Below are positions 1 through 64,000 of a DNA stretch of 64,000 bases, one piece after another; position 1 is the stretch's first letter, and every line of letters begins with the position of its first letter. A program made the position numbers and the translations under genes. The notes beneath the pieces were generated by a model, which saw only the letters and a list, made by a program, of their open reading frames with translations, ran no database searches and was not told the origin of the DNA. Location of the stretch: positions 124,001 to 188,000 of the IMG/VR virus record IMGVR_UViG_3300046660_000488. One strand, 5' to 3'. This DNA comes from a virus.

Positions 1-507
1 TATGCGTTCCGTGACGAATTGCTGGCGCGCACCGGCGCCCGCAGCCAGCGCATCCAGCAAGGCTACGTCGGTGAGCACATTCGCTTCCGGCTGTCCCAGA
101 CGGCGTCGTATCTGCGGACGTTCAACGCCTTCATGACCTTCAAGATGAAGGTCGGGGACGAACTGATCGAGATCGAGACCGACATGGCGCTCGCTGATTT
201 CCGCAAGCTCTGGGAGTCCGACAAGGTCGAGCGCAAGCTTATCAAGGAACGCATCTGCGTTCCGCACTACAACAACACGTGGGAAGTCGATTTCTTCATC
301 GAACCGGCCGACGTCGGCAATGGATTCGAGAAAATCTACATGGTCATGGCAGAGGTCGAACTGCCGCCCGGCAGGCTCCTGCCGTCAAGCGTGCCGAAAT
401 TCATCAACGACAACCTGATCTATTTGGTTGAGCCCAACGACCTGCGGTTCGTCAACGCCCGCCTCGGCACGCCGGACGAGGTCCGCGCACTGGTCGCCAG
501 CCTCTAG
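1..507 (+). CDS. CYTH-domain triphosphatase, 5' end cut by window edge
   Basis: The frame is open from base 1 (encoding YAFRDELLAR...) to the stop at 507, so the true start lies outside the window. The visible part is the body of a CYTH (triphosphate tunnel) domain: IQQGY, an RFR pair, a TFK strand, an EIE strand, a KER strand, EVDFF, and AEVEL near the end. The usual N-terminal ExExK strand is missing only because of the cut. CYTH enzymes hydrolyse inorganic triphosphate, ThTP or the 5'-triphosphate of RNA with metal ions; which substrate is used here cannot be told. It overlaps the converging minus-strand gene by 4 bases. Confidence 0.75.
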   Translation, partial: YAFRDELLARTGARSQRIQQGYVGEHIRFRLSQTASYLRTFNAFMTFKMKVGDELIEIETDMALADFRKLWESDKVERKLIKERICVPHYNNTWEVDFFIEPADVGNGFEKIYMVMAEVELPPGRLLPSSVPKFINDNLIYLVEPNDLRFVNARLGTPDEVRALVASL

Positions 508-1802
508 CGTTTCTTGATCGGCGCGAAGCGCATGCGGCTGGTGGGGATCACCACGCTGGCGTTGAACTCGCCGATGAAATTGGCGGGCATGTCGCTGGCC
601 TGCCACGGGTCGCGGTCCCAGCCTTGGGATCGCGGCGATCCCTTCATTTCGTAATTGCCGACGTTGTCGCGGCGAATGTCGCCGTTGTAATACTCGCTGT
701 CGTGGTTGTCGTTCTCAGTTTCCAACTCGGCGGCGCGCGCATTGGCTTCGTCAGCCGTGTTGAACGTTTCCTTGTGCGTGACGTCGTCGGCGTACTCTTC
801 GCCGTTCCACTTCGCTCGATAGTAAGTCACCGTGTATTTCATCGGTGTGCGGAAGTAGATCACGCACGGAAACTTGTCTCCACCGGCCTTCAGCACGCGG
901 GCCGCGCGGTGGCGACCTTCGTGGCCCTTGACCTTCCCGGTCTCTTGAACCACCCGCAGGAACGGGATGTTGTAAGAGGACTTGTTGAAGTCTGGGTCCG
1001 TCCCCTTCTTGAAATCGTCGAGCGACACCTTGGCGTCGTCCAGCACGTCCTGATACTCGCGCTCGTTCGTCGTCGTCAGACGGATGAAGTCGGCCGGGTT
1101 CATGACGCAGATCATCGCGCCATACATGCTGCGCGCATGCTTCACGCCGCCCTTGTTCAGCGGTAGGCGGACGGTCTCTTCGTTCACCGCGTTGGCGGCC
1201 CGCTCCAGATCGTCCCGCGTGCCGCGCGCCATGACCTCGACCCGGTCGGCCGGGATCGCGTCCGTGATGGCCACCACGCCCATGCCCAAGGTGTGCTTGG
1301 CGCGCCAGCCGTCCTGATCGGTGTAGGCGATCTTGACCAGCACGTTGTTCGCGCCCGGCTCGGCGTAGTTCAGGTCAGGCTCTGCTGAGGCGTGGACGAT
1401 AGGACGGCCGCGAAAGACGCCGCTGGACGATCCGTTCGTGTACTCGGCGTCGGACATCACGCGATAGAGGTGCTTGGGCGGCTCGCCGTCCTGTGTGCGC
1501 GGCAGGACGCGGCCATCCTTGAAGGGACCTTCGATCAGGCCCTCGACCACCGGAGCCTTCTTGTTGGCGGGTTTGCCGTCATCGCCGTAGAAGGTCTGCT
1601 TGCCGGTCTTGTCCTTGTTCGGGGTGTCCTTGGCGCCGGTGGTGTGACCAAAGCCTGTCCACGTCGGCGGCAGGCCGTTGTCATCGACGGTGTTGCCGAA
1701 TTTGGAAGCCTGACGCTTCGTCTCGCCCGGCCCCACGTCGCAGGTGGAGTTGATGCCGGGGACCACGAGGCCAAGTTCAGAAAGGATTTCACGAGCGCGC
1801 AT
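504..1802 (-). CDS. capsid-tagged protein with ART-like and ParB-like regions
   Basis: A 432-residue protein. The N-terminus MRAREILSE-LG resembles the T4 capsid-targeting peptide, with an L-x-E site for a gp21-type prohead protease. Residues about 110-190 (LYRVMSDAEY, then GRPIVHASAEP) look like an ADP-ribosyltransferase fold, and about 290-310 (KVKGHEGRHRA) carry the GxEGRHRA signature of ParB/sulfiredoxin-like proteins. A late promoter TAAATA lies exactly 5 bases before the ATG, so the mRNA is predicted leaderless. I infer an internal head protein injected with DNA; the enzymatic activity is unproven. The fold assignments are pattern matches by eye. Confidence 0.7.
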   Translation of the reverse strand: MRAREILSELGLVVPGINSTCDVGPGETKRQASKFGNTVDDNGLPPTWTGFGHTTGAKDTPNKDKTGKQTFYGDDGKPANKKAPVVEGLIEGPFKDGRVLPRTQDGEPPKHLYRVMSDAEYTNGSSSGVFRGRPIVHASAEPDLNYAEPGANNVLVKIAYTDQDGWRAKHTLGMGVVAITDAIPADRVEVMARGTRDDLERAANAVNEETVRLPLNKGGVKHARSMYGAMICVMNPADFIRLTTTNEREYQDVLDDAKVSLDDFKKGTDPDFNKSSYNIPFLRVVQETGKVKGHEGRHRAARVLKAGGDKFPCVIYFRTPMKYTVTYYRAKWNGEEYADDVTHKETFNTADEANARAAELETENDNHDSEYYNGDIRRDNVGNYEMKGSPRSQGWDRDPWQASDMPANFIGEFNASVVIPTSRMRFAPIKKR

Positions 1803-1807
1803 TGCTG

Positions 1808-1813
1808 TATTTA
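1808..1813 (-). promoter_or_regulatory. T4-like late promoter, leaderless
   Basis: TAAATA on the minus strand (preceded by GA), followed by 5 bases and then the ATG at 1802. In T4 the late -10 element places transcription start about 6 bases further, which is the A of this ATG. Confidence 0.7.
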
Positions 1814-1848
1814 TCGACCACAGTTTTCACAGATGCTACTGTTTCTTA

Positions 1849-2562
1849 ATGAAGATCGCAGTCATCACAGCATACTACAACGAGACGTTCGAACAACTGA
1901 TGAAGTGTCACGACAGCGTCGTGAAGCAAAGCGGAGACGTCACGCACTTCATGGTCTCGGACGGCAAGCCCCATCCCGATATTGATTACTGGAACGGCGT
2001 GGTCCACATCAAGATTCCGAACCACGGTGACTACGGTGATACGCCGCGCGGCGTTGGTTCTGCTTCAGCCGCAGCCCAAGGCTACGATGCGATCTGCTTC
2101 CTCGACGCCGACAACTGGTACGAGCCCGATCACATCGAGAACATGCTGTACGCGGTCGAGACGACCGGCGCTCAAGTCGTGACGATGGCGCGCCACATCT
2201 ACACCAAGGATTTCCGCCTGCTGGGCATGTGCCACGAATCTGACGGCCTCACGTTCAACGACACCAACTGCTACTTCATCACCCGTCCGGCCTTCCCGGC
2301 TTGCGCGGCGTGGATGTTCAAGGATCAGTCGGACGGCATCGTCGGAGACCGCCGGTTCTGGGAAGCGATCAAGACGGGCGGCTACTCGCGCGCTCACGTC
2401 GCCGCGCCGACGATCAACTACGTCTCGACGCTGGCGTTCCACTACCAGATGTTTGGCGAAACTCCGCCGGACGACTCGAAGGTGATCGTCAAGAAGACGT
2501 ATGACGAGCCGTTCACGATGGTCAGCTACGCCGAGTTCAAGAAGCTTTCCGGTCAGAGGTAG
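1849..2562 (+). CDS. GT-A (family 2-like) glycosyltransferase
   Basis: A 237-residue protein starting MKIAVITAYYNE, the usual opening strand of family 2 glycosyltransferases. The metal-binding D-x-D appears as LDADNWYEPDH around residues 84-94, followed by a helix and a TVVTM-like strand. The start at 1849 is preferred over the in-frame upstream codon at 1744, because that would overlap the divergent capsid-tagged gene. It presumably moves a sugar from a nucleotide donor to DNA, a virion protein or a host glycan. It converges on the minus gene at 2553 with a short overlap. Confidence 0.75.
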   Translation: MKIAVITAYYNETFEQLMKCHDSVVKQSGDVTHFMVSDGKPHPDIDYWNGVVHIKIPNHGDYGDTPRGVGSASAAAQGYDAICFLDADNWYEPDHIENMLYAVETTGAQVVTMARHIYTKDFRLLGMCHESDGLTFNDTNCYFITRPAFPACAAWMFKDQSDGIVGDRRFWEAIKTGGYSRAHVAAPTINYVSTLAFHYQMFGETPPDDSKVIVKKTYDEPFTMVSYAEFKKLSGQR

Positions 2563-3437
2563 ACGTTGTTGTCGCCTTTCAGGTAGGCGATGATGTCCTT
2601 GGCGCCGCGATAGACGCGCTTGTCGCTGTTGGTCCGGACCGTCAGGGAAATCCACGGGGCGGCCTGATAGCGGGCTGTGAACAGCAGGCGAGCGGCTTTC
2701 ATGGCGGCGGTGTCGTTCAGGGCGAACACGGTCGCCTCGTAATTCTCGCCGTTGGCGTGGACGGATACGGCCGCCCAGCCCTTCTGCTCAGCCACACCAA
2801 GGGCCTTAACGAGACTGGGGACACCGGCGACCCCGAACGTGTCCGGACTGGCCTTCAGGGCGTCGTGGTGGGTCTTGTTGATGTCGAAGGCCTTGAAGAC
2901 CTTGTCGTTGATGTTGACCCACGCCTTGTAGTCGCGCGCACGGCTCGCAGCGGCGCTCTTTGCCTGCTGGTACGTCGCGTCTGATTTACCGATCTGGTGC
3001 AGAAGGCGCGGCAGGCTGTTGATGAAGTCCCAGTCGTTGGCCGGGTTGCCGTTGAACGATTTGTGGTCGATGGCGTGAGGCTGGCCCAGCACCTTGCCGT
3101 CCATGGCGATCAGCAGCATTTTCTTGGCCGCGCCGGACATGAAGATGGCCTTGCTGTCAGGGTGCAGCAGGCTCATGGCCTTGGCCATTTCCTTGTAGAC
3201 CTTCGAATTCCCCCAGAGGTTCAGGTGAGACAGACGCTTGCCGTCGAACGCCCACAGGACGACGGGGAATTTCTGACCATCGCCGATCAGTTCGAAGATG
3301 GCCTTGCGGACGAAGTTCGGATCGCTGAAATCGTTTTTGTGGATGGTCGAATCCCCACCGGCGTAGTCCGCCCACTGCGGCTGCGTCGAGCGCTCGAACA
3401 GGGTTCGTGCAAGCGATTTCTGAATTCTTTTGGCCAT
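2553..3437 (-). CDS. hypothetical protein with late leaderless promoter
   Basis: A 294-residue protein of unknown function. The start MAKRIQKS is chosen because TAAATA lies exactly 5 bases upstream (3443-3448), as for other late genes here; the frame is open further upstream to 3554 but without supporting signals. The N-terminus contains an L-F-E site at residues 13-15, similar to the prohead protease sites of the capsid-tagged proteins, but the tag is longer and more basic. Basic and aromatic residues are spread along the chain; no known domain is recognised. Confidence 0.7.
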   Translation of the reverse strand: MAKRIQKSLARTLFERSTQPQWADYAGGDSTIHKNDFSDPNFVRKAIFELIGDGQKFPVVLWAFDGKRLSHLNLWGNSKVYKEMAKAMSLLHPDSKAIFMSGAAKKMLLIAMDGKVLGQPHAIDHKSFNGNPANDWDFINSLPRLLHQIGKSDATYQQAKSAAASRARDYKAWVNINDKVFKAFDINKTHHDALKASPDTFGVAGVPSLVKALGVAEQKGWAAVSVHANGENYEATVFALNDTAAMKAARLLFTARYQAAPWISLTVRTNSDKRVYRGAKDIIAYLKGDNNVYL

Positions 3438-3442
3438 AGGCA

Positions 3443-3448
3443 TATTTA
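3443..3448 (-). promoter_or_regulatory. T4-like late promoter, leaderless
   Basis: TAAATA on the minus strand with TGCCT between it and the ATG at 3437. The remaining divergent region 3449-3620 has no gene that I can support. Confidence 0.65.
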
Positions 3449-3626
3449 GGCAATTTCGTTTCCCAGTCCGAAAAACGAGCTTGCCACCCGGCCGGTGTTT
3501 CCCTATCCATGTCCACGACGCGCCCTTGCTCAGTCTCGGTTTCACCGATTTCACGAGACGACCCGGCCAGACAGGGTTGGGCCTATCTGGTTGATAGCAA
3601 GCGGCGCGTCTCCCTACCGAATTTGG

Positions 3627-3656
3627 TTGACCAGAATTAACCCACCTGATTAGGTT
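3627..3656 (+). promoter_or_regulatory. sigma70-like promoter with TTGGTTGACC element
   Basis: TTGACC at 3627-3632, an 18-base spacer, then TAGGTT at 3651-3656. The predicted +1 falls on the ATG at 3662, and no Shine-Dalgarno sequence is seen. Confidence 0.6.
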
Positions 3657-3661
3657 GGGGC

Positions 3662-4177
3662 ATGATCTCCGTGACCCATTATTTCCTCGCCGTCACCGGC
3701 ATGTTCGCCCTCGGGTGCATCGTTGGCTACGTGATTTGCCAGTACCGGGCACAGCGGCAGATGGAAGAGTTGGCCAAGCATCACTGGAAGAACCGTGAGG
3801 CTCTTATCGGCGCGGTGACCATGGTCTCCGGCGACATCATCGACGCCATTGACGTCGTGAACACCGACCGCAATTTCGAGAACCTTCATCGCCGCCTGAT
3901 CAAGCTTGGCGAAGAGTACGGCGAAGCCTCGGAAGCCTACCTCGCCTCGACCAGCAGCCGCAGCTACAAGAAGCTGACCTACGCCGATCTGCGCGAGGAA
4001 TTGGCCGACACGGTCATCGTGGCCGTCGATCTGGCCCTGACGCGCACCCCGGACCAAATCGCCTCTGGCCTGACCACCAACCAAGCCAAGTCTGAATTCG
4101 CCAACATCATCGGCCGCAAGCTCCTGAAGTGGGTCGAAAATCGTCAACGCGGTCTGGTCATGACCGATGCGGAGTAG
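3662..4177 (+). CDS. membrane-anchored MazG-like NTP pyrophosphohydrolase
   Basis: A 171-residue protein. Residues about 6-27 form one transmembrane helix (FLAVTGMFALGCIVGYVI), followed by a helical domain with the MazG metal-binding pattern: EEYGEASEAY near residues 83-92 and REELADTVI about 30 residues later. MazG-like enzymes cut NTPs or dNTPs to the monophosphate and pyrophosphate. Phage MazG proteins are usually soluble, so the anchor is unusual. The gene starts at the predicted transcription start and is followed by the lipoprotein gene 4 bases after its stop. Confidence 0.75.
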   Translation: MISVTHYFLAVTGMFALGCIVGYVICQYRAQRQMEELAKHHWKNREALIGAVTMVSGDIIDAIDVVNTDRNFENLHRRLIKLGEEYGEASEAYLASTSSRSYKKLTYADLREELADTVIVAVDLALTRTPDQIASGLTTNQAKSEFANIIGRKLLKWVENRQRGLVMTDAE

Positions 4178-4181
4178 CACC

Positions 4182-4460
4182 ATGAAATTCGCCAAGATCG
4201 CCCTCATTGTGGGCGCCGCCGTCTCTCTGTCCGCCTGCACGGTCGGCAAGGGCAAGGTTACCGACATGCTGGAGGCGGACGGCTACACGGACGTCAACGT
4301 CAAGGGCCACGCATGGTTCGGGTGTTCTGACGGCGACGACGCCACGCAAGCGTTCGAGGCCACCAAGAACGGCCACCGCGTCAAGGGCGTCGTCTGCGGC
4401 CACGTCGTGCCGTGGGGCAAGGCTCCGACGACCCGGATTCAGAGCGCCAAGAAGCTCTGA
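4182..4460 (+). CDS. small lipoprotein
   Basis: A 92-residue protein with a lipoprotein signal peptide: MKFAK, a hydrophobic stretch, then the lipobox LSAC with Cys around residue 20. The mature part is small and has two more cysteines. A GGAG site lies 8 bases before the ATG. Phage lipoproteins of this size often act at the host envelope, for example in superinfection exclusion, but nothing specific shows that here. Confidence 0.75.
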   Translation: MKFAKIALIVGAAVSLSACTVGKGKVTDMLEADGYTDVNVKGHAWFGCSDGDDATQAFEATKNGHRVKGVVCGHVVPWGKAPTTRIQSAKKL

Positions 4461-4463
4461 CCG

Positions 4464-4826
4464 ATGAAGACCGTCGATTACCTCACGTTCTGTGATCTTC
4501 CGAACGGCACGATCTACCGTGAAGTGGAGGTCAACAAGGACGGTGGCCATGGCCTTCCGGGCGAACTTAGTGTTCGTTTCGACGTTTTGCGCGATGACGA
4601 TGGCTGGCCCCGAGACTTCGTCGAAGGTCGCATGATCGTCGAGTCCGGAGACAATCGCGCCCATTATGGCTGCGGCCGGTGGGGTCTGTTCGAATACGAC
4701 AATTTGTACATCGTCTACGACGAATTGGACATTAGGCACACGGTTCGGTTCCTGACCGATCCGATGGAGTTCTTCAATCTCTATGACCACAAGCAGCAAC
4801 GAATTCCCGAAGATAAAGATCGGTGA
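4464..4826 (+). CDS. hypothetical protein
   Basis: A 120-residue acidic protein that I do not recognise. It starts 3 bases after the lipoprotein gene and its 3' end overlaps the next gene by 44 bases, so the three genes are one transcription unit. It has many aromatic and acidic residues and no membrane segment. Confidence 0.7.
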   Translation: MKTVDYLTFCDLPNGTIYREVEVNKDGGHGLPGELSVRFDVLRDDDGWPRDFVEGRMIVESGDNRAHYGCGRWGLFEYDNLYIVYDELDIRHTVRFLTDPMEFFNLYDHKQQRIPEDKDR

Positions 4827-5463
4827 TCGGATCGAAGTCACGCTGCAACAGCCTTACGGCAATCCGCCGTGGACATTGTGGCATGGCTATCTCGTGGCCG
4901 AATTCAACATCTACGGCGACCGGTTAGACGCCCACGATCAAATGGTCATTCTGGGTGACACACAGGACGGCGGTGGTCAGCCGATCAGCTTCCGCCGGGA
5001 TCAGGTGTTCCCCGAATTTGGCTCCATCCGGCATCTGGGCTACACCGACAAGCTGGAGAAACGCTTCGAACGTCTGTGGCGTGAGCGCCACCGTCCTCGG
5101 AAATGGTGGAACCGGTTGTCCGCTCTCCGCGAGGAAGAGTTGGACTCGCAGATCGAGACGATCCAGATGTCCTTGGCGGCTTTCAGGCTGGCCCAAGACA
5201 TCGCCTACACGCTCAAGGGAAAACCCGCTCGCAGTGAAATAATCACGCGCGTCGGTGCTTACCTCAAGCCCGGCTCTCCAGTCAGTGTGCGTATTCCGGA
5301 GAGAAGCGGAGGTCCGATAACAGTCAATGGCAAGTTCGTTGCTGATTTCAGGGGCTGGCGTTTCTTCCAATTCGACCACGGTGGAACACATGCTTACCGC
5401 GTGCCAGACGTGCAGCCCATTCGAAAGAAAAGAAAGGTTGCAACCAAGGTGAACATCGCTTAA
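4783..5463 (+). CDS. hypothetical protein
   Basis: A 226-residue protein of unknown function, beginning inside the 3' end of the preceding gene in another frame. The middle is helical and charged (about residues 90-150), and the C-terminus is basic (PIRKKRKVATKVN), so nucleic-acid contact is possible but unproven. Confidence 0.7.
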   Translation: MTTSSNEFPKIKIGDRIEVTLQQPYGNPPWTLWHGYLVAEFNIYGDRLDAHDQMVILGDTQDGGGQPISFRRDQVFPEFGSIRHLGYTDKLEKRFERLWRERHRPRKWWNRLSALREEELDSQIETIQMSLAAFRLAQDIAYTLKGKPARSEIITRVGAYLKPGSPVSVRIPERSGGPITVNGKFVADFRGWRFFQFDHGGTHAYRVPDVQPIRKKRKVATKVNIA

Positions 5464-5494
5464 GGTGAAGTTGAACTTTGGATAGGAGATCGTC

Positions 5495-5599
5495 GTGAAG
5501 ACGTTCGGCGCTACGCAGCGACAAGGAAACGGAGCACCCCGTGCGATGGCCATTGAAGCCACTCGCACGTGCACGCTCCGACGCCTGCGCGCTCGCTGA
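5495..5599 (+). CDS. possible 34-residue basic peptide
   Basis: A short ORF with a GTG start preceded by TAGGAG at a good distance (ribosome site near 5483-5488). The product is Arg-rich at its C-terminus (CTLRRLRARAR-like). It fills the 170-base gap before alkB. There is no other support, so it may be only a leader. Confidence 0.35.
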   Translation: MKTFGATQRQGNGAPRAMAIEATRTCTLRRLRAR

Positions 5600-5634
5600 A
5601 CCCCACGACCATCACTATTCATAGGAGGCCCGGC

Positions 5635-6207
5635 GTGGCCAAAGAACCGAAAGCCGTGATCGAAGCAACCGATCCGGTCAAGTACATCCCCAACTTCATC
5701 AGCAACCCGGACGAAATCTTCGCCGCGTTGTGGGACAATCTGGACTGGGAGAGAAGGGAGAATACCCCGAGAAGGGAGTATTGGGCCAACTCTCTGGACA
5801 GAGCGTACTCGTACCCGTCCAAATTCGGGATGAAGACTTACTACCCGAGGCCGTCCGTGCCCGAGATCGACGCTGTCTCCGCAGCCTTGGAGTCCTATTT
5901 GGGCTTCAAGTATGAGGGCTGCTTCCTGAACGGCTACGAGAACGGCGCCGACACCTTGGGGCCGCACGCCGACGACGACCCCGGCATCGATCACAATTTC
6001 CCCATCGCCGTCGTGACGGTCGGCTGTAAGAGGGAAATCGAGTTCATGGAAATGGCCACCAAGAGGAAGGTCAGGGTCATGCTGGAGCCGGGTTCTCTGT
6101 TCCTGATGGAGCCGGGAATGCAGTCCACCCACTTGCACAAGATTCCTCCGGCTGGCTTCGTCGCCACCCCGAGGATCAGCCTGACCTTCAGGAAACTGAT
6201 CGCATGA
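5635..6207 (+). CDS. alkB: AlkB-like 2-oxoglutarate/Fe(II) dioxygenase
   Basis: The GTG at 5635 is chosen because AGGAGG lies 6 bases upstream; it gives 190 residues. Iron ligands are visible as HAD (H111, D113) and a later His in THLHK (about 166-168). The C-terminal PRISLTFRK (about 179-187) is the R-x5-R signature of AlkB that binds 2-oxoglutarate. The family removes alkyl lesions from DNA or RNA bases by oxidation. In a phage it could protect viral nucleic acid or edit RNA. It overlaps the next gene by ATGA, so translation is coupled. Confidence 0.85.
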   Translation: MAKEPKAVIEATDPVKYIPNFISNPDEIFAALWDNLDWERRENTPRREYWANSLDRAYSYPSKFGMKTYYPRPSVPEIDAVSAALESYLGFKYEGCFLNGYENGADTLGPHADDDPGIDHNFPIAVVTVGCKREIEFMEMATKRKVRVMLEPGSLFLMEPGMQSTHLHKIPPAGFVATPRISLTFRKLIA

Positions 6208-6482
6208 TCCACACGTTCTGGGCGGCCCGTTCCAAACAGGCCTATCGCAACCACCATGGTGGGCCGCCGGTGGATCGTCCGATCCAGTTCGCCTATGAAT
6301 TCGATGTGGGTTCTTACCTGACCCGCTCGAACGGGTTTCAGCCGGGCTTCGCAGAGGCCCGGCTGTTTCCAACCGCCGCGAAGGCCAAACAAAACGTCCG
6401 GTCCAGCAGCAGCGTCATCAAGGTCGATGACTTCGACGCATGGTTTGAGATCGTTCCAGTCGAAGTCAAGGAACCGGCATGA
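6204..6482 (+). CDS. hypothetical protein
   Basis: A 92-residue protein overlapped by ATGA at both ends with alkB and the next gene, so it is part of one operon. It is not recognised. The middle is rich in aromatic residues and the C-terminus is acidic. Confidence 0.7.
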   Translation: MIHTFWAARSKQAYRNHHGGPPVDRPIQFAYEFDVGSYLTRSNGFQPGFAEARLFPTAAKAKQNVRSSSSVIKVDDFDAWFEIVPVEVKEPA

Positions 6483-6868
6483 GCGTCCACCGCGTTGAGG
6501 TGACCAGCCATGGTCCGGAGCACCTTCAGAAGATTCTGGGCCTAATTCTGACGTCGCCGAGCCAGAAATTCGCCAACGTCCAAATCCCGCCGCATGAGTC
6601 CACCTTCTCCGCATGGCGGGTCAAGGATGGCGTGCTGTTCTTCGGGACGAGCTACGGATCGTCGGCCAAGGACGAGTGGACGAAATTCCCATGCTCGATG
6701 ACCGGCGCCATGGTCGTTCCGATCATCACCGCGTGGCTCGGCGACCAGAAATATCCTCCCCAGCCGCCGTTTGACGGCGACTCCGTCAAGGGATACCTGA
6801 TCAAGACGCGGGTCGGCTATGAGGGCGATTTCTCCGTCGAACCGGCGTGGGTCCATTACGGCAAGTAG
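6479..6868 (+). CDS. hypothetical protein
   Basis: A 129-residue protein, translationally coupled by ATGA to the preceding gene and abutting the ATPase gene. No motif is recognised; the composition is that of a soluble alpha/beta protein. Confidence 0.7.
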   Translation: MSVHRVEVTSHGPEHLQKILGLILTSPSQKFANVQIPPHESTFSAWRVKDGVLFFGTSYGSSAKDEWTKFPCSMTGAMVVPIITAWLGDQKYPPQPPFDGDSVKGYLIKTRVGYEGDFSVEPAWVHYGK

Positions 6869-7582
6869 ATGTTCATCAGCCACATTCGCGCGAAGAACCT
6901 GAAGCCACACGCGGATTGCATCCGGAGCTTCAGTTTCGAAATGAATTTCCGCCATCCGGTGTCGATCATCCACGGCGCGAACGGCTCGGGCAAATCCACT
7001 TTCTTCCGGTTCTTGGCCATGCTGGTCGGGACCGACGAGGCCCACGAGAAGATCGTCCGGCAGATGACGGTGGAAGAGTTCGCGATCCGCGTGGAGGACG
7101 ACGAGCGCCTAACGTCGGCTTCCATGATCGGTCGCGGCATCGAGCGATACGCCATCGACGAGTTTCGAGCCAAGCTCCCGCGCCGCGCCACCTATGACGA
7201 TGGCCACGGCCAACAGTTCGTCAGCGAGTACCGGCCGCCGGAGCAGAACTCGCGCGGCATCCACAAGGCCATGCGTCTGTTCAAGAACATGCCGCACATC
7301 GAATACAAGCGCGGCAAGAGCATGTGCGTCGCTGGCCCGAGCAGCAGTCAGGTACGGCTCATCGGCGTCGGGTTGCTGCGCGCACCCAAGGACATCCCGA
7401 TGCTGCTCGACGACGTCGATACCGGCTATGGTGAGAACGTGGCCAAGCATTTCAACACCCTGATCGGCGACATCCCCGGCCAACAGGTGATCATGTCCTG
7501 CCGAAACTTCGACACGATGAGCGCCTACGTCACCACGACCTTGCAGCGCAACGAAATGCTATTCTCGTCCAATGAGTGGTGA
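6869..7582 (+). CDS. small SMC/RecF-like ABC ATPase
   Basis: A 237-residue ATPase. Walker A is HGANGSGKST (residues 35-44). PSSSQVR near 165 resembles a weak ABC signature, and the Walker B region reads MLLDDVDTG, with Asp where the catalytic Glu usually stands. There is no room for a long coiled coil, so it is a minimal head domain. Such proteins in phages act in DNA repair, overcoming-lysogenization-like or defence roles, none of which can be assigned here. It overlaps the next gene by 11 bases. Confidence 0.7.
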   Translation: MFISHIRAKNLKPHADCIRSFSFEMNFRHPVSIIHGANGSGKSTFFRFLAMLVGTDEAHEKIVRQMTVEEFAIRVEDDERLTSASMIGRGIERYAIDEFRAKLPRRATYDDGHGQQFVSEYRPPEQNSRGIHKAMRLFKNMPHIEYKRGKSMCVAGPSSSQVRLIGVGLLRAPKDIPMLLDDVDTGYGENVAKHFNTLIGDIPGQQVIMSCRNFDTMSAYVTTTLQRNEMLFSSNEW

Positions 7583-7922
7583 CGTCATCCGGGTCGATTG
7601 CCTGCGCGCCGAGCTTCGCGCGGCTGGAGCGCCCTATCTGGTGTTCCATGACCCCAATGGCCCACATGGCGCGAAGCAACCGTTCCTGTTCGAGTGCTGG
7701 GAGCCGTCACCCGAACCACACGTCTGGGCGCGCCTCTACTACAAGACGTTCGACGATATGAAATTCGTCGTGGACAATCACGTCACCGACTGGCGCGCGG
7801 CCGGAGCCAAACAGGTTTTGACCGAAGACAGCCGCTTCCTAGATTTCGTCTTCCCGCTCGCGGATAATCCAACCGAAAATTCGTTTGCGATCAGTGCCTT
7901 ACGAAAAACTCGATCTCGTTGA
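7572..7922 (+). CDS. hypothetical protein
   Basis: A 116-residue protein starting inside the ATPase gene. It is not recognised. It is the last gene before the tRNA region; its basic tail (ALRKTRSR) ends just before the promoter of the tRNA array. Confidence 0.65.
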   Translation: MSGDVIRVDCLRAELRAAGAPYLVFHDPNGPHGAKQPFLFECWEPSPEPHVWARLYYKTFDDMKFVVDNHVTDWRAAGAKQVLTEDSRFLDFVFPLADNPTENSFAISALRKTRSR

Positions 7923-7933
7923 CTAAATAGTTG

Positions 7934-7963
7934 TTGACGGGATGCTCCTGTCAAACGTATAAA
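7934..7963 (+). promoter_or_regulatory. promoter of the tRNA array
   Basis: TTGACG (7934-7939), an 18-base spacer and TATAAA (7958-7963) form a near-consensus sigma70 promoter. The predicted start is about 7970, just at the ATG of the leader ORF at 7971. Confidence 0.65.
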
Positions 7964-7970
7964 GACAATT

Positions 7971-8114
7971 ATGACCAACGCACCGAACCACTTCCGCACC
8001 CTGACGACCGGCTTTGCCGGTTGCGGCGACGTGCGCGGTATCGGCGGCGGTCGCGGGGAACGAGAACGTTCCGCCGGGCCGCTCGGTCGTACTGGGGATA
8101 CTGTGGGACGCTAA
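7971..8114 (+). CDS. putative Gly-rich leader peptide upstream of tRNA genes
   Basis: A 47-codon ORF beginning at the predicted transcription start. Twelve of its 47 codons are Gly and four more are Asp or Glu, which are exactly the amino acids of the tRNAs that follow. Its TAA stop forms the loop of a perfect 7-bp hairpin (8105-8121). This layout resembles an attenuation leader. Whether it is translated is unknown. Confidence 0.4.
   Translation: MTNAPNHFRTLTTGFAGCGDVRGIGGGRGERERSAGPLGRTGDTVGR
8057..8072 (+). other. hairpin, GGAACG stem
   Basis: A 6-bp perfect stem with the 4-base loop AGAA, inside the leader ORF. Confidence 0.5.
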
Positions 8115-8121
8115 GCGTCCC
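8105..8121 (+). other. hairpin with stop codon as loop
   Basis: GGGACGC, TAA, GCGTCCC: a 7-bp perfect stem whose loop is the stop codon of the leader ORF. No U-run follows, so it may be a processing or attenuation structure. Confidence 0.55.
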
Positions 8122-8163
8122 CGAAACTCTCCCTCCCGTTACGAACGCGAGAATGCCCGGCGA

Positions 8164-8182
8164 CCAGAAAGTATCTTTCTGG
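8164..8182 (+). other. hairpin, CCAGAAAG stem
   Basis: An 8-bp perfect stem with the loop TAT, 35 bases before the first tRNA. Confidence 0.55.
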
Positions 8183-8216
8183 CGGTGAGGCTGTATTTCC
8201 AAAGACAATCTGTAGC

Positions 8217-8292
8217 GCGGGTGTAGCTCAATGGCTAGAGCGCTACCTTGCCGAGGTAGAGGTTGTGGGTTCGAGTCCCATCACCCGCTCCA
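8217..8292 (+). tRNA. tRNA-Gly (GCC)
   Basis: A 76-base cloverleaf: 7-bp acceptor GCGGGTG/CACCCGC, anticodon stem CTACC/GGTAG, anticodon GCC at 8250-8252, TTCGAGT loop, U73 and encoded CCA. It is the first gene of the array. Confidence 0.95.
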
Positions 8293-8325
8293 GATGTCTT
8301 AGGAACCAGTCTCCGCTACTTCCAC

Positions 8326-8400
8326 GGAGCATTCCTCTATCGGCTAAGAGACCCGGTTTTCACCCGGACAAGAGGGGTTCGATTCCCCTATGCTCTACCA
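8326..8400 (+). tRNA. tRNA-Glu (TTC)
   Basis: 75 bases, acceptor GGAGCAT/ATGCTCT with a terminal G-U pair, anticodon TTC at 8359-8361, A73 and encoded CCA. The outer anticodon pair is a C-A mismatch. Confidence 0.92.
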
Positions 8401-8402
8401 AT

Positions 8403-8477
8403 GTCTCGTTCGTATATCGGTTAGTATGCTGGACTTTCACTCCAGAGGGACGGGTTCGACTCCCGTACGAGACACCA
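8403..8477 (+). tRNA. tRNA-Glu (TTC), second copy
   Basis: 75 bases, perfect acceptor GTCTCGT/ACGAGAC, anticodon stem CTGGA/TCCAG, anticodon TTC at 8436-8438, A73, CCA. It starts 2 bases after the preceding tRNA, yet the two sequences differ widely. Confidence 0.92.
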
Positions 8478-8551
8478 AATAAAGTAAAGAAAGGTAGTTG
8501 ACACAGATTTCGAAGTAGAGTTTAAGAGTAACCGAAGTATTCGACTTGCAC

Positions 8552-8626
8552 GGACCATTAGTCTATGGGTTAAGACGTTGCGTTCTCAGCGCGAAGTAAC
8601 GGGTTCGAGTCCCGTATGGTCTGCCA
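8552..8626 (+). tRNA. tRNA-Glu (CTC)
   Basis: 75 bases, acceptor GGACCAT/ATGGTCT, anticodon stem TTGCG/CGCGA, anticodon CTC at 8585-8587, G73, CCA. It reads GAG, which the two TTC tRNAs read by wobble. Confidence 0.92.
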
Positions 8627-8663
8627 AGTCTTGTATTTCACAGTATAGATGTTTCGTTGTGTT

Positions 8664-8738
8664 GGTTCTGTAGCTCAGTGGGAGAGCGTCCGGTTGTCAG
8701 CCGGAAGGTCGCGGGTTCGAAACCCGTCAGGACCGCCA
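8664..8738 (+). tRNA. tRNA-Asp (GTC)
   Basis: 75 bases, acceptor GGTTCTG/CAGGACC, anticodon stem TCCGG/CCGGA, anticodon GTC at 8696-8698, G73 as expected for Asp, CCA. Confidence 0.95.
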
Positions 8739-8753
8739 TCACCAAACATCTAT

Positions 8754-8828
8754 GCGGCTGTAGCTCAGGGGTAGAGTACTGCACTGTCGATGCAGTTGTC
8801 GCGGGTTCAAATCCCGTCAGTCGCGCCA
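8754..8828 (+). tRNA. tRNA-Asp (GTC), second copy
   Basis: 75 bases, acceptor GCGGCTG/CAGTCGC, anticodon stem CTGCA/TGCAG, anticodon GTC at 8786-8788 followed by G37, G73, CCA. The body differs from the first Asp tRNA. Confidence 0.93.
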
Positions 8829-8841
8829 TTTCCGGACCTGC

Positions 8842-8847
8842 TAAATA
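8842..8847 (+). promoter_or_regulatory. late promoter inside the tRNA array
   Basis: CTAAATAC with TAAATA at 8842-8847, 10 bases before the next tRNA-Gly. It would give the last two Gly tRNAs their own late transcript. Confidence 0.5.
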
Positions 8848-8857
8848 CAGGTTCAAT

Positions 8858-8932
8858 GCGGGTATAGCACAGTGGTAGTGCGTCAGCTTGCCAAGCTGAA
8901 GGTCGTCGGTTCGAACCCGACTACCCGCTCCA
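8858..8932 (+). tRNA. tRNA-Gly (GCC), second copy
   Basis: 75 bases, acceptor GCGGGTA/TACCCGC, anticodon stem TCAGC/GCTGA, anticodon GCC at 8890-8892, U73, CCA. Confidence 0.95.
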
Positions 8933-8950
8933 GTTTTCGCACTTCAGTGC

Positions 8951-9024
8951 GCGGGTATAGCATAGTGGTAATGCAGCAGCCTTCCAAGCTGAGTAGCGGG
9001 GTTCGATTCCCCGTACCCGCTCCA
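8951..9024 (+). tRNA. tRNA-Gly (TCC)
   Basis: 74 bases, the same acceptor as the preceding tRNA-Gly, anticodon TCC at 8983-8985, one mismatch at the outer anticodon pair, U73, CCA. It looks like a duplicate of the neighbour with a changed anticodon arm. Confidence 0.92.
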
Positions 9025-9025
9025 A

Positions 9026-9439
9026 TCACCGGAGAGGCAACCCACGGGCCTTCCGCCCATTGCCTTTGTTTCTGGCGCCAAACGTCGGCAACTGGCTCGC
9101 GCAGTTCGGGCACACCAATCTGAAATTGACCGGCATGTTGTTGGCGACATTTCCGTCGATGTGGTCGAGGATCAACGAGAGCGGCTTCCCGCGCCATTCA
9201 CTGGTGTTGCATTCCCGGCATAGATAGCCGTCGCGCTCGATGACATATGTTTTGATGGTAGATCGTTCAACCAATTGCCCTTCGGCAAACATTCGACGGC
9301 TAAGGTTGCGTTTCGCCAATCCAGAACAAGCATTCGAACAGAATTTTCCAGTCGAACTTCCGGGATAATATTCAAACTCTTGTTCGCATTCAACGCACTG
9401 TGCTTTAAGCCAGTGCGTTTTTCTTGTTGGGTTGGCCAT
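9026..9439 (-). CDS. HNH endonuclease
   Basis: A 137-residue protein. An N-terminal zinc knuckle (CVECEQEF, later FCSNACS) is followed by a CRECN pair, then the HNH core LDHIDGN...NNMPVNFRLVCPNC around residues 92-117. Free-standing HNH nucleases of this form are common in phages and often sit beside tRNA genes; this one ends 2 bases from the last tRNA. It may be a homing enzyme that moved with the array. Confidence 0.88.
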   Translation of the reverse strand: MANPTRKTHWLKAQCVECEQEFEYYPGSSTGKFCSNACSGLAKRNLSRRMFAEGQLVERSTIKTYVIERDGYLCRECNTSEWRGKPLSLILDHIDGNVANNMPVNFRLVCPNCASQLPTFGARNKGNGRKARGLPLR

Positions 9440-9493
9440 GCTTGCTATAGAAAGAGCTATAGTACATGGTACTAACTTGCGAAAATCCCGTCA

Positions 9494-9766
9494 CTATCCG
9501 TGATAGTTGATGACGGTGTTGCTGAGTTCGATCACGTCGAGCCGGATCGCCACAATGGCTTCTAAGGCCTCTCCGTTCATGACCCCATCCGAGGACGCCT
9601 GTGCTTCGGACAGGTCCATCGTGATCATGGTGACAGCGACGGCCAACCGCTCTTGGAGTTTCGCAGCCTTGCGGTCGGCGTCCGATCCGGGCAGGCCGGT
9701 GCGGATGAGCCCCAGCAGCGCCCGGAGGTTTTCGATAACTTCGGTGAGGTTTACTTTGTCGGCCAT
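9494..9766 (-). CDS. small helical protein, paralogue of next gene
   Basis: A 90-residue, all-helical, acidic protein starting MADKVNLTEVIENLR. It resembles the 85-residue product encoded just upstream (NITETIKTLR start, similar length, terminal HG), so the pair arose by tandem duplication. The function is unknown. Confidence 0.7.
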   Translation of the reverse strand: MADKVNLTEVIENLRALLGLIRTGLPGSDADRKAAKLQERLAVAVTMITMDLSEAQASSDGVMNGEALEAIVAIRLDVIELSNTVINYHG

Positions 9767-9769
9767 GGA

Positions 9770-10027
9770 TCATCCATGTCTCGCTTGGATTTCCCTGCCG
9801 AGCGCGGCAAGATCGCCCATCAATCCGTGCATGATCAGCAGGATGTCCGTATTGACCTGCTGGATCGTTTCAAGCCCTTCTGATTGATCAAGTTGGTACA
9901 TGCTTTCCACCACGTTCAACCGCGTCTCTATGGCGTCGGCTCGTGCGTGGAACTCTGGATCGTATTGCGGTTCGTTCGCTTTGGCGATCACGGTTCGCAG
10001 GGTTTTTATGGTCTCGGTGATGTTCAT
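9770..10027 (-). CDS. small helical protein, first of a tandem pair
   Basis: An 85-residue helical protein (MNITETIKTLRTVIA). The ATG is 5 bases after the -10 TATGAT (10033-10038, minus strand), so a leaderless mRNA is predicted. It is transcribed divergently from the gene at 10089, and both promoters use the palindrome at 10050-10061. Confidence 0.7.
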   Translation of the reverse strand: MNITETIKTLRTVIAKANEPQYDPEFHARADAIETRLNVVESMYQLDQSEGLETIQQVNTDILLIMHGLMGDLAALGREIQARHG

Positions 10028-10032
10028 GGCTC

Positions 10033-10088
10033 ATCATACCGCACGATTTTTGGTTGACCAAATTTTAATGCGTCGGTAACCATGAGCT
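10033..10088. promoter_or_regulatory. divergent promoters sharing palindrome TTGGTTGACCAA
   Basis: The 12-base inverted repeat at 10050-10061 contains the plus-strand -35 (TTGACC 10054-10059, spacer 17, -10 TAACCA 10077-10082) and the minus-strand -35 (TTGGTC) with -10 TATGAT at 10033-10038. Both start codons lie at the predicted +1. The palindrome could be an operator. Confidence 0.6.
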
Positions 10089-10376
10089 ATGTTCTTCCGC
10101 AAACGCAAACCGTGGGCGCCTCCGTCGCCTCTTCTCCACACCTACCGCGTCCTGCGGAACAGCCGGGTGTTCTTTGTCGAGCGCGATGAGTCGGCCGACA
10201 ACGAGGACGTGAAATGGGTCCGCCTGACGCGGTACGTCAATTACTACAACGAGTGCCGGGCGGTCGATTATTTCGACAACCTTGATCAGGTGCACTCGAT
10301 CATCGACCAGAATAACGACCACGCGCTGTTCCAGCAGCCGCCCACCGTCGTCACGACTTTCGAGAAGACCAAATGA
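10089..10376 (+). CDS. hypothetical protein, paralogue of next gene
   Basis: A 95-residue protein starting MFFRKRKPW, predicted leaderless. It shares with the next gene a basic N-terminus, an LHxYR strand and a similar following strand, suggesting duplication. Overlap with that gene is ATGA. The function is unknown. Confidence 0.7.
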   Translation: MFFRKRKPWAPPSPLLHTYRVLRNSRVFFVERDESADNEDVKWVRLTRYVNYYNECRAVDYFDNLDQVHSIIDQNNDHALFQQPPTVVTTFEKTK

Positions 10377-10711
10377 AGCTGAACCTCAACTGGCTCCGCC
10401 GCAAGAAGAAGCAGCCGGACGTCACCCCGATGCTTCACGAGTACCGGATCATCGAAGTCGCCCACAAGACCTACAACGTCGCCCGACTGGAAGAGGACGG
10501 CACGTGGACCGGCGTTCCTTGGCAGTGGACCACCGTATACGGCGAGAAAAAGTCGGAGGCGAATTTCCCCGGCATCGGTTACGCCAAGCTCGCCATCGAC
10601 GAGGACAATCTAGCACTCATCAAAGAGCGGCAGATCGCTGAATACGAATCACAACTTCCGCGACTGGTCAAAACGGTCCCGAGAACTCCAAGGGTTGACG
10701 ACTGGCGCTGA
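10373..10711 (+). CDS. hypothetical protein
   Basis: A 112-residue protein with a basic N-terminus (LRRKKKQP) and an LHEYR segment shared with its upstream neighbour. It is not recognised. Its last codons hold the promoter for the next transcription unit (TTGACG at 10695-10700, 17 bases, CTATGG). Confidence 0.7.
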   Translation: MKLNLNWLRRKKKQPDVTPMLHEYRIIEVAHKTYNVARLEEDGTWTGVPWQWTTVYGEKKSEANFPGIGYAKLAIDEDNLALIKERQIAEYESQLPRLVKTVPRTPRVDDWR

Positions 10712-10752
10712 ACTGTGCTATGGGCCGTATCTGGTCCAATGGTGGAGGCGAC

Positions 10753-11040
10753 ATGGCGGAGATCATCGACTTTGAAATCGCCAAGCGCCTGCATTATCTG
10801 CGGCACAAGTGTGGCATCTGGGTTCAAGTCACTACCGAAAAGCGCGGGCCGCGCAAAGGCGAGACCGCGTTCACCTGCATCGTTGGCGCGACCCACGAGG
10901 AAGCTTATGCTCGCTGGAAGCTGAACGGGGACGGCCCGCGCTGGGAGACCTACGACGGTGCCTTGAACCACGTGCTCTGGCATCGCCGGGACACGGCCCG
11001 CTCCATCGAGCACTACGAGCAGAAAGTGAGGATCGCCTGA
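10753..11040 (+). CDS. hypothetical protein
   Basis: A 95-residue protein. The ATG at 10753 is chosen for the GGAGG upstream; an in-frame ATG at 10720 lies inside the -10 of the promoter. The product mixes helix and strand and has no known motif. TGATG overlap couples it to the next gene. Confidence 0.65.
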   Translation: MAEIIDFEIAKRLHYLRHKCGIWVQVTTEKRGPRKGETAFTCIVGATHEEAYARWKLNGDGPRWETYDGALNHVLWHRRDTARSIEHYEQKVRIA

Positions 11041-11285
11041 TGGTCGGTGGGAAAATCATCGAAGTCCGTCGCGACGACATCGGCCTGCGTCTGTGGTGCA
11101 TGGACGTCTTCGACGAATGCGCGATCTACGTCCAGCCGAACGCTGACGACGAGGACAACCCCAAGGCGGGTGACTCTCTATGGTGGCAGATGGACAAAGC
11201 TTACTGGACGCCCGCCTCCGGCTGGGTAAAAGATCACCCGATGCAGCGCATCGGCAACAGCTTTGAGGTCCGCCCGCCCCAATGA
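11040..11285 (+). CDS. hypothetical protein
   Basis: An 81-residue, Trp-rich acidic protein. It overlaps its neighbours by TGATG at the start and ATGA at the end, the mark of a tightly packed operon. It is not recognised. Confidence 0.7.
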   Translation: MVGGKIIEVRRDDIGLRLWCMDVFDECAIYVQPNADDEDNPKAGDSLWWQMDKAYWTPASGWVKDHPMQRIGNSFEVRPPQ

Positions 11286-11752
11286 GCAAGATCAAGAAAA
11301 CCTTCAGCATCTACTCGCAGGCGTTCTACGCCAAGCCCGAGATCGAATATCTCGAAGGGCGCGAGGAAATCGTGGGCGGCGTTCACTGGAAGCTTCCGGG
11401 GCGGACCCTGTACCGTCGCGACTACGGCGACGTGAAGGGTCTGTTCCACGACGAGATCACCATCCACTACGACGATCACGGCGCGGGCCTCCATCTGGAG
11501 ATCGACGTGGTGTGGTTCGTCGATAAGGGCGAGAACGTGCCCACCCTTCTCAACCGGGAAGTCGTCCTCCAGCTTCCGGACAGCGACGCCAAGAGCCTTC
11601 TGCGTTCCCTGAACGTGATGGACAATTATTCGCCGCGCCAGCTTGCGGCCGAGTTGGTCACACTCGGTTTCTCGGACAAGACCCTCCGCAGGCTGGAAGA
11701 TCGTTACGAGGTCGAGGACGAGGACGAGGACGAAGATGCTGGTGAAAACTAA
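11282..11752 (+). CDS. hypothetical protein with acidic tail
   Basis: A 156-residue protein with a beta-rich N-terminal part and a tail of alternating Glu and Asp (EVEDEDEDEDAGEN). Strongly acidic tails in phage proteins can mimic DNA or bind basic partners; no partner can be named. It overlaps the next gene by 17 bases. Confidence 0.7.
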   Translation: MSKIKKTFSIYSQAFYAKPEIEYLEGREEIVGGVHWKLPGRTLYRRDYGDVKGLFHDEITIHYDDHGAGLHLEIDVVWFVDKGENVPTLLNREVVLQLPDSDAKSLLRSLNVMDNYSPRQLAAELVTLGFSDKTLRRLEDRYEVEDEDEDEDAGEN

Positions 11753-12002
11753 GCGCCGCTACGTCGCCGCCAGCTACCCATGGTGGCTGTCCTCGTTCGT
11801 CCATTCGCTGCTGGTCGGCGGCCCCATCGGCTACGGGTTCCTCACTTTCCTGTGGTGGCTGGCGGGCTATGAGATCAACGTCCCGCTGGCCATCGTCATG
11901 CTCACGTCCGCGTTCCTTGGCGTCGTGATGACGGTCGCTCGCGCGCTCTACCGCAGGCGCCTGCAAGCGCTGCATCCCAACGATTTTCTAAGGTTCGTCT
12001 GA
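11736..12002 (+). CDS. small two-helix membrane protein
   Basis: An 88-residue protein with two transmembrane segments (about residues 18-42 and 50-72), a basic N-terminus and a basic C-terminus (RALYRRRLQ). The size and topology would fit a holin, but it is not beside the endolysin gene and this is only a possibility. Confidence 0.65.
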   Translation: MLVKTKRRYVAASYPWWLSSFVHSLLVGGPIGYGFLTFLWWLAGYEINVPLAIVMLTSAFLGVVMTVARALYRRRLQALHPNDFLRFV

Positions 12003-12361
12003 TGGGCTACAAGATCAAGTATTTCGGCTGGAACAACGAGGCCGGGCACGACAAGGTGTGGGGCTACGTCCTGTTCGACGGCGTGAAACTCTACAATTTC
12101 TGGGGGCCGCGCGGCAAGAAACTGGCGTTCCAAGAACACGAGTACGATGCGTCCCGGCCGTTCAGCGGCATGGCGCGGCAGTTGGAGACTCGTGCGGCGG
12201 CCAAGACCCGCAAGGGCTATCGCCAGATCGACTCCAAGGACATCGAGACGGAAATCCCCGGCTTCAAACTGGAATTCGAGAAGCAACTGACCATCGCCAA
12301 GATGTTCGAGCGCTTCCGATACCAAGAAGGCGACAACGGCGACGACTTCTGGAACAGTTAA
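12002..12361 (+). CDS. WGR-like domain protein
   Basis: A 119-residue protein. The order of elements VWGYVLFDG, NFWGPRGKK, then a helix ending KTRKGYRQI follows the WGR domain (normally WGRIG...KtxkGY), which binds nucleic acid in PARPs and in bacterial regulators. Here Pro replaces the Arg of WGR. It may bind DNA or RNA ends. Confidence 0.6.
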   Translation: MGYKIKYFGWNNEAGHDKVWGYVLFDGVKLYNFWGPRGKKLAFQEHEYDASRPFSGMARQLETRAAAKTRKGYRQIDSKDIETEIPGFKLEFEKQLTIAKMFERFRYQEGDNGDDFWNS

Positions 12362-12383
12362 TTTGAAGCATTGCGGATGTTTA

Positions 12384-12400
12384 GCCAGCACGACGCTGGC
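12384..12400 (+). terminator. hairpin before late promoter
   Basis: GCCAGC, ACGAC, GCTGGC: a 6-bp perfect stem directly upstream of TAAATA. It may end the upstream operon; no U-run follows except the promoter itself. Confidence 0.45.
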
Positions 12401-12406
12401 TAAATA
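12401..12406 (+). promoter_or_regulatory. T4-like late promoter, leaderless
   Basis: TAAATA followed by TTGCA and the ATG at 12412. Confidence 0.7.
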
Positions 12407-12411
12407 TTGCA

Positions 12412-13710
12412 ATGCGCGCAGAACAACTCTTCGAAGACATTTTCCTGACCGACCGGATGTCGGCGTTCGAGGCTATCCGCCAGCATCCGAACCTGTTCGT
12501 GCACTTTTCGTCGGGCATCACCCGCGATGGTCAGCGCTCCCCTAGCGCTCCGAAATTCGGCATCAATCCGAGCAAGACCCATGGCGACCCGCCGGGCATC
12601 TATTTCTACTACAATCGCTGGCTCCTGAAATCGGACGACGTGTCTGACGGCCAGTACGGCGTCCACGGCTCCGAATATTTCTGGGTGTGCAACATCACCA
12701 AGACGTCCAACTCGCTCAACATCGGAGCGATGAAGAAAGAGGACGCCATTCGCCTTGCCAAGCGCAACGGCTGGGAAGACGAATACTACGACTGCATCCG
12801 CAAGGGCAACGTTCTCACGTCATCGCAGACCGCGAAGGCTGCGAAGACCGTTGGAGGCCAGTTCTGGGGCATTATGGACTATCTGGTCAACGAGGCGAAG
12901 ACGCACTCGTGGCTGAAGCTCTTGCGCGGCGTTGACGCGATTTTCGATTCCGGCCTCGGCATCATCAACTACCAAGAACCGGCTCAAGTCATCGTCCTGA
13001 ACAAGGCGCTGATCAAGATCGTCACCTTCGGTACGAACCGCGACAAGCAGGGCAACGTCGTCGCTCGCACCGTCAAAGCGTTCTCGGACAAGATCGGCGG
13101 AAGGTTCAGCTTCAAGTACAAGAGAGCGATCATCGACTTCGAGATCGATGGCGCCCCGGTGCAATGGAGCTTTGACGATTACGGCCGCAAGTCCACGTCG
13201 CAGTTCAAGGAGGGTTTCTGGGTCACTGACACTGAACCTCGCAGCATGGCGTCACAAGACGCCAATTGGTTCGGCGAAGGCCTGATGAAGTCGTACGAGG
13301 CCCTGAAAAGATACGGCAAGCTTGAGAAGACTGGGACGGTCTCCGAGTGGAGTCCACAGTCGGCCGTCGAATTCTCTAAGCAGTTGTTCACCAAGGCGCT
13401 TCTCTACAACCGCACCAACGTCAAAGACGGCGTTCTGATCATCACCGGCGACAACACCGGCGTGCTGTCTTCGTACAACCGGATCGAAGTAAATCACGAC
13501 GGTTCCGTGATGTTCCTGATCGATTTTTACAAGCGTGGTGGCGTTGAGGTTTGCAAGGCAGAAGCCACGTTCCCGGCCAAGACTCCGCGCAGCCATATCG
13601 TCGCCGAGCTTCGCAAGCAGTTGATTTCCTCGGCGAACCAAGCGGTCGAAAAGAAAGAAGTGGTCAGCCTCGAAAAGCTGGCCGCCGTCACAGGGCTCAT
13701 TTTGTCCTGA
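12412..13710 (+). CDS. capsid-tagged protein with ART-like N-terminal region
   Basis: A 432-residue protein whose N-terminus MRAEQLFE-DIF matches the tag of the other putative internal head proteins, with an L-F-E cleavage site. The next segment (LFVHFSS, GINPSKTHGDPPGIYFYY, about residues 27-66) resembles a phage family with an ART-like entry (HFT...GVNP...GIY). The rest is unrecognised. It is expressed from a late leaderless promoter. I infer a protein packaged in the head. Confidence 0.65.
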   Translation: MRAEQLFEDIFLTDRMSAFEAIRQHPNLFVHFSSGITRDGQRSPSAPKFGINPSKTHGDPPGIYFYYNRWLLKSDDVSDGQYGVHGSEYFWVCNITKTSNSLNIGAMKKEDAIRLAKRNGWEDEYYDCIRKGNVLTSSQTAKAAKTVGGQFWGIMDYLVNEAKTHSWLKLLRGVDAIFDSGLGIINYQEPAQVIVLNKALIKIVTFGTNRDKQGNVVARTVKAFSDKIGGRFSFKYKRAIIDFEIDGAPVQWSFDDYGRKSTSQFKEGFWVTDTEPRSMASQDANWFGEGLMKSYEALKRYGKLEKTGTVSEWSPQSAVEFSKQLFTKALLYNRTNVKDGVLIITGDNTGVLSSYNRIEVNHDGSVMFLIDFYKRGGVEVCKAEATFPAKTPRSHIVAELRKQLISSANQAVEKKEVVSLEKLAAVTGLILS

Positions 13711-13712
13711 AC

Positions 13713-13718
13713 TAAATA
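13713..13718 (+). promoter_or_regulatory. T4-like late promoter
   Basis: CTAAATAT followed at once by a 6-bp hairpin (ATGGCT TTA AGCCAT, 13718-13732). It drives the Acb1-like gene. Confidence 0.6.
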
Positions 13719-13773
13719 TGGCTTTAAGCCATGAGCAATGGCTATAGTTAACTCATACTTTAGAGCCATTTTC

Positions 13774-14298
13774 ATGCGAGCCATTGAGATTTTCGAGCGT
13801 AGTAGCGCCACCAAAGGCGACTTCAAGACGCTGTATTGCAGCCGCAAGCTGCTGAACGGCAAAGAGATCGTCGAGTGGGCGAAGAGCCAAGGGCTCCCCA
13901 AGTGCTTGGACCCGGATAACATGCACGTCACCGTTGCTTACTCCAAGGAGAAAATCGACTGGTCTGAAATGACCGACAGTTTCGACAACGTCCGCAGCGA
14001 CGGCGGCAAACGCGAAATGGCGCTGTTCGGCCAGAACAAGGACGCGGTGGTCCTGAAATTCGAGTGCCCCGATCTGGACAGCCGCTGGCAGGAATTCAAG
14101 GACGATTTCGGCGCCTCGTGGGATTTCGACGGCTACAATCCCCACGTGACGATCTCCTATGACGGCCTGCCCAAGGGCATCGACATTGACGACATCGAGC
14201 CGTTCGAAGGCGTGCTGGAATTCGGTCCCGAGAAAATGGACATCGTCGATCTGAAGTGGCGCGGCAAGGTCAAGGAAACCAAGCTCGACACCGAATAA
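13774..14298 (+). CDS. acb1: Acb1-like anti-CBASS 2H phosphoesterase with capsid tag
   Basis: A 174-residue protein. It has the two His motifs of the 2H phosphoesterase fold, HVT at 51-53 (NMHVTVAYS) and HVT at 124-126 (YNPHVTISYD). The segment VVLKFECPDLDSRWQEF and DFGASWDFDGYNPH is typical of the Acb1 family, which degrades cyclic oligonucleotide signals of CBASS defence. The N-terminus MRAIEIFE-RSS matches the capsid tag, so the start at 13774 is preferred over the in-frame ATG at 13738. A head-borne copy could act before any phage gene is expressed; that is an inference. Confidence 0.75.
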   Translation: MRAIEIFERSSATKGDFKTLYCSRKLLNGKEIVEWAKSQGLPKCLDPDNMHVTVAYSKEKIDWSEMTDSFDNVRSDGGKREMALFGQNKDAVVLKFECPDLDSRWQEFKDDFGASWDFDGYNPHVTISYDGLPKGIDIDDIEPFEGVLEFGPEKMDIVDLKWRGKVKETKLDTE

Positions 14299-14303
14299 TT
14301 TGG

Positions 14304-14332
14304 TTGACGAAAATTAGCGGCGCTGGCATGTA
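14304..14332 (+). promoter_or_regulatory. sigma70-like promoter
   Basis: TTTGGTTGACG with the -35 at 14304-14309, 17 bases, CATGTA at 14327-14332. A TAGGAC/GTCCTA inverted repeat downstream holds the ribosome site AGGAG in its loop. Confidence 0.45.
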
Positions 14333-14354
14333 GGACGCTCAGTAGGAGTGTCCT

Positions 14355-14564
14355 ATGTCCGGCGACGCCGAATCCGCAGAGATCAGCAACAGCAGCGTTC
14401 TGCGGGACGGCTTCTTCACCACGGTTCCTACGGAGCCGGTGATCAAGCGCGGCGGTCGCGGTTATGAACCCATGACTGAAGTCGAGAAGGTCGTAGGTGA
14501 TCTGATCGGCACGATTCTCGGCCTCGGCATCGTCGTGGCGTTCTGGTGGTTCTTTGTGCGATGA
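14355..14564 (+). CDS. small tail-anchored membrane protein
   Basis: A 69-residue protein with a polar N-terminal half and one C-terminal transmembrane helix (residues about 48-68, VGDLIGTILGLGIVVAFWWF). AGGAGTG lies before the ATG. ATGA overlap couples it to the ATP-grasp gene. Confidence 0.7.
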   Translation: MSGDAESAEISNSSVLRDGFFTTVPTEPVIKRGGRGYEPMTEVEKVVGDLIGTILGLGIVVAFWWFFVR

Positions 14565-15400
14565 CCAAGCCTGTCTGGATTCTCGAAACCAACGTGTTCG
14601 CCGAAGTCTGCTTTGACCGGATGGTCGAGCATCTGACGTCCAAGGACATCGAGCACCATTTCGTGCGGGTGATCCCGATGTCGAGTGCTGGCGGCGCGCC
14701 GCGCATCGACGGCAAGGTTCCGATCCTCGCCCCCAGCACGCCGGTTGTCGTCTACGGCTCCATCGGCACGCAGGTTCTGGCCCGCCAGCAAGGCTGGACG
14801 CCGGGCGTGTGGACCGACAACGAGAATTTCAACTACGAGACCTACCGGGACAAGCTGGGCGACCTGCTGCTGAACCACGACATGGTTCGCATGCCGCTGA
14901 GCGAGGTGAAAGCCTATCTCGACGCCTCGGGTATGGACACCGTGTTCATGAAGCCCAATCTCGACACCAAGGAATTCGCCGGGCAGGTCATCACCGTGGC
15001 CGCGTTCGACGAATGGTTGGCCGGGATGATCGACACCGGCTACCTGAACAAGGACAGCGATTTCGACGTGGTCGTCTCGCGCCCCAAGGAATTGGGCGTG
15101 GAGTGGCGCGCGGTCGTGGTCAACGGCAAGGTCTCGTCGTGCAGCATCTATCGCCAGTGGCAGAGCGTGCGGCCCGAGCGCCACATCCTGCCGGAGGTCG
15201 AAGACCTGATCATGCAGGCCCACGCCAAGTTCGCTCCGGCCGACGTCTACGTGATCGATATCGCACAGGAATACTCGGTCGTGAACGGCGTTCGCGATTA
15301 TGTGTTCAAGGTGATCGAATATAACACCTTCAACTCAGCCGGTCTGTACGACTGCGACGTCGCGGCCATCATCGACGACATCAACGCTTTCGTGAGTTAG
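14561..15400 (+). CDS. ATP-grasp protein, R2K-like
   Basis: A 279-residue protein of the ATP-grasp type. Visible elements are VWTDNENFNYETYRD, VFMKPNLDTKEF, the strand VEWRAVVVNGKV, YVIDIAQ and the metal-binding KVIEYNTFNSAGLY near the C-terminus. It matches what I know of the R2K clade found in phages, thought to ligate amino acids or peptides. The start at 14561 follows from the ATGA overlap. Confidence 0.75.
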   Translation: MTKPVWILETNVFAEVCFDRMVEHLTSKDIEHHFVRVIPMSSAGGAPRIDGKVPILAPSTPVVVYGSIGTQVLARQQGWTPGVWTDNENFNYETYRDKLGDLLLNHDMVRMPLSEVKAYLDASGMDTVFMKPNLDTKEFAGQVITVAAFDEWLAGMIDTGYLNKDSDFDVVVSRPKELGVEWRAVVVNGKVSSCSIYRQWQSVRPERHILPEVEDLIMQAHAKFAPADVYVIDIAQEYSVVNGVRDYVFKVIEYNTFNSAGLYDCDVAAIIDDINAFVS

Positions 15401-15402
15401 AC

Positions 15403-15813
15403 ATGGCTAAGGACGCAAGAGCTTGGGTTCCGAAGACGATTCCGGCGACTGGCCGGAACCTTCTCATCCGCCTGACCAAGCTGTTCGTCCCCAAGTCTCG
15501 CTTGGTCTGGGTCCGCGACGCATGGGACAACAAGTGGCTGTGCGTCGCCTTCCCGTCAGCCTATGACGAATTCGGCCTGCCGCTGTTCAGCGCGTACCGT
15601 TACTGGCCGTTCTACCTCCGCATGACCCTGAATTCTGACGGAAGCGTCAGCACAGGGCGCGATGACAATTACATCTATCACTGGATCGAAGCGGCGCCCG
15701 CCGCGCAGACGGTGATGATGCTGAAGAATTACGACACCTACGCCAGTTTCGTGCGCGATGAGTCGCAAGACCCGCCGGTCTATATCGGCGGCGGTGGCGT
15801 CACCACGATTTAA
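15403..15813 (+). CDS. hypothetical protein
   Basis: A 136-residue protein starting 2 bases after the ATP-grasp gene. It is beta-rich with many aromatic residues. It is not recognised and is the last gene of this operon. Confidence 0.7.
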   Translation: MAKDARAWVPKTIPATGRNLLIRLTKLFVPKSRLVWVRDAWDNKWLCVAFPSAYDEFGLPLFSAYRYWPFYLRMTLNSDGSVSTGRDDNYIYHWIEAAPAAQTVMMLKNYDTYASFVRDESQDPPVYIGGGGVTTI

Positions 15814-16069
15814 GGCAGAGCTACCGGCAAATTTTCGTTTACCACATTCGATACGAGGTCACATTTTCTTCACCCAACACTGGTTGGCGGTGAATTCTAC
15901 CTCATTCTCGGGCATATTCTTGCCCATGCTACGTTTTTTGGCAGGTCTGGTAGAATTTGTCGCACTAAAAACTGGTCCGAGAGGGTGATTTTATATTGCC
16001 AAGGGTAACGTGGTTACCGCATTATGAAGATGTAGCATCGTGTTCATTTGATGCGCGGAGGCATATTCG
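15814..16069. promoter_or_regulatory. regulatory region of the PrkA operon
   Basis: No gene. It holds a GGGCA/TGCCC hairpin (15908-15923), an imperfect TTCACC/GGTGAA repeat near 15869-15894, and a promoter: TTGCCA at 15996-16001, CATTAT at 16020-16025, with a perfect 6-bp palindrome (GGTAAC GTG GTTACC, 16004-16018) in the spacer that looks like an operator. GGAGG at about 16056 is the ribosome site of the next gene. Confidence 0.5.
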
Positions 16070-18019
16070 ATGTCATTGTCACTATTCGATACTTTCAAGG
16101 AAAAGTACGCCAAGTCGAAGGTCGAGGTCATGCCGTTGGGCGACTACCTCGAACTCTGCAAGACTGAGCCGATGGCGTATGCCACCGCGCCCGAGCGTAT
16201 GATCGCCGCAATTGGCGAACCCCAACTGGTGGACACCGCGAGCGATCCGCGCCTGTCCCGCGTGTTCCTGAACCGCACCGTCAAGGTCTACCCGGCCTTC
16301 AAGGATTTCTACGGCACGGAAGCTGTCGTGGAACGGATCGTCTCGTACTTCCGGCAAGCGGCCCAAGGGCTGGAAGAGCGCAAGCAGGTTCTGTACCTTC
16401 TCGGCCCGGTCGGCGGCGGCAAGTCGTCCATCGCCGAGCGTCTGAAGCAACTGATGGAAGCCAACCCCATCTACGTGCTGGCTGTCGATGGTCCGGACGG
16501 CAAGCCGGAACTCAGCCCGGTGTTCGAGACCCCACTGGGCCTCTTCCCGGCCGAGCACTACGCCTCGACGATGGCCGAGCAATACGGCATCAACAAGCGC
16601 TACCTGAACACCATCATGAGCCCGTGGGCGTCCAAGCGCTTGCGTGAATTCGAAGGCGACATCACCCAGTTCAAGGTGGCCAAGGTCTGGCCGTCGCGTC
16701 TGGAACAAATCGCCATCTGCAAGACCGAACCCGGCGACGAGAACAACCAAGACATTTCCTGCCTCGTGGGCAAGACCGACATCCGCAAGCTGGAGTTCTT
16801 CAGCCAGAACGATCCGGACGCCTACGCCTTCTCCGGCGCTCTGAACCGGGGCAACCAAGGCATCATGGAATTCGTCGAAATGTTCAAGGCGCCGATCAAG
16901 GTGCTGCACCCGCTGCTGACGGCCACGCAAGAAGGCAACTACGTCGGCACGGAAGCGATCTCGGCGATCCCGTTCAACGGCACGATCCTCGCGCACTCCA
17001 ACGAGAGTGAGTGGCAGTCGTTCCGCAACAACAAGAACAACGAAGCCTTCCTCGACCGCATCTGCGTGATCAAGGTCCCCTACTGCCTGCGCGACACCGA
17101 AGAGAGCAACATCTACCAGAAGATGCTCAACGGCTCGACGCTGTCGGAAGCCCCGCTGGCTCCGGAAACCCTCTCGCTGCTGTCGCGCTTCAGCGTGCTC
17201 AGCCGCCTGAAGGACCACCCCAACTCGACCCTGTGGTCGAAGATGCGGGTCTATGACGGCGCCAACATGAAGGAGACCGATCCGCGCTCCAAGTCGGTGC
17301 AGGAATACCGCGACGACGCTGGCGTGGACGAAGGCATGAACGGTATCTCGACTCGCTTCGCGTTCAAGATTCTGTCGAACGCCTTCAACTACGACACCGA
17401 AGAAATCGGCGCCGACCCGGTCCTGCTGATGATGGTGCTGGAGGAAGCGATCCGCCGTGAACAATTCCCGGCCGAGATCGAGAAGAAATACCTCGGGTTC
17501 CTGAAGGACGATCTGGTTCGCTCCTACGCCGAATTCGTCGGTAGTGAAATCCAGACGGCCTACCTCGAAGCCTACGACGAGTACGGTCAGAACCTGTTCG
17601 ACCGCTACATCGAGTACGCCGACCACTGGCTGCAAGAGATCGACTACAAGGACCCCGACACCGGCAACCTGTTCAACCGTGCGGTCCTGAACAACGAACT
17701 CGAAAAGATCGAGAAGGCGGCGGGAATCGGCAACCCGAAGGACTTCCGCCACGAGACGGTCAATTTCGTCCTGCGTCAGCGGGCTCGTGGCAACTCGGTG
17801 ACGTGGACCAGCTACGAGAAACTGAAGCGGGTCATCGAGAAGAAGATGTTCTCGTCGGTCGAAGAGCTTCTTCCGGTCATCAGCTTCGGCTCGAAGCAGG
17901 ACAAGGACACGGAACGCAAGCACAAGGACTTCGTCGAGCGGATGGAGAAGAAGGGCTACACGGCCCGCCAGACCCGCCGCATCGTCGAGTGGTACATGCG
18001 GACCCGCAAGTCGGGCTAA
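16070..18019 (+). CDS. prkA: PrkA (YeaG) family serine kinase / AAA+ protein
   Basis: A 649-residue protein, the family's usual length. Walker A is LGPVGGGKSS (111-120), and the AAA core with NGTILAHSNESEW and FLDRICVIKVPYC follows. The C-terminal half is the kinase-like domain of PrkA. In bacteria PrkA/YeaG acts with YeaH and SpoVR/YcgB in nitrogen starvation, stationary phase and sporulation. Here all three genes form one operon in a phage. The start is fixed by GGAGG upstream. Confidence 0.93.
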   Translation: MSLSLFDTFKEKYAKSKVEVMPLGDYLELCKTEPMAYATAPERMIAAIGEPQLVDTASDPRLSRVFLNRTVKVYPAFKDFYGTEAVVERIVSYFRQAAQGLEERKQVLYLLGPVGGGKSSIAERLKQLMEANPIYVLAVDGPDGKPELSPVFETPLGLFPAEHYASTMAEQYGINKRYLNTIMSPWASKRLREFEGDITQFKVAKVWPSRLEQIAICKTEPGDENNQDISCLVGKTDIRKLEFFSQNDPDAYAFSGALNRGNQGIMEFVEMFKAPIKVLHPLLTATQEGNYVGTEAISAIPFNGTILAHSNESEWQSFRNNKNNEAFLDRICVIKVPYCLRDTEESNIYQKMLNGSTLSEAPLAPETLSLLSRFSVLSRLKDHPNSTLWSKMRVYDGANMKETDPRSKSVQEYRDDAGVDEGMNGISTRFAFKILSNAFNYDTEEIGADPVLLMMVLEEAIRREQFPAEIEKKYLGFLKDDLVRSYAEFVGSEIQTAYLEAYDEYGQNLFDRYIEYADHWLQEIDYKDPDTGNLFNRAVLNNELEKIEKAAGIGNPKDFRHETVNFVLRQRARGNSVTWTSYEKLKRVIEKKMFSSVEELLPVISFGSKQDKDTERKHKDFVERMEKKGYTARQTRRIVEWYMRTRKSG

Positions 18020-18028
18020 GCACTGACG

Positions 18029-18055
18029 GAGAGGCGTCTATTTTGGCGCCTCTCC
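18029..18055 (+). terminator. hairpin after prkA
   Basis: GGAGAGGCG and CGCCTCTCC form a 9-bp stem around a U-rich loop. No U-run follows, so it may only attenuate or protect the prkA end before yeaH. Confidence 0.5.
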
Positions 18056-18097
18056 ACCACCGCCACGATTGCTTTAGTACCATTTCTGAGTAGGCAT

Positions 18098-19432
18098 ATG
18101 ACTGGCTGCATCATTATCGACCGTCGCAAGAACCCCAAGGACAAGAGTCTGTCCAACCGCCAGCGGTTTTTCGAGCGGGCCAAGAAGGCTGTGCGCGAAG
18201 CCGCCAAGCGGACTCTGGCTGGCCGTTCGCTGTCGGACACGGGTGATGCGATCATCAATATCCCGACCGAAGGCTTGGGCGAGCCCCATTTCCATCACGA
18301 CAACAACGTCGGCGAATACGACATCGTCCTGCCCGGCAATCGGCAGTTCATCGTCGGCGACAAGATCAAGAAGCAACAGGACGGCGAAGGCGGCGGCCGT
18401 GGTAGCGGCGGCAATGGCGAAGGCGGTGAGGACGATTTCCAATTCGCCCTGACGCACGAAGAATTCCTCGACGTCATTTTCGACGATCTCGAACTGCCGG
18501 ACCTGATCAAGAAGACCGAACGCAACGCCGTGGCGTTCGCGCCCAAGCGCGCGGGTCACACCAACGTCGGCATGCCCTCCAACCTGAACGTCGAGAAGAC
18601 GGCTATCGCAGGCATCGCCCGACGCTTGGCTCTGCGGGCGCCCAAGAAGCGCCAAATCCGCGAGCTTGAGGACGAATATCGCGAAGTTCTGGCCAAGTTC
18701 CACGACGCTCAGGACTCCGGCCTCATCTACGCCCTGACCACGCGACTGAACGAGATCATCACCGAAGTCGTGGCGCTGGAACGCAAGATGGCGGCGGTCG
18801 GCTTCCTCGACGACGTGGACCTTCGCTACAACAACTTCGTCCAGCAGCCCAAGCCGATCACTCAGGCCGTGATGTTCTGCATCATGGACGTGTCGTTCTC
18901 GATGGGCGAGCGCGAGAAGATCATCGCCAAGAAATTCTTCATCCTGATGAACCTCTTCCTGAAGCGTCGGTACGAGAACATCGACGTGGTCTTCGTTCGC
19001 CACCACAGCGAAGCCATCGAATGCGACGAGGAAACGTTCTTCACGAGCCGTGAAGGCGGCGGAACGGTCGTGTCGTCCGGCTATCGCAAGATGATCGACA
19101 TCATGAAGGATCGCTACGCCTCGGATGACTGGAACATCTACATGGCCCAAGCATCGGATGGCGACAACTACGATGGCGACAACGGCGAGGTCACCCGCTA
19201 CCTGAGCGAGGAAATCCTGCCGGTGATCCAACACTTCACCTACATCGAAATCGTCGATGAGTGGCGTAAGCAATTCTTCGGCGACCCGTCCGGCGGCTAC
19301 AGGTCCAACCTGTGGCAAACCATCGACGCGATTGCCAGCCAGTTCGAAAACGTCTCGGCCGCCATGCTCGAAGACGAAAGCGAAGTGATCCGCGTGTTCC
19401 GCAACCTCTTCAAGTCAGAGAAATCCCAGTGA
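18098..19432 (+). CDS. yeaH: YeaH/YhbH (DUF444) family protein
   Basis: A 444-residue protein. The N-terminus is basic, a Gly-rich acidic linker lies at about 88-110 (GEGGGRGSGGNGEGGEDD), and a von Willebrand A domain begins at about 255 with the MIDAS motif DVSFSMG (264-270). This is the standard partner of PrkA. The stop overlaps the GTG of the spoVR gene. Confidence 0.93.
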   Translation: MTGCIIIDRRKNPKDKSLSNRQRFFERAKKAVREAAKRTLAGRSLSDTGDAIINIPTEGLGEPHFHHDNNVGEYDIVLPGNRQFIVGDKIKKQQDGEGGGRGSGGNGEGGEDDFQFALTHEEFLDVIFDDLELPDLIKKTERNAVAFAPKRAGHTNVGMPSNLNVEKTAIAGIARRLALRAPKKRQIRELEDEYREVLAKFHDAQDSGLIYALTTRLNEIITEVVALERKMAAVGFLDDVDLRYNNFVQQPKPITQAVMFCIMDVSFSMGEREKIIAKKFFILMNLFLKRRYENIDVVFVRHHSEAIECDEETFFTSREGGGTVVSSGYRKMIDIMKDRYASDDWNIYMAQASDGDNYDGDNGEVTRYLSEEILPVIQHFTYIEIVDEWRKQFFGDPSGGYRSNLWQTIDAIASQFENVSAAMLEDESEVIRVFRNLFKSEKSQ

Positions 19433-20898
19433 CCACGCTTCCCCTCTGGACAGATTCTGAATGGTCGTTCGAGCGCATCCGTCGCGTCTATGACGAGTGC
19501 GAAAAGATCGGCATCGGTGAGCTTGGTCTGGACATCTACCAGAACCAGTTCGAGATCATTTCGTCCGAGCAGATGATCGACCGCTACACCAGCGTCGGCA
19601 TGCCGCTCTACTATAACCATTGGTCGTTCGGTAAGCAGTTCTCGCGCGAGTGGGACAGCTACAAGGCTGGCAAGTCGGGTCTCGCGTACGAGTTGGTCAT
19701 CAACAGCAACCCCTGCATCAATTACTTGATGGAGGACAACACGATGACGACCCAAGCTCTCGTCATCGCGCACGCTGCTTTCGGCCACAACCATTTCTTC
19801 AAGAACAACTACATGTTCAAGACGTGGACTGACGCCGACGCCATCGTCGATTACCTCGTGTTTGCCCGCGATTACGTGGCCGAGTGCGAAGATCGTCACG
19901 GCCGCCAAGCGGTAGAAACTTTCCTCGACAGTTGCCATGCTCTGCAAGAGTACGGCGTGAACCGCTACGTGCGGCCGTCCAAGCTGTCCCTGAAGGATGA
20001 GCGCAAGAAAGCCGCCGAGCGCGAGGCGTACCTGCAAACGCGGGTGGACGAACTGTACCGGATCATCCCCGACAAAACGGCCACCAAGGAGAAGGAAAAG
20101 TTCCCGAAGCAGCCGGAAGAGAACCTTCTGTATTTCTTCGAGAAGAATTCACCGAAGCTGGAGCCGTGGCAACGTGAGTTGATCCGCATCGTTCGCAAGA
20201 CTTCGCAGTATTTCTACCCGCAAGGTCAGACGAAAATCGCCAACGAAGGCTTCGCGACGTGGACACACTACACGATCATGAACCGTCTGCACGACAAGGG
20301 CCTGACGACTGACGGCGCGCACCTCGAATTCCTGAAGCTGCATGCTGGCGTCATCTTCCAGCCGGACTATGACGACAAGTATTTCTCTCTGCCGCTGAAC
20401 CCCTACAAGCTGGGTTTCGAAATCCTGCGGGACATCGAACGCATCTGCAAGGAGCCCACGGACGAGGATCGCCACTGGTTCCCCGACATCGTCGGCGAAG
20501 ACCCGGTCGAGGTGATCAAGGACGCCGTCGCCAATTACCGCGACGAAAGCCTGATCCGCCAGTTCCTGTCACCCAAGGTGATCCGCGATTTCCGGTTCTT
20601 CCAACTGAAGGACAACCGGGAATCTGACCACTATCTGGTCGAGACGATCCAGAACGAAAAGGGCGTGCTGGATATTCGCGACAAGCTGGCCCAGCAATCC
20701 GAACGCGACACGCGCCTGCCGAACATCGAGATCGAGGAATGCGATCTGGAGAACCGACGCCTGTACCTTCGCTACTCGCCCAACGGCACGAAGGAATTGA
20801 GCGACGCCACCGAAATGATGCGGCACGTCCGCCGCCTGTGGGGCTACAGCGTCTACCTCCGCGACACCAAGGGCAAGCTTCTGGGACTGGTTCAATGA
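19429..20898 (+). CDS. spoVR: SpoVR (YcgB) family protein
   Basis: A 489-residue SpoVR protein, close to the family's usual 500. Typical segments are YYNHWSFGKQF, ELVINSNPCINYLMEDN, HAAFGHNHFF and GFATWTHYTIM. The GTG start at 19429 overlaps the yeaH stop (GTGA), so translation is coupled. SpoVR is linked to spore cortex formation in Bacillus and is conserved with PrkA and YeaH elsewhere; the chemistry is unknown. Confidence 0.93.
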   Translation: MTTLPLWTDSEWSFERIRRVYDECEKIGIGELGLDIYQNQFEIISSEQMIDRYTSVGMPLYYNHWSFGKQFSREWDSYKAGKSGLAYELVINSNPCINYLMEDNTMTTQALVIAHAAFGHNHFFKNNYMFKTWTDADAIVDYLVFARDYVAECEDRHGRQAVETFLDSCHALQEYGVNRYVRPSKLSLKDERKKAAEREAYLQTRVDELYRIIPDKTATKEKEKFPKQPEENLLYFFEKNSPKLEPWQRELIRIVRKTSQYFYPQGQTKIANEGFATWTHYTIMNRLHDKGLTTDGAHLEFLKLHAGVIFQPDYDDKYFSLPLNPYKLGFEILRDIERICKEPTDEDRHWFPDIVGEDPVEVIKDAVANYRDESLIRQFLSPKVIRDFRFFQLKDNRESDHYLVETIQNEKGVLDIRDKLAQQSERDTRLPNIEIEECDLENRRLYLRYSPNGTKELSDATEMMRHVRRLWGYSVYLRDTKGKLLGLVQ

Positions 20899-21203
20899 CG
20901 AGCATGGTGCAATTCGAGGTCGTTCAACGCCTGACATCGGAAGGCTGGGGCGACCCATCCGCCGCGACGGTTGATTCCGAAATAGGTGGTCCGGTTTACC
21001 TGACGCGGTGGGGTGATCTCGTCCGCGTTCAGGCAGACGGGTCGGTCGAGGTCGCTTACTGGGGGCGAGCCGCATTTCCCGAAGAGCTAAGCGCGATCAC
21101 CAAGCGCCTGTCCGAACGATGGTCTTTCGCCCCGGCCGAAATTCCAGCGGCTGATCCTCCGGAGGCGGACGGTCCCACCTGTGGGCTTGATGGTTGCCCA
21201 TGA
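20895..21203 (+). CDS. hypothetical protein
   Basis: A 102-residue protein linked to spoVR by ATGA overlap. The C-terminus has a PTCGLDGCP motif. It may belong functionally to the PrkA operon, but it is not recognised. Confidence 0.65.
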   Translation: MTSMVQFEVVQRLTSEGWGDPSAATVDSEIGGPVYLTRWGDLVRVQADGSVEVAYWGRAAFPEELSAITKRLSERWSFAPAEIPAADPPEADGPTCGLDGCP

Positions 21204-21283
21204 ACGAAGACCACTGGGTGTTCTGGGTGATCATCATCATCCTGTTGATGAAGGGGGTTTGGGACTACGAGGACGAAGAATAA
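21200..21283 (+). CDS. 27-residue membrane peptide
   Basis: An 84-base ORF joined to the previous gene by ATGA. The peptide has one hydrophobic helix (HWVFWVIIIILLMKGVW) and an acidic tail (DYEDEE). The overlap and the composition argue that it is real. Confidence 0.55.
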   Translation: MNEDHWVFWVIIIILLMKGVWDYEDEE

Positions 21284-21306
21284 CGTTCTCGCAAACGAAA
21301 TTTTGG

Positions 21307-21334
21307 TTGCATTCTGCGACCAAGGTTGTATTAT
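21307..21334 (+). promoter_or_regulatory. sigma70-like promoter
   Basis: TTTTGGTTGCAT with the -35 at 21307-21312, 16 bases and TATTAT at 21329-21334. It gives a 30-base leader for the gene at 21374. Confidence 0.55.
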
Positions 21335-21373
21335 TTGCGTTCTGAGTTTTCGATTGGGATACGAGTTCATTTC

Positions 21374-21658
21374 ATGACCACATTCTCCACCCCGGAACGC
21401 CAGTGCTCGACCACGCTGGAACGAGCGTCCTTCAACCTGAAGGCCGCCATCGATTTCCTGCTGCGTCGCACCACCGGTCTGGCGTCCCAGATGGACCCTG
21501 ATCGCGCCCTGAAGGAAATCGAGACGGCCCAAGCCCGCCTCGACGAACTGCGCGACATCGTCATCGCCGCCTACAACACCAAGCACGGCATCGTCCCCAA
21601 GGCCAAGCGCGTGGCCAAGCCGCGCATCGTCGCCAACGACGTGGTCCGCGCGGCTTGA
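21374..21658 (+). CDS. hypothetical helical protein
   Basis: A 94-residue protein, helical and basic at its C-terminus (PKAKRVAKPRIV). The start at 21374 lies after the promoter. It is coupled to the next gene by TGATG. Confidence 0.7.
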   Translation: MTTFSTPERQCSTTLERASFNLKAAIDFLLRRTTGLASQMDPDRALKEIETAQARLDELRDIVIAAYNTKHGIVPKAKRVAKPRIVANDVVRAA

Positions 21659-22182
21659 TGCGGACAGTCGCTCTCCTGATATTGGCTCTGACGGTCGCCG
21701 CGTGTGGCGACCAACGAACCGATGATGACGTTGATCTGGGCGGTGGACCCGCGATCCAGATCAATGTCCAGAAGGAAGAGCCCCACCCGGTCGATACGAC
21801 CCGGTACGACATTCTGGACCTGTCCCAGACCGTCTCCACGCCCGTGGAGAATATGCCCCAACCGGTTGACGAGAAGCCCACCGTGGCGGAAAATCATCCG
21901 GTTGTGGTTTCCCAAAAACCCCGCCCTATCGAGAGCTACGGCGCCGCGTCGCTGAAGACTCTGGGGATCACCCGCAGCGACATCGAAATTCAACCGAAGG
22001 CTCGGCCGGTGAGCACCGCCGCCCAACCTTCCGGCGATCTTTATGCCGATGGATACCGCTATGCGCGCGATTTGGGGACGTTAGACACTCGCTATTGTCG
22101 AGAGCGACCCAAATCCTTCATTGCAGGCTGTATGGAATACATGCTAGGGATGAATTCACAGTTGGAGTTGGCGACTCGATGA
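21658..22182 (+). CDS. lipoprotein
   Basis: A 174-residue protein with the signal peptide MRTVALLILALTVAAC, lipobox TVAAC, Cys at residue 16. The mature N-terminal half is Pro- and Val-rich and looks disordered; the C-terminal part (GYRYARDLGTLDTRYC) is compact. Two lipoproteins in this window suggest that the phage modifies the host envelope. Confidence 0.7.
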   Translation: MRTVALLILALTVAACGDQRTDDDVDLGGGPAIQINVQKEEPHPVDTTRYDILDLSQTVSTPVENMPQPVDEKPTVAENHPVVVSQKPRPIESYGAASLKTLGITRSDIEIQPKARPVSTAAQPSGDLYADGYRYARDLGTLDTRYCRERPKSFIAGCMEYMLGMNSQLELATR

Positions 22183-22603
22183 GCGACTACAAGACCATCG
22201 TAGCGGACCTTGAAGCTAAGGCGAAAGCCGAAGGCGCCGAGTACTCGGCCGCGAATGACCGTTACATGGCCGCCGTGAAATTGCAGGCGAACGCCAAGGA
22301 CGCGACGCAAGCGGCCTACAAGGCGATGATCAAGGTCATCGAAAGCGAAGACATGTTTCTGGCTGAAGGCCTGAAATTCGCCGCCGCTCACGAGCACCAA
22401 GAGACCTGCGGATTGCTGGTCACCAAGTTGCTTGGTGAACGAAACGACATCGCAAAGTCCCACACCGCACTCAAGACCCTGCACGACCTGACGATCATGC
22501 GTCGGTTCGCCGCCTCGCTGCTGGCGGCCGGTCTGGACCCGGCGCTGATGCTGACCGGCGTCGAGACGTTCTCGGAACGCGACCCCTATGGGACCAAAGC
22601 GAA

Positions 22604-22607
<4 letters not shown>
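22179..22607 (+). CDS. hypothetical helical protein
   Basis: A 142-residue, Ala-rich helical protein, probably a coiled coil over residues 1-110. It overlaps the lipoprotein gene and the CysRS gene by 4 bases each. Confidence 0.7.
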
Positions 22608-23955
<1,348 letters not shown>

Positions 23956-23971
<16 letters not shown>

Positions 23972-24324
23972 ACTACGTCCCCGACGCGGTGACGATCACG
24001 AGCGTGCATTGGATGATGTACAATGCTTGTTTCGACCTGACTGACGCTCAGATCATCGACCTGTTCCAAAAGTCGGGCAAGCTGCGGGCCATCGTGGCTG
24101 AGGATTACTCGGACCTCACGGAGCCAACGACGTGGGACACCGATCAGATGGAGCAGATGCTTCAGGAATTCGCGGTCCACATCCTCGACCTTCCCGGCTG
24201 GCCGAACAACGGCGAGCGGGCCAGAGCCACGGAATCGGCCTGCATCTTCGACCAGACCATGCGCGACAGAATCGCGGATGGCACGGTCATCGACGAAGGC
24301 TGGTTGGAGCATGCCGATGATTGA
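23956..24324 (+). CDS. hypothetical protein
   Basis: A 122-residue protein starting at a GTG inside the 3' end of cysS. It is helical and acidic and is not recognised. Confidence 0.65.
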
Positions 24325-24613
24325 GATCGTTCCCGAAGGCATCCGGCCTGAATTCGCGAAGATCGAGGACGTCCAGTTGGTCGTCACCACCTTCGGCGGC
24401 AAGACTCCCACGACGCTTGGTATCCGCGTCACGTTCTCTCGGGAAGACCCCGAAGACGAACCCATCGTTCGCGACTATGAACTGTTCCAACCGAACCTGT
24501 TCATGGACGCGCGCTTCCTTCACCCGATTCCGGATTCCGTCGAAGACTACCGGTATCGTGAAGTCACCATTCTCTGGAATGGCGACAAAATCCTACGTAT
24601 CAAGGGGTCCTAA
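24317..24613 (+). CDS. hypothetical protein
   Basis: A 98-residue protein starting MIEIVPEG. The ATG at 24317 is preferred over that at 24311 because GGAG lies 8 bases upstream. It is beta-rich and not recognised. Confidence 0.6.
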   Translation: MIEIVPEGIRPEFAKIEDVQLVVTTFGGKTPTTLGIRVTFSREDPEDEPIVRDYELFQPNLFMDARFLHPIPDSVEDYRYREVTILWNGDKILRIKGS

Positions 24614-24614
24614 C

Positions 24615-25016
24615 ATGGCTGAGAAGAACACTCCCAATCCAGTTGACGTCCACGTCGGCGCGCGCGTCCGCTACATGCGGAAGGCTCTGGGCATGTCCCA
24701 GACCGAACTGGCCGACGCGCTGGGCCTGACGTTCCAGCAAGTCCAGAAGTACGAACTGGGCACGAACCGCGTCAGCGCTTCGAAGCTGTACGAGATCGCC
24801 AAGAAGATGAAGGTCACCATCGGCTTCTTCTTCGAAGGCCTCGAAGCGACGCAGGGCGACAACAACGACGCCGCCGTCAAGATCGACCGGAACCTGAACG
24901 AAGCCATGGCCGTCATGATCGACGTCCCGTCGTTGATGTCCCTGTCGAAGCTGTCGCGTCCCAAGCTCGTCATCGTCGGCAATCTTGTCGAGTCGATGAT
25001 CGGCGAAGCCGCTTAA
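24615..25016 (+). CDS. XRE-family transcriptional regulator
   Basis: A 133-residue protein with a Cro/C1 helix-turn-helix at about 12-70 (GARVRYMRKALGMSQTEL, then GLTFQQVQKYELGTNRV). This exact style is typical of chromosomal regulators of alphaproteobacteria, so it was probably captured from a host. It starts 1 base after the previous stop. Its targets are unknown; the palindromes at 10050 or 16004 are candidates. Confidence 0.88.
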   Translation: MAEKNTPNPVDVHVGARVRYMRKALGMSQTELADALGLTFQQVQKYELGTNRVSASKLYEIAKKMKVTIGFFFEGLEATQGDNNDAAVKIDRNLNEAMAVMIDVPSLMSLSKLSRPKLVIVGNLVESMIGEAA

Positions 25017-26035
25017 GCTGCTCCAGCCTGCGCGCGAAGTTTCTCGTTGATCTTCGCGCGCATGGCACGATCCCATTCGGGCACGCGGTCGTACTGGTGC
25101 ACGATGGGATAGAGTTCGTCGTCCTCTGCGGACGCGAACACCTCTCCATCCCGCAGGACGGGCTCAGGGCACAACAGGTTCGGCCGGAAGGCGTCGATCT
25201 TGTTGGGGTCCGCAGTCGTGCCCGCTTGGCAGACGACGCCGTCGTCGTGGCGCCCGAACCGGGTGATGCTCGACCATGCGGCCATGTCGAGCAGGATGTT
25301 GTAGCCGCTCTGGTCGGCCACGCCGTATCCCGACGACTTGGCGATCATGCCAACGCTCAGACACATGTCGGCCACGGTCTGGGCCGATCCCAGCAAGACG
25401 CCGACATTGTAGATTTCCTTGTCCATGACGCGGTCGGCGAGCGATGGGTAACCCGCCTTCACGTTGTCGCATCCCCACGGCTCGTCGCGGTAGCTCAGAC
25501 CTTCGGCCGCCGCGTATAGCTGGTACTCTCCCTCGCCGTCGTCCAGCCAGCGCTCCAGCGCCAGCGACGGGTTGGACTGGAAGGCCACATCGCGGATGTC
25601 GGTGACGATGGCGAACCGCAGGCTATGGGGGTTCTCGTCGTCGCTCAGCCCGTCGATGTGGTTGATGATTTCGTGGAAATCATAGAAGCGCGCATTGAAG
25701 ATCGACTGCGGCATCGGCTTGACGAAGAGCATGAAGCCCAGCGCGTTCAGTCGCTTGATGACGTCGAGGTTGTTCTTCGTGGCTGGCGGCAGATCGTTGT
25801 CTACCTGCGGGAGACCTCCTGTGTCGCGGATGCTCGCGGCCAACAGGCTGTCGTAGATGATGACGGCTTTCTTGCCCTCGAAACCGGAGGTCACTAGGCT
25901 CAGCGCCCAGACTTCGATCTTGGACCAGTCGTAGCCACCGGCTGCTGCGAGAACAAGATCGTTCTTGCGCTCGATGACGTTCATTTCTTCAAGGATCGCG
26001 CCAAATTTGACGATCACGTCTTCTTCACTGGGCAT
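25013..26035 (-). CDS. GT-A-like glycosyltransferase
   Basis: A 340-residue protein. RFAIVTDIRDVAFQSNP (about 140-156) is the D-x-R-D/metal region seen in nucleotide-sugar transferases of the type that read DVRDVxFQxDP. NLLCPEPVLRDG follows near the end. The ATG at 26035 is preferred to the adjacent TTG. It is the second of three glycosyltransferases here. Confidence 0.65.
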   Translation of the reverse strand: MPSEEDVIVKFGAILEEMNVIERKNDLVLAAAGGYDWSKIEVWALSLVTSGFEGKKAVIIYDSLLAASIRDTGGLPQVDNDLPPATKNNLDVIKRLNALGFMLFVKPMPQSIFNARFYDFHEIINHIDGLSDDENPHSLRFAIVTDIRDVAFQSNPSLALERWLDDGEGEYQLYAAAEGLSYRDEPWGCDNVKAGYPSLADRVMDKEIYNVGVLLGSAQTVADMCLSVGMIAKSSGYGVADQSGYNILLDMAAWSSITRFGRHDDGVVCQAGTTADPNKIDAFRPNLLCPEPVLRDGEVFASAEDDELYPIVHQYDRVPEWDRAMRAKINEKLRAQAGAA

Positions 26036-26068
26036 CAAATATGGTCCAAAAATGAATTAAGTAACGCA

Positions 26069-26266
26069 AGTGGAGGAAGACTAAGACGACAACGAAATGC
26101 GAAGCACGAACCTCGAAATACGAAGAACGACATGCCTTGAGCCCGGTAACGAAGAACGATAGTCTCCCGAAGGAAACAGGGGGTTGTTTGCCGGGTAACG
26201 AGGCTGGTGCTTTTACGGAGTCATGCGCTCGTAAGCGAATGACAATGCCTTAATCTATCCTCCACT
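26069..26266. ncRNA. putative structured RNA
   Basis: A 266-base gap without a gene. Its ends pair perfectly over 9 bp: AGTGGAGGA (26069-26077) with TCCTCCACT (26258-26266). Inside, CCCGG near 26142 can pair with CCGGG near 26191, and GTCAT-G-CGCT-CGTA-AGCG-A-ATGAC (26220-26243) is a strong hairpin. The GGTAACG motif recurs. The strand is uncertain. It does not match RNase P, tmRNA or 6S RNA as far as I can see. Confidence 0.5.
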
Positions 26267-26293
26267 CACGCCGCCCGTCCGAAGACAGGCGTG
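26267..26293. terminator. hairpin, CACGCC stem
   Basis: CACGCC pairs with GGCGTG, with an inner GTC-CGAA-GAC stem. It sits between the putative RNA and the end of the minus-strand gene at 26305 and may be a terminator or a further domain of the RNA. Confidence 0.45.
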
Positions 26294-26304
26294 TCCTCGC
26301 TCCC

Positions 26305-26895
26305 CTAGAGCAGCGAGTATTTCTCCACCAAGGCCGCGACGAACGCCGGGATGACAATCCGGGTCGAGCCGTTGATGATTTCGATCTGGTCGGCGATGGC
26401 CACTTTCTGGCGCCGAATGTCGTTCAGCGACTTGGCGGTGGCCTCGGCCGTCGCTTCGTCCACCAGTGCGACCGACAGAGACTCCGGCGCGCGGCTGTAG
26501 CGATCCGTCGCGGGCTGCGAGGCGCGCTTTTCAGCGGCCTCCAGTTGGCGGACGATGATCTTCACGTCCTGCGCGGTGACGTCCTTGCCAATCGTGCCGT
26601 AGATGGTCTCCATCTTGCGGAGCGATTCGGACTGACGCAGCAGGTCCGGAATACCGGCGCGCTCGTTGGCCTCGCCACGGGCGTTGTGCAGGGTGTTGAT
26701 GGCCTCGACCAGCGCAAGCTTTTCAGTCTGCGACTCGATCATCTTGGCTTGCGCGTCGGCCAGCGCAGCCTTCACGGACGCTTCGTCCTTGTCGTCGTAG
26801 ATCGACAGGGTGGCGCTGGTGGTGATCTGAACTTCGGCGGCCTTCCGCTCAAGAAGCTTCTCGATCTGGTACGCCTTGCGAAGGGTCACTTCCAT
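26305..26895 (-). CDS. coiled-coil protein
   Basis: A 196-residue protein starting MEVTLRKAYQIEKLL. Most of it is charged helix with heptads (about 1-90 and 120-180). The function is unknown; scaffold or assembly roles are possible. The start at 26895 is preferred over further-upstream in-frame codons, which would run into the region of the divergent late promoter. Confidence 0.7.
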   Translation of the reverse strand: MEVTLRKAYQIEKLLERKAAEVQITTSATLSIYDDKDEASVKAALADAQAKMIESQTEKLALVEAINTLHNARGEANERAGIPDLLRQSESLRKMETIYGTIGKDVTAQDVKIIVRQLEAAEKRASQPATDRYSRAPESLSVALVDEATAEATAKSLNDIRRQKVAIADQIEIINGSTRIVIPAFVAALVEKYSLL

Positions 26896-26990
26896 TTTCG
26901 TTCTCGTTTCTCTGATTTCACCCAACCTACCACCCCCGCCCGCGCATCGCAATATTCTCGTGCACGATAAGTGGGGTGTTTATGCCTCCG

Positions 26991-26996
26991 TAAATA
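26991..26996 (+). promoter_or_regulatory. T4-like late promoter
   Basis: CGTAAATAC, 33 bases before the ATG at 27029, with a GGAGGAA ribosome site at 27017-27023. Confidence 0.6.
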
Positions 26997-27028
26997 CTTT
27001 TAGACCCACTATTATCGGAGGAACACTA

Positions 27029-27511
27029 ATGGGCCAGAAATCATACAAGGGTGGAACGGACGTCCCGTTCAAAGCCAATGACTTCAAAGTATACTTTTCC
27101 GTCAAGCAAGGAAGCCGTGTCACAAGAAATGTCATGGATGCCAAGATGGACTTTCTACACCGGAAACTCTACCTGACTATCCGCCAACCGATGTCCGAAA
27201 CCTTCTTCTTCGACTTGATGGAATCTATTCGGATGTCTGCCCCGACCGTCGTTATGGTCGATGCGAACGGAGCACCTGTGCTCGGCTATGAACTGGCCGA
27301 AGCTCGGGTTTCGCACCACACCATGACGTTGGACTATTCGGACAACGACTGGCTGGTGCACATCCTACATTACGACTTCGAGAACATCGTCGTCACGGAT
27401 GGCAAACCTCTCTCGCAGGGTGACATGGAACTGACTGAAGGCTACCTGTCACCGCAACAAGCTTGTGAAGCGGTTATGGCTGCTCAGGCTAATCAGGCTC
27501 AAGCCAGTTGA
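27029..27511 (+). CDS. probable virion protein
   Basis: A 160-residue protein behind a late promoter and a strong ribosome site. It is beta-rich in the middle and has a helical Gln/Ala-rich C-terminus. It is not recognised, but late expression suggests a structural role. Confidence 0.65.
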   Translation: MGQKSYKGGTDVPFKANDFKVYFSVKQGSRVTRNVMDAKMDFLHRKLYLTIRQPMSETFFFDLMESIRMSAPTVVMVDANGAPVLGYELAEARVSHHTMTLDYSDNDWLVHILHYDFENIVVTDGKPLSQGDMELTEGYLSPQQACEAVMAAQANQAQAS

Positions 27512-27752
27512 TGTAATTATAGGCGTCGTTCTTGTATGCTTTCCAGCAGAAGAACGGCGCCACCCATACCAGCATCAGAACCCACGTGTGCGGATCATGT
27601 CGATGCTCGGGATAGAATACGAACATGGCGGTGGCGAAACCGGCCATCAGCATGAACATCCACGACATCGAGCCGTAGAAAAACAGGTACTTGCGCGCCG
27701 CCGCTGCATACCGGCAGTCGCGCTCGTAGACGTCGTAGAGACTGTTACCCAT
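27489..27752 (-). CDS. small membrane protein
   Basis: An 87-residue protein with two transmembrane helices (about residues 25-47 and 56-72). It overlaps the end of the plus-strand gene and the start of its minus-strand operon partner. Function unknown. Confidence 0.65.
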   Translation of the reverse strand: MGNSLYDVYERDCRYAAAARKYLFFYGSMSWMFMLMAGFATAMFVFYPEHRHDPHTWVLMLVWVAPFFCWKAYKNDAYNYINWLEPD

Positions 27753-28056
27753 CGAGTGCTCCTGACAACCTGATCAAGGTCAGTTCCGAAATGAAGCGCT
27801 GGCGATCACCGCGAACTTGCGGCCGACCCTCGCGGTCATAGAACACAAACCAGTCCGGAGACAGAACGCTGTACCCGGTGGAGTGTCCATCGAGATTTTC
27901 GGAGTACCAGTGATCCAAGTCGATCTCACACACCGTGGCCCGGACGTGCTCGGTTGTCCCCACGTATTGCTCCGTCGTCGTGTATCCACGGCCGACCTCA
28001 CCCATGTGATCCACCAACCGCCGGACCATCGTCATTTCGTCGCGACGGATGAACAT
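27745..28056 (-). CDS. hypothetical protein
   Basis: A 103-residue acidic protein with many aromatic residues (DHWYSENLDG, DWFVFYDREG). It overlaps the membrane protein gene by 8 bases. It is not recognised. Confidence 0.65.
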   Translation of the reverse strand: MFIRRDEMTMVRRLVDHMGEVGRGYTTTEQYVGTTEHVRATVCEIDLDHWYSENLDGHSTGYSVLSPDWFVFYDREGRPQVRGDRQRFISELTLIRLSGALDG

Positions 28057-28084
28057 CGCGCACGTTGATCACCATCGAAAAATC

Positions 28085-28113
28085 TTGTCAATTGGTTTAC
28101 GACTTGATACGAT
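28085..28113 (+). promoter_or_regulatory. sigma70-like promoter, leaderless
   Basis: TTGTCA, a 17-base spacer and TACGAT. The A of the ATG at 28120 is 7 bases after the -10, with no ribosome site between. Confidence 0.65.
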
Positions 28114-28119
28114 TCCAGC

Positions 28120-28857
28120 ATGCGGATTATCTCGCCCTTCCAAGATTATTACGACGGCGTCCAGCAGCACGGCTACGACGACCGGTCGTTGGTCTATGAT
28201 CGTCGCACCGTCGAGCACCAGATCGAGCGCGGCCACAAGCACAAGCCCAAGCCGCCTTTCCTCGGCGACGACGTCCTGCCGCCGTTCCACTGGGAGCGGC
28301 CGAACATCGAGTACGTGCGCGCTAATTCGCGCGGCTGGCGCGACGCGCCCAGTCGGGCCATGCTCTATTTCTGTGGCAAGGCCTACCCGTTCTGGATCGC
28401 GATGGACCACCGTCGCTACAACGACTATCCGCGCGTCGAGAGCAAGAAGGTTTATTCGTTCGAAGCCGAGTTCAACGACTTGGTGCAGGACAAGGCCTCG
28501 TCTTGGTGGTGGGACGACCGCTTCAAAATCTCGCAGGCCAAGCATGTGGACTGGCTGGCCAAGCACACCGGGATCGAGATCGACCCGGCCATCCACTTCA
28601 AGTACAAGTCGCCGATCCTGCTCTACCTCGAAAGCGAGAATGAGCCGGTGCTGATCGTCAATCCCTGCCTGAAGGATTACGCGATCCAGAAGGTGATCGA
28701 CCCCTACAGCGCGTTCCAAGAGATCGACATGTTCCTTGGCGGCGTTCTGGGTTCCATCGAAAAAGACGGCCCACCCATGACCGACGTGCAGAAGGTGTCT
28801 TCGCACGGCATGGACCCCAAGTGGAGCTTCCGCAAGAAATCGGAGTCGAAAAAGTGA
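28120..28857 (+). CDS. hypothetical protein
   Basis: A 245-residue protein, aromatic-rich (SSWWWDDRF, RAMLYFCGKAYPFW), expressed from a leaderless early-type promoter. I do not recognise the family. It overlaps the next gene by GTGA. Confidence 0.75.
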   Translation: MRIISPFQDYYDGVQQHGYDDRSLVYDRRTVEHQIERGHKHKPKPPFLGDDVLPPFHWERPNIEYVRANSRGWRDAPSRAMLYFCGKAYPFWIAMDHRRYNDYPRVESKKVYSFEAEFNDLVQDKASSWWWDDRFKISQAKHVDWLAKHTGIEIDPAIHFKYKSPILLYLESENEPVLIVNPCLKDYAIQKVIDPYSAFQEIDMFLGGVLGSIEKDGPPMTDVQKVSSHGMDPKWSFRKKSESKK

Positions 28858-29243
28858 GCCAAGCTGTCGCCTACTATGCCTTCGGCATCAACCTGAATGT
28901 CGGGGTGTTCGACGACGAGCGCTTCGAGCCCATCGTCGCCTATCTGGCCAACAACTGCTTTCTGGAGAAGCGCTACAGCGGCAACGGCTACGACGCCCGC
29001 TGGCTCGGCATCGAACTGAAGTCCTTCGACGAAGCCAACGATTTCCCGGTCACCAACCTGACCTTCCAGCGCTCGGCGCTGGGCGAGCAGGTTGCCGATT
29101 TCATGACCAAGCGCCGGGTGGCGCTTGAGTACATTCAGAACGAGTTTTCGGATGGGTTCGCACCGGCCGAAGACGTGGCCGAGTTCGTGCAGATCGTCGA
29201 GGGCATGGAGCCCTCGTTCTTCATCACTTGGGGTTCGTCTTGA
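28854..29243 (+). CDS. hypothetical protein
   Basis: A 129-residue protein starting at a GTG that overlaps the previous stop. It is an alpha/beta protein with no known motif. Its end overlaps the converging small gene by 20 bases. Confidence 0.7.
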   Translation: MSQAVAYYAFGINLNVGVFDDERFEPIVAYLANNCFLEKRYSGNGYDARWLGIELKSFDEANDFPVTNLTFQRSALGEQVADFMTKRRVALEYIQNEFSDGFAPAEDVAEFVQIVEGMEPSFFITWGSS

Positions 29244-29397
29244 ACCATCCGCCGCACGCCGCGCAGTTCTGTTGACGGCCGCCCTCCGGGGCGTCCTCTT
29301 CCCAATAGATGGCGTGCTTGCCGAAACGGCACAGGATAACGCGCTGGAACCACAGGTGGTTGATCGGCTCGCAGGGGATTTCGGTCGGTTCAGCCAT
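29224..29397 (-). CDS. 57-residue zinc-binding-like protein
   Basis: A short ORF with a perfect late leaderless promoter (TAAATA at 29403-29408, 5 bases, ATG). It contains four cysteines, including NCAACGGW near the C-terminus and single Cys residues at about 9 and 23, so a metal site is possible. Promoter geometry is the main evidence. Confidence 0.65.
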   Translation of the reverse strand: MAEPTEIPCEPINHLWFQRVILCRFGKHAIYWEEDAPEGGRQQNCAACGGWFKTNPK

Positions 29398-29412
29398 GAC
29401 AGTATTTAGACC

Positions 29413-29853
29413 TCAGCCCCAGAACATCTTCACGAGGGTCATGTCGTAGCGAAAACGGTCCTCGTCGCCATCGACGCGATACGACGTCCAGTATTTCTGC
29501 TCGGCGAGAAATCGACCGTCGTTGGACACCATCGACCAGCTTCGGTCGAACCCGTGGAACGTCAATCTCTTGAGCAAAACGTGCGATTCTCTCGACGGGT
29601 TCGTATACGTTCGACCGCCGTCAGGCTCGCTCGATATGCTTTTACGCCATGCCAACCGACTTATGCGTTTCTTCTTGAAAGGCGTGCGATTTGACTCATT
29701 ACGCAGGATGATCTTGAAGCTGGCACGCTCGATAACGCGCTCTTCAAAAGCATAAGCATCGGCTGTGCAGGTCAGCAATTTCTGTTCACTTTCGCGATAG
29801 CCTTGGGCCAAACTCTCGATGAGGTCTTTGCTGATTTCAACCCGGTGACCCAT
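29413..29853 (-). CDS. hypothetical protein
   Basis: A 146-residue protein starting MGHRVEISKDLI, overlapping the end of the upstream gene by 17 bases. The middle is basic (NRTPFKKKRISRLAWRK). It is not recognised. Confidence 0.65.
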   Translation of the reverse strand: MGHRVEISKDLIESLAQGYRESEQKLLTCTADAYAFEERVIERASFKIILRNESNRTPFKKKRISRLAWRKSISSEPDGGRTYTNPSRESHVLLKRLTFHGFDRSWSMVSNDGRFLAEQKYWTSYRVDGDEDRFRYDMTLVKMFWG

Positions 29854-30193
29854 GGAACTCGCCGTATTTCTGGTAAACCAGACGGTACATCGAATTCCAC
29901 ATGATGACCAGCATTTCCTGCGTGTTGTCATTGGCCATCAGGCGCTTGCGGGCGATCTCCCGCTCGGCGAACGGCATTTCGATCATGTGCTCGCTGATGA
30001 AAGTCGCCATGGTCTCGCGGTCCATGACCTCGCCGAGAATGTCCTTGTCGATCTGCGGGTTGCTCTTCGACATTTCTTCGGGGATGCCGAGCAGATTCCG
30101 CAGTTCATCCTCCCGCACCACCAGCACGTTAAGCTGATGGTTCAGGATGGCCATGTGCTTTGCAGCCTTCTCGGCAGTCCAGATTTTGTCCAT
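29837..30193 (-). CDS. hypothetical late protein
   Basis: A 118-residue helical protein. The start MDKIWTAEK is fixed by the best late promoter of the window, TATAAATA with 5 bases to the ATG. It is probably made late; the function is unknown. Confidence 0.7.
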   Translation of the reverse strand: MDKIWTAEKAAKHMAILNHQLNVLVVREDELRNLLGIPEEMSKSNPQIDKDILGEVMDRETMATFISEHMIEMPFAEREIARKRLMANDNTQEMLVIMWNSMYRLVYQKYGEFHGSPG

Positions 30194-30198
30194 GGCAG

Positions 30199-30206
30199 TA
30201 TTTATA
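30199..30206 (-). promoter_or_regulatory. consensus T4 late promoter, leaderless
   Basis: TATAAATA on the minus strand, identical to the T4 late consensus, with CTGCC between it and the ATG at 30193. Confidence 0.75.
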
Positions 30207-30228
30207 GCCCGCTTTATTATAGCCCGTC

Positions 30229-30420
30229 TTAAGTCGAGTGCGTGATGACGTTCTCGTTGCACTTCGGGCAGACGATGAAGTAGTAAGTATCCGTGCCGCC
30301 ACCGTAGTCAGTCTTGGTGTACGATTTCTCTTCGCTCTTGGTGTACTCCATGATGGAAGCACACTTGCGACAGGTAGCACGGTGAACATGCTTCGGGTCA
30401 GTGCCGACTATTTGCACCAC
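30229..30420 (-). CDS. small zinc-ribbon protein
   Basis: A 63-residue protein with two Cys pairs, CRKC (17-20) and CPKC (51-54), which form a zinc ribbon. Such mini-ribbons in phages bind nucleic acid or RNA polymerase. It overlaps the upstream gene by 13 bases. Confidence 0.7.
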   Translation of the reverse strand: MVQIVGTDPKHVHRATCRKCASIMEYTKSEEKSYTKTDYGGGTDTYYFIVCPKCNENVITHST

Positions 30421-30653
30421 GGGAACACCTCGACTTTCGTGTCATTGGTTTCTTGGATACCGATGTAGATGTTCTCGTAGAACACGTGGTCGATCCCGTT
30501 GTCGTTCATCCGCTTCTGGAATTCACGCAGGTGTTTCTCAGCAGAGGCGCGCGACAGGTTTCCAACGCCGATATAGAAAACGCGCGTAGCTCGCGGTCCG
30601 ATGACCTTGACGGTCCCGTCCTCACCGACCACGACGCTAGATGCCTTGCTCAT
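30408..30653 (-). CDS. hypothetical protein
   Basis: An 81-residue protein. The ATG at 30653 is preferred over the TTG at 30671 because GGAGAAAGGG precedes it. A promoter TTGACC lies about 40 bases upstream. No motif is recognised. Confidence 0.65.
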   Translation of the reverse strand: MSKASSVVVGEDGTVKVIGPRATRVFYIGVGNLSRASAEKHLREFQKRMNDNGIDHVFYENIYIGIQETNDTKVEVFPWCK

Positions 30654-30713
30654 CGAATGCCCTTTCTCCAAGGGTCATTGTCGCCCAGCCGCAGAATTTA
30701 GGTCAACTTTCGT

Positions 30714-30980
30714 TTACCATTCCCGCAGTTTCATCGTCAGGAACTGGGCGAGTTCTTTGACCGTCTCTTCCGTGAACGGCTCGTAGTCGTCGAGGCTCAT
30801 GGTCCCCAAGCCGTAGGACGATTTGCAGCGCGTCAGGTTGTAGGAATATGACCCTTCCGGCGCGTTCACGCCGAAGTAATCGCTCAGCCAGTCGGCGATG
30901 TCGTCGGTGTCGAACCGCAGAGCGGCTGTCACCTTGTGAAGCTCTGGCTGACCGTCGAAGGAGTCCGGAGCGTCTGTCAT
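30714..30980 (-). CDS. hypothetical protein
   Basis: An 88-residue acidic protein starting MTDAPDSFDG, coupled by TGATG to the dCMP deaminase gene. It is not recognised. Confidence 0.65.
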   Translation of the reverse strand: MTDAPDSFDGQPELHKVTAALRFDTDDIADWLSDYFGVNAPEGSYSYNLTRCKSSYGLGTMSLDDYEPFTEETVKELAQFLTMKLREW

Positions 30981-31513
30981 CACATGATCCTGTCGAGAAT
31001 GCGATCCACTGCCCGGCGCCAGAACGGCTTGCCGCGCTTCAGGGGATGGTCGATGCGGGCCGGGGTCTCACCGGCCACGAAACGGACGCGGACCTTGGCC
31101 TCGCGCAGCATCTTCTGGGTGACCTTGAACTCGTCGGAGTAGGTGATGTCGTCCCAGTTGGGCTCGACCGTCACGACCTCACAGATGCCCGCCTGAATGA
31201 TGCCGCGAGCACAATGCGCGCACGGGTACATGGACTGGTAGATGCGACAGCCCAGCGTCGAGTTGCCGGAGGCCGCCGCGTTGAACAGAGCGTTGCGCTC
31301 GGCATGCTCCGACCACAGGTACTTGTCCGGCCGATCATGGCGTTCGTCTATGTCGTCGCGGATGTTGCGGGGGAAACCGTTCCAGCCCATCGACACCGCG
31401 ACGTTGCGCGCGTCCACGATTACCGCGCCGACGTGTCGGCTCCGGTCCTTGCTCCATGACGCGACCAGTCGCGACATAGACATCCAACGATCATCCCACC
31501 CACGCTTGCTCAT
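30980..31513 (-). CDS. dCMP/cytidine deaminase family protein
   Basis: A 177-residue protein. The zinc site is SEHAERNA (His and catalytic Glu, about 68-75) and YPCAHCARGI (PCxxC, about 95-104). This is the deoxycytidylate deaminase arrangement, giving dUMP for dTTP synthesis, as in T4 and many large phages. A late-type TAAATA lies 26 bases upstream (31539-31544). Confidence 0.88.
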   Translation of the reverse strand: MSKRGWDDRWMSMSRLVASWSKDRSRHVGAVIVDARNVAVSMGWNGFPRNIRDDIDERHDRPDKYLWSEHAERNALFNAAASGNSTLGCRIYQSMYPCAHCARGIIQAGICEVVTVEPNWDDITYSDEFKVTQKMLREAKVRVRFVAGETPARIDHPLKRGKPFWRRAVDRILDRIM

Positions 31514-31560
31514 AAACTGCCTACAGAACGCTTTTCAGTATTTAGGTGGGTGGGACAGGA

Positions 31561-31902
31561 TCAGGGTAGTTCGTCGTCTTCGCGCCGCGCCCGCTTGAAA
31601 AACTGTTGGCGAATGCGTTTCTGTTGCGCTAACCGCTCTTTGGATTGCGCTTTGTTGTAGAGTTCGTCGTTGTTGGTGGCCACCGTGATAATCGTTCGTT
31701 GGTGCGGACAGTAACAAATCCGCATTTCACTTTCGCCGATATTGACTGTGGTCCAAACTGAAGTTCGTGTGTTTTTGTAGAAGAAATCCCGTGCTTGAAA
31801 TGTCTTAAACTGTTCTTCGATTTTGCTCAGAACGTCCGGCGTCAGTTCAAATCCAAACCTCTCGACCGCACGTTCTTTGGCATGCTTGCTTGCCTTGAAC
31901 AT
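31561..31902 (-). CDS. small basic protein, toxin-like
   Basis: A 113-residue protein starting MFKASKHAKERAVERFG with a basic C-terminus (FFKRARRED). The size and order of elements recall small RNase-type toxins, but no key residue confirms this. A 14-bp hairpin lies directly upstream. Confidence 0.6.
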   Translation of the reverse strand: MFKASKHAKERAVERFGFELTPDVLSKIEEQFKTFQARDFFYKNTRTSVWTTVNIGESEMRICYCPHQRTIITVATNNDELYNKAQSKERLAQQKRIRQQFFKRARREDDELP

Positions 31903-31911
31903 GGCACTCTC

Positions 31912-31943
31912 AATAGTAGACGCCCAATGGGGCATCTACTATT
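31912..31943. repeat. 14-bp inverted repeat
   Basis: AATAGTAGACGCCC and GGGCATCTACTATT pair over 14 bases with one wobble, around the loop AATG. It lies 10 bases upstream of the ATG at 31902 and could be a terminator for the upstream gene or a translation control. Confidence 0.6.
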
Positions 31944-31977
31944 GTGCACAGCGTGCAAATTCAGGTCGATATTTTCG

Positions 31978-32448
31978 TCAGTATCCAGTCATGAAATGAT
32001 GGAACTTGATTTCTTCTGGCTTGAATTTGAACGGCATTTCTTCATCGTATTCTTTGAACATGCTTTCCAGCGTGCCGAAGAGAGCCTGAATGCCGCGCAC
32101 GAGATCGTCGTACGGCGGGACTTTTTCAGCCTCGGCGTCGTCGTAGATGTGCATGGACGATCCCCACCCAAAGAACCATCGGTTCTTCCCGGCGTTTGGG
32201 TCCATGTTGGTCGCCATCCACGAACCCTCAACTTGGTTCTCAAGCTCGTGCAGATAGTCGTCCAAGCCTCCCATGTCGCGGTCATTGACGATGGTGTCTT
32301 TGACCGCCTTGCCGCATTTGGGGCAGAACGGCACGCCGATCCGCTCCGGATGCTCGCAGCTATGCTCGATGCGCTCCGTCACCGGATAATGTTCGTCGAA
32401 ATCGATAACGACGCCGATCCCGGCGTTCGAGTACCACGAGGTTCCCAT
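31978..32448 (-). CDS. zinc-finger protein, paralogue of 32992 gene
   Basis: A 156-residue protein. HPERIGVPFCPKCGKAV (about 34-50) with an upstream Cys forms a metal site. The same HPERxGxxFCPxCGKxV pattern occurs in the gene two places upstream. The opening AGIGVVI strand is also shared. The function is unknown. Confidence 0.7.
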   Translation of the reverse strand: MGTSWYSNAGIGVVIDFDEHYPVTERIEHSCEHPERIGVPFCPKCGKAVKDTIVNDRDMGGLDDYLHELENQVEGSWMATNMDPNAGKNRWFFGWGSSMHIYDDAEAEKVPPYDDLVRGIQALFGTLESMFKEYDEEMPFKFKPEEIKFHHFMTGY

Positions 32449-32449
32449 A

Positions 32450-32992
32450 TCAAGCAGCCTTCTTCCACGGCGGGTCGAACATGTAGGTTTCGAGCCTCGC
32501 GCCGCGCGGTTTCCAAATGTTGAGCTTCGGATGGCCGAGCAGGCGATCCGCGAGCAAATCGAAATCAGCCTTCTGCATGTCGAAGCGGAAGACGTTGTTG
32601 TGGTAAATTTCCCAGCGATAGTGCTCAAGGATGGCGATGTCCAAGTTGATGGACACCAGATAGTCTTCGAACCGTGTGAGCGGCCCGCAGATGCCTTCTT
32701 CGTGTTCGTTGAGCGGGTATGAGATCGTCACGACCTCTTCGTCAATGATCTCGGCGTCGGTGTCCCATTCGCACACCGGCACGATCTTGTGTCGGCGACG
32801 GACAAGGTCGCGGTCGAAGACCAACAAAGCGCCGCCGTGGCGCCAGCCGGTCTGCTTGGCGAAGAACGTCGAGGTGTTGGCGCTCCGCGACGTCGAGAAA
32901 TACGGAGCGCCGTGGTTGTTGTTCACCTGCCCGGCGAGCATCATCATCAACACGCGGTCGATGGATGTTCCATGGAACAGGGGCGTGAACAT
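32450..32992 (-). CDS. ADP-ribosyltransferase-fold protein
   Basis: A 180-residue protein beginning LFHGTS, then APYFSTSRS about 25 residues later, an arrangement typical of phage ART-fold proteins (HG[TS]...SxS/TRS). The usual catalytic Glu cannot be identified with certainty. It may modify host proteins or nucleic acids with NAD. It lies between the two zinc-finger paralogues. Confidence 0.55.
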   Translation of the reverse strand: MFTPLFHGTSIDRVLMMMLAGQVNNNHGAPYFSTSRSANTSTFFAKQTGWRHGGALLVFDRDLVRRRHKIVPVCEWDTDAEIIDEEVVTISYPLNEHEEGICGPLTRFEDYLVSINLDIAILEHYRWEIYHNNVFRFDMQKADFDLLADRLLGHPKLNIWKPRGARLETYMFDPPWKKAA

Positions 32993-33462
32993 CAGCAGGA
33001 GACGTGCAGGCCGACGACGAAACCCACGTCGGTTTCCGGATCGAAAATCTGCTCGATGGTGTCTTCAGGCAGGTTCATCTTGGCGATGGCCTTCGTCAGG
33101 TCAGCGTGAATCGTCACCTTGAGTTCATCGAGAGTGGGCACTTCGCTGATCGGAATCACCTCGTACTCACCGTTGTCCGATCTCATCGACTCATAGTAGC
33201 CGATGAAAAACCCGGTCTGTTCCTCGCCCTCGTATAGGTCGCTGGTGCTGAGGCTGGTCAGGCCTTCCAAGGTTTCAAGGAAGGCCTTGGGCTTAACCGC
33301 TGGCTTGTCCTTGGTCTCGACCTTCTTGCCGCACTCAGGGCAGAATTTCAAACCAAGGCGTTCCGGGTGTTTGCACGACGGTTTCTCGACCGTGCCGAAG
33401 TCGATCTCACCCGCGCGGATGACGATGCCGATCCCGGCGAAGGCGGTGTAGCTGCAACTCAT
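32992..33462 (-). CDS. zinc-finger protein, paralogue of 31978 gene
   Basis: A 156-residue protein with AGIGIVIR at its start and HPERLGLKFCPECGKKV at about 32-48. It matches the 31978 product in length and metal site, so one arose from the other by duplication. Confidence 0.7.
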   Translation of the reverse strand: MSCSYTAFAGIGIVIRAGEIDFGTVEKPSCKHPERLGLKFCPECGKKVETKDKPAVKPKAFLETLEGLTSLSTSDLYEGEEQTGFFIGYYESMRSDNGEYEVIPISEVPTLDELKVTIHADLTKAIAKMNLPEDTIEQIFDPETDVGFVVGLHVSC

Positions 33463-33474
33463 GGCGACGCTCGC

Positions 33475-34686
33475 TTACTGGAATTCCGTGCCGCCCTTGC
33501 GGCCACCATAGTCTGGGCTCACCCACTTCACGATCTTGCGGCCGTGGCGGATGTGGCGGTTGTTACCGCCGTCGAGCCCGGTGATCACCACGCCCTCGCG
33601 GATGTGCTTGCCGCTGAAGCTGTCCTTGCCGTCGCGCACGGCGCGCAGGGCGTCCGCGTCGAACGGACCCTCGTAGAGCTTGGGAACGACGTCCATGCCC
33701 CATTGCTCGGCCAGCATGGCGACCGTCTCATAGGGAAGCCAGAGGCCGTTGGTCGTCTCACCGACGAACACGTCGAACAGGGCGATGCCGACGTCCTTCT
33801 TGTTGCGGCCGTACTTCAGGTCTTGGGCGCCGTAAATCTCGGCGAAGGCGCGCACCGGCAGGCCCGCGCAGATCGCCATGCTGAAGGCGGCGATGTTCGG
33901 CTCGAATTGCTTCAGGATGCTGTTCAGGGCGCGGGTGTAGACGTTGTCGTTCGGCTCGCCGTCGTCTTTCGTCTTCTTGAAACTCATGCCCTTCCCGGCC
34001 ATCAACTTCGACGAAATGTAGACGCTCTTGGTCACGCCGAAACAGTGCTCGTGGTTCAGGCCGGGCACGTAGCCGATCTGGACGTTGAAGCCGTGAATTT
34101 TCTCCGTGCCGATGACGGGCTCACCCGGCTCGAACATGTCGGTCTGGTCTTGGATACTGTCGAAATCGTAGCGCAGCGAAACGCCGAACGAGTTGAAGAC
34201 CGACCCTTGGTTCTCGGGTGGTATCTCCGGCTCGTACTTGGTGATGCCGAGCTTGGCGGCGACGTCCGTGCCCACGGTCACGTAGTAGCTGTGGCCTTCG
34301 CCTTCCAGCGGGAATTCGTACTCGGGGTTCCCCTCCAACTCCCAGAGCAACGTGGGGTCGGCGTCTTCCGGAATCGGGACCGGGATCAGCGGCAGGACGA
34401 TGCCTTGAGAGTAGATGCCGCGCAGCCGGAGGGGATGGACGCGATTGCCTTGCGGCCCGGCCAGCCTGCCCATGTTGGTTTCACGGTTCCAGAAATTGTG
34501 GCGGACCAGAATCCAGTCCGGAACGATGGCGCCTTCGGGGACGTAGATGATCGCGTCGCCGGGCTTGTACTGGTTGCGGCCGACCACGCATTCATAGCCG
34601 CCGACCTTGGCGACCGACAGGACGTCGCCGGTGGGGTGATCGTAGACTTCGTCGATCTTGCGGACTTTGACAGCGAAGGTGGACAT
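33475..34686 (-). CDS. RNA ligase, DRB0094 type
   Basis: A 403-residue protein. The N-terminal OB-type domain (1-110) precedes a nucleotidyltransferase core: motif I TEKIHG with Lys196 as the adenylation site, RAFAEIYG as motif IIIa-like, EGVVITG as motif IV and KWVSPDY as motif V near the end. This order, with an N-terminal OB module, matches the Deinococcus DRB0094 RNA ligase family. It would seal RNA nicks, for example in tRNAs cut by host defences. Confidence 0.85.
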   Translation of the reverse strand: MSTFAVKVRKIDEVYDHPTGDVLSVAKVGGYECVVGRNQYKPGDAIIYVPEGAIVPDWILVRHNFWNRETNMGRLAGPQGNRVHPLRLRGIYSQGIVLPLIPVPIPEDADPTLLWELEGNPEYEFPLEGEGHSYYVTVGTDVAAKLGITKYEPEIPPENQGSVFNSFGVSLRYDFDSIQDQTDMFEPGEPVIGTEKIHGFNVQIGYVPGLNHEHCFGVTKSVYISSKLMAGKGMSFKKTKDDGEPNDNVYTRALNSILKQFEPNIAAFSMAICAGLPVRAFAEIYGAQDLKYGRNKKDVGIALFDVFVGETTNGLWLPYETVAMLAEQWGMDVVPKLYEGPFDADALRAVRDGKDSFSGKHIREGVVITGLDGGNNRHIRHGRKIVKWVSPDYGGRKGGTEFQ

Positions 34687-34727
34687 GCGATCCTGACCAA
34701 TGGTTTCTCGTAAACGAGATTAGCCGG

Positions 34728-35009
34728 TCAGGGCCGCATCGTCAATCCGGCTCGGGCGTTCATGAAGGCGTCGAAGCGGTACTGCAAGCACTTGCTCTCG
34801 TAGCTGATGTAGAGGATCAGAACGTCAGCGTCGTATTTGCCGCCCACACGATGCAGCTTGTCGTACTGGTCGATCACCGTTTGGATGAACGTCCGAAAGT
34901 CTTCCTCAAACATCGTCGGGAATTGGAACATTTCCAACCCTCGGTTCACCGATCCCGCCCAGTACTCAAGCGATTCGATGACCTTGTTCAAATATAGACG
35001 CCAGTGCAT
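34728..35009 (-). CDS. hypothetical helical protein
   Basis: A 93-residue helical protein directly downstream of adk with 2 bases between them. It is not recognised. Confidence 0.65.
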   Translation of the reverse strand: MHWRLYLNKVIESLEYWAGSVNRGLEMFQFPTMFEEDFRTFIQTVIDQYDKLHRVGGKYDADVLILYISYESKCLQYRFDAFMNARAGLTMRP

Positions 35010-35011
35010 GG

Positions 35012-35584
35012 CTACGCTTTCTTGAGTGCCGCCACGATCTTTGCGTGAACGTCTTTGATGGCGGCCATGCCATCGACCTTAATTTCTCGAACGCCAGTGT
35101 TGCCGTAGTAATCGAGTACCGGTGCGGTCTTCTCGAAATAGGTGGCCATGCGCTTGGCGAAGGTCTCGGGGTTGTCGTCGGCGCGACCGTCCGTCTTGAA
35201 ACGGTCGGTGATGCGCTGGAGCAGGACGTCCTGATCGACGCTCAATTCGACGACGGCGTCGATCTTGCAACCACCGCCGCAGGAAACGGTCAGCAGTTCG
35301 TCGAGCGCGAACGCTTGCGCGCAGTTGCGCGGGAATCCGTCGAAGATGATGTTCTTGCCATCATGGCGGATCAACTGTTCGTCGATCAGCTTCAGGACCA
35401 GTTCGTCCGAAGCAAAGATGCCGTTGTCGATCAGGCTCTTGATGTGTCGGCCGCGCTCGGAGTCTTCCGTTGCTGCGGCTCTGAGCATGTCACCCGTGGA
35501 GAGTTGAACCCAACCCTGCTCGACGAGTAACTTAGACTGCGTGCCTTTACCCGAACCGGGCGGGCCGAAGATTACGATTTGCAT
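35012..35584 (-). CDS. adk: adenylate kinase
   Basis: A 190-residue protein. The P-loop is GPPGSGKGTQ (7-16); FDGFPRNCAQA (about 83-93) and the short LID of the non-zinc type follow (RITDRFKTDGRADDNPETF). It converts ATP and AMP to two ADP. Adenylate kinase is rare in phages, whose kinases usually make dNTPs. A long hairpin lies 4 bases before the ATG. Confidence 0.93.
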   Translation of the reverse strand: MQIVIFGPPGSGKGTQSKLLVEQGWVQLSTGDMLRAAATEDSERGRHIKSLIDNGIFASDELVLKLIDEQLIRHDGKNIIFDGFPRNCAQAFALDELLTVSCGGGCKIDAVVELSVDQDVLLQRITDRFKTDGRADDNPETFAKRMATYFEKTAPVLDYYGNTGVREIKVDGMAAIKDVHAKIVAALKKA

Positions 35585-35588
35585 GGGA

Positions 35589-35644
35589 CAGAGGATTTCC
35601 AGAGCGACTGTAGGATCAGTCTACAGTAGTCCGGAAATCCTCTG
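35589..35644 (-). other. two-tier leader hairpin of adk
   Basis: CAGAGGATTTCC (35589-35600) pairs perfectly with GGAAATCCTCTG (35633-35644), 12 bp, and ACTGTAG (35607-35613) pairs with CTACAGT (35621-35627) inside. It ends 4 bases before the adk ATG and begins 8 bases after the stop of the upstream gene. Terminator or translational control. Confidence 0.65.
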
Positions 35645-35652
35645 CAATATTG

Positions 35653-35865
35653 TCAGCCGACGATTTCGCCTGCCAGCTTGCGGGAGATCGCGCTGGCCAC
35701 GTGACGCGGCTTGACAGCGACCCGGCCGAGCGGGTCGGCGTCGTCGTACTGCGTCAGGATGGAGTTGTCGAACGAGCCCACACCCTTCACCTTCGTGGCG
35801 GTGCGACCGACAACGTATTCATACGTGCGATCTCCGACTTCGATGGTGCGATAGTGTCCAGCCAT
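35653..35865 (-). CDS. small protein
   Basis: A 70-residue protein starting MAGHYRTIEVG; GAGAGGAAG before the ATG decides the start over the longer frame to 35931. It is beta-rich and basic. Function unknown. Confidence 0.65.
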   Translation of the reverse strand: MAGHYRTIEVGDRTYEYVVGRTATKVKGVGSFDNSILTQYDDADPLGRVAVKPRHVASAISRKLAGEIVG

Positions 35866-35940
35866 GTTCTTCCTCTCATCATCGGCGTAATTGCCTGAGA
35901 CGAGCTTGTGGATTATTTTCAAGCTCGTCAACCAGATTCT

Positions 35941-37098
35941 TCACCATCCGCCGTTCTGACGAGTTCCGTTCGTCGCGCGAGCACGTTGGTGTTCATCCTC
36001 GCCCGGCTGCACGCCTTCCACGTCGTGGAACACGTAATTGTACTTTTCATAGCGGTAGCCATGCTTGGGGATCAGCGTCGCCAGCGTCTGGAAGTCGGCC
36101 TTGAACGCCTTGGCCTCGGGTAGCGTGTCAAACAGCGCGCAGACGCCGAACCCGCCACCATTGATGTAGCGCACCGTACCGGGCTTGGTGAAGCTCGTGA
36201 CGTCAACGTCTTCGCGCAGGATGCGAACACGGTTTGGCATCTTCGGATAGCAGGCGTAGGTGTCGCCTTCCTCGGCTTCGATCTCCATGCCCTCGTCCTC
36301 GTCGTCTCCGTTTTGGAGACGGACGAACACGAATTGCTTCTTGCTGATTTCATCGGTGACGCGGGCGTTGACGATGAAGCTTTCGGCGCCGCTGTTGGCA
36401 TCTTGCCAACGCTTGCTGTTCCAATGGCTCCAGCCAAGGCCGTCCTCCGACAGGACCAGCTTGAAGGGCGGCTCACGACTGAATTCGCGCTCTTCGTAGG
36501 TGCGAATGTAGAATTGGCCGATGTACAGGTATTCAATCGTGCTGGTCCCCAGATTGACGACGTCGCCGGGGATCGGTGTTTTGCGTTCAACGACCGGCTT
36601 GATGTGAAGCTGGTAGGACTGGTGGTTCTCTCGGGTCAGCCAGTTGACGGCGCCCTTGCGGCCCCAAATGTAGCGGCCGACGAACTTGCCATTGCTGACC
36701 TCGCCGCGCAGCAGGATGTCCAGCAGGTTTTCGGCGCTGATCTGAAGCTGGAAACCGCGCGGGTCAGTGATCTGGAACCACTTGTTGTTGGTGCGGTAGC
36801 GGCTCTCGACCGTATCGACCAAGAACCCCTCTTGCAGGACGTTGTCGATGACCACGGGCGTCTTCCGGCCGATAACTCGGGAGACGCGCTCGCTCTTCCC
36901 GGTCTCCTTGTTCGTCACCCAATCCCACGTCTTGCCGTCGCCGCACCAGCCATCGACAGAGTCCTTGCGTTTCTCGAACGCCTTGTCCGTGCCGTAAGGC
37001 GTGGCGAAGGCCAGCGGCGGATCTTCGTGGCTCCATTCAGCGAGCTTTTCGGTCCCGACGTACAGTTTCTCGGGAAAATTGAGGATGTCTTCAGACAT
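35941..37098 (-). CDS. large hypothetical protein
   Basis: A 385-residue protein, rich in strands and aromatic residues (FYIRTYEEREF, SHWNSKRWQD). No motif is recognised. The upstream minus strand has a TGGTTTACCAGATTTT element like the phage's early promoters, about 40 bases before the ATG. Confidence 0.7.
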   Translation of the reverse strand: MSEDILNFPEKLYVGTEKLAEWSHEDPPLAFATPYGTDKAFEKRKDSVDGWCGDGKTWDWVTNKETGKSERVSRVIGRKTPVVIDNVLQEGFLVDTVESRYRTNNKWFQITDPRGFQLQISAENLLDILLRGEVSNGKFVGRYIWGRKGAVNWLTRENHQSYQLHIKPVVERKTPIPGDVVNLGTSTIEYLYIGQFYIRTYEEREFSREPPFKLVLSEDGLGWSHWNSKRWQDANSGAESFIVNARVTDEISKKQFVFVRLQNGDDEDEGMEIEAEEGDTYACYPKMPNRVRILREDVDVTSFTKPGTVRYINGGGFGVCALFDTLPEAKAFKADFQTLATLIPKHGYRYEKYNYVFHDVEGVQPGEDEHQRARATNGTRQNGGW

Positions 37099-37189
37099 AA
37101 TCGGAGGTCCAGATCGGGAGCGAAAATCTGGTAAACCATATCTGAACCTGCTGAGTTATGTCCAGAGCCGATTTTTCGGAGGCCCTTGA

Positions 37190-37195
37190 TAAATA
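37190..37195 (+). promoter_or_regulatory. T4-like late promoter
   Basis: GATAAATAC, 30 bases before the ATG at 37226, with GGAG between them. Confidence 0.65.
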
Positions 37196-37225
37196 CGGGA
37201 TATTCTCAGTTGGAGATCAACCACT

Positions 37226-37585
37226 ATGCACCCTATTTCGAAAATCAATTTCGGTGACGACGCCGGTAAGATCGCAGTCCAGTTCTACAAGGGCAGTTCG
37301 GTTGTTGAAGGCTACGTCCTGAAGCAAACCGGCACGAAGTCCTTCAAGGTCACGGACGACGGCGTCACCGTCTACAAGGCCAAGCTGATCGCTGACGGCA
37401 CGCCGAGCGCCGCTGGCGAAATGACGATCAACGTCTATCCGTTCGTCGGCAGTGCCGTCTCGAACGTCGCGCAGCACGCTGTGTCGATCTCGATGAACCA
37501 CGTCCGTACGGCCGAAGGCAACAAGTACATCTGGTCGCTGACGAACCCGACCTCGGTTGGCTACGCGAAGATCGACACGGTCTAA
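37226..37585 (+). CDS. probable virion protein, first of a tandem pair
   Basis: A 119-residue beta-rich protein behind a late promoter. It shares with the next gene the pattern D(D/S)AG(K/R)IA, a G(Y/F)xL strand and the overall length, so they are tandem paralogues. Decoration or tail proteins often look like this, but no assignment is possible. Confidence 0.7.
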   Translation: MHPISKINFGDDAGKIAVQFYKGSSVVEGYVLKQTGTKSFKVTDDGVTVYKAKLIADGTPSAAGEMTINVYPFVGSAVSNVAQHAVSISMNHVRTAEGNKYIWSLTNPTSVGYAKIDTV

Positions 37586-37586
37586 G

Positions 37587-37961
37587 ATGCTCCCGATCTC
37601 CGGTGACAATATGGGTAGCGATGCCGGACGCATCGCTATCCTTTTCCACAACGGAGTTGAAGTGGTAGACGGGTTCCTGATCGCGCAGATCGGAACCCGT
37701 CGCTACCTCGTCAGCGATGGCGCTGGCGAATTCAAGGTGATTTTGGCCAAGACTGTCGAGGCCGCAACCAACCTTCAGCCGGGATACGCCACCATCCTGT
37801 GCTACCCCAATATCGACGGAACGATCTCCACGATCCCCGAGCACATCAAGACTATCACCATGTTCACCTGCAACACGGTTGAAGGTCATCGCTATGGCTG
37901 GCGCTTCGACCGCGCTGATCAGCCGGGCGAGTGCAACATCGCCCGCATTCCGGCGGCTTAG
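37587..37961 (+). CDS. probable virion protein, second of a tandem pair
   Basis: A 124-residue paralogue of the preceding protein, starting MLPISGDNMGSDAGRIA one base after its stop. It converges with the minus-strand gene by a 4-base overlap. Confidence 0.7.
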   Translation: MLPISGDNMGSDAGRIAILFHNGVEVVDGFLIAQIGTRRYLVSDGAGEFKVILAKTVEAATNLQPGYATILCYPNIDGTISTIPEHIKTITMFTCNTVEGHRYGWRFDRADQPGECNIARIPAA

Positions 37962-38569
37962 ATCGACCCACCCACCAAGACTGCACCCACGCAATCGAAC
38001 CGGTAGACCGACAGGTCTCCCGCCGTCGTGCTGTATTCGTTGCGCTTGATGACGAAGATGTTGGTGTCGAACGTCGGCACACCCGCACCCACGGCCTTGG
38101 TGATCAGCGTGAACTGCTGGCCAGTCTTCATGCCGGTCGGTGCCGGAATGGCGACATCGCCATCAACTTCCAGATATCCGATCTCGTAGTAAGCGTCCCA
38201 GACGGCCGCGCCGCCGCTCTGCGTCAGGGCGGTGAACTGTCGGGTCAGCGGGGTCCAGCCTTCAGCATAGCCCTCCAGCACGCCTGTGGCCTCGTTGTAG
38301 CGGATGGAGCCGTTGCGCGGCACATCGCTGGCCACGGTGACCCAAAGGCCGTCCACGGTGATCTCTACGCTTCCTGTCGTGGTGTTGAACCTGATTTGGC
38401 CCGGCTGTGCACCAAAGCGGCGCTGCTCTTCAGTTCCCTGCGGAAGGAACAAGGAGTCAGTCGCTCGCGACAAGTCGATCTCAGATTCCGTCGCCCAACT
38501 CTGCGAGGGATCGCGCAACAATGCTTTGGTGCGACGCTTGGTGAAAAGAATGTCCAGTGGGAAAACCAT
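37958..38569 (-). CDS. probable virion fibre-like protein
   Basis: A 203-residue protein. Two copies of a short repeat, GQIRFNTTTGSVEITVDGLW (about 58-77) and GSIRYNEATG...EGW (about 87-106), are typical of phage head or tail surface proteins. It has a late leaderless promoter (TAAATA at 38575-38580, 5 bases to ATG). Confidence 0.65.
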   Translation of the reverse strand: MVFPLDILFTKRRTKALLRDPSQSWATESEIDLSRATDSLFLPQGTEEQRRFGAQPGQIRFNTTTGSVEITVDGLWVTVASDVPRNGSIRYNEATGVLEGYAEGWTPLTRQFTALTQSGGAAVWDAYYEIGYLEVDGDVAIPAPTGMKTGQQFTLITKAVGAGVPTFDTNIFVIKRNEYSTTAGDLSVYRFDCVGAVLVGGSI

Positions 38570-38574
38570 GGACT

Positions 38575-38580
38575 TATTTA
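38575..38580 (-). promoter_or_regulatory. T4-like late promoter, leaderless
   Basis: AATAAATA on the minus strand, AGTCC, then the ATG at 38569. Confidence 0.7.
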
Positions 38581-38636
38581 TTGCCGGTAATTAACCACGT
38601 ATTGTACAAGTAGAGTCATAGGAGACATTCATTTCT

Positions 38637-39557
38637 ATGGCCAAGAAACCCAAATCCATTCCCGACATCAAGATCACTGCACCTGCGGTGGCTCCGGTTC
38701 CGCAAGTTGCCGAGACCACTGAAGCGTCGGTTGTGCTTCCCCAGAAGCCGCACATCTGCATCGCCACGCCCTGCTACGGCAGTCAGGTGTTCCAGAACTA
38801 CTTCCTGAGCGTCATCAGCCTGATCATGACGGTCACCCACCGTCGCGACATCGACATTTCGTTCATCGTTCGTGGCGGCGACTCGCTGATCACGCGCTCG
38901 CGAAATTCGATCACGGCCGAATTCCTCGCCAGCCCGCAGTACACCCACCTGCTGTGGATCGACGCCGACATCGGCTTCCGCCCCGAGGCGATTTATCGCC
39001 TGATCGCGGCGAACAAGGACATCGCGGCGGGCATCTACCCGCTGAAAGCTCTGCAATTCCCCGAGCAAATCCCCGCGATGTCGCGTGACGAACTGATCTT
39101 CCGTCACACCGGCTACCCCTTCAACCCGACCGGCAACACCTTCCGCGTCGAGAACGGCTTCGTGCCGGTGAAGGACGCGCCGACCGGCCTGATGCTGATC
39201 AAGCGTGAAGTCTTCACGAAGATGATCGAGAGCTATCCGGAACTGAAGTACAAGCCCGACCACCAAGTCGGCTTGGAAGCCATCGCCGAGAAAATCAACG
39301 ACTACTACTACAACTTCTTCGACACCTTCATCGACGAAGAAGGTCGCTACCTCTCCGAAGACTACGCATTCTGCCGTCTGTGGCAGAAAGTCGGCGGCGA
39401 AGTCTACGCCGACGCCAACTCCAAGCTGACGCACACCGGCCTGTACCAGTATCAAGGCGATTTCGCCAAGATGCTGAAGTACAAGTACACCGAAACGCCG
39501 GACGCTGTTCCGACGACGGTGGCGCCGCCCGCTGAAGCCCCTCCGGCCAGCGAGTAA
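38637..39557 (+). CDS. GT-A glycosyltransferase
   Basis: A 306-residue protein. A Pro/Ala-rich N-terminal arm (1-40) leads into ICIATPCYGSQV, then RGGDSLITRSRNSI and the metal motif LLWIDADIGFRPEA (about 101-114), and ends with a Pro/Ala-rich tail. It matches phage glycosyltransferases that act on virion or host glycans. GGAGAC precedes the start. Confidence 0.78.
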   Translation: MAKKPKSIPDIKITAPAVAPVPQVAETTEASVVLPQKPHICIATPCYGSQVFQNYFLSVISLIMTVTHRRDIDISFIVRGGDSLITRSRNSITAEFLASPQYTHLLWIDADIGFRPEAIYRLIAANKDIAAGIYPLKALQFPEQIPAMSRDELIFRHTGYPFNPTGNTFRVENGFVPVKDAPTGLMLIKREVFTKMIESYPELKYKPDHQVGLEAIAEKINDYYYNFFDTFIDEEGRYLSEDYAFCRLWQKVGGEVYADANSKLTHTGLYQYQGDFAKMLKYKYTETPDAVPTTVAPPAEAPPASE

Positions 39558-39562
39558 GCATC

Positions 39563-39871
39563 ATGGGGATCGAGCTTGCGGGCGGCGGCCCGGTAACGGA
39601 AGATCACCGGGACATTGACCCGGTGACTGGTCAGCAGAAGGGCTACATCGTCCTGACCGCTGACGAGCGCACCAAAGGCTTCGTGCGACCGCTTCGGCGG
39701 TCGTACACCCACACGGTGTGCGGCGAGCAGACGACGATGGCTCAGTCCATCGCCGAGACGTTCGCAACGGACCCGGAATTCTATTCGGGGACGTTCTGCT
39801 CCAAGTGCCTGACCCACCGGCCACTGGCCGAGTTCAAGTGGCACGGCACGGACGAAACGGTCGGTAGCTAA
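39563..39871 (+). CDS. small conserved zinc-site protein
   Basis: A 102-residue protein. TKGFVRPLRRSYTHTVCG and FCSKCLTHRPLAEFKW are the landmarks, with three Cys and a His able to bind zinc. I recall this pattern from phage and alphaproteobacterial proteins of unknown function. Confidence 0.7.
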   Translation: MGIELAGGGPVTEDHRDIDPVTGQQKGYIVLTADERTKGFVRPLRRSYTHTVCGEQTTMAQSIAETFATDPEFYSGTFCSKCLTHRPLAEFKWHGTDETVGS

Positions 39872-39880
39872 CCGGCGATA

Positions 39881-39905
39881 GGGCGGCCTTCGGGTCGCCC
39901 TTTTT
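39881..39905 (+). terminator. rho-independent terminator
   Basis: GGGCGGCC, the tetraloop TTCG, GGTCGCCC, then TTTTT. It separates the glycosyltransferase unit from aspS. Confidence 0.85.
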
Positions 39906-39907
39906 CG

Positions 39908-39936
39908 TTGACGAGACGATAATCAACCCGTATCGG
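39908..39936 (+). promoter_or_regulatory. aspS promoter
   Basis: TTGACG (39908-39913), 17 bases, TATCGG (39931-39936), followed by AAGGA before the ATG at 39963. The promoter overlaps the U-run of the terminator. Confidence 0.6.
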
Positions 39937-39962
39937 TTAGGCTCCACCAGTAAGGACTACCG

Positions 39963-41822
39963 ATGACCAAGCTCTCGTCGAAATATCGCTCTGTCACCTG
40001 CGGAGCCCTGACCAGCGCAAATGTGTCCGAGACACACACGCTGTCGGGCTGGGTGCACAACGTGCGAGATCACGGCGGTCTGGCCTTCATCGACCTGCGC
40101 GACAATTACGGTATCACGCAACTGGTGCTGAACCCGACCGAATTCCCCGAGATCGCCCACATCCGCAAGGAAAGCGTCATCCGGGTTATCGGTGAGGTCG
40201 TTCCGCGTCTGGCTGGCACGACGAACGCCAAGCTCTCCACCGGCGGGATCGAACTGAAGGTCGCGCACGCCATGGTGCTGTCGGAAGCCGTTGAGCTTCC
40301 CGTGCCCGTTTTCGGCGAGCCTGACTACCCCGAAGAGCTTCGCCTGAAGCATCGCTATCTCGACCTTCGCCGCGAAGGGCTGCACAAGCGCATCCAGCTT
40401 CGCTCGGACGTGGTCAACTTCCTGCGCGAGCGGATGCTGGGCGAAGGCTTCAAGGAATTCCACACGCCCATCCTGACGGCGTCGTCGCCGGAAGGTGCGC
40501 GCGATTTCCTCGTGCCCGCCCGCCTGCACCCCGGAAAATTCTACGCCCTGCCGCAAGCCCCTCAGCAATTCAAGCAATTGCTGATGGTCGCCGGGTTCGA
40601 CCGATATTTCCAGATCGCGCCGTGTTTCCGCGACGAAGCTGGCCGGGCCGACCGGTCGCCGGGCGAATTCTACCAACTCGACATCGAAATGAGCTTCGTC
40701 GATCAGGAAGACATCTTCCGGATGATCGAGCCGATCCTGTTCGACACGTTCGCCAAATTCCGACCGCAGCGAGACGTCTCGCCCGACAGCGGCTTCCTGC
40801 CCGGCACGGTTGCGGACAAGCTCAACATTTCGTCCTACCCGTTCAAGCGCATCCCCTATCGGGAGAGCATCCAGAAATACGGCACGGACAAGCCCGACCT
40901 GCGGAACCCGCTGGAAATGCAGGACGTGTCGAACGTGTTCAAGGGCGGCGGCTTCGGCATCTTCGCCTCAATCCTCGACGCCGATCCCGACAACCGCATC
41001 TGGGCGCTCCCCGCCTATGGCGGCGGCGCCAACTCGTTCACGCGAGGCATGGACTCGTGGGCCAAGGAACAGGGCCTGCCGGGCATGGCCTACATCGCGT
41101 GGAAACCCGAAAGCACCGACAACGATCTCGAAATCTCCTTCACCACCGCCACCGGCCCCGTCGCCAAGGCGCTAGGTAACGACGGCGCGGACAGGCTGCG
41201 CGACCGGTTCATGATGGCCGGAGGCGACGCCCTGTTTTTCTTCGCTGGCAAGCCGGACGATTTCTACAAGATCGCGGGCGCGGCGCGCACGAAGCTGGGC
41301 GAAGACCTCGGGCTGATCGACAAGAACCGGTTCGAATTCTGCTGGATCGTGGACTTCCCCATGTACGAGTTGAACGACGAGGGGAAGATCGACTTCAGCC
41401 ACAACCCGTTCTCGATGCCGCAAGGCGAAATGGATGCGCTGATCGGCCAAGACCCGCTCGACATCCTCGCCTACCAATACGACATCGTCGTCAACGGCAT
41501 CGAACTGTGCTCGGGCGGCATCCGGAACCACAAGCCGGAGATCATGCTGAAGGCCTTCGAGATCGCGGGCTACGGCCCGGAAGTCGTCGAAGAGAAATTC
41601 GGCGGGATGTTCAACGCCTTCAAGTACGGCGCTCCGCCGCACGGTGGCCTCGCACCCGGCATCGACCGCATGGTCATGCTGCTGGCTGGCGTGGACACCA
41701 TCCGCGACGTCATCGCTTTCCCGCTCAACCAGCAGGGCCAAGACCTGATGATGGGCGCGCCGTCCGAGATCACCGACAAGCAATGGAAAGAGTCCGGTAT
41801 CCGCCCGGCGCTGAAGGTCTGA
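39963..41822 (+). CDS. aspS: aspartyl-tRNA synthetase
   Basis: A 619-residue bacterial-type class II synthetase with the N-terminal anticodon OB domain (about 1-110), motif 2 [15 protein letters not shown] (222-236), the inserted GAD-type domain and motif 3 [12 protein letters not shown] near 563-574. It charges tRNA-Asp; the phage itself carries two tRNA-Asp genes. The [10 protein letters not shown] variant is common in alphaproteobacteria. Whether it also charges tRNA-Asn cannot be told. Confidence 0.96.
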
Positions 41823-41827
41823 CGCCC

Positions 41828-41983
41828 GTGAAACTGCTCGCCAATTTCGCGTTGAGCTTTGGCGTCGGCTGGTGCATCGCCGGGATCGTCAAAGCCGTGC
41901 GTGATGAAAATCTGTCGGACCGCCAGAAATACGCGATCTGGTTGGTCGTGTTCCTTGGCATCCTCGGCGTCCTCTGGCTCTAA
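41828..41983 (+). CDS. 51-residue two-helix membrane protein
   Basis: A short ORF with a GTG start 5 bases after aspS. It has two hydrophobic segments separated by a polar loop (VRDENLSDRQKYA). Small size but clear membrane topology. Confidence 0.55.
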   Translation: MKLLANFALSFGVGWCIAGIVKAVRDENLSDRQKYAIWLVVFLGILGVLWL

Positions 41984-41993
41984 CGGATCATCC

Positions 41994-42365
41994 ATGCCGC
42001 ATCTTCGCACCCTGCACGTCGAATACTCCGAAGGCGTGGTCTTCGACGATCTGAAGACCCTGAACATGCTGCTCGAAGCCAACACGGACATCCGTGGCCT
42101 GTTCGACTTCATGCGAGACCCCGGCCCGGTGTTCCATGGCTTCCTGAAGGTCACGGACGGCGCGGTCACGATCACCTCGAACGAGGAAGGCATGTTCTCC
42201 GGCTATCGCAACTGGGCGAACGTCTGGGGGTGCTTCACCGAAGACGCGGCCGAGTTGATCGCCAAGCACATGACCGAAGGCCGTCTTGTCTTCCGCCGTC
42301 GCGACGAAGACCCCGGCGTGCCGGACAAGGTCTTCATCATCCAACCCGGAACCGTCAACCACTGA
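41994..42365 (+). CDS. hypothetical protein
   Basis: A 123-residue protein starting MPHLRTLHVEYSEG. Alpha/beta composition, no known motif. It belongs to the aspS transcription unit. Confidence 0.7.
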   Translation: MPHLRTLHVEYSEGVVFDDLKTLNMLLEANTDIRGLFDFMRDPGPVFHGFLKVTDGAVTITSNEEGMFSGYRNWANVWGCFTEDAAELIAKHMTEGRLVFRRRDEDPGVPDKVFIIQPGTVNH

Positions 42366-42374
42366 GGCGCCACC

Positions 42375-42566
42375 ATGGCCAACGACCTGAGCTTCGAAGA
42401 CTGGTGCGCTGAACTCGACCGGATCGCGAAGGCGGATGGCATCGAGAAGAGCTACACCGAACAATGCGGCGCTGAGAGCTTCCGTGACAGCTTCGACGGC
42501 GGCATGACCCCGCAGGAAGCGTGGGATGAGGAAATCTACGCGGCCCAAGCCTGCGGCTGTTTCTGA
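42375..42566 (+). CDS. small acidic protein
   Basis: A 63-residue acidic protein ending ACGCF. It overlaps the next start by one base (TGATG). Not recognised. Confidence 0.6.
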   Translation: MANDLSFEDWCAELDRIAKADGIEKSYTEQCGAESFRDSFDGGMTPQEAWDEEIYAAQACGCF

Positions 42567-42940
42567 TGCCTCGGATCGCTACTCCAAAGGCGATCAAAGC
42601 CGCCCGCAAGCGTCCGGAAAAGCTGCGCGCCAAGCCGTACACGCGGTCCGAGATTTTCGACATCGACCTGTACGTCAACGAGACCACCGGCGGGAACACG
42701 CTGAAAAATCAGCACCTGATGCGTCTCATTCACGCACAGACACTGAACGCTAAATATCCGCGTGCCCTATTTGAAGACGACGAAGACACCCCGAAAGAGA
42801 TCGAGGCGGATGACGTCGCGCTTTCCTATCATATCTGTGATAGCTACGATAATCCGGGCGTTTATTGCGCGTATGACGACGTCGTCGATCCCTCCAACGA
42901 TTTCTGCTGTTACTGCGGTCAGCCGGACGAGCGAAAATAG
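42566..42940 (+). CDS. small protein with C-terminal zinc knuckle
   Basis: A 124-residue protein: a basic N-terminus (KAARKRPEKLRAKPY) and a C-terminal FCCYCGQPDER with an earlier VYCAY and ICDSY, which could form a metal site. A nucleic-acid role is plausible but unproven. Confidence 0.65.
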   Translation: MPRIATPKAIKAARKRPEKLRAKPYTRSEIFDIDLYVNETTGGNTLKNQHLMRLIHAQTLNAKYPRALFEDDEDTPKEIEADDVALSYHICDSYDNPGVYCAYDDVVDPSNDFCCYCGQPDERK

Positions 42941-42944
42941 TCCG

Positions 42945-43241
42945 ATGGTTGCCTTGCATCAGGCAATCTATGCTTCACTGAGCCATGGTCGCGTGTTGTC
43001 GGCACAGGATGTTGACGACCGCGTCCGCCCGGCTATCGTTGACCTCTGGTTCGACGGCCGGATGCCGTTCAAGATGGGCAAGGAATGGGTCGTCGGCGCG
43101 ATTGTCCGACACGAACACTTCGGCCAAACGAACATTGAGGTGATCGTTGTCGGGCCGGGTAAGCCACAGTTCAAGGACCACTATGTCAAATCCTACTGGC
43201 GAGAATGGCGTTCAACCGGGCCTTGGCTTGGACGAAAATGA
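42945..43241 (+). CDS. hypothetical protein
   Basis: A 98-residue basic, aromatic protein starting MVALHQAIYASL. Its 3' end overlaps the next gene by 59 bases. Not recognised. Confidence 0.6.
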   Translation: MVALHQAIYASLSHGRVLSAQDVDDRVRPAIVDLWFDGRMPFKMGKEWVVGAIVRHEHFGQTNIEVIVVGPGKPQFKDHYVKSYWREWRSTGPWLGRK

Positions 43242-43383
43242 CATCGTCTATCGGCTCCGCAAGCGGGCCGAGATCAGGCGGCAGATTCCCGGCCGCAAGG
43301 CGGTCGAGGAAGGCAAGCCGGATCGCATGGCCGACCTACTCGATGAGGCGGCGGACGAAATCGCGAGACTGCGTGGCCAATGA
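43183..43383 (+). CDS. small helical protein
   Basis: A 66-residue protein with a helical C-terminal half (DLLDEAADEIARLRG). It overlaps both neighbours, the following one by ATGA. Confidence 0.55.
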   Translation: MSNPTGENGVQPGLGLDENDIVYRLRKRAEIRRQIPGRKAVEEGKPDRMADLLDEAADEIARLRGQ

Positions 43384-43820
43384 CCAAACCTCTGACGTAC
43401 CCACAACAGCACATCTTGGACTTGATATTGGACGGTGGTCCATACCGGCTCTTTGAGATCGAGAGCGAACTGAGGCTCAACCCCGGTTTTCGAACCGTTG
43501 TCCGCAACCTGATCGCCAAAGGGCGGCTCAGGTACAATGGCGATCAACTCGAAGCCATCGTCTGGCACGAGCGCCCCGACGAGTATTTGAACTGGGTTCA
43601 CATCAATGGCTGTCAGATGACAGCAACGTTTGACGGTGAATTCTACCGCATCTTCAATTTCAAGTACGACACGCCAGAGAATGGCAAACGCGCTCTGCGT
43701 GACCTGTCTCGTATCTGGGGCGTGACCGTATTCACGCACCATTACCCAGATGACGACAAGGAATTCTGGGATAGCATGCTGGCCAAATACTACGTCTACA
43801 TGCCCATCCCACCTAAATAA
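43380..43820 (+). CDS. hypothetical protein, possible winged helix
   Basis: A 146-residue protein. The first 60 residues (YPQQHILDLILDGGPYRL, LRLNPGFRTVVRNLIAKG, RLRY) have the layout of a winged-helix DNA-binding domain. The rest is unrecognised. Confidence 0.6.
   Translation: MTKPLTYPQQHILDLILDGGPYRLFEIESELRLNPGFRTVVRNLIAKGRLRYNGDQLEAIVWHERPDEYLNWVHINGCQMTATFDGEFYRIFNFKYDTPENGKRALRDLSRIWGVTVFTHHYPDDDKEFWDSMLAKYYVYMPIPPK
43814..43819 (+). promoter_or_regulatory. T4-like late promoter
   Basis: CCTAAATAA, 6 bases before the ATG at 43826; the stop codon of the upstream gene lies at its end. Confidence 0.55.
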
Positions 43821-43825
43821 GGTGG

Positions 43826-44365
43826 ATGTTTACTTTCCGAATTGAAGGCGCGTTCGACGCCGAACAACTGCTCGACAAGCACAAGTGGCCGACCCGCACC
43901 GTGACGGTCATCCAGCGTGGCGCCGACTGGTACTCGCGTGGCCCCAGCCACCTCGTGGTTCCGATGAGCGACGTTGGTTCACCGCTGGCCAGCAAGGACG
44001 CTCCGACCGAAGCGCACATGCACGCGATCTTCGATCACTGCGAGGGTCTGACGGACGATGACCGGGTGCTGGTCAACTGCTGGCTCGGCCAGAGCCGGTC
44101 GAGCGCCACGATGCTGGGCATCCTGATCCTGTACGGCATGGAGCCGCAGGAAGCGCTGGACGCGGTCATCGAGCAACGGCCTGTCGCCATGCCGAACCTG
44201 TTGATCTGCAAGCACATCGACAGCATCTTCGGCCTCGGCACGGAGACCTACGACGTCACGGCCGACTATGTCGGCAAGGAACTGCGAAAGGTCGGTCTTG
44301 CCCCTGACAAGCCGACCACCGCCGCTGTCGCTCAGATGAACGACATCATGAAGCTGTTCAAGTAA
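43826..44365 (+). CDS. CX5R (dual-specificity-like) phosphatase
   Basis: A 179-residue protein. VNCWLGQSRSSA gives the C-x5-R active site (Cys85 to Arg91), with SDVGSP upstream as a possible acid loop. The fold is that of small tyrosine or dual-specificity phosphatases. The target may be a protein, sugar or RNA 5' end. It is expressed late. Confidence 0.75.
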   Translation: MFTFRIEGAFDAEQLLDKHKWPTRTVTVIQRGADWYSRGPSHLVVPMSDVGSPLASKDAPTEAHMHAIFDHCEGLTDDDRVLVNCWLGQSRSSATMLGILILYGMEPQEALDAVIEQRPVAMPNLLICKHIDSIFGLGTETYDVTADYVGKELRKVGLAPDKPTTAAVAQMNDIMKLFK

Positions 44366-44708
44366 AGTTGGCGGAAACCCGCTCGCCATTCACGTCGTAG
44401 TAGAGAGTGCGCGGCTGGCTGTTTTGGCCACCTTGAACCGAATTCAGTGCGACCAGCTTGATGTAGCTCTCGGCCTCGGTTTGCGTCATGAACGTCGCGA
44501 AGAGCGCTCCACCTTCTGGGATATGGGCCATGCCTGTCTGTTTGTTGGAAGCATATTCGTACAGTGGCATGCGGTAATAGTTGCGTGCGATACCGCCGAA
44601 CAGACGCTTGGTTTCATGGAGCTTGAAGCACGAGTACCAGATCACGTCCTGCTCATCGCGGGTTTCGACGATCTTGTACTTTGGATAGTTGACGGTGCGA
44701 AGCGGCAT
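44358..44708 (-). CDS. hypothetical protein
   Basis: A 116-residue protein starting MPLRTVNYPKYK. It converges with the phosphatase gene (8-base overlap). Not recognised; the start could be further upstream at 44765. Confidence 0.55.
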   Translation of the reverse strand: MPLRTVNYPKYKIVETRDEQDVIWYSCFKLHETKRLFGGIARNYYRMPLYEYASNKQTGMAHIPEGGALFATFMTQTEAESYIKLVALNSVQGGQNSQPRTLYYDVNGERVSANFT

Positions 44709-44773
44709 GCCAGTCGAGTTTCCCTGAATTTGACACGATAATGCACGCTCGGCAAGCAAAGTCAAGGATCAAA

Positions 44774-44779
44774 TAAATA
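44774..44779 (+). promoter_or_regulatory. endolysin late promoter
   Basis: AATAAATAC, 30 bases before the ATG, with AAGGAG as ribosome site. Confidence 0.65.
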
Positions 44780-44808
44780 CTGCCACAATTCGTTAAGGAG
44801 ACAGTGGC

Positions 44809-45447
44809 ATGGACGTGCTCGCAATTCAGAAGAAGCTCAAGGCCGCCGGTTACGATCCCGGCACACAGGACGGTGACCTTGGTCCGAAGACCTTCACCGC
44901 CATCGTCAACTACACGGTCCGCAAAGACCTCGGAGCACTGAGCGTCCTGCTCGGCCGCGCCTTGGCCGCCGACCTGCGGAAATACGACATCACCACCGGC
45001 GCCCGTATCTCGCACTTCCTCGCGCAAGCCGCGCACGAGACCGGCGGGTTCAAGCGCTTCAACGAAATGGGCTCGGGCAAAGACCTGAACCACGACGGCT
45101 TCGACGACTACCTTCAGAAGTACGACTTCCGCAAGGACTTGGGCAACACCGGTGTCGGCTTCGGCCCGCGCTTCAAGGGCCGTGGCATCTTCCAACTGAC
45201 CGGCTTCTTCAATTACGTCACCTACGGCAAGCGCATCGGCATCGACTTGGCCAAGACGCCGGAGAAGGCCGCCGAGCCGGACATCGCCGTCCTGATCGCC
45301 TGCTTGTTCTGGACTGACAAGAAGATGAACCCGCTGGCCGACGCTGGCAACATCCGCGAGATCACCCGTCGCATCAACGGCGGCGCCAACGGTCTGGCCG
45401 AACGTCAGGAATACTTCAACCGCATCAGCGGCTTGCTGGGAGCCTAA
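44809..45447 (+). CDS. endolysin, GH19 (chitinase-like) with peptidoglycan-binding domain
   Basis: A 212-residue protein. Residues 1-40 are a PG-binding type 1 repeat (VLAIQKKLKAAGYDPGTQDG, then GPKTFTAI). From about 60 follows a GH19-like lysozyme: HFLAQAAHETGGF with the catalytic Glu, then GRGIFQLTGFFNY and TRRINGG. It cleaves peptidoglycan at lysis. No signal peptide is seen, so a holin is needed. Confidence 0.9.
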   Translation: MDVLAIQKKLKAAGYDPGTQDGDLGPKTFTAIVNYTVRKDLGALSVLLGRALAADLRKYDITTGARISHFLAQAAHETGGFKRFNEMGSGKDLNHDGFDDYLQKYDFRKDLGNTGVGFGPRFKGRGIFQLTGFFNYVTYGKRIGIDLAKTPEKAAEPDIAVLIACLFWTDKKMNPLADAGNIREITRRINGGANGLAERQEYFNRISGLLGA

Positions 45448-45448
45448 G

Positions 45449-46801
45449 ATGATTCGAGGCATGGATTACTTCTACGACGCCCAAATCTATCGGTTCTTGG
45501 AGCAGATCGTTCGCGCCTATTCCGGTTTCAAATACATGACCGGATCGCGCGCGGGCCTGCCTCCCGTCGAGCAAGTCGTCCCTGTTCGGATGGCCCCCAC
45601 CGACCGACTGGTTGCTTCGATCATGAAGAACCTGTCGGACAACACCCTGTTCGCGGCGCCACTGATTGCGGTGTACATCACCGGCGTCAGCGGTCGCCGC
45701 GACGACCTCCAGAACCCGGCCCACGTGGACACTCGTCAAGTCGTCGAGCGCGCCATCGACCCGGTCTCCGGAGAGTATGAGCACGGTCGCGGCAAGTCCT
45801 ACACGGTCAAGCGCCTGATGGCCCTGCCGATGACGATGACCGTCAACGTGGACGTCTGGACGACGAACCTGAACCAGAAGCTTCAGCTTCTGGAGCAGAT
45901 CACCATCGCCACCTACCCGGACTTCGACATCCAGAACTCGAACAACGCGCTCGACTGGACGGCCCTGACCCGCGTGCAGGTTCGCGACGACATCACGTTC
46001 ACCTCGCGCGCCATCCCGATTGGAACGGCCGACGAGATCGACATCATGACGTTCACGCTGGACATCCCGTTCTGGCTGTCGCCGCCCGCGATCATCACGC
46101 AACAGATGCTCATCGAGCAAATCGTCACCGACGTCTCGGAAGAGAAACCCACACCGGGCATCGTCACCGATTCCGGACACTACGGCGATCCGATGTGGCA
46201 ACAGGTCACGACGCCGGGCAACTACCGGGTCAACGTCTCCGGCAACGAGATCACCCTGATCAATGACGCTGGCGAGCCCTTCGACGACCAAGGCTACCCC
46301 AACTCGTGGGAGCGCCTGATCAACCAGTACGGCGTGCTCCGTCCGGCGGAAAGCAAGCTGATCCTGAAGAACGAGATCGAAGAGCCGCTTGGCATCGTCG
46401 GAACGCTTCAACCCGATCCGACGCGACCGAACGTCCTGTTCTGGCAGATCGACCCCGACACGCTCCCGGTCAACACCTTGCAGCCGATTGACGGCGTCGT
46501 CGATCCGCACAAGTCGTTCCCCGGTGGTGGATTGCCCCAACCCGTCCCCGGCCAGCGCTATCTGATCGTCAGCGACATCGGAACCAGTCAGGTCTGGGGT
46601 GTGCTGAACGCCAAGTATGGCGACATCATCGAATACTCCACGCTGGGCTGGAACGTGGCGTTCAACGCCGCTCTGAACACCAGTTCCACGCAATACGTGC
46701 TCAACCTCGCGAAGGGCGCGCAGATGAAATGGACCGGTGAAGACTGGACTATGGCCATTGACGGCGAGTATCCACCGGGACTGTGGCGTCTAAACTTGTA
46801 A
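45449..46801 (+). CDS. tail sheath stabilizer, T4 gp15-like
   Basis: A 450-residue protein, 1 base after the endolysin stop. The N-terminal half (MDYFYDAQIYRFLEQIVRAY, PVRMAPTDRLVASI, VKRLMALPMTMTVNVDVWT, LEQITIATYPDF, RAIPIGTADEIDIMTF) follows the order of elements in gp15-like proximal tail sheath stabilizers. It is longer than T4 gp15 (272 residues), with an added C-terminal part. It supports a contractile tail. Confidence 0.75.
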   Translation: MIRGMDYFYDAQIYRFLEQIVRAYSGFKYMTGSRAGLPPVEQVVPVRMAPTDRLVASIMKNLSDNTLFAAPLIAVYITGVSGRRDDLQNPAHVDTRQVVERAIDPVSGEYEHGRGKSYTVKRLMALPMTMTVNVDVWTTNLNQKLQLLEQITIATYPDFDIQNSNNALDWTALTRVQVRDDITFTSRAIPIGTADEIDIMTFTLDIPFWLSPPAIITQQMLIEQIVTDVSEEKPTPGIVTDSGHYGDPMWQQVTTPGNYRVNVSGNEITLINDAGEPFDDQGYPNSWERLINQYGVLRPAESKLILKNEIEEPLGIVGTLQPDPTRPNVLFWQIDPDTLPVNTLQPIDGVVDPHKSFPGGGLPQPVPGQRYLIVSDIGTSQVWGVLNAKYGDIIEYSTLGWNVAFNAALNTSSTQYVLNLAKGAQMKWTGEDWTMAIDGEYPPGLWRLNL

Positions 46802-46808
46802 TCTGTGC

Positions 46809-46836
46809 TTGACACAAGCATAGGGTAGTGTACTGT
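46809..46836 (+). promoter_or_regulatory. sigma70 promoter
   Basis: TTGACA (46809-46814), 16 bases, TACTGT (46831-46836). AGGAGG lies before the ATG at 46866. Confidence 0.7.
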
Positions 46837-46865
46837 GCGGCTTCCTACAACGCAGGAGGCCGCGC

Positions 46866-47234
46866 ATGACTCATTTCGTTCTCGTTCCCATGGAAGTCGT
46901 CGAGGACCGTGGCGACAACTACACTCGCGTGTGGGTTCCCGGCCTGACTTCGGCGGGTATCGGCGGCGACATGCGGACCAGCGATCTGGAGCAGTATCAG
47001 GGCGCGACGACCTACACCGAGAACGAATTCACCCAAGCCTGCGAACAGGTTCTGGGCATCGAAGTCGCTCAAGTCATGCTCAAGGGCACGGTCGGCGGCA
47101 AGGTCACCACCATGAACATGGCGATCAACCAAGCGTTCGTGCACGGCTGCACCGACGCCAAGGCCATCGCCGTCCTGCGCTCCATCGCCAAGGGCCTGAA
47201 CGATCTCGGCTATCTGGCCTTCCGTCAGGACTGA
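46866..47234 (+). CDS. hypothetical protein
   Basis: A 122-residue protein with a strong promoter and ribosome site. Alpha/beta, no known motif. It heads a three-gene operon with the next two genes. Confidence 0.7.
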   Translation: MTHFVLVPMEVVEDRGDNYTRVWVPGLTSAGIGGDMRTSDLEQYQGATTYTENEFTQACEQVLGIEVAQVMLKGTVGGKVTTMNMAINQAFVHGCTDAKAIAVLRSIAKGLNDLGYLAFRQD

Positions 47235-47239
47235 TCAGC

Positions 47240-47677
47240 ATGGAACCCCTCTACACCAAGCGCGAATTCGTCGATGCGATGAAGGCGGTCCTCGGCGACA
47301 GCTTCAAGATCAGCACGCAGGAAACCGTCCGCAACCTGACGATCCCGCTCGAAGCGGCCGTCCTGCGTGCGTTCACCTACGGCTCCGACGTCAAGGTCGC
47401 CGACATCCTGCGCTGGGCCTATAAATCCACGCTGGAGAACCAGACGATCAAATTCAAGGAAGCCATCGTGCTGACCATGGAGCAGCGCTCCAAGCTGGCC
47501 GACATGATCGACGCCCGGCGCGGAGTGAGCGTCAGCGGCCATCACCGCGATGATGCTCGGGACCATCGGGTTCTGGCTCACCACGGCTTCCTGACCATCT
47601 TCACCTACGCCAACGGCGACCACTACGAAGTGACGGACGCCGGTCACCAATTCCACGATGCTAATCCGTTCGACTAG
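47240..47677 (+). CDS. hypothetical protein
   Basis: A 145-residue protein starting MEPLYTKREFVDAMK. The middle is helical; the C-terminus is His-rich (SGHHRDDARDHRVLAHHG). Not recognised. Confidence 0.7.
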   Translation: MEPLYTKREFVDAMKAVLGDSFKISTQETVRNLTIPLEAAVLRAFTYGSDVKVADILRWAYKSTLENQTIKFKEAIVLTMEQRSKLADMIDARRGVSVSGHHRDDARDHRVLAHHGFLTIFTYANGDHYEVTDAGHQFHDANPFD

Positions 47678-47685
47678 GAGGGACC

Positions 47686-48456
47686 ATGTTCGCAATCATC
47701 ACCTCGCGCCTCCGCGCCACACTGACCTACCTCCTGTTCGTCGGCTGTTTCGCTGGCGGCACGGCCGCGCTCCTGTCGTGGATGCTCTCGGCCAACGGCA
47801 CACCAGCGACGGACCCACGATCCATCACGGGTCTGGCCATCATCATCGGCTCCGTGGTCGGCTCCCATGCGTGGGCCGTCTGTGGGTCCATCCGCGAGGC
47901 CCCGCCGCTCCCGAAGGCGCTGCGCGTGTTCGCCAAGATCGTGACCCATTTCCAGTCGGCCATCAGCGTCATGACCATCTGCGCGCTGCTGTTCGTCTAC
48001 GGGCCGCCGATCTCGCAGATCACGCTGTGGGTGTCCGCCATCGTGTCGGGCTGGATGACCGCTGTCGCCTTCCCGATCCGGCGTCATCGCATCGCCTTCA
48101 CCAAATTCGCGGCCGAGCGCCAGAAGATCGCCGTTGAACTGAAGACGGCCATCGAAGACGTCCTGACGCGACCGGTGGCCGGGTACACACCCGAAGGCAT
48201 CGGCCACATCTACGCCCCTTTCTACGCGCCCATCGCAGCGATAGCTACGGTCGGCTATCTGCCGGAATGGGAGCGCCGGGTTTGGCGCGGAGCGATGATC
48301 CAGACCGAACGCCTCGTCCCGAACCTGTCGCACGAAGTCCCGGCTCTGAAGCTGATCATGGAGACCTGCGAACGGTTCACGTCGCTGGACATGAAATCGA
48401 CGGAGAACGACAAGCTCATGCTCGAAAGCTGCATCGAGCGCCTGAAGGTGGCCTGA
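47686..48456 (+). CDS. four-helix membrane protein
   Basis: A 256-residue protein with transmembrane helices at about 10-32, 46-66, 85-103 and 110-128, followed by a cytoplasmic helical domain of about 120 residues. GGAGGGACC precedes the start. The function is unknown; a role at the host membrane is likely. Confidence 0.72.
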   Translation: MFAIITSRLRATLTYLLFVGCFAGGTAALLSWMLSANGTPATDPRSITGLAIIIGSVVGSHAWAVCGSIREAPPLPKALRVFAKIVTHFQSAISVMTICALLFVYGPPISQITLWVSAIVSGWMTAVAFPIRRHRIAFTKFAAERQKIAVELKTAIEDVLTRPVAGYTPEGIGHIYAPFYAPIAAIATVGYLPEWERRVWRGAMIQTERLVPNLSHEVPALKLIMETCERFTSLDMKSTENDKLMLESCIERLKVA

Positions 48457-48480
48457 TCACCTCGAAAGATATGGACTACA

Positions 48481-48525
48481 AAAGCCGTGGTGGGCGATGC
48501 TTAGGCATCATCCCCACGGCTTTTT
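48481..48525 (+). terminator. rho-independent terminator
   Basis: AAAGCCGTGG (48481-48490) pairs with CCACGGCTTT (48514-48523) around an inner stem, ending in TTTTT. It abuts the next start codon. Confidence 0.8.
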
Positions 48526-48526
48526 C

Positions 48527-49075
48527 ATGTCCACGTTCTACTGCGTTCGCAACACCCAGACTGGCGCCTACCTGATCCACTCCATCGGCTATACGACGCG
48601 GTGGGCCAAGGCTGGGCACGTCCATGGCTACACGACCGCCCTCGAAGCGGCCAAGATGCAGCGGGCCTACAACTGGGCGCGCCGCAACGTCGCCAACGAG
48701 AAACCGATCTACGGTGACAGCGAACTGGTCGTGCTCAACGCCGACGAGGCAGAAGATCATCAGGCCAAACGTCTGGCGGACATGCTCACCAAGATGATCG
48801 ACGGGGTCGCCTACGATCTGGTCAACGAAATCCTGATGAAGGGCAACCCGAAAGAGGTTCGCTACGTCCTGTCATTCGAGACCGATGAAGAGCCTGACCT
48901 GAAGAATGTCGGCGGCGTCAAGATCATCACCAAGAAAACCGACATGCCCAAATACAGCACGAAGAAATTCGCGCTTGGCGTCGCCTCCGAAAAAGACATG
49001 GTCTACCTGCGATTGAGTTTCGACGGTCTGGTTGGCGCGTGGGACATCATCGAATTCAAGAAAGTATCGTCATGA
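48527..49075 (+). CDS. member of a phage paralogous family (see 54409)
   Basis: A 182-residue protein starting MSTFYCVRNTQTGAYL. The N-terminal scheme (a strand ending TGxY/TGxF, a basic loop, then a Tyr/Ala-rich helix) is shared with the three tandem genes at 54409-56188. The function is unknown. Confidence 0.65.
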   Translation: MSTFYCVRNTQTGAYLIHSIGYTTRWAKAGHVHGYTTALEAAKMQRAYNWARRNVANEKPIYGDSELVVLNADEAEDHQAKRLADMLTKMIDGVAYDLVNEILMKGNPKEVRYVLSFETDEEPDLKNVGGVKIITKKTDMPKYSTKKFALGVASEKDMVYLRLSFDGLVGAWDIIEFKKVSS

Positions 49076-50046
49076 GCAAACACGTCATCGTCACCGGCGG
49101 AGCCGGATACATCGGCTCTCACGTGTGTCTGAAGTTGAAGGAAGCCGGGTACAAACCGGTCGCGTTCGACAACCTGTACAACGGCCAAAAATCGGCGGTG
49201 AAATGGGGACCGTTCCGCGACGGCGACGTGCGAAATTACGAGTCGATCAAGTCGGCCATCAGCAAGTATGAGCCCGTGGCGGTAGTGCACATGGCTGGCC
49301 GGATCGAGGTTGGCGACTCCGTCCGTAACCCGGCCAATTACTACCACACCAACGTCGGTGGGACGGCCAACGTTCTGAAAGCCTGCGTGATGAACAACGT
49401 CCCGATGGTGTTTTCTTCCACCTGCGCGACATTCGGCTTCCCTATGGCCGTCCTCGACGAGACCCATCGCCAGCAGCCGCTGAACCCGTACGGCGACAGC
49501 AAGATGCTGGCCGAGCGGATGATGCTGGGGACCATGGAGAACAGCAAATGGCAGGGTATCATTCTGCGCTATTTCAACGCTGCTGGCGCCGATCCTGAAG
49601 GCCGCATCGGCGAAGACCACACGCCGGAGACGCACCTGATCCCGCTGCTCCTGCAAGCGGCCATCGACGGCACCCCGTTCGATGTCTACGGCACGAATTG
49701 GCGAACCGACGACGGAACCTGCGTGCGCGATTACGTCCACGTGATGGACCTCGCAGACGCCCACGTCGCGGCCGTGAAAAAGCTGGAAGGCGCGACTGAC
49801 GTGCTGGAGTTCGTCGATTACAATCTCGGCACGGGCAAAGGCTATTCAGTGTTCGAGGTGATCGCCACCGTCGAGCGGATCACCGGCAAGGAAATCAACT
49901 GGGTGGCGGCCGACCGGCGGCCGGGCGACGCCGATGCTCTGGTCGCCGATCCGTCGCGCGCGCGGCGCGGGCTCCACTGGGAAGCACAGTACGACCTCGA
50001 CGATATGGTCAAGCATGCCTATGCGTGGTTGACAAGCAAGTCGTAA
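49072..50046 (+). CDS. galE: UDP-glucose 4-epimerase
   Basis: A 324-residue SDR-family epimerase. The NAD site is GGAGYIGSH (9-17), the catalytic pair is SSTCATFG and YGDSK, and RYFNAAGADP, GTCVRDYVHVMDLA and the C-terminal RRPGDADALVADPS are typical of GalE. It starts in an ATGA overlap with the previous gene. It would supply UDP-galactose-type donors to the phage's glycosyltransferases. Confidence 0.93.
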   Translation: MSKHVIVTGGAGYIGSHVCLKLKEAGYKPVAFDNLYNGQKSAVKWGPFRDGDVRNYESIKSAISKYEPVAVVHMAGRIEVGDSVRNPANYYHTNVGGTANVLKACVMNNVPMVFSSTCATFGFPMAVLDETHRQQPLNPYGDSKMLAERMMLGTMENSKWQGIILRYFNAAGADPEGRIGEDHTPETHLIPLLLQAAIDGTPFDVYGTNWRTDDGTCVRDYVHVMDLADAHVAAVKKLEGATDVLEFVDYNLGTGKGYSVFEVIATVERITGKEINWVAADRRPGDADALVADPSRARRGLHWEAQYDLDDMVKHAYAWLTSKS

Positions 50047-50070
50047 ACCAGTATAGACGCAATTGGAATG

Positions 50071-50134
50071 TGACGTGGCATGGCACCCGCAAGGGGATCG
50101 CGACAGTCTTGGGGTTCAAGTCCCCTTCACGTCA
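50071..50134 (+). ncRNA. tRNA-like element
   Basis: TGACGTG (50071-50077) pairs perfectly with CACGTCA (50128-50134), and GGGG-TTCAAGT-CCCC (50111-50125) is a T-arm with a canonical loop. Only 33 bases lie between the acceptor and the T-arm, too few for normal D and anticodon arms, and no CCA follows. It is a tRNA relic or a tRNA-like domain of a longer RNA. Confidence 0.45.
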
Positions 50135-50321
50135 TGGGGCGACGGTCCCAGCATTTCAGCAAGGCCGGTCGGTTTGGATGATCGCAAAGTCCGGGCCGCC
50201 CGTGGACTCCCTTGTTGGTACGAAACAGGTGCGCTTGGCAGTGCATCGTTGATCAGGACAGCCATCCTGACATAGCGCGTACGAGCTTGGATCAGTTATG
50301 CGGGCACAGGCAGTGTAGGTG
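50135..50321. other. intergenic region with hairpins
   Basis: No gene. It has AGTCC/GGACT near 50197-50212 and TCAGGA-CAGCCA-TCCTGA near 50252-50270. Together with the tRNA-like element it may form one structured transcript after galE. Confidence 0.4.
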
Positions 50322-50345
50322 GCCGCTCTCTTCGGAGGGCGGCCA
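50322..50345. terminator. bidirectional terminator-like hairpin
   Basis: A 10-bp stem with the tetraloop TTCG (GGCCGCTCTC...GAGGGCGGCC) between converging genes. Confidence 0.7.
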
Positions 50346-50353
50346 TCATCGTT

Positions 50354-50668
50354 TTAGAACAGGATCACCGGGACCGTGGCGATCCCCAGTTCCTTGGCCG
50401 CGTTCGCGCGGTGGCGACCATCTTCCTTGCCATTGGCGTAGATGATCAGCGGATCGAGCGTCCGCCCGCTCTGGATGTGGTTCTTCAGGTCGTCGATATT
50501 GTCGCGCGAGACGTCGTCGATTTCGAGCGGCCGAACCTTGCTGAGGTATTCGTCCGGGGTCATGGACACCATCCTCCCACCGTTCTGCTGATAGTTGGCC
50601 TCGCCGTACCACTCATCGCGAGGGGCCAGCGGATAGGAACGGGCTTCGGTCAATTCGTGAAAGCGCAT
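50354..50668 (-). CDS. capsid-tagged ParB-like protein
   Basis: A 104-residue protein. The N-terminus MRFHELTE-ARS matches the capsid-tag pattern with an L-T-E cleavage site. The remainder is a small ParB/sulfiredoxin-like domain: VRPLEIDDVSRDNI, LDPLIIYANGKEDGRHRANA. TAAATA lies 4 bases before the ATG. It resembles the C-terminal module of the 504-1802 protein. Confidence 0.72.
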   Translation of the reverse strand: MRFHELTEARSYPLAPRDEWYGEANYQQNGGRMVSMTPDEYLSKVRPLEIDDVSRDNIDDLKNHIQSGRTLDPLIIYANGKEDGRHRANAAKELGIATVPVILF

Positions 50669-50672
50669 GCGG

Positions 50673-50707
50673 TATTTATTGACGCCGATTGACTGGTAAA
50701 CTAAATT
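50673..50707. promoter_or_regulatory. divergent late and early promoters
   Basis: On the minus strand TAAATA (50673-50678) serves the capsid-tagged gene. On the plus strand TTGACG (50679-50684), 17 bases and TAAATT (50702-50707) place +1 on the ATG at 50713. Confidence 0.6.
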
Positions 50708-50712
50708 AACGT

Positions 50713-50871
50713 ATGGAAACTGCTCGGATCGATTGGAAGTGGGCGCGGCGAGAATTCGTCAACACGCTCCGTCTCTATTTTCTTCCGGTCACGTTCCTGT
50801 GGACCTTGATCACCAAGGGCCGCGAACCGGCCGTGGCACATGTCACGGCTATCCTTGAATCAAACCTCTAA
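50713..50871 (+). CDS. 52-residue protein, leaderless
   Basis: A short ORF whose ATG lies 6 bases after a good -10. The peptide is basic at its N-terminus with a hydrophobic segment (RLYFLPVTFLWTLI), so it is probably membrane-associated. Promoter geometry is the main support. Confidence 0.6.
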   Translation: METARIDWKWARREFVNTLRLYFLPVTFLWTLITKGREPAVAHVTAILESNL

Positions 50872-51015
50872 TTATACGGGTGTAAAGCAAATGTTGGACG
50901 TACGCAGCTAACGAAGACCTTCGACCATCGCTCCGAAGAGTCTTCCATCTATAACACATGGGAACAGGAAGGAGCTTTCGCGCCACGCGGAAATGGTCCT
51001 GCCTACTTCCTTCCG

Positions 51016-52425
51016 ATGCCACCGCCGAACATCACCGGCATCCTGCACATGGGTCACGCCCTCTTCGCGACATTGCAGGACATTTCGACCCGATACCACC
51101 GGATGGCAGGCGATTGCACGCTCTGGCTCCCCGGCACGGATCACGCGGGTCTGGCGACGAACACCAAGATCACGGCGCTTATGCTGGAAGACGGGCTGAA
51201 CCCCGACGATCCGGAAGAATTCGACCTGTTCGCCGACATCTACAAGAAGAGCCTCCGCAACACGATCAGCGGCCAACTCCGTTCCTGCGGCGCCAGCGCC
51301 GACTGGAGCCGTGAGACGTTCACGCTGGACGAAGGGTACTCCCGCGCCGTTCTGACGGCCATGGAGCGCTGTGAGGCCGCTGGAATGCTCTATGGGCAGG
51401 ATGGGCAGTGGTGGCTCAACATGAAGCCTCTGGCTGACCGTCTGCTGGCCGAACTCGATGAAGGAAACATCGAGATCATCCCGGCCGGGCAGGAAGGCAC
51501 GCTCCGCAACTTCATCGAGAAAATCGAGCCGTGGTGCATCAGCCGCCAGATCAGGTGGGGCCACAAGCTCCCGATCTGGATCAGGGGCAATGCGCGCATG
51601 ATCTCGGCGGAATCGCCGGGCGGCGGCTGGAAGCAGGAAGACGGTTGCCTCGACACGTGGTTCTCGTCGGCCCTCTGGCCGTTCGCCACGCTGGGCTGGC
51701 CGGACGACACCGAGGACATGCGTCGGTTCTATCCGGCCGCGATGATCGAGACGGCTGACGACATCCTGTTCTTCTGGTGTGCTCGCATGCTGATGATGGG
51801 CCTTCTGCTCACCGATCAATTGCCGTTCAAGACGATCTTCCTGCACGGGCTGATCCGCGACAAGCACGGCAAGAAGATGAGCAAATCGGAAGGCAATGGC
51901 ATCGACCCGCTGGAGATCATCGACCGCTACGGCTGCGACAGCATGCGCTTTGCGCTGGCTGAATCCGCCACGCCCGGTCAGGACATGCGGATGTGGGACG
52001 ACAAATTCCAAGCCGGAAAGGCCCTGCGGACGAAGCTGTGGAACGCGGCGCGCTATGCGCTGAGCCACTACGACCGCATGGGACGGCCAGAGATCGAAGC
52101 TCTGGCCAACCTCAACCGCATGGACGACTTCCATTTCGTCAAGCGGACGCAGGAAGCCTCTGAGACCATCCAGATGGCCTACCGCGACCTTCGATACCAT
52201 GAGGCTGCACACGAGCTTCGTCGATACATTTTCGACGATCTGTGCGGCACGTTCATCGAAGCCACGAAGAGCCGTCTCTACGACGACAACGATCCGAAGG
52301 CCCTCAACACCTTGATGTGGGCTCTGGACATGACTTGCCGGATGGCTCACCCGATCATGCCGTTCGTCACCGAACGCATCCGGGCGACGTTCTCCGACAA
52401 GCCTTTGATTACTGACACTTTCTAA
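51016..52425 (+). CDS. valS: valyl-tRNA synthetase lacking the editing domain
   Basis: The frame encodes a ValRS catalytic core: MPPPNITGILHMGH with the HIGH motif, GTDHAGLAT, WCISRQIRWGHKLPIW, DTWFSSALWPF and KMSKS (287-291 from this ATG). Homology continues upstream to about 50911 (TKTFDHRSEE...YNTWEQEGAFAR), but no in-frame ATG, GTG or TTG exists between the stop at 50869 and 51016. The CP1 editing domain of about 200 residues, normally between the GLIYR and WCISRQ regions, is absent, and the C-terminal arm is short. Total core is about 520 residues against about 950 in bacteria. No tRNA-Val is seen here. Confidence 0.85.
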   Translation: MPPPNITGILHMGHALFATLQDISTRYHRMAGDCTLWLPGTDHAGLATNTKITALMLEDGLNPDDPEEFDLFADIYKKSLRNTISGQLRSCGASADWSRETFTLDEGYSRAVLTAMERCEAAGMLYGQDGQWWLNMKPLADRLLAELDEGNIEIIPAGQEGTLRNFIEKIEPWCISRQIRWGHKLPIWIRGNARMISAESPGGGWKQEDGCLDTWFSSALWPFATLGWPDDTEDMRRFYPAAMIETADDILFFWCARMLMMGLLLTDQLPFKTIFLHGLIRDKHGKKMSKSEGNGIDPLEIIDRYGCDSMRFALAESATPGQDMRMWDDKFQAGKALRTKLWNAARYALSHYDRMGRPEIEALANLNRMDDFHFVKRTQEASETIQMAYRDLRYHEAAHELRRYIFDDLCGTFIEATKSRLYDDNDPKALNTLMWALDMTCRMAHPIMPFVTERIRATFSDKPLITDTF

Positions 52426-52428
52426 ATA
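52423..52428 (+). promoter_or_regulatory. late promoter overlapping the valS stop codon
   Basis: CTAAATAC, where TAA is the valS stop. It serves the terminase-like gene at 52482. Confidence 0.6.
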
Positions 52429-52432
52429 CTTC

Positions 52433-52456
52433 GGGCCACGGTTTAGGTCGTGGCCC
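52433..52456. terminator. hairpin, GGGCCACG stem
   Basis: An 8-bp perfect stem with loop GTTTAGGT, just after the late promoter, without a U-run. Confidence 0.55.
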
Positions 52457-52481
52457 ACCATACTCAAACCATTTGAAGTCC

Positions 52482-53354
52482 ATGACCGTATTCAACAAAG
52501 TTGCGACCGAAATATTCGGTGAGCTTCCTCCGCAAAAGATGCGTCAGGTTGCTTCAGAAATCGAGCAATACTATTTCAGCAAGTACAAAGGTCCAACTGA
52601 GGTCCCCACTCGTTTTAGGGATTTCTTGCCGTATTGCAAAATCCACGCGCAGCCGTCGTACAAGCTGGCCTCCATCAGGCCTCACCAGTATCAGAACGAC
52701 TTGGCGAATAATCTGTCAGGCGTGGCCAATGGTCACCACCATGTGCTGATCAATAGCTCGCGGCAGATGGGCACGACGACGATGCTCATGCTGTTCCAAC
52801 TGTGGTCCGCGCTTCGCACGCCGCTGTCGGACATCCATTTCGCGACGTGGAACCTGAACAGCGCCCACGAAGGCCTCGACCGCATTCGTACGGTTCTGCC
52901 GCACTTGCCGCTCACGTTCGGTGAGGTCGCCTCGATGACGAAATCGGAACTCAAGTTCACCAACGGCTCGCGAATTTCCGGCGCCGCGATAGGCTCGAAC
53001 CACATTGCCGGAAAGCGGTTCTCCACCATCGTCATCGACAACGCCTCGATGGTGGGAATTCACGCTTCTCGGAAGCAAACCCTCGACGACATTTTGCACC
53101 AAGCGGCCGTCTACAACACGCGGGTCGTCATCGCGTCTCAGCCCGGCTATGTCGGCGAGTTCTTCCACAAACTGTGGGCCGATCCGGAAACCGACATCGG
53201 CGGCAAGAGCCGGTTGCAATTTGCCAAGGTCGTCCTGAACTGGCGATCCAACCCGCTGCAAAATACGGGCTGGGCCGCAAGCCATCGGGCGAACCTGCCG
53301 ACGAGCCAGTACCGTCAGGAATTCGAGAACGAGTTCATCTACAAAACAGCTTGA
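52482..53354 (+). CDS. terminase-like ATPase domain with altered Walker motifs
   Basis: A 290-residue protein that aligns by eye with the N-terminal ATPase half of T4 gp17: RPHQYQNDL, NSSRQMGTTTM at 91-101 (T4 SRQLGKTT), LKFTNGSRI, STIVIDNASM at 181-190 (T4 IDECAF), VVIASQPG, and LPTSQYRQEFENEF. The Walker A Lys is Thr98 and the Walker B Glu is Asn187, so ATP hydrolysis is unlikely. The nuclease domain is missing. The ATG at 52482 is preferred to the TTG at 52473. A regulator or decoy of packaging is one possibility, a relic another. Confidence 0.75.
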   Translation: MTVFNKVATEIFGELPPQKMRQVASEIEQYYFSKYKGPTEVPTRFRDFLPYCKIHAQPSYKLASIRPHQYQNDLANNLSGVANGHHHVLINSSRQMGTTTMLMLFQLWSALRTPLSDIHFATWNLNSAHEGLDRIRTVLPHLPLTFGEVASMTKSELKFTNGSRISGAAIGSNHIAGKRFSTIVIDNASMVGIHASRKQTLDDILHQAAVYNTRVVIASQPGYVGEFFHKLWADPETDIGGKSRLQFAKVVLNWRSNPLQNTGWAASHRANLPTSQYRQEFENEFIYKTA

Positions 53355-53610
53355 ACAGGGTGATGTCCCGGTCGCTGTGGACGATGTAGCGCCGGTGCGG
53401 GATGCTGCGGCGAAGCACGACGTCAGCCCGTTGGACCTTGCCCTTGGCGTTGTCCACCAGCCACTGGTAATAGGGCATCGCCACTTCGCTGATGGTCACG
53501 AAATCCACCCCGACCGGGAAATCGACGAACCACGGCTGGTTCTTTCCGCCGTGTCGGTCGATCACGAATGGCGAGGATTCGCATGACATACCATCAACGA
53601 ACGGACCCAT
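53335..53610 (-). CDS. hypothetical protein
   Basis: A 91-residue protein converging on the terminase-like gene with a 20-base overlap. The end RRYIVHSDRDITLFKLF is basic. The start is uncertain (53610 or 53589). Not recognised. Confidence 0.6.
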   Translation of the reverse strand: MGPFVDGMSCESSPFVIDRHGGKNQPWFVDFPVGVDFVTISEVAMPYYQWLVDNAKGKVQRADVVLRRSIPHRRYIVHSDRDITLFKLFCR

Positions 53611-53631
53611 CGCACACTCGACCCAATTTGG

Positions 53632-53659
53632 TTGACCAGATTACCCGATCCTCTATAAT
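53632..53659 (+). promoter_or_regulatory. strong sigma70-like promoter
   Basis: TTTGGTTGACC with the -35 at 53632-53637, 16 bases and a consensus TATAAT at 53654-53659. AAGGAG precedes the ATG at 53680. Confidence 0.8.
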
Positions 53660-53679
53660 CTCGGCGTCAAGGAGACGCC

Positions 53680-54024
53680 ATGAAAATCGAGTCGATGGGG
53701 GACATCCCTGACAGGGCCTGCCAATACGTCCCGATGACGAACGCCGAGGTGGCCGAAGCCGGTAAGGCGATCTTCCAACACCGTTGGCTACCAAGCTGGC
53801 TGGTGAAAGAAACCGACCTGCTGCACGCGATTTTCCGCCCCCTGATGTTCCTGTCGGCGCTCCAGCGCCGTGAAATGGTCATCGACGGCGTCGTCGATGT
53901 CATCGGCACGTTCCGCAGCCTCACCGGCCACACGGTCAACGGCTTCCCGATCTTCGACGAAATCCGCATGGTCAACGCCGCCGACAAGCAGCGCGTCACC
54001 GAATGGATGTCGCTCCATTGCTGA
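53680..54024 (+). CDS. hypothetical protein
   Basis: A 114-residue protein, first of an operon that runs to about 56188. It is helical with no motif recognised. The strong promoter suggests early, high expression. Confidence 0.7.
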   Translation: MKIESMGDIPDRACQYVPMTNAEVAEAGKAIFQHRWLPSWLVKETDLLHAIFRPLMFLSALQRREMVIDGVVDVIGTFRSLTGHTVNGFPIFDEIRMVNAADKQRVTEWMSLHC

Positions 54025-54143
54025 CGTGGGCGCGCGTTCTCTTGATGCTGTTCGTCTGCCTGTCGCCGTTCTTGCTGGCGGTGGCTCTCTGGGCGATCTT
54101 TGGCGCTGACAAACTATCCAAGTGGCTGGGGCTGAAACGATGA
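54018..54143 (+). CDS. 41-residue membrane peptide
   Basis: A short ORF with a TTG start overlapping the previous gene's end and an ATGA overlap with the next. It has one long hydrophobic helix (VLLMLFVCLSPFLLAVALWA) and a basic tail. A start at the ATG 54045 is also possible. Confidence 0.5.
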   Translation: MLTWARVLLMLFVCLSPFLLAVALWAIFGADKLSKWLGLKR

Positions 54144-54409
54144 CGACCAAGATGGCCACGACCGCCGAGTTCGCCATGTTCACCTCGCCGGTCTACTGGA
54201 TCAAGGTGTCGGCGACGGCGCCTCAAACCGAAGAGCAGACCTATGATCTGTGCAAGCGCTGGATCGAGTCCCGCTGCGGCGCCAGCATCTGCTACTTCGA
54301 CGACATCGAGAAGACGTTCTATTTCGGAAGCGAAGGCGACCGGATGATCTTCCGCATGTGGCTGGCCGACAATCCGACGTTCGAAGAATGGGACGCGGAG
54401 CTTAGCTGA
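54140..54409 (+). CDS. hypothetical protein
   Basis: An 89-residue acidic protein, coupled to both neighbours. Not recognised; it contains a ferredoxin-like order of strands (YWIKVSA, ICYFDD, TFYFGSE). Confidence 0.65.
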   Translation: MTTKMATTAEFAMFTSPVYWIKVSATAPQTEEQTYDLCKRWIESRCGASICYFDDIEKTFYFGSEGDRMIFRMWLADNPTFEEWDAELS

Positions 54410-55008
54410 TGTCCAAGTCGTTCTTCTACAAAATCCAAGACCCGACGACCGGCCTGTACTGGGGCGGCTACAAGACGATGTGCGGCGCGAAAGTCGGCAC
54501 ACGCTTCGTCGGCATGAACGAGGTCCAATTCGTCTACGACTGGATGGAGCGACACCACGGCGGATGCCCCGCGCACTGGGAAGTGGTCTACGTCGAGATA
54601 GAAGAGCACGAGCGCCAGAGGTTGTCCGGCGACAATCTCAAGATCATCACCAGCACCAACGCCGTGAGCAAAATCCTCACCAATGCCGGGTTCCGCCGCA
54701 CGTTAGATGCTGGCATCCATTTCAAGAAACTACGGGCGAATGGTGAGCTTCACGACTGGCTGGTCATGGCCGAGCTTACCGAAGAACTGGAATATGCCCG
54801 GTCGAAACCGAAGCGCGTCAAGTTTTTCGAAGCACTGAACATCCCGTCCGAGCACTATCGTCTTGAAAGTCCGCGCGTGGTCGTGTTCAACAACCATTCG
54901 GCCGCGACGATGGCCAAGTTGGGTGATGCGGCTGGCGCGATGATCGAGATCGAATACCTCTGCAAGAGACTCGCCAGCGTGATCAACGTCGCGGTGGAAT
55001 CAGTCTGA
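54409..55008 (+). CDS. tandem paralogue family, member 1
   Basis: A 199-residue protein: FFYKIQDPTTGLYWGGYKT at the start, a Tyr/Trp helix (QFVYDWMERHHG), then alpha/beta segments. The three genes here share the opening strand with TG and the helix, and each overlaps the next by 1-4 bases. The function is unknown. Confidence 0.7.
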   Translation: MSKSFFYKIQDPTTGLYWGGYKTMCGAKVGTRFVGMNEVQFVYDWMERHHGGCPAHWEVVYVEIEEHERQRLSGDNLKIITSTNAVSKILTNAGFRRTLDAGIHFKKLRANGELHDWLVMAELTEELEYARSKPKRVKFFEALNIPSEHYRLESPRVVVFNNHSAATMAKLGDAAGAMIEIEYLCKRLASVINVAVESV

Positions 55009-55598
55009 TGCCCGACGTCGTCACCGTTGAAGAGTACAGCCTGCTGGACGAGGCGACCGGCAACTGTCTGCGCGTGTCAAGCTTCAAGCACTCGTTCGAC
55101 AAGACCGGCACGACGTGGAAAACACGTGCCGCCGCCATGCGGACTCTGATGAATTACACAGCCCGCCGGGCGCGTGTCGATAACCCGCATCTGCCCCAGA
55201 CGCTGAAGCTGAAGAAGCGCGTGTTCACGGTCGAAGATTGTGGCTATGAGGAAGGGTTCGACCATTCCTACATCCAAGCCGTCGTCCGTACACTGGACCA
55301 ATGCGACACGCGACCGATGAAGCAAACCAAGGAACAGTTTCCCACTGAACTTGAACGCATCCTCGAAGCCATCATCACCTTCGTCCGGAAAGACAAATAC
55401 TACCACTACTGCATCGAGGCCAAGCTTCGGGCAGAAATTCCAACGATCAAAGTGCGCGGCATGCACGTCTATGACGCCGGTCTTGCTCGCGTTTATTTCA
55501 TCACCCGCGAGGAAGACTTCATCATCATGCGGATGGCGCTCGCTGGTGAAATCATCCGCTACTATGACTTCAAGGCAGAGCGGGCGGTCATCCTGTGA
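55008..55598 (+). CDS. tandem paralogue family, member 2
   Basis: A 196-residue protein: EEYSLLDEATGNCLRVSSF, then AMRTLMNYTARRA. The C-terminal part (ARVYFITREEDFIIMRMALA) resembles the ends of members 1 and 3, where a strand is followed by FxLRCxL/MRMAL. Confidence 0.7.
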   Translation: MPDVVTVEEYSLLDEATGNCLRVSSFKHSFDKTGTTWKTRAAAMRTLMNYTARRARVDNPHLPQTLKLKKRVFTVEDCGYEEGFDHSYIQAVVRTLDQCDTRPMKQTKEQFPTELERILEAIITFVRKDKYYHYCIEAKLRAEIPTIKVRGMHVYDAGLARVYFITREEDFIIMRMALAGEIIRYYDFKAERAVIL

Positions 55599-56188
55599 TC
55601 GAGGTTCGCTGGAGGATCATCGACCCAATATCCGGCAGGTTCTGGTCCGGCGAACGGACGTCCACGACGCAGATGGACTTCAACCGCTGCGTCAAACGCT
55701 ACCTGAGCCGGGACGGTGTGATCTACAAGACCGAGGCCCATGCCACCCACGCCTACCGCCAGTACGCGGCGCTGAAACTGGTCAGCATGCCGTTCTTGCC
55801 GGACGTCCAGATCATCGAAGAACACCTCCCGGTCGAGATCGCCAAGGCGTTCGTTCCGGATATCGACATCAACACCGACCTCCATTTTCAGGAACAGGTC
55901 TTCAAGGTCCGGTTTCCAGAAGGCGGCGCGGAGGATAACCGCGACGTCCTCGCCATCGCCCGCACGGTACGTGGGCGAGAGGACCGCGAGCGGTTCCAAT
56001 TCATCGTGAAGCGAGGGTGGAAGGACGAATTCCCTGTCAACCAGATCGGCGAGCACATCGTCGTCTCAAACTCGAAGGGTGGCCGCACCATCGCCATTAC
56101 TTCCGAAGCCGATCTGTTCTTCCTGCGTTGCTCGTTAGAAGAATGTAAAGCATACGACAGAATCACCGGTCGCAAAGTACTGCCTTGA
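55595..56188 (+). CDS. tandem paralogue family, member 3
   Basis: A 197-residue protein with a GTG start: RWRIIDPISGRFWSGE, then HATHAYRQYAALK, and ITSEADLFFLRCSLEE near the end. Strongest shared features with member 2 are the C-terminal strand-helix unit. Confidence 0.7.
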   Translation: MIEVRWRIIDPISGRFWSGERTSTTQMDFNRCVKRYLSRDGVIYKTEAHATHAYRQYAALKLVSMPFLPDVQIIEEHLPVEIAKAFVPDIDINTDLHFQEQVFKVRFPEGGAEDNRDVLAIARTVRGREDRERFQFIVKRGWKDEFPVNQIGEHIVVSNSKGGRTIAITSEADLFFLRCSLEECKAYDRITGRKVLP

Positions 56189-56213
56189 CATCTGAAGTTT
56201 AGAGGGATAGTGT
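56185..56213 (+). promoter_or_regulatory. sigma70 promoter
   Basis: TTGACA (56185-56190), 17 bases, TAGTGT. It overlaps the GTG at 56212, so the next gene must start downstream. Confidence 0.6.
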
Positions 56214-56247
56214 GCGCGCTCAGATCACTAAAGAGGAGTCCAAGCGA

Positions 56248-56409
56248 ATGCTGTTTGACGAAACCCTCGGGTCGCCGGAGCAACGGCTGGCCAACTGGCT
56301 CAAGAGCCTCGGCGACGCCGACCTCGTTGCGGCGAGCAAGAATTTCTCGCCGGGCGACATGCTGCTCGACATCCAAGGCGAAATGCGGCGGCGCGCCGTC
56401 CCCGCCTAA
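56248..56409 (+). CDS. small protein
   Basis: A 53-residue protein starting MLFDETLGSPEQ. The ATG at 56248 is chosen because AAAGAGGAG lies upstream and the longer frame would begin inside the promoter. Not recognised. Confidence 0.6.
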   Translation: MLFDETLGSPEQRLANWLKSLGDADLVAASKNFSPGDMLLDIQGEMRRRAVPA

Positions 56410-56414
56410 TCTTA

Positions 56415-56443
56415 TTGACGTTGGGATTTTCGTTTACTAAAAG
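56415..56443 (+). promoter_or_regulatory. sigma70-like promoter, leaderless
   Basis: TTGACG, a 17-base spacer and TAAAAG; the A of the ATG at 56449 is 6 bases further. Confidence 0.65.
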
Positions 56444-56448
56444 TGGGC

Positions 56449-56946
56449 ATGGCTCGCGTAAACGAAAATCCCATCGTCCTGCCCCATTGGGCCGTCCTCG
56501 CCGCACCGGTGCTGGACATCTTCCTCTACACCATCGGCCGACCGCAGCGGATCGAAGTCCAGCAAAAGGGCGACGAACTCCGCATGTACTGCGTGGTGAG
56601 CAAGGAAGCTCTTACCAAAATGAACGGCAGTCGTGGGAAGTTTGGTTCGCAATGCGGCCATGCCTACCTGCATGCCTACTGGGACGCCGAGCGGCGTAAC
56701 CCGATCACTGCCCTGCGCTATCGCTACAGCGGCGCGGCGGCTAAGATCACGATGGTCGAAGAGACCACCGCTGGACTCATCGAGCTAAACCAACTCGCTG
56801 AAACTGATCCGGACTTGGGCGCCAGCCTGACAACGGACGCTGGCCGCACGACGTTCAAAGAGCCGACCGTCACGACACTTGGCCTTGGCCCAACCACCAA
56901 GGCCGATGCGGACTGGCTGCTCAACGGCAACTCGATGCTCACCTGA
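56449..56946 (+). CDS. hypothetical protein
   Basis: A 165-residue protein starting MARVNENPIVLPHW, predicted leaderless. It has a hydrophobic stretch near the start (VLAAPVLDIFLYTIG) but is otherwise soluble. Not recognised. It overlaps the next gene by TGATG. Confidence 0.7.
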   Translation: MARVNENPIVLPHWAVLAAPVLDIFLYTIGRPQRIEVQQKGDELRMYCVVSKEALTKMNGSRGKFGSQCGHAYLHAYWDAERRNPITALRYRYSGAAAKITMVEETTAGLIELNQLAETDPDLGASLTTDAGRTTFKEPTVTTLGLGPTTKADADWLLNGNSMLT

Positions 56947-57269
56947 TGGACTGGCGCTCGCTCCGAGACGATCCCTACGACTGGCGGCCGTTCAAGGACG
57001 CGCCCAAGGACGGAAGCCGGATCATGGCGGGGGCCATCTTCCCAGAGGATGGTTTCAGTGTTCGCACGCCCTTCAGCGTAATCGTCCACTGGGGTTGCTC
57101 GACCCACGGCCTCCTATCCTATCGAAGTGGTGGGGTTTGCCGGTCTAAGCCAGTCGAGTCTTGCAAGTTAGGCTGGCTCGGAGAAATGGGCGAAGAGTGG
57201 ACGCCGCGCTTTGTTTGCTGGACAGACGCACCAGAACCGCCAGCCGAATTCTTCGCTTTGGAGTCTTGA
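56946..57269 (+). CDS. hypothetical protein, Trp-rich
   Basis: A 107-residue protein. DWRPFKDAPKDGSRIMAG recalls small phage proteins with a WxxxxxxPKDG opening. Several Cys residues are present. The function is unknown. Confidence 0.65.
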   Translation: MDWRSLRDDPYDWRPFKDAPKDGSRIMAGAIFPEDGFSVRTPFSVIVHWGCSTHGLLSYRSGGVCRSKPVESCKLGWLGEMGEEWTPRFVCWTDAPEPPAEFFALES

Positions 57270-57294
57270 TTTCGTCAACCAAATAGTGTAGGTT
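57266..57294 (+). promoter_or_regulatory. gltX promoter, leaderless
   Basis: TTGATT, 17 bases containing GTCAACCAAA (the early element inverted), TAGGTT; the ATG at 57301 is 7 bases further. Confidence 0.6.
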
Positions 57295-57300
57295 GAAATC

Positions 57301-58761
57301 ATGACCAAAACCGTCGTCACACGCTTCGCCCCGTCGCCGACCGGCTACCTCCACATCGGAGGGGCACGCACGGCACTGTTCAACTACCTCTATGCCAAGC
57401 ATATGGGTGGCCAATTCGTGCTTCGGATCGAAGACACGGATCGCGAACGCTCGACGCCGGAATCCGTGCAGGCGATCTTCGACGGCCTGAAATGGCTGGG
57501 CATCCCGCACGACGGCGACGTCGTCTTCCAATCGGCGCGCGAGGCTCGCCACGTTGAGGCGGTGCAATACCTGCTCGACAAGGGCCGGGCCTATCGCTGC
57601 TACCTGACCAAGGACGAGCTTGAGGCCATGCGGGTCAAGGGCAAGGCCTTCCGCTCGCCGCACCGCGATGAGCCGGGCTGGGAGCCGCCGACCGATGACC
57701 GTCCGTTCGTTGTTCGTTTCAAGGGGCCGACCATCGGCCGCACGAACATCAACGACATGGTCAAGGGGAGCGAGGCCGCTGGCGTCTGGTTCGACAACTC
57801 GACGTTCGATGACCTGATCCTGCTGCGTTCAGACGGATCGCCGACCTACAACCTCGCGGTGGTGGTCGATGACCACGACATGGGTGTCACCCACGTGATC
57901 CGGGGCGACGACCATCTGAACAACGCTGGCCGTCAGACTCTGCTGTACGAAGCACTGGACTGGGAAATCCCGGTCTTCGGCCACGTGCCGCTGATCCTGA
58001 ACCCGGAAGGCAAGCCGCTGTCCAAGCGCAACGGCGACGCCGCCGTCTCCGACTATGCGGCTCTCGGCTACCTGCCGGAGGGCATGCGTAACTACCTCAC
58101 CCGTCTGGGCTGGGGTCACGGTGACGACGAAATCTTCTCGGACGCTCAGGCCATCGAGTGGTTCGACGTCGCCGATGTGGTGACTTCGCCCGCCCGCTTC
58201 GACTTCAAGAAGCTGGACGCAGTGAACCAACACTACATCAACGCGATGGATGACGTCACCCTGTCCAACATGGTGATCGACATCCTGAATTCGCGTCGCG
58301 ACGAGCCGTTGAACACCACCGCCGCCCATGCCGTGATGCGCGTTGTGCCCCTCATCAAGATGGGCACGCCGACCGTGGTGGCTCTGGCCAACGCGGCGGA
58401 TTTCGCGACGGTCCTCGACCAACCCCTGACCGACAAGGTCGCGGCGATGTTGGAGGACGACGTGGTCAAGCATCGCCTGTCGGTGCTGACCTCGGAGATC
58501 ATGCTGGCGCCGTGGAACGTTGATTCTCTGAACGAAGCCATCCGTGGCTACGTTCACGTCAACGATCTGAAGATGAAGGATGTCGGCCCGCTGCTGCGCG
58601 GTGTGCTGACCGGCCTTGATCGGGCACCGGACCTTGGCATCTGCCTTGTGGCCATCGGCCGTGAGCGTTCGCTGGCCCGTCTCAACGACGTGGTCAACCG
58701 CCTCACGTTCCCGCCGGTCAACAAGATGGATTCGCATCCAGCGGTTGACGGCCAAAACTAA
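57301..58761 (+). CDS. gltX: glutamyl-tRNA synthetase
   Basis: A 486-residue class I synthetase of bacterial length. The HIGH-type motif is HIGG (18-21), the KMSKS-type motif is LSKRNG (240-245), and the C-terminal anticodon-binding helical domain is present. It charges tRNA-Glu, of which the phage has three genes. In alphaproteobacteria GluRS may also charge tRNA-Gln; specificity cannot be read here. It is followed by two hairpins. Confidence 0.96.
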   Translation: MTKTVVTRFAPSPTGYLHIGGARTALFNYLYAKHMGGQFVLRIEDTDRERSTPESVQAIFDGLKWLGIPHDGDVVFQSAREARHVEAVQYLLDKGRAYRCYLTKDELEAMRVKGKAFRSPHRDEPGWEPPTDDRPFVVRFKGPTIGRTNINDMVKGSEAAGVWFDNSTFDDLILLRSDGSPTYNLAVVVDDHDMGVTHVIRGDDHLNNAGRQTLLYEALDWEIPVFGHVPLILNPEGKPLSKRNGDAAVSDYAALGYLPEGMRNYLTRLGWGHGDDEIFSDAQAIEWFDVADVVTSPARFDFKKLDAVNQHYINAMDDVTLSNMVIDILNSRRDEPLNTTAAHAVMRVVPLIKMGTPTVVALANAADFATVLDQPLTDKVAAMLEDDVVKHRLSVLTSEIMLAPWNVDSLNEAIRGYVHVNDLKMKDVGPLLRGVLTGLDRAPDLGICLVAIGRERSLARLNDVVNRLTFPPVNKMDSHPAVDGQN

Positions 58762-58801
58762 ATCTGGCAAACCAAATAGGTCGGCCGGACCCTGATGGAC
58801 A

Positions 58802-58823
58802 ACCCGGTCGGAACTGACCGGGT
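58802..58823 (+). other. hairpin after gltX
   Basis: ACCCGGTC, GGAACT, GACCGGGT: an 8-bp perfect stem. Confidence 0.6.
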
Positions 58824-58844
58824 GGTTGGGGTTTAATGTTGAGC

Positions 58845-58876
58845 GGAGGCCTGTCACCCCAGTGGGACAGGCCTCC
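58845..58876. terminator. terminator between converging genes
   Basis: GGAGGCCTGTC pairs with GACAGGCCTCC over 11 bp, followed by GTTTCTC. It separates gltX from the minus-strand neck genes. Confidence 0.75.
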
Positions 58877-58884
58877 GTTTCTCG

Positions 58885-59466
58885 TTAGTGTCGCTGGATA
58901 CGGAACAGTCCGCGATCATCAGACCCACGCATCCCCTGAGCCGCCATATCCTCAGCATCCGGGCAGAACGTGTACGGCACGTTGCCATTCCCCGCGCCAC
59001 GCTTCTGGCGGAGCGCGTCCTTGTACGTCAGGCGGCTGACATGGCCGGAGACGTGCACGTTGGTCTTCAGGTAGGGGTCGATGTTCGGCGAGAAGATCGT
59101 GTCGAACCATACGCCGCCGTCATCGGGGAAGAACACCAGATAGCCGGTGGCGATCTCCAGCATGTGGCGCTCGCCGCCCTGCAACTGCATGAACCGCGTC
59201 TCGCCGGTGTACGTCGCCATCGTGCCTTCGACGTCCTTGACCACGACATCGGCGATGTTCTTGGTGATCCGTGCCCGGACGTTTTCGAAACTCGTCTGCG
59301 TGGCGCCTTGCTTCTTCAGCATGGCGATGTGGTCTCGAACCCACTTGGGGAATCGCAGGGCTTCGATGTCGGAGGCCGTGAAGTCCATCGGGTTGGCGAG
59401 GATCGTGCCCAACACCGGTCGTTTCTTGACCTCGTACGCCAACAGGACGTTGGTGTCGCGCATCAT
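58885..59466 (-). CDS. probable virion protein downstream of neck gene
   Basis: A 193-residue protein coupled to the gp14-like gene by TGATG. It is alpha/beta; RFMQLQGGERHMLEIATGY and the beta-rich end suggest a structural partner. Its position next to neck genes suggests tail completion, but there is no direct match. Confidence 0.6.
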   Translation of the reverse strand: MMRDTNVLLAYEVKKRPVLGTILANPMDFTASDIEALRFPKWVRDHIAMLKKQGATQTSFENVRARITKNIADVVVKDVEGTMATYTGETRFMQLQGGERHMLEIATGYLVFFPDDGGVWFDTIFSPNIDPYLKTNVHVSGHVSRLTYKDALRQKRGAGNGNVPYTFCPDAEDMAAQGMRGSDDRGLFRIQRH

Positions 59467-60560
59467 CAGAAATCGACCCCCGGCTTGCGCTTGGTGACCG
59501 CCTTGGACAGGGCTTGCTTCTGTTTCTCGACGTCACCGTTCTTGAACGTGGTGTCCTTGGTGTTGTTGAGGAAGTCCCACAGCAGACGGTGAGCCGAAGT
59601 CCACTCCTGCTCTTGGTAATTGATCTCCTGCATCTGCCAGCCCTTGTCGATGCGGCGGAAGAGGACGCTGGGCGAATAGTCGGTCCGCAGGTAGTAGTCG
59701 CCAATGTCGGCGCTTTGCGGGAAGCTGGTTCCAGCGCCCAAGGTCTCGTAGCCGTTGGGCGGCACGCCGTCGCCAGCCCAGACGAACGGGTACTCGTCGC
59801 CAAGCTCGGAGCCCGGACGAATCCAGAAATGCTGGGTCTCGAAATTGCGATGCAGGAAATTGGCCTTGGCGCTCTCGATGATCGCCTCGTTGATCCCCAG
59901 ATCGGTTCCGATGGTGGTCATGATGTCGCCAATGCTTCCCTGATCCAGACCGAACGGATCGGTGGCCTGCTTGTCGAGGATGTCTTGGAATTCCTGCGAG
60001 GCGGTCATCGGCTTGGCCTTGATCCGCCAGATGTGGGCGAACCACGTGGACGAGTAACCGTCCGTCGCCTTGTGGGCGTCGGTGATCACATAGAACTTGT
60101 TGATGGCCGGGCGCTCTTCCCAGACCGTGGGGCCGGGGATGCTGTCGTCGCGAAGGTGGGGAAGCTCGATGACGTCGCCTTCGATCAGTCGGCGGCCGAG
60201 CATCGAGAGCATGTCGTTCAGGTGGAACTCGATCATCACCGTGTCGTCCTGAATGAACATGGCGTACTGGCTCATGCTCCCTTCGAGGTCGCCGACGTTG
60301 TACGTGCCGCGAAGCTCGTAGACCGTGTCGGAATATTTGCGGTCGCGGTTCTCCAGCAGCAACGGGTCTTGGATGCTGGTGATCCCACCGTTGGCCACGG
60401 CCGCGTTGGCGATCCCGTTGGCCGTCTGGTCGTAGACACCCTCGTAGAGGTGGCAGTAGACCGCTGTCCCCGAGATATCCATGTGCTCGGAGATCAGGTT
60501 ATCGATGAATTTGTAATCGAGGTCTTTGAGACCACTATTCCACATTGAGAGGCGCGCCAT
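59466..60560 (-). CDS. neck protein, T4 gp14-like
   Basis: A 364-residue protein. A segment near residues 109-135 (DTVMIEFHLNDML, RRLIEGDVIELPHLRDD) and the later FYVITDAHKATDGYS, WRIKAKPMTASQEFQDIL follow the order seen in gp14-type neck proteins of T4-like phages. The C-terminus is basic. It has a late leaderless promoter. It would join head and tail. Confidence 0.72.
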   Translation of the reverse strand: MARLSMWNSGLKDLDYKFIDNLISEHMDISGTAVYCHLYEGVYDQTANGIANAAVANGGITSIQDPLLLENRDRKYSDTVYELRGTYNVGDLEGSMSQYAMFIQDDTVMIEFHLNDMLSMLGRRLIEGDVIELPHLRDDSIPGPTVWEERPAINKFYVITDAHKATDGYSSTWFAHIWRIKAKPMTASQEFQDILDKQATDPFGLDQGSIGDIMTTIGTDLGINEAIIESAKANFLHRNFETQHFWIRPGSELGDEYPFVWAGDGVPPNGYETLGAGTSFPQSADIGDYYLRTDYSPSVLFRRIDKGWQMQEINYQEQEWTSAHRLLWDFLNNTKDTTFKNGDVEKQKQALSKAVTKRKPGVDF

Positions 60561-60565
60561 GCCTC

Positions 60566-60571
60566 TATTTA
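60566..60571 (-). promoter_or_regulatory. T4-like late promoter, leaderless
   Basis: CCTAAATA on the minus strand, GAGGC, then the ATG at 60560. Confidence 0.7.
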
Positions 60572-61087
60572 GGTGGCCAGCATCCCATTAAACGGACTTC
60601 CCGTCAGGTCGATGATGATGTCCGGTCGTGGCGTCAGCCCGGTGCTGCGGCCGGTGTTCCAGTCGCGCACGATCTCATGAACGCTGGAGCACCACTGGCC
60701 ATCGGCTTGGACCGCGTTGGTGAAGACAATCTCCACCCGGTCAGCCCGCTTGTCCACGGCCAGAACACCGTCTTCGGTAGGTCTGGCGACCCATCCCTCA
60801 CCAGTCCAGCAGTAGTGGCAGACGCCCCATTGCTTGAACATGACGCGCATGGTGTCACAAAATCGGTCTCTGGATACAGCGTCAGGGAAATCGGTGAACA
60901 GTTGGAAAGTGTCGCCATTCCGACATACGACGAACAGCATAGGTCTCATCTGAGCCTGAACTTCGCAGGTGCTGAAGAAACCTTGGTGCATCTTGACGAC
61001 AGTGTCGTGCAAGGCGCGGTAATCCTTCATATCGTTAGGTATAGGCTTCACTGGCCCTATCCCAATATGGGAGAATTTCCGTTCCAT
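60569..61087 (-). CDS. hypothetical protein
   Basis: A 172-residue protein with seven or more cysteines. Its 3' end overlaps the late promoter of the gp14-like gene. A promoter TTGACC (61138-61143), 17 bases, TAAATG and the site GGATGA precede it. A GACAGT/ACTGTC repeat lies in the leader. Not recognised. Confidence 0.68.
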   Translation of the reverse strand: MERKFSHIGIGPVKPIPNDMKDYRALHDTVVKMHQGFFSTCEVQAQMRPMLFVVCRNGDTFQLFTDFPDAVSRDRFCDTMRVMFKQWGVCHYCWTGEGWVARPTEDGVLAVDKRADRVEIVFTNAVQADGQWCSSVHEIVRDWNTGRSTGLTPRPDIIIDLTGSPFNGMLAT

Positions 61088-61114
61088 CGACAGTCATCCA
61101 AAATCATTAACTGT

Positions 61115-61143
61115 CATTTACCCCGAAAAGTTGTGGTGGTCAA
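61115..61143 (-). promoter_or_regulatory. sigma70-like promoter
   Basis: TTGACC, 17 bases and TAAATG on the minus strand, giving a leader of about 20 bases. Confidence 0.55.
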
Positions 61144-61228
61144 CCCGGTAAATTGTCACACGAAGCGTTCGAACACACATTTTGTCTTGCCAACCTTTCA
61201 TAGTTAACGCTGGATATTTCAACCCCTC

Positions 61229-61234
61229 TAAATA
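61229..61234 (+). promoter_or_regulatory. T4-like late promoter
   Basis: CTAAATAT, 25 bases before the sirtuin ATG, with AGAGGG as ribosome site. Confidence 0.6.
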
Positions 61235-61259
61235 TCCGGTGTAAACAAGAGGGTTCACC

Positions 61260-61976
61260 ATGACCAACATCGTCATTCTAACCGGAGCGGGCATTAGCGC
61301 CGAATCCGGCATCCAAACGTTCCGCGACAGCAATGGCCTGTGGAACAATCACCGCGTCGAGGACGTCGCCACGCCGGAGGGTTTCAAGAACAACCCGCGC
61401 CTCGTGAACGATTTCTACAACGTCCGCCGGGCGGAACTTAAGACGGTCGAGCCCAACGACGGTCACCGGGCGCTGGCGAAGCTGGAAGAGGCGTGGAAGG
61501 ACATCGGCGGCTTCCTGCTGATCACCCAGAACGTGGATGACCTGCACGAGCGCGCCGGATCGAAGAACATCGCTCACATGCACGGCGAGCTTCGCGGCAT
61601 CCGTTGCACCGGCGAGGACTGCCGCAACCACGGCTACACCGACGACAACATCGGCATCGACACCCTGTGCGAAGACTGCGGCTCACCCATGCGGCCCGAC
61701 GTCGTCTGGTTTGGCGAGTTCCCCAAGTACCTGTCCCAGATCGACCGGGTGCTCGACAACACCGACATCCTGATCGTGATCGGAACGTCCGGGCAGGTCA
61801 TGCCCGCCAGCCTGTTCCCGACCGCAGTGCGACACATGAACCCCAAGGCCAACATCATCGAGGTCAACCCCGACCCGACGCGGGCGGCGGCGTTCAACTA
61901 CATCGTGGAAGGCGCTGCGGCGGTGGTTCTACCCGTGCTGGTGGACAACCTAATCGAACAGTGCAAGCCACGCTAA
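61260..61976 (+). CDS. sirtuin (Sir2/CobB-like NAD-dependent deacylase)
   Basis: A 238-residue protein. GAGISAESGI (9-18), TQNVDDLHERAGS and the catalytic His in HMHGEL (about 108) are all present. Two Cys pairs (C-x4-C and CEDC) form the zinc site. YNVRR after the first helix resembles the Tyr-Arg pair of desuccinylating class III sirtuins. It could remove acyl groups from host proteins or affect NAD. It is expressed late, between neck genes. Confidence 0.92.
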   Translation: MTNIVILTGAGISAESGIQTFRDSNGLWNNHRVEDVATPEGFKNNPRLVNDFYNVRRAELKTVEPNDGHRALAKLEEAWKDIGGFLLITQNVDDLHERAGSKNIAHMHGELRGIRCTGEDCRNHGYTDDNIGIDTLCEDCGSPMRPDVVWFGEFPKYLSQIDRVLDNTDILIVIGTSGQVMPASLFPTAVRHMNPKANIIEVNPDPTRAAAFNYIVEGAAAVVLPVLVDNLIEQCKPR

Positions 61977-61979
61977 ATA
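61974..61979 (+). promoter_or_regulatory. late promoter overlapping the sirtuin stop codon
   Basis: CTAAATAT, where TAA is the sirtuin stop. The leader that follows folds into TTGGAAAC/GTTTCCAA just before the ATG at 62001. Confidence 0.65.
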
Positions 61980-62000
61980 TTGGAAACAACGAGGTTTCCA

Positions 62001-62762
62001 ATGGTCGCCCAGACTCCCCGCGATTTGATGATCAAAGACATTCGCATCGCACTTGGCGGCACGATTGTCCGCGTCGAACTTGAACGCGAAGAATACGATT
62101 ACTGCATCAACGTAGCGTTGGATCGCTACCGCCTGCGGTCCGGTAACGCCGTCGAGGAAAGCTTCACGTTCCTCGACGTTCAGCCGGACACGTCCTTCTA
62201 CAAACTGCCTGAAGAGATTCAGGAAGTGCGTGAGGTCTATCGTCGTATCAACGGCAACAGCGGCGGCGCCACCATCGACCCGTTCTCGCTGGCCATGACG
62301 CAGAACATCTACATGATCCAGAACCCCGGCGGACTCGGCGGCGGCGGCTCGGGCCAACTGGCGACCTACGATTTCGCCATGCAGTATCAGAAGCTGGTCG
62401 GCCGCATGTTTGGCCGAGACCTGACCTTCACGTGGAATGCCTCGACGAAGATGATCAACTTCCACCGCCAGTTCAACGCGGTCGAGCAGGTCGGCCTGCA
62501 CGTCTACAACGCCAAGCCGGAAAGCATCCTGCTGGTCGATGTCTACGCCAAGCCGTGGCTGCGTTCCTACGCCATCGCTCAGGCCAAGTACCTTCTGGGT
62601 CAGGCCCGTAGCAAGTTCGGTAGCTTCGCTGGTCCGCAAGGCGGCATCACCCTGAACGGCGACGCCCTGAAGTCCGAGGCTCAAGCCGAAATGGACAAGC
62701 TGGAAGAAGAGGTCAAGAACCTGATCGACCAGAACATGGGCTACGGCTTCACCATCGGATAA
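62001..62762 (+). CDS. neck protein, T4 gp13-like
   Basis: A 253-residue protein. RDLMIKDIRIALGGTIVRVE, then EYDYCINVALDRYRLRSGN and SFYKLPEEIQEVREVYRR follow the opening of gp13-type head completion proteins (a short helical DNA-entry part, then the D-x-x-I-D-x-A-L helix). Gly-rich loop at about 110-120. The start at 62001 lies after the promoter; the in-frame TTG at 61980 is upstream of +1. Confidence 0.68.
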   Translation: MVAQTPRDLMIKDIRIALGGTIVRVELEREEYDYCINVALDRYRLRSGNAVEESFTFLDVQPDTSFYKLPEEIQEVREVYRRINGNSGGATIDPFSLAMTQNIYMIQNPGGLGGGGSGQLATYDFAMQYQKLVGRMFGRDLTFTWNASTKMINFHRQFNAVEQVGLHVYNAKPESILLVDVYAKPWLRSYAIAQAKYLLGQARSKFGSFAGPQGGITLNGDALKSEAQAEMDKLEEEVKNLIDQNMGYGFTIG

Positions 62763-62769
62763 TATTGTT

Positions 62770-62805
62770 GTCCATGCTCCGGTACTGTTATGCTGGAGCA
62801 TGGAC
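62770..62805 (+). promoter_or_regulatory. 11-bp palindrome covering -10 and start codon
   Basis: GTCCATGCTCC (62770-62780) and GGAGCATGGAC (62795-62805) are perfect inverted repeats. The loop holds TATGCT (62789-62794), a -10 whose +1 would be the ATG at 62800; TTGTTG at 62765-62770 is the -35. It can act as a DNA operator or, if transcribed, as a hairpin. Confidence 0.6.
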
Positions 62806-63546
62806 GACAAACATCACCAACTCAAAAAAGACCTCGCAATGCTGGAAGCCATCGACCGCCAATCGTGGTCGCCGGGTCAGCACGCCAAGGACATCGCCCG
62901 GCGGGCTGGTGAGGCGTTCCATGGGAGTCTCGCGGCGCTCGGGGCCACGACCAACCGCCGGACGCTGGACACAGGCTTCCAGCACGAAGAAGACCTGTTT
63001 CGTCCGGAGAACATCGACCACGTCGTCTACAGCGTCGTCCGGAACATCGAAGGCGAGTTGAGCGCAGGGATCAGCAACTACCTGCAACGCCTGCCAGCCA
63101 AGACCGTCTACGACTGCACCACCACCATGGGCATGGACAAATTCGTCGATGATCTCACGGTGATTCTCGCTGGCGCGCCCGGCGGGACCGTCGCGCTGAT
63201 CAGCAATGACGTCTACAACGTGGTGCGGACCGCGCGGAAAACGAAATTCGTTTACGAGCCCATGCAGACGGACCAAGTCATCGCCAAGGTCGGGACCATC
63301 CTGAACCGGGGCATTTTCCTCGACCTCAACGCCAAGCGCAACACGCCCGCGTACATCTGCTATCCGGGCTGGATCATGGCGCCGCCAAGAGACCATCTGG
63401 TCGAGTACACCGGCTTGAAGCAATTTGGTCTCGTCGGCCCGGCATGCCACACCTTCGACACCAATTACGCGCCGTCGTTCCACCTCAGCCGCATCACACC
63501 GCTGGGCGTCGAGTTCGATTCACCGAGCGACATCCCGTTCGCCTAA
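62800..63546 (+). CDS. hypothetical protein
   Basis: A 248-residue protein. The N-terminal third is helical; the later part (GGTVALISNDVYNVVRTARK, RGIFLDLNAKRNTPAYIC, CHTFDTNYAPSFHLSRITPL) looks like a compact alpha/beta, perhaps capsid-type, domain. I cannot name it. Confidence 0.7.
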   Translation: MDDKHHQLKKDLAMLEAIDRQSWSPGQHAKDIARRAGEAFHGSLAALGATTNRRTLDTGFQHEEDLFRPENIDHVVYSVVRNIEGELSAGISNYLQRLPAKTVYDCTTTMGMDKFVDDLTVILAGAPGGTVALISNDVYNVVRTARKTKFVYEPMQTDQVIAKVGTILNRGIFLDLNAKRNTPAYICYPGWIMAPPRDHLVEYTGLKQFGLVGPACHTFDTNYAPSFHLSRITPLGVEFDSPSDIPFA

Positions 63547-64000
63547 GCGGCCTTTTCCTTGGCCAGCGAGACGAACATGCGGGCCATGATCCACAGCGTC
63601 TCGTTCTCTTCGATGGTCAGGATGTGGCCGTGTCCACGGCGTTCGTCCTCGTGGATCGACCAGTTGACGCCATGCAGCAATTGCTCAAGGCCCTCAATCT
63701 CCCAATCGTCTATGCGATAGGCGGCGAGGCGCTTGGGGAACCCGTCCAGCAGGGCGCGTAGCTCGTCGAACCGCTTTGGTGTCCGAACGTAGAAACAGCG
63801 CTCGTGCATGTCGCGGTAGGCTGGATCGTCGGCCACACGGAAATCCTTGGGGTACTGGGCGGCGAAGGCTTCGACCGCCTCGATCTCTTTGTGCCCAAGG
63901 CCGTAGATGGCCACGCCGATCCAGTGTAGGTCGTAGAGCCGCATTTCGGCCAGCCAGCGGGGGCCGTCGTTGTAATTAGGGCGTCCGGTCGTCCAATAGG
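63543..64000 (-). CDS. hypothetical protein, 5' end beyond the window
   Basis: The frame is open from the right edge (YWTTGRPNYNDGPRWLAE) through MRLYDLHWIGVAIYGLGHKE to the stop, so the true start is outside the window; the Met at 63944 is internal. The product is acidic and alpha/beta. Not recognised. Confidence 0.65.
   Translation of the reverse strand, partial: YWTTGRPNYNDGPRWLAEMRLYDLHWIGVAIYGLGHKEIEAVEAFAAQYPKDFRVADDPAYRDMHERCFYVRTPKRFDELRALLDGFPKRLAAYRIDDWEIEGLEQLLHGVNWSIHEDERRGHGHILTIEENETLWIMARMFVSLAKEKAA

Follow-up and report, generated by a model that had tools for sequence, protein, structure and literature searches.

CBASS is usually pictured as an alarm that acts late in infection, and Acb1 as an enzyme produced during infection. 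The locus examined here raises the question of whether a phage might also carry Acb1 into the cell from outside. A first-pass annotation of a 64,000-nucleotide stretch of phage DNA (the window; bases 124001–188000 of a 578,292-base virus record) had described an Acb1-like enzyme fused to a capsid tag. It proposed that a copy delivered with the DNA would neutralize the CBASS signal at once. We asked whether the gene encodes an Acb1, whether its N-terminus is a head-targeting leader, and what else could account for the same features, which are collected in Table 1. Positions refer to the window unless stated otherwise, and a slash within a peptide marks a cut or predicted cut.

Table 1. Features of the Acb1 locus, other tagged genes of the window, and the prohead protease gene of the record
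Feature	Position	Strand	Details
Acb1-family 2H phosphoesterase gene	13774–14298	+	ATG 13774 to stop 14298, 174 aa
Capsid-targeting-like tag MRAIEIFE	13774–13797	+	predicted protease cut after Glu8; common to 17 other phage proteins
First catalytic HVT motif	13924–13932	+	residues 51–53 = T4 H44/T46; alignment to T4 57B
Second catalytic HVT motif	14143–14151	+	residues 124–126 = T4 H113/T115; alignment to T4 57B
TAAATA, T4-late-promoter-like element	13713–13718	+	55 nt ahead of Acb1 start codon
Predicted stable leader hairpin	13718–13784	+	encloses Acb1 start codon; RNA fold –24 kcal/mol, z = –3.0 versus shuffles
Neighboring tagged protein, MRAEQLFE/DIF	12412–13710	+	432 aa; just upstream of Acb1
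TAAATA of the neighboring tagged gene	12401–12406	+	5 nt before start
Tagged protein, MRAREILSE/LGL	504–1802	–	432 aa; TAAATA 5 nt before ATG
Tagged protein, MRFHELTE/ARS	50354–50668	–	104 aa; TAAATA 4 nt before ATG
S77 prohead protease	333863–334501 of record		PF03420, 86.6 bits

The gene encodes a member of the Acb1 family

The start, end and strand given for the reading frame by the annotation are correct, as read from the sequence. An alternative in-frame ATG at 13738, which would add 12 residues, was rejected because the tags of three relatives align with the 13774 start. The Acb1 profile PF23474 matched the protein with 126.8 bits against a curated cut-off of 27 (E = 7e-37), far above the LigT and 2'-5' RNA ligase models; generic 2H models matched only weakly. 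Among solved structures, phmmer returned the C-terminus of the Pam3 portal (8hds, 2e-20) and FBB1 Acb1 (7t26, 4e-9). NCBIfam and PADLOC searches with the protein gave no useful match.

The two HVT motifs form the HxT/HxT catalytic tetrad, H51/T53 and H124/T126. Among 39 sequences, H51 and T53 are invariant and H124 is nearly so. When the protein is aligned to T4 57B, residues Y12, H44, T46, F107, H113, T115, E138 and W147 of the latter correspond to Y21, H51, T53, F118, H124, T126, E153 and W162, while the adenine contact E141 is replaced by D156. Y21, F118 and W162 of the base-stacking and lid set are thereby kept, and the W74 column has no confident alignment. Most of the T4 ligand-contact positions named in PMC9117128 are retained along with the tetrad.

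An AlphaFold (AF2) model, built from 34 aligned relatives, had a mean pLDDT of 89, with most values exceeding 90 from about residue 17 onward, in the enzyme domain. Its least confident part is the tag end, where pLDDT averages 51 over the first ten residues and drops under 50 at residues 8–11. Foldseek ranked FBB1 Acb1 first (7t26/7t27; E = 2.8e-8 and TMt 0.77 for 7t26), followed by a Burkholderia phage phosphodiesterase and then LigT, the last at only 4e-4. The annotation's observation of both HVT motifs within an Acb1 pattern is thus borne out by profile, motifs, predicted fold and ligand contacts, and by these measures the membership of the predicted enzyme in the Acb1 family is firm, activity excepted.

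Even so, a packaged 2H enzyme might act on RNA and not on CBASS signals, either opening for ligation the 2',3'-cyclic ends left by host RNases such as tRNA anticodon nucleases, or degrading RNA. Such roles are common among 2H enzymes, and an RNase function is one option proposed for these 2H domains (PMC5512222). PHROG 755 bears the label 'RNA ligase', and the window holds both an RNA ligase gene (33475–34686) and eight consecutive tRNA genes (Gly, Glu, Asp; 8217–9024). We consider an RNA role unlikely, given the margin by which PF23474 outscores the LigT and RNA ligase models, the retention of the Acb1 aromatic and lid positions, and the report that such 2H versions were never found linked with RNA ligases (PMC5512222).

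Two other loci of the window can be mentioned here. Genes for a PrkA kinase, a DUF444 protein and SpoVR are consecutive (16070–20898), forming a YeaG/YeaH/SpoVR-like stress operon on a phage, and a Sir2-family protein is encoded at 61260–61976.

The N-terminal tag is shared across the phage proteome

The N-terminus of the phage Acb1 reads MRAIEIFE/RSS. We captured its form in the pattern MR..[EQ][LIVF].{0,3}E, which marks 18 of the 866 predicted proteins of the phage. It occurs at 18 N-termini among 1,300 candidate ATGs, compared to 1 of 3,391 internal methionines (p = 1e-9). The pattern was composed on this genome; for independent tests we turned to two related contigs and to a selection of genes by promoter only, which ignores protein sequence (see below). 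In both contigs the enrichment was repeated: 17/1,423 N-termini versus 3/3,336 internal methionines in the 561-kb G003 (p = 5e-7), and 11/884 versus 3/2,368 in the 415-kb G002 (p = 9e-5). When all N-termini were instead scored against that of Acb1 alone, 15 (Acb1 included) reached a score of at least 12, with 1.5 expected.

The protein encoded just upstream of Acb1 has tagged relatives in both contigs, and in G002 such a relative likewise lies ahead of Acb1; tagged relatives of the 504–1802 product were also found in both. Injected ADP-ribosyltransferases have a classic example in T4 Alt. Three ART-PolyVal ADP-ribosyltransferases belong to the tagged cargo of the present phage; one matches strongly, the second barely exceeds the Pfam cut-off and the third falls short of it. 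Also tagged are a GNAT acetyltransferase, a cell-wall hydrolase and a SprT-like protein.

Tagged genes are associated with a late-promoter-like element

TAAATA forms the core of late promoters in T4. We found it within 60 nt upstream of 13/18 tagged genes, compared to 80/847 other genes (p = 6e-10), and within 90 nt upstream of 14/18 versus 96/847. Similar proportions were seen in G003 (12/17 tagged versus 93/998 others) and G002 (8/12 versus 66/634). The usual spacing in tagged genes, 4–5 nt ahead of the ATG, implies leaderless messages. Among ORFs picked by promoter alone, 26/54 carried one of two tag forms, compared to 19/1,137 other starts; the second form was noticed only after the promoter selection, and its share of the 26 is descriptive. 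A gp55-like late sigma factor is also encoded by the phage, although the match is weak (E = 3e-6).

In the whole record (G000), about 54 ORFs start 4–6 nt after TAAATA (e.g. in L025, L024 and L005). Many of them bear the second tag form, MR[DE]-L/F/Y-I-x-L/I-x-E (MRDLISLMENY, MREYINIVESN), which suggests a larger set of injected proteins.

The strong tie between tagged genes and a TAAATA 4–5 nt before the ATG makes an early-codon effect conceivable, such that the shared N-terminus would serve the translation of leaderless mRNA; alternatively, it might target proteins to another phage structure. However, the tag is absent from roughly half of the ORFs that have the TAAATA promoter, among them ORFs of 991 and of at least 2,000 codons, the Acb1 gene is tagged yet not leaderless, and the hydrophobic-x-Glu site described below exceeds controls. 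We therefore regard another purpose of this kind as very improbable. The Acb1 gene is itself exceptional, in that its TAAATA lies 55 nt from the start codon and not at the 4–5 nt typical of tagged genes, and this counts against the explanation we prefer, a late-made and packaged Acb1. Within the Acb1 leader there is a possible 9-codon upstream ORF at 13718.

The tag ends in a predicted prohead protease site

The tag ends in hydrophobic-x-Glu, the same form as the site cut by the T4 prohead protease in IPI. To examine this feature apart from the rest of the tag, we picked proteins by residues 1–6 only and sought hydrophobic-x-Glu at residues 7–11. The site was present in 17/29 picked proteins of this phage versus 1/11 internal controls (p = 0.01), in 14/24 versus 0/18 for G003 (p = 4e-5), and in 10/18 versus 1/6 for G002 (p = 0.17). 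Of the T4 proteins used as controls, IPIII begins MKTYQEFIAE/A and IPI has TITE/A at residue 19 of 95, a position that agrees with the 76-residue mature form (PMC3012670).

The phage encodes the corresponding protease, of the S77 family, and a gp23-type capsid protein (303.8 bits). Its head genes are ordered portal, gp67-like, protease, scaffold, capsid protein, which matches T4. The predicted site of the capsid protein, LLE/SATAG, is also of the hydrophobic-x-Glu form, as judged by eye.

Support for describing the N-terminus as a capsid tag comes from the genome-wide sharing of the tag, its hydrophobic-x-Glu end, the T4-type prohead protease, the late-promoter-like elements and a cargo that resembles T4 Alt. 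At the level of sequence, a head-targeting leader cut by the protease is well supported.

Acb1 in relatives and other phages

Relatives were found by an alignment-based scan of viral contigs; a single-sequence scan gave only a distant 2H protein. The three closest (54–61% identity) keep the tag, starting MKITELFE, MKIEDLFE and MRAFELFE. In each, the ORF is longer, with the tagged Acb1 first and further domains after it (L087:4001-5962, L088:4001-5491 and L089:4001-5077). The Acb1 domain is followed by another Glu-Ser site (KVNE/S, KVNE/S and KLTE/S, respectively), and these junctions could be further cuts, as if in a head-processed polyprotein.

Acb1 of the cultured Alishewanella phage Slickus01 (WGH49808.1) starts MNITELYE/A. 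Seven Slickus01 N-termini, that of Acb1 included, score at least 18 against this tag, compared to 0 of 813 internal methionines, and many of the matches adjoin ART-like sequence. An S77 protease is encoded here too. In record OQ508957.1 (L052), tandem genes at 86.6–93.3 kb start MKID.LYESLLEEG, several of them with ADP-ribosyltransferase-like VFHAT/VYHST motifs. A tree placed the tagged relatives beside the Acb1 of the window, and Slickus01 Acb1 with the T4 branch. Because of long branches the rooting is unsafe, and we claim no direction of change.

Tag sharing with Acb1 was weak in G010 and was not found in G009, whose gene list is without its Acb1. The N-termini of T4-like Acb1 proteins are often tag-like by eye; we left these out of the evidence.

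The protein could also be a true Acb1 with a tag-like N-terminus that does not package it, acting late and in the cytoplasm of the same cell, as in T4. T4 57B begins MMEFKDFSTGLY, with no Glu cut site, and T4 Acb1 is active only from ∼15 min after infection (PMC9117128), so in T4 the enzyme works without packaging. Moreover, we saw no tag shared with Acb1 in QD01 or G005. Against this stand the retention of the tag in the three relatives, its occurrence on many unrelated proteins, and the independently tagged Acb1 of Slickus01. We judge an unpackaged Acb1 to be distinctly unlikely.

The 2H proteins of LR756502 and similar huge phages were not taken as Acb1, their PF23474 matches being weak. 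In huge phages other than the present one, 2H proteins start MIKKYLEFMKES (L035:1405-2329) and MKLKKYKQFIKES (L036:640-1956), and the genes adjoining the former begin MKYIKLFES and MKYIMTFES.

In many of the 80 best Acb1-domain loci, the protein that bears the domain is either ∼600 aa long, like the annotated portals of phage records, or 1,000–2,400 aa. Taken with the tagged Acb1, these proteins indicate that carriage of an Acb1 domain by the virion is likely a common feature, reached by more than one route. At portal loci such as L058:1115-2980, Acb1 forms the C-terminal part of the portal, as it does in the Pam3 portal of known structure (8hds).

Comparison with known systems

The phage protein shares with T4 gp57B and FBB1 Acb1 (PF23474) the HxT/HxT tetrad, the fold, most ligand-contact residues and a stand-alone length, but unlike them has an N-terminal tag in common with other proteins of its phage, a predicted cut site in that tag, and a late-promoter-like element. 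With T4 IPI/IPIII and Alt it has in common a short N-terminal propeptide ending in hydrophobic-x-Glu, an S77 protease, and cargo directed at host defense or host machinery. Here, however, the cargo is a predicted cyclic-nucleotide hydrolase and the tag is MRxxEIxE, not MKTYQEFIAE. Portal-fused versions (Pam3 portal 8hds; Rhizobium, Pseudomonas and Synechococcus phages) belong to the same Acb1 branch and are likewise predicted virion parts, but theirs lie covalently within the portal, whereas the protein described here is separate and predicted to be packaged and cut.

For polyvalent proteins in which a 2H domain is fused to a portal or MuF, Iyer et al. 2017 (PMC5512222) predicted that this domain is injected and would act either as an RNase or by breaking down defense nucleotides. 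Their argument for delivery drew on the fusions and the late-gene context; a T4-type tag was no part of it. In the T4-like phage MP1, a gp57B homologue was listed among virion proteins with two peptides, and the authors warn of possible impurity (PMC5384007). Our search of the open-access literature found no demonstration of a packaged anti-CBASS protein. The annotation's remark that delivery had not been described for Acb1 holds to that extent, but has to be qualified by the predictions for injected 2H domains and by the many Acb1 domains on portals. The idea of an injected Acb1-type domain is partly anticipated by Iyer et al.; a tag-directed, protease-released Acb1 appears to be new.

A proposed route for Acb1 and its implications

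In the explanation we favor, Acb1 would be made late in infection, and the tag MRAIEIFE would act like a T4 capsid-targeting sequence, guiding Acb1 into the prohead's scaffolding core. There the S77 protease would cut after Glu8, leaving mature Acb1 among the packaged DNA, with which it would enter the next cell. Once injected, it would hydrolyze the cyclic di- and trinucleotides of CBASS, so that the alarm fails ahead of phage gene expression. Here packaging, cleavage, injection, substrate and timing are all things we infer. We think that a late-made, head-packaged, trimmed and injected Acb1, removing CBASS signals from the start, is probably the right account and the best one for these data.

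A broader proposition is that injection in large T4-type phages follows a tag-based program: dozens of late, mostly leaderless genes encode effectors that share a cleavable head-targeting peptide, and Acb1 has joined this cargo on two or more occasions, so that protection from CBASS precedes all phage gene expression. For this we see the chances as evenly balanced. With the tag as a simple sequence rule, it may become possible to list which proteins large T4-type phages inject, and the rule can be put to the test by virion proteomics in cultured phages such as Slickus01. If Acb1 is indeed pre-loaded, it would cancel the CBASS alarm from the first moment of infection, or blunt those CBASS systems that are triggered early.
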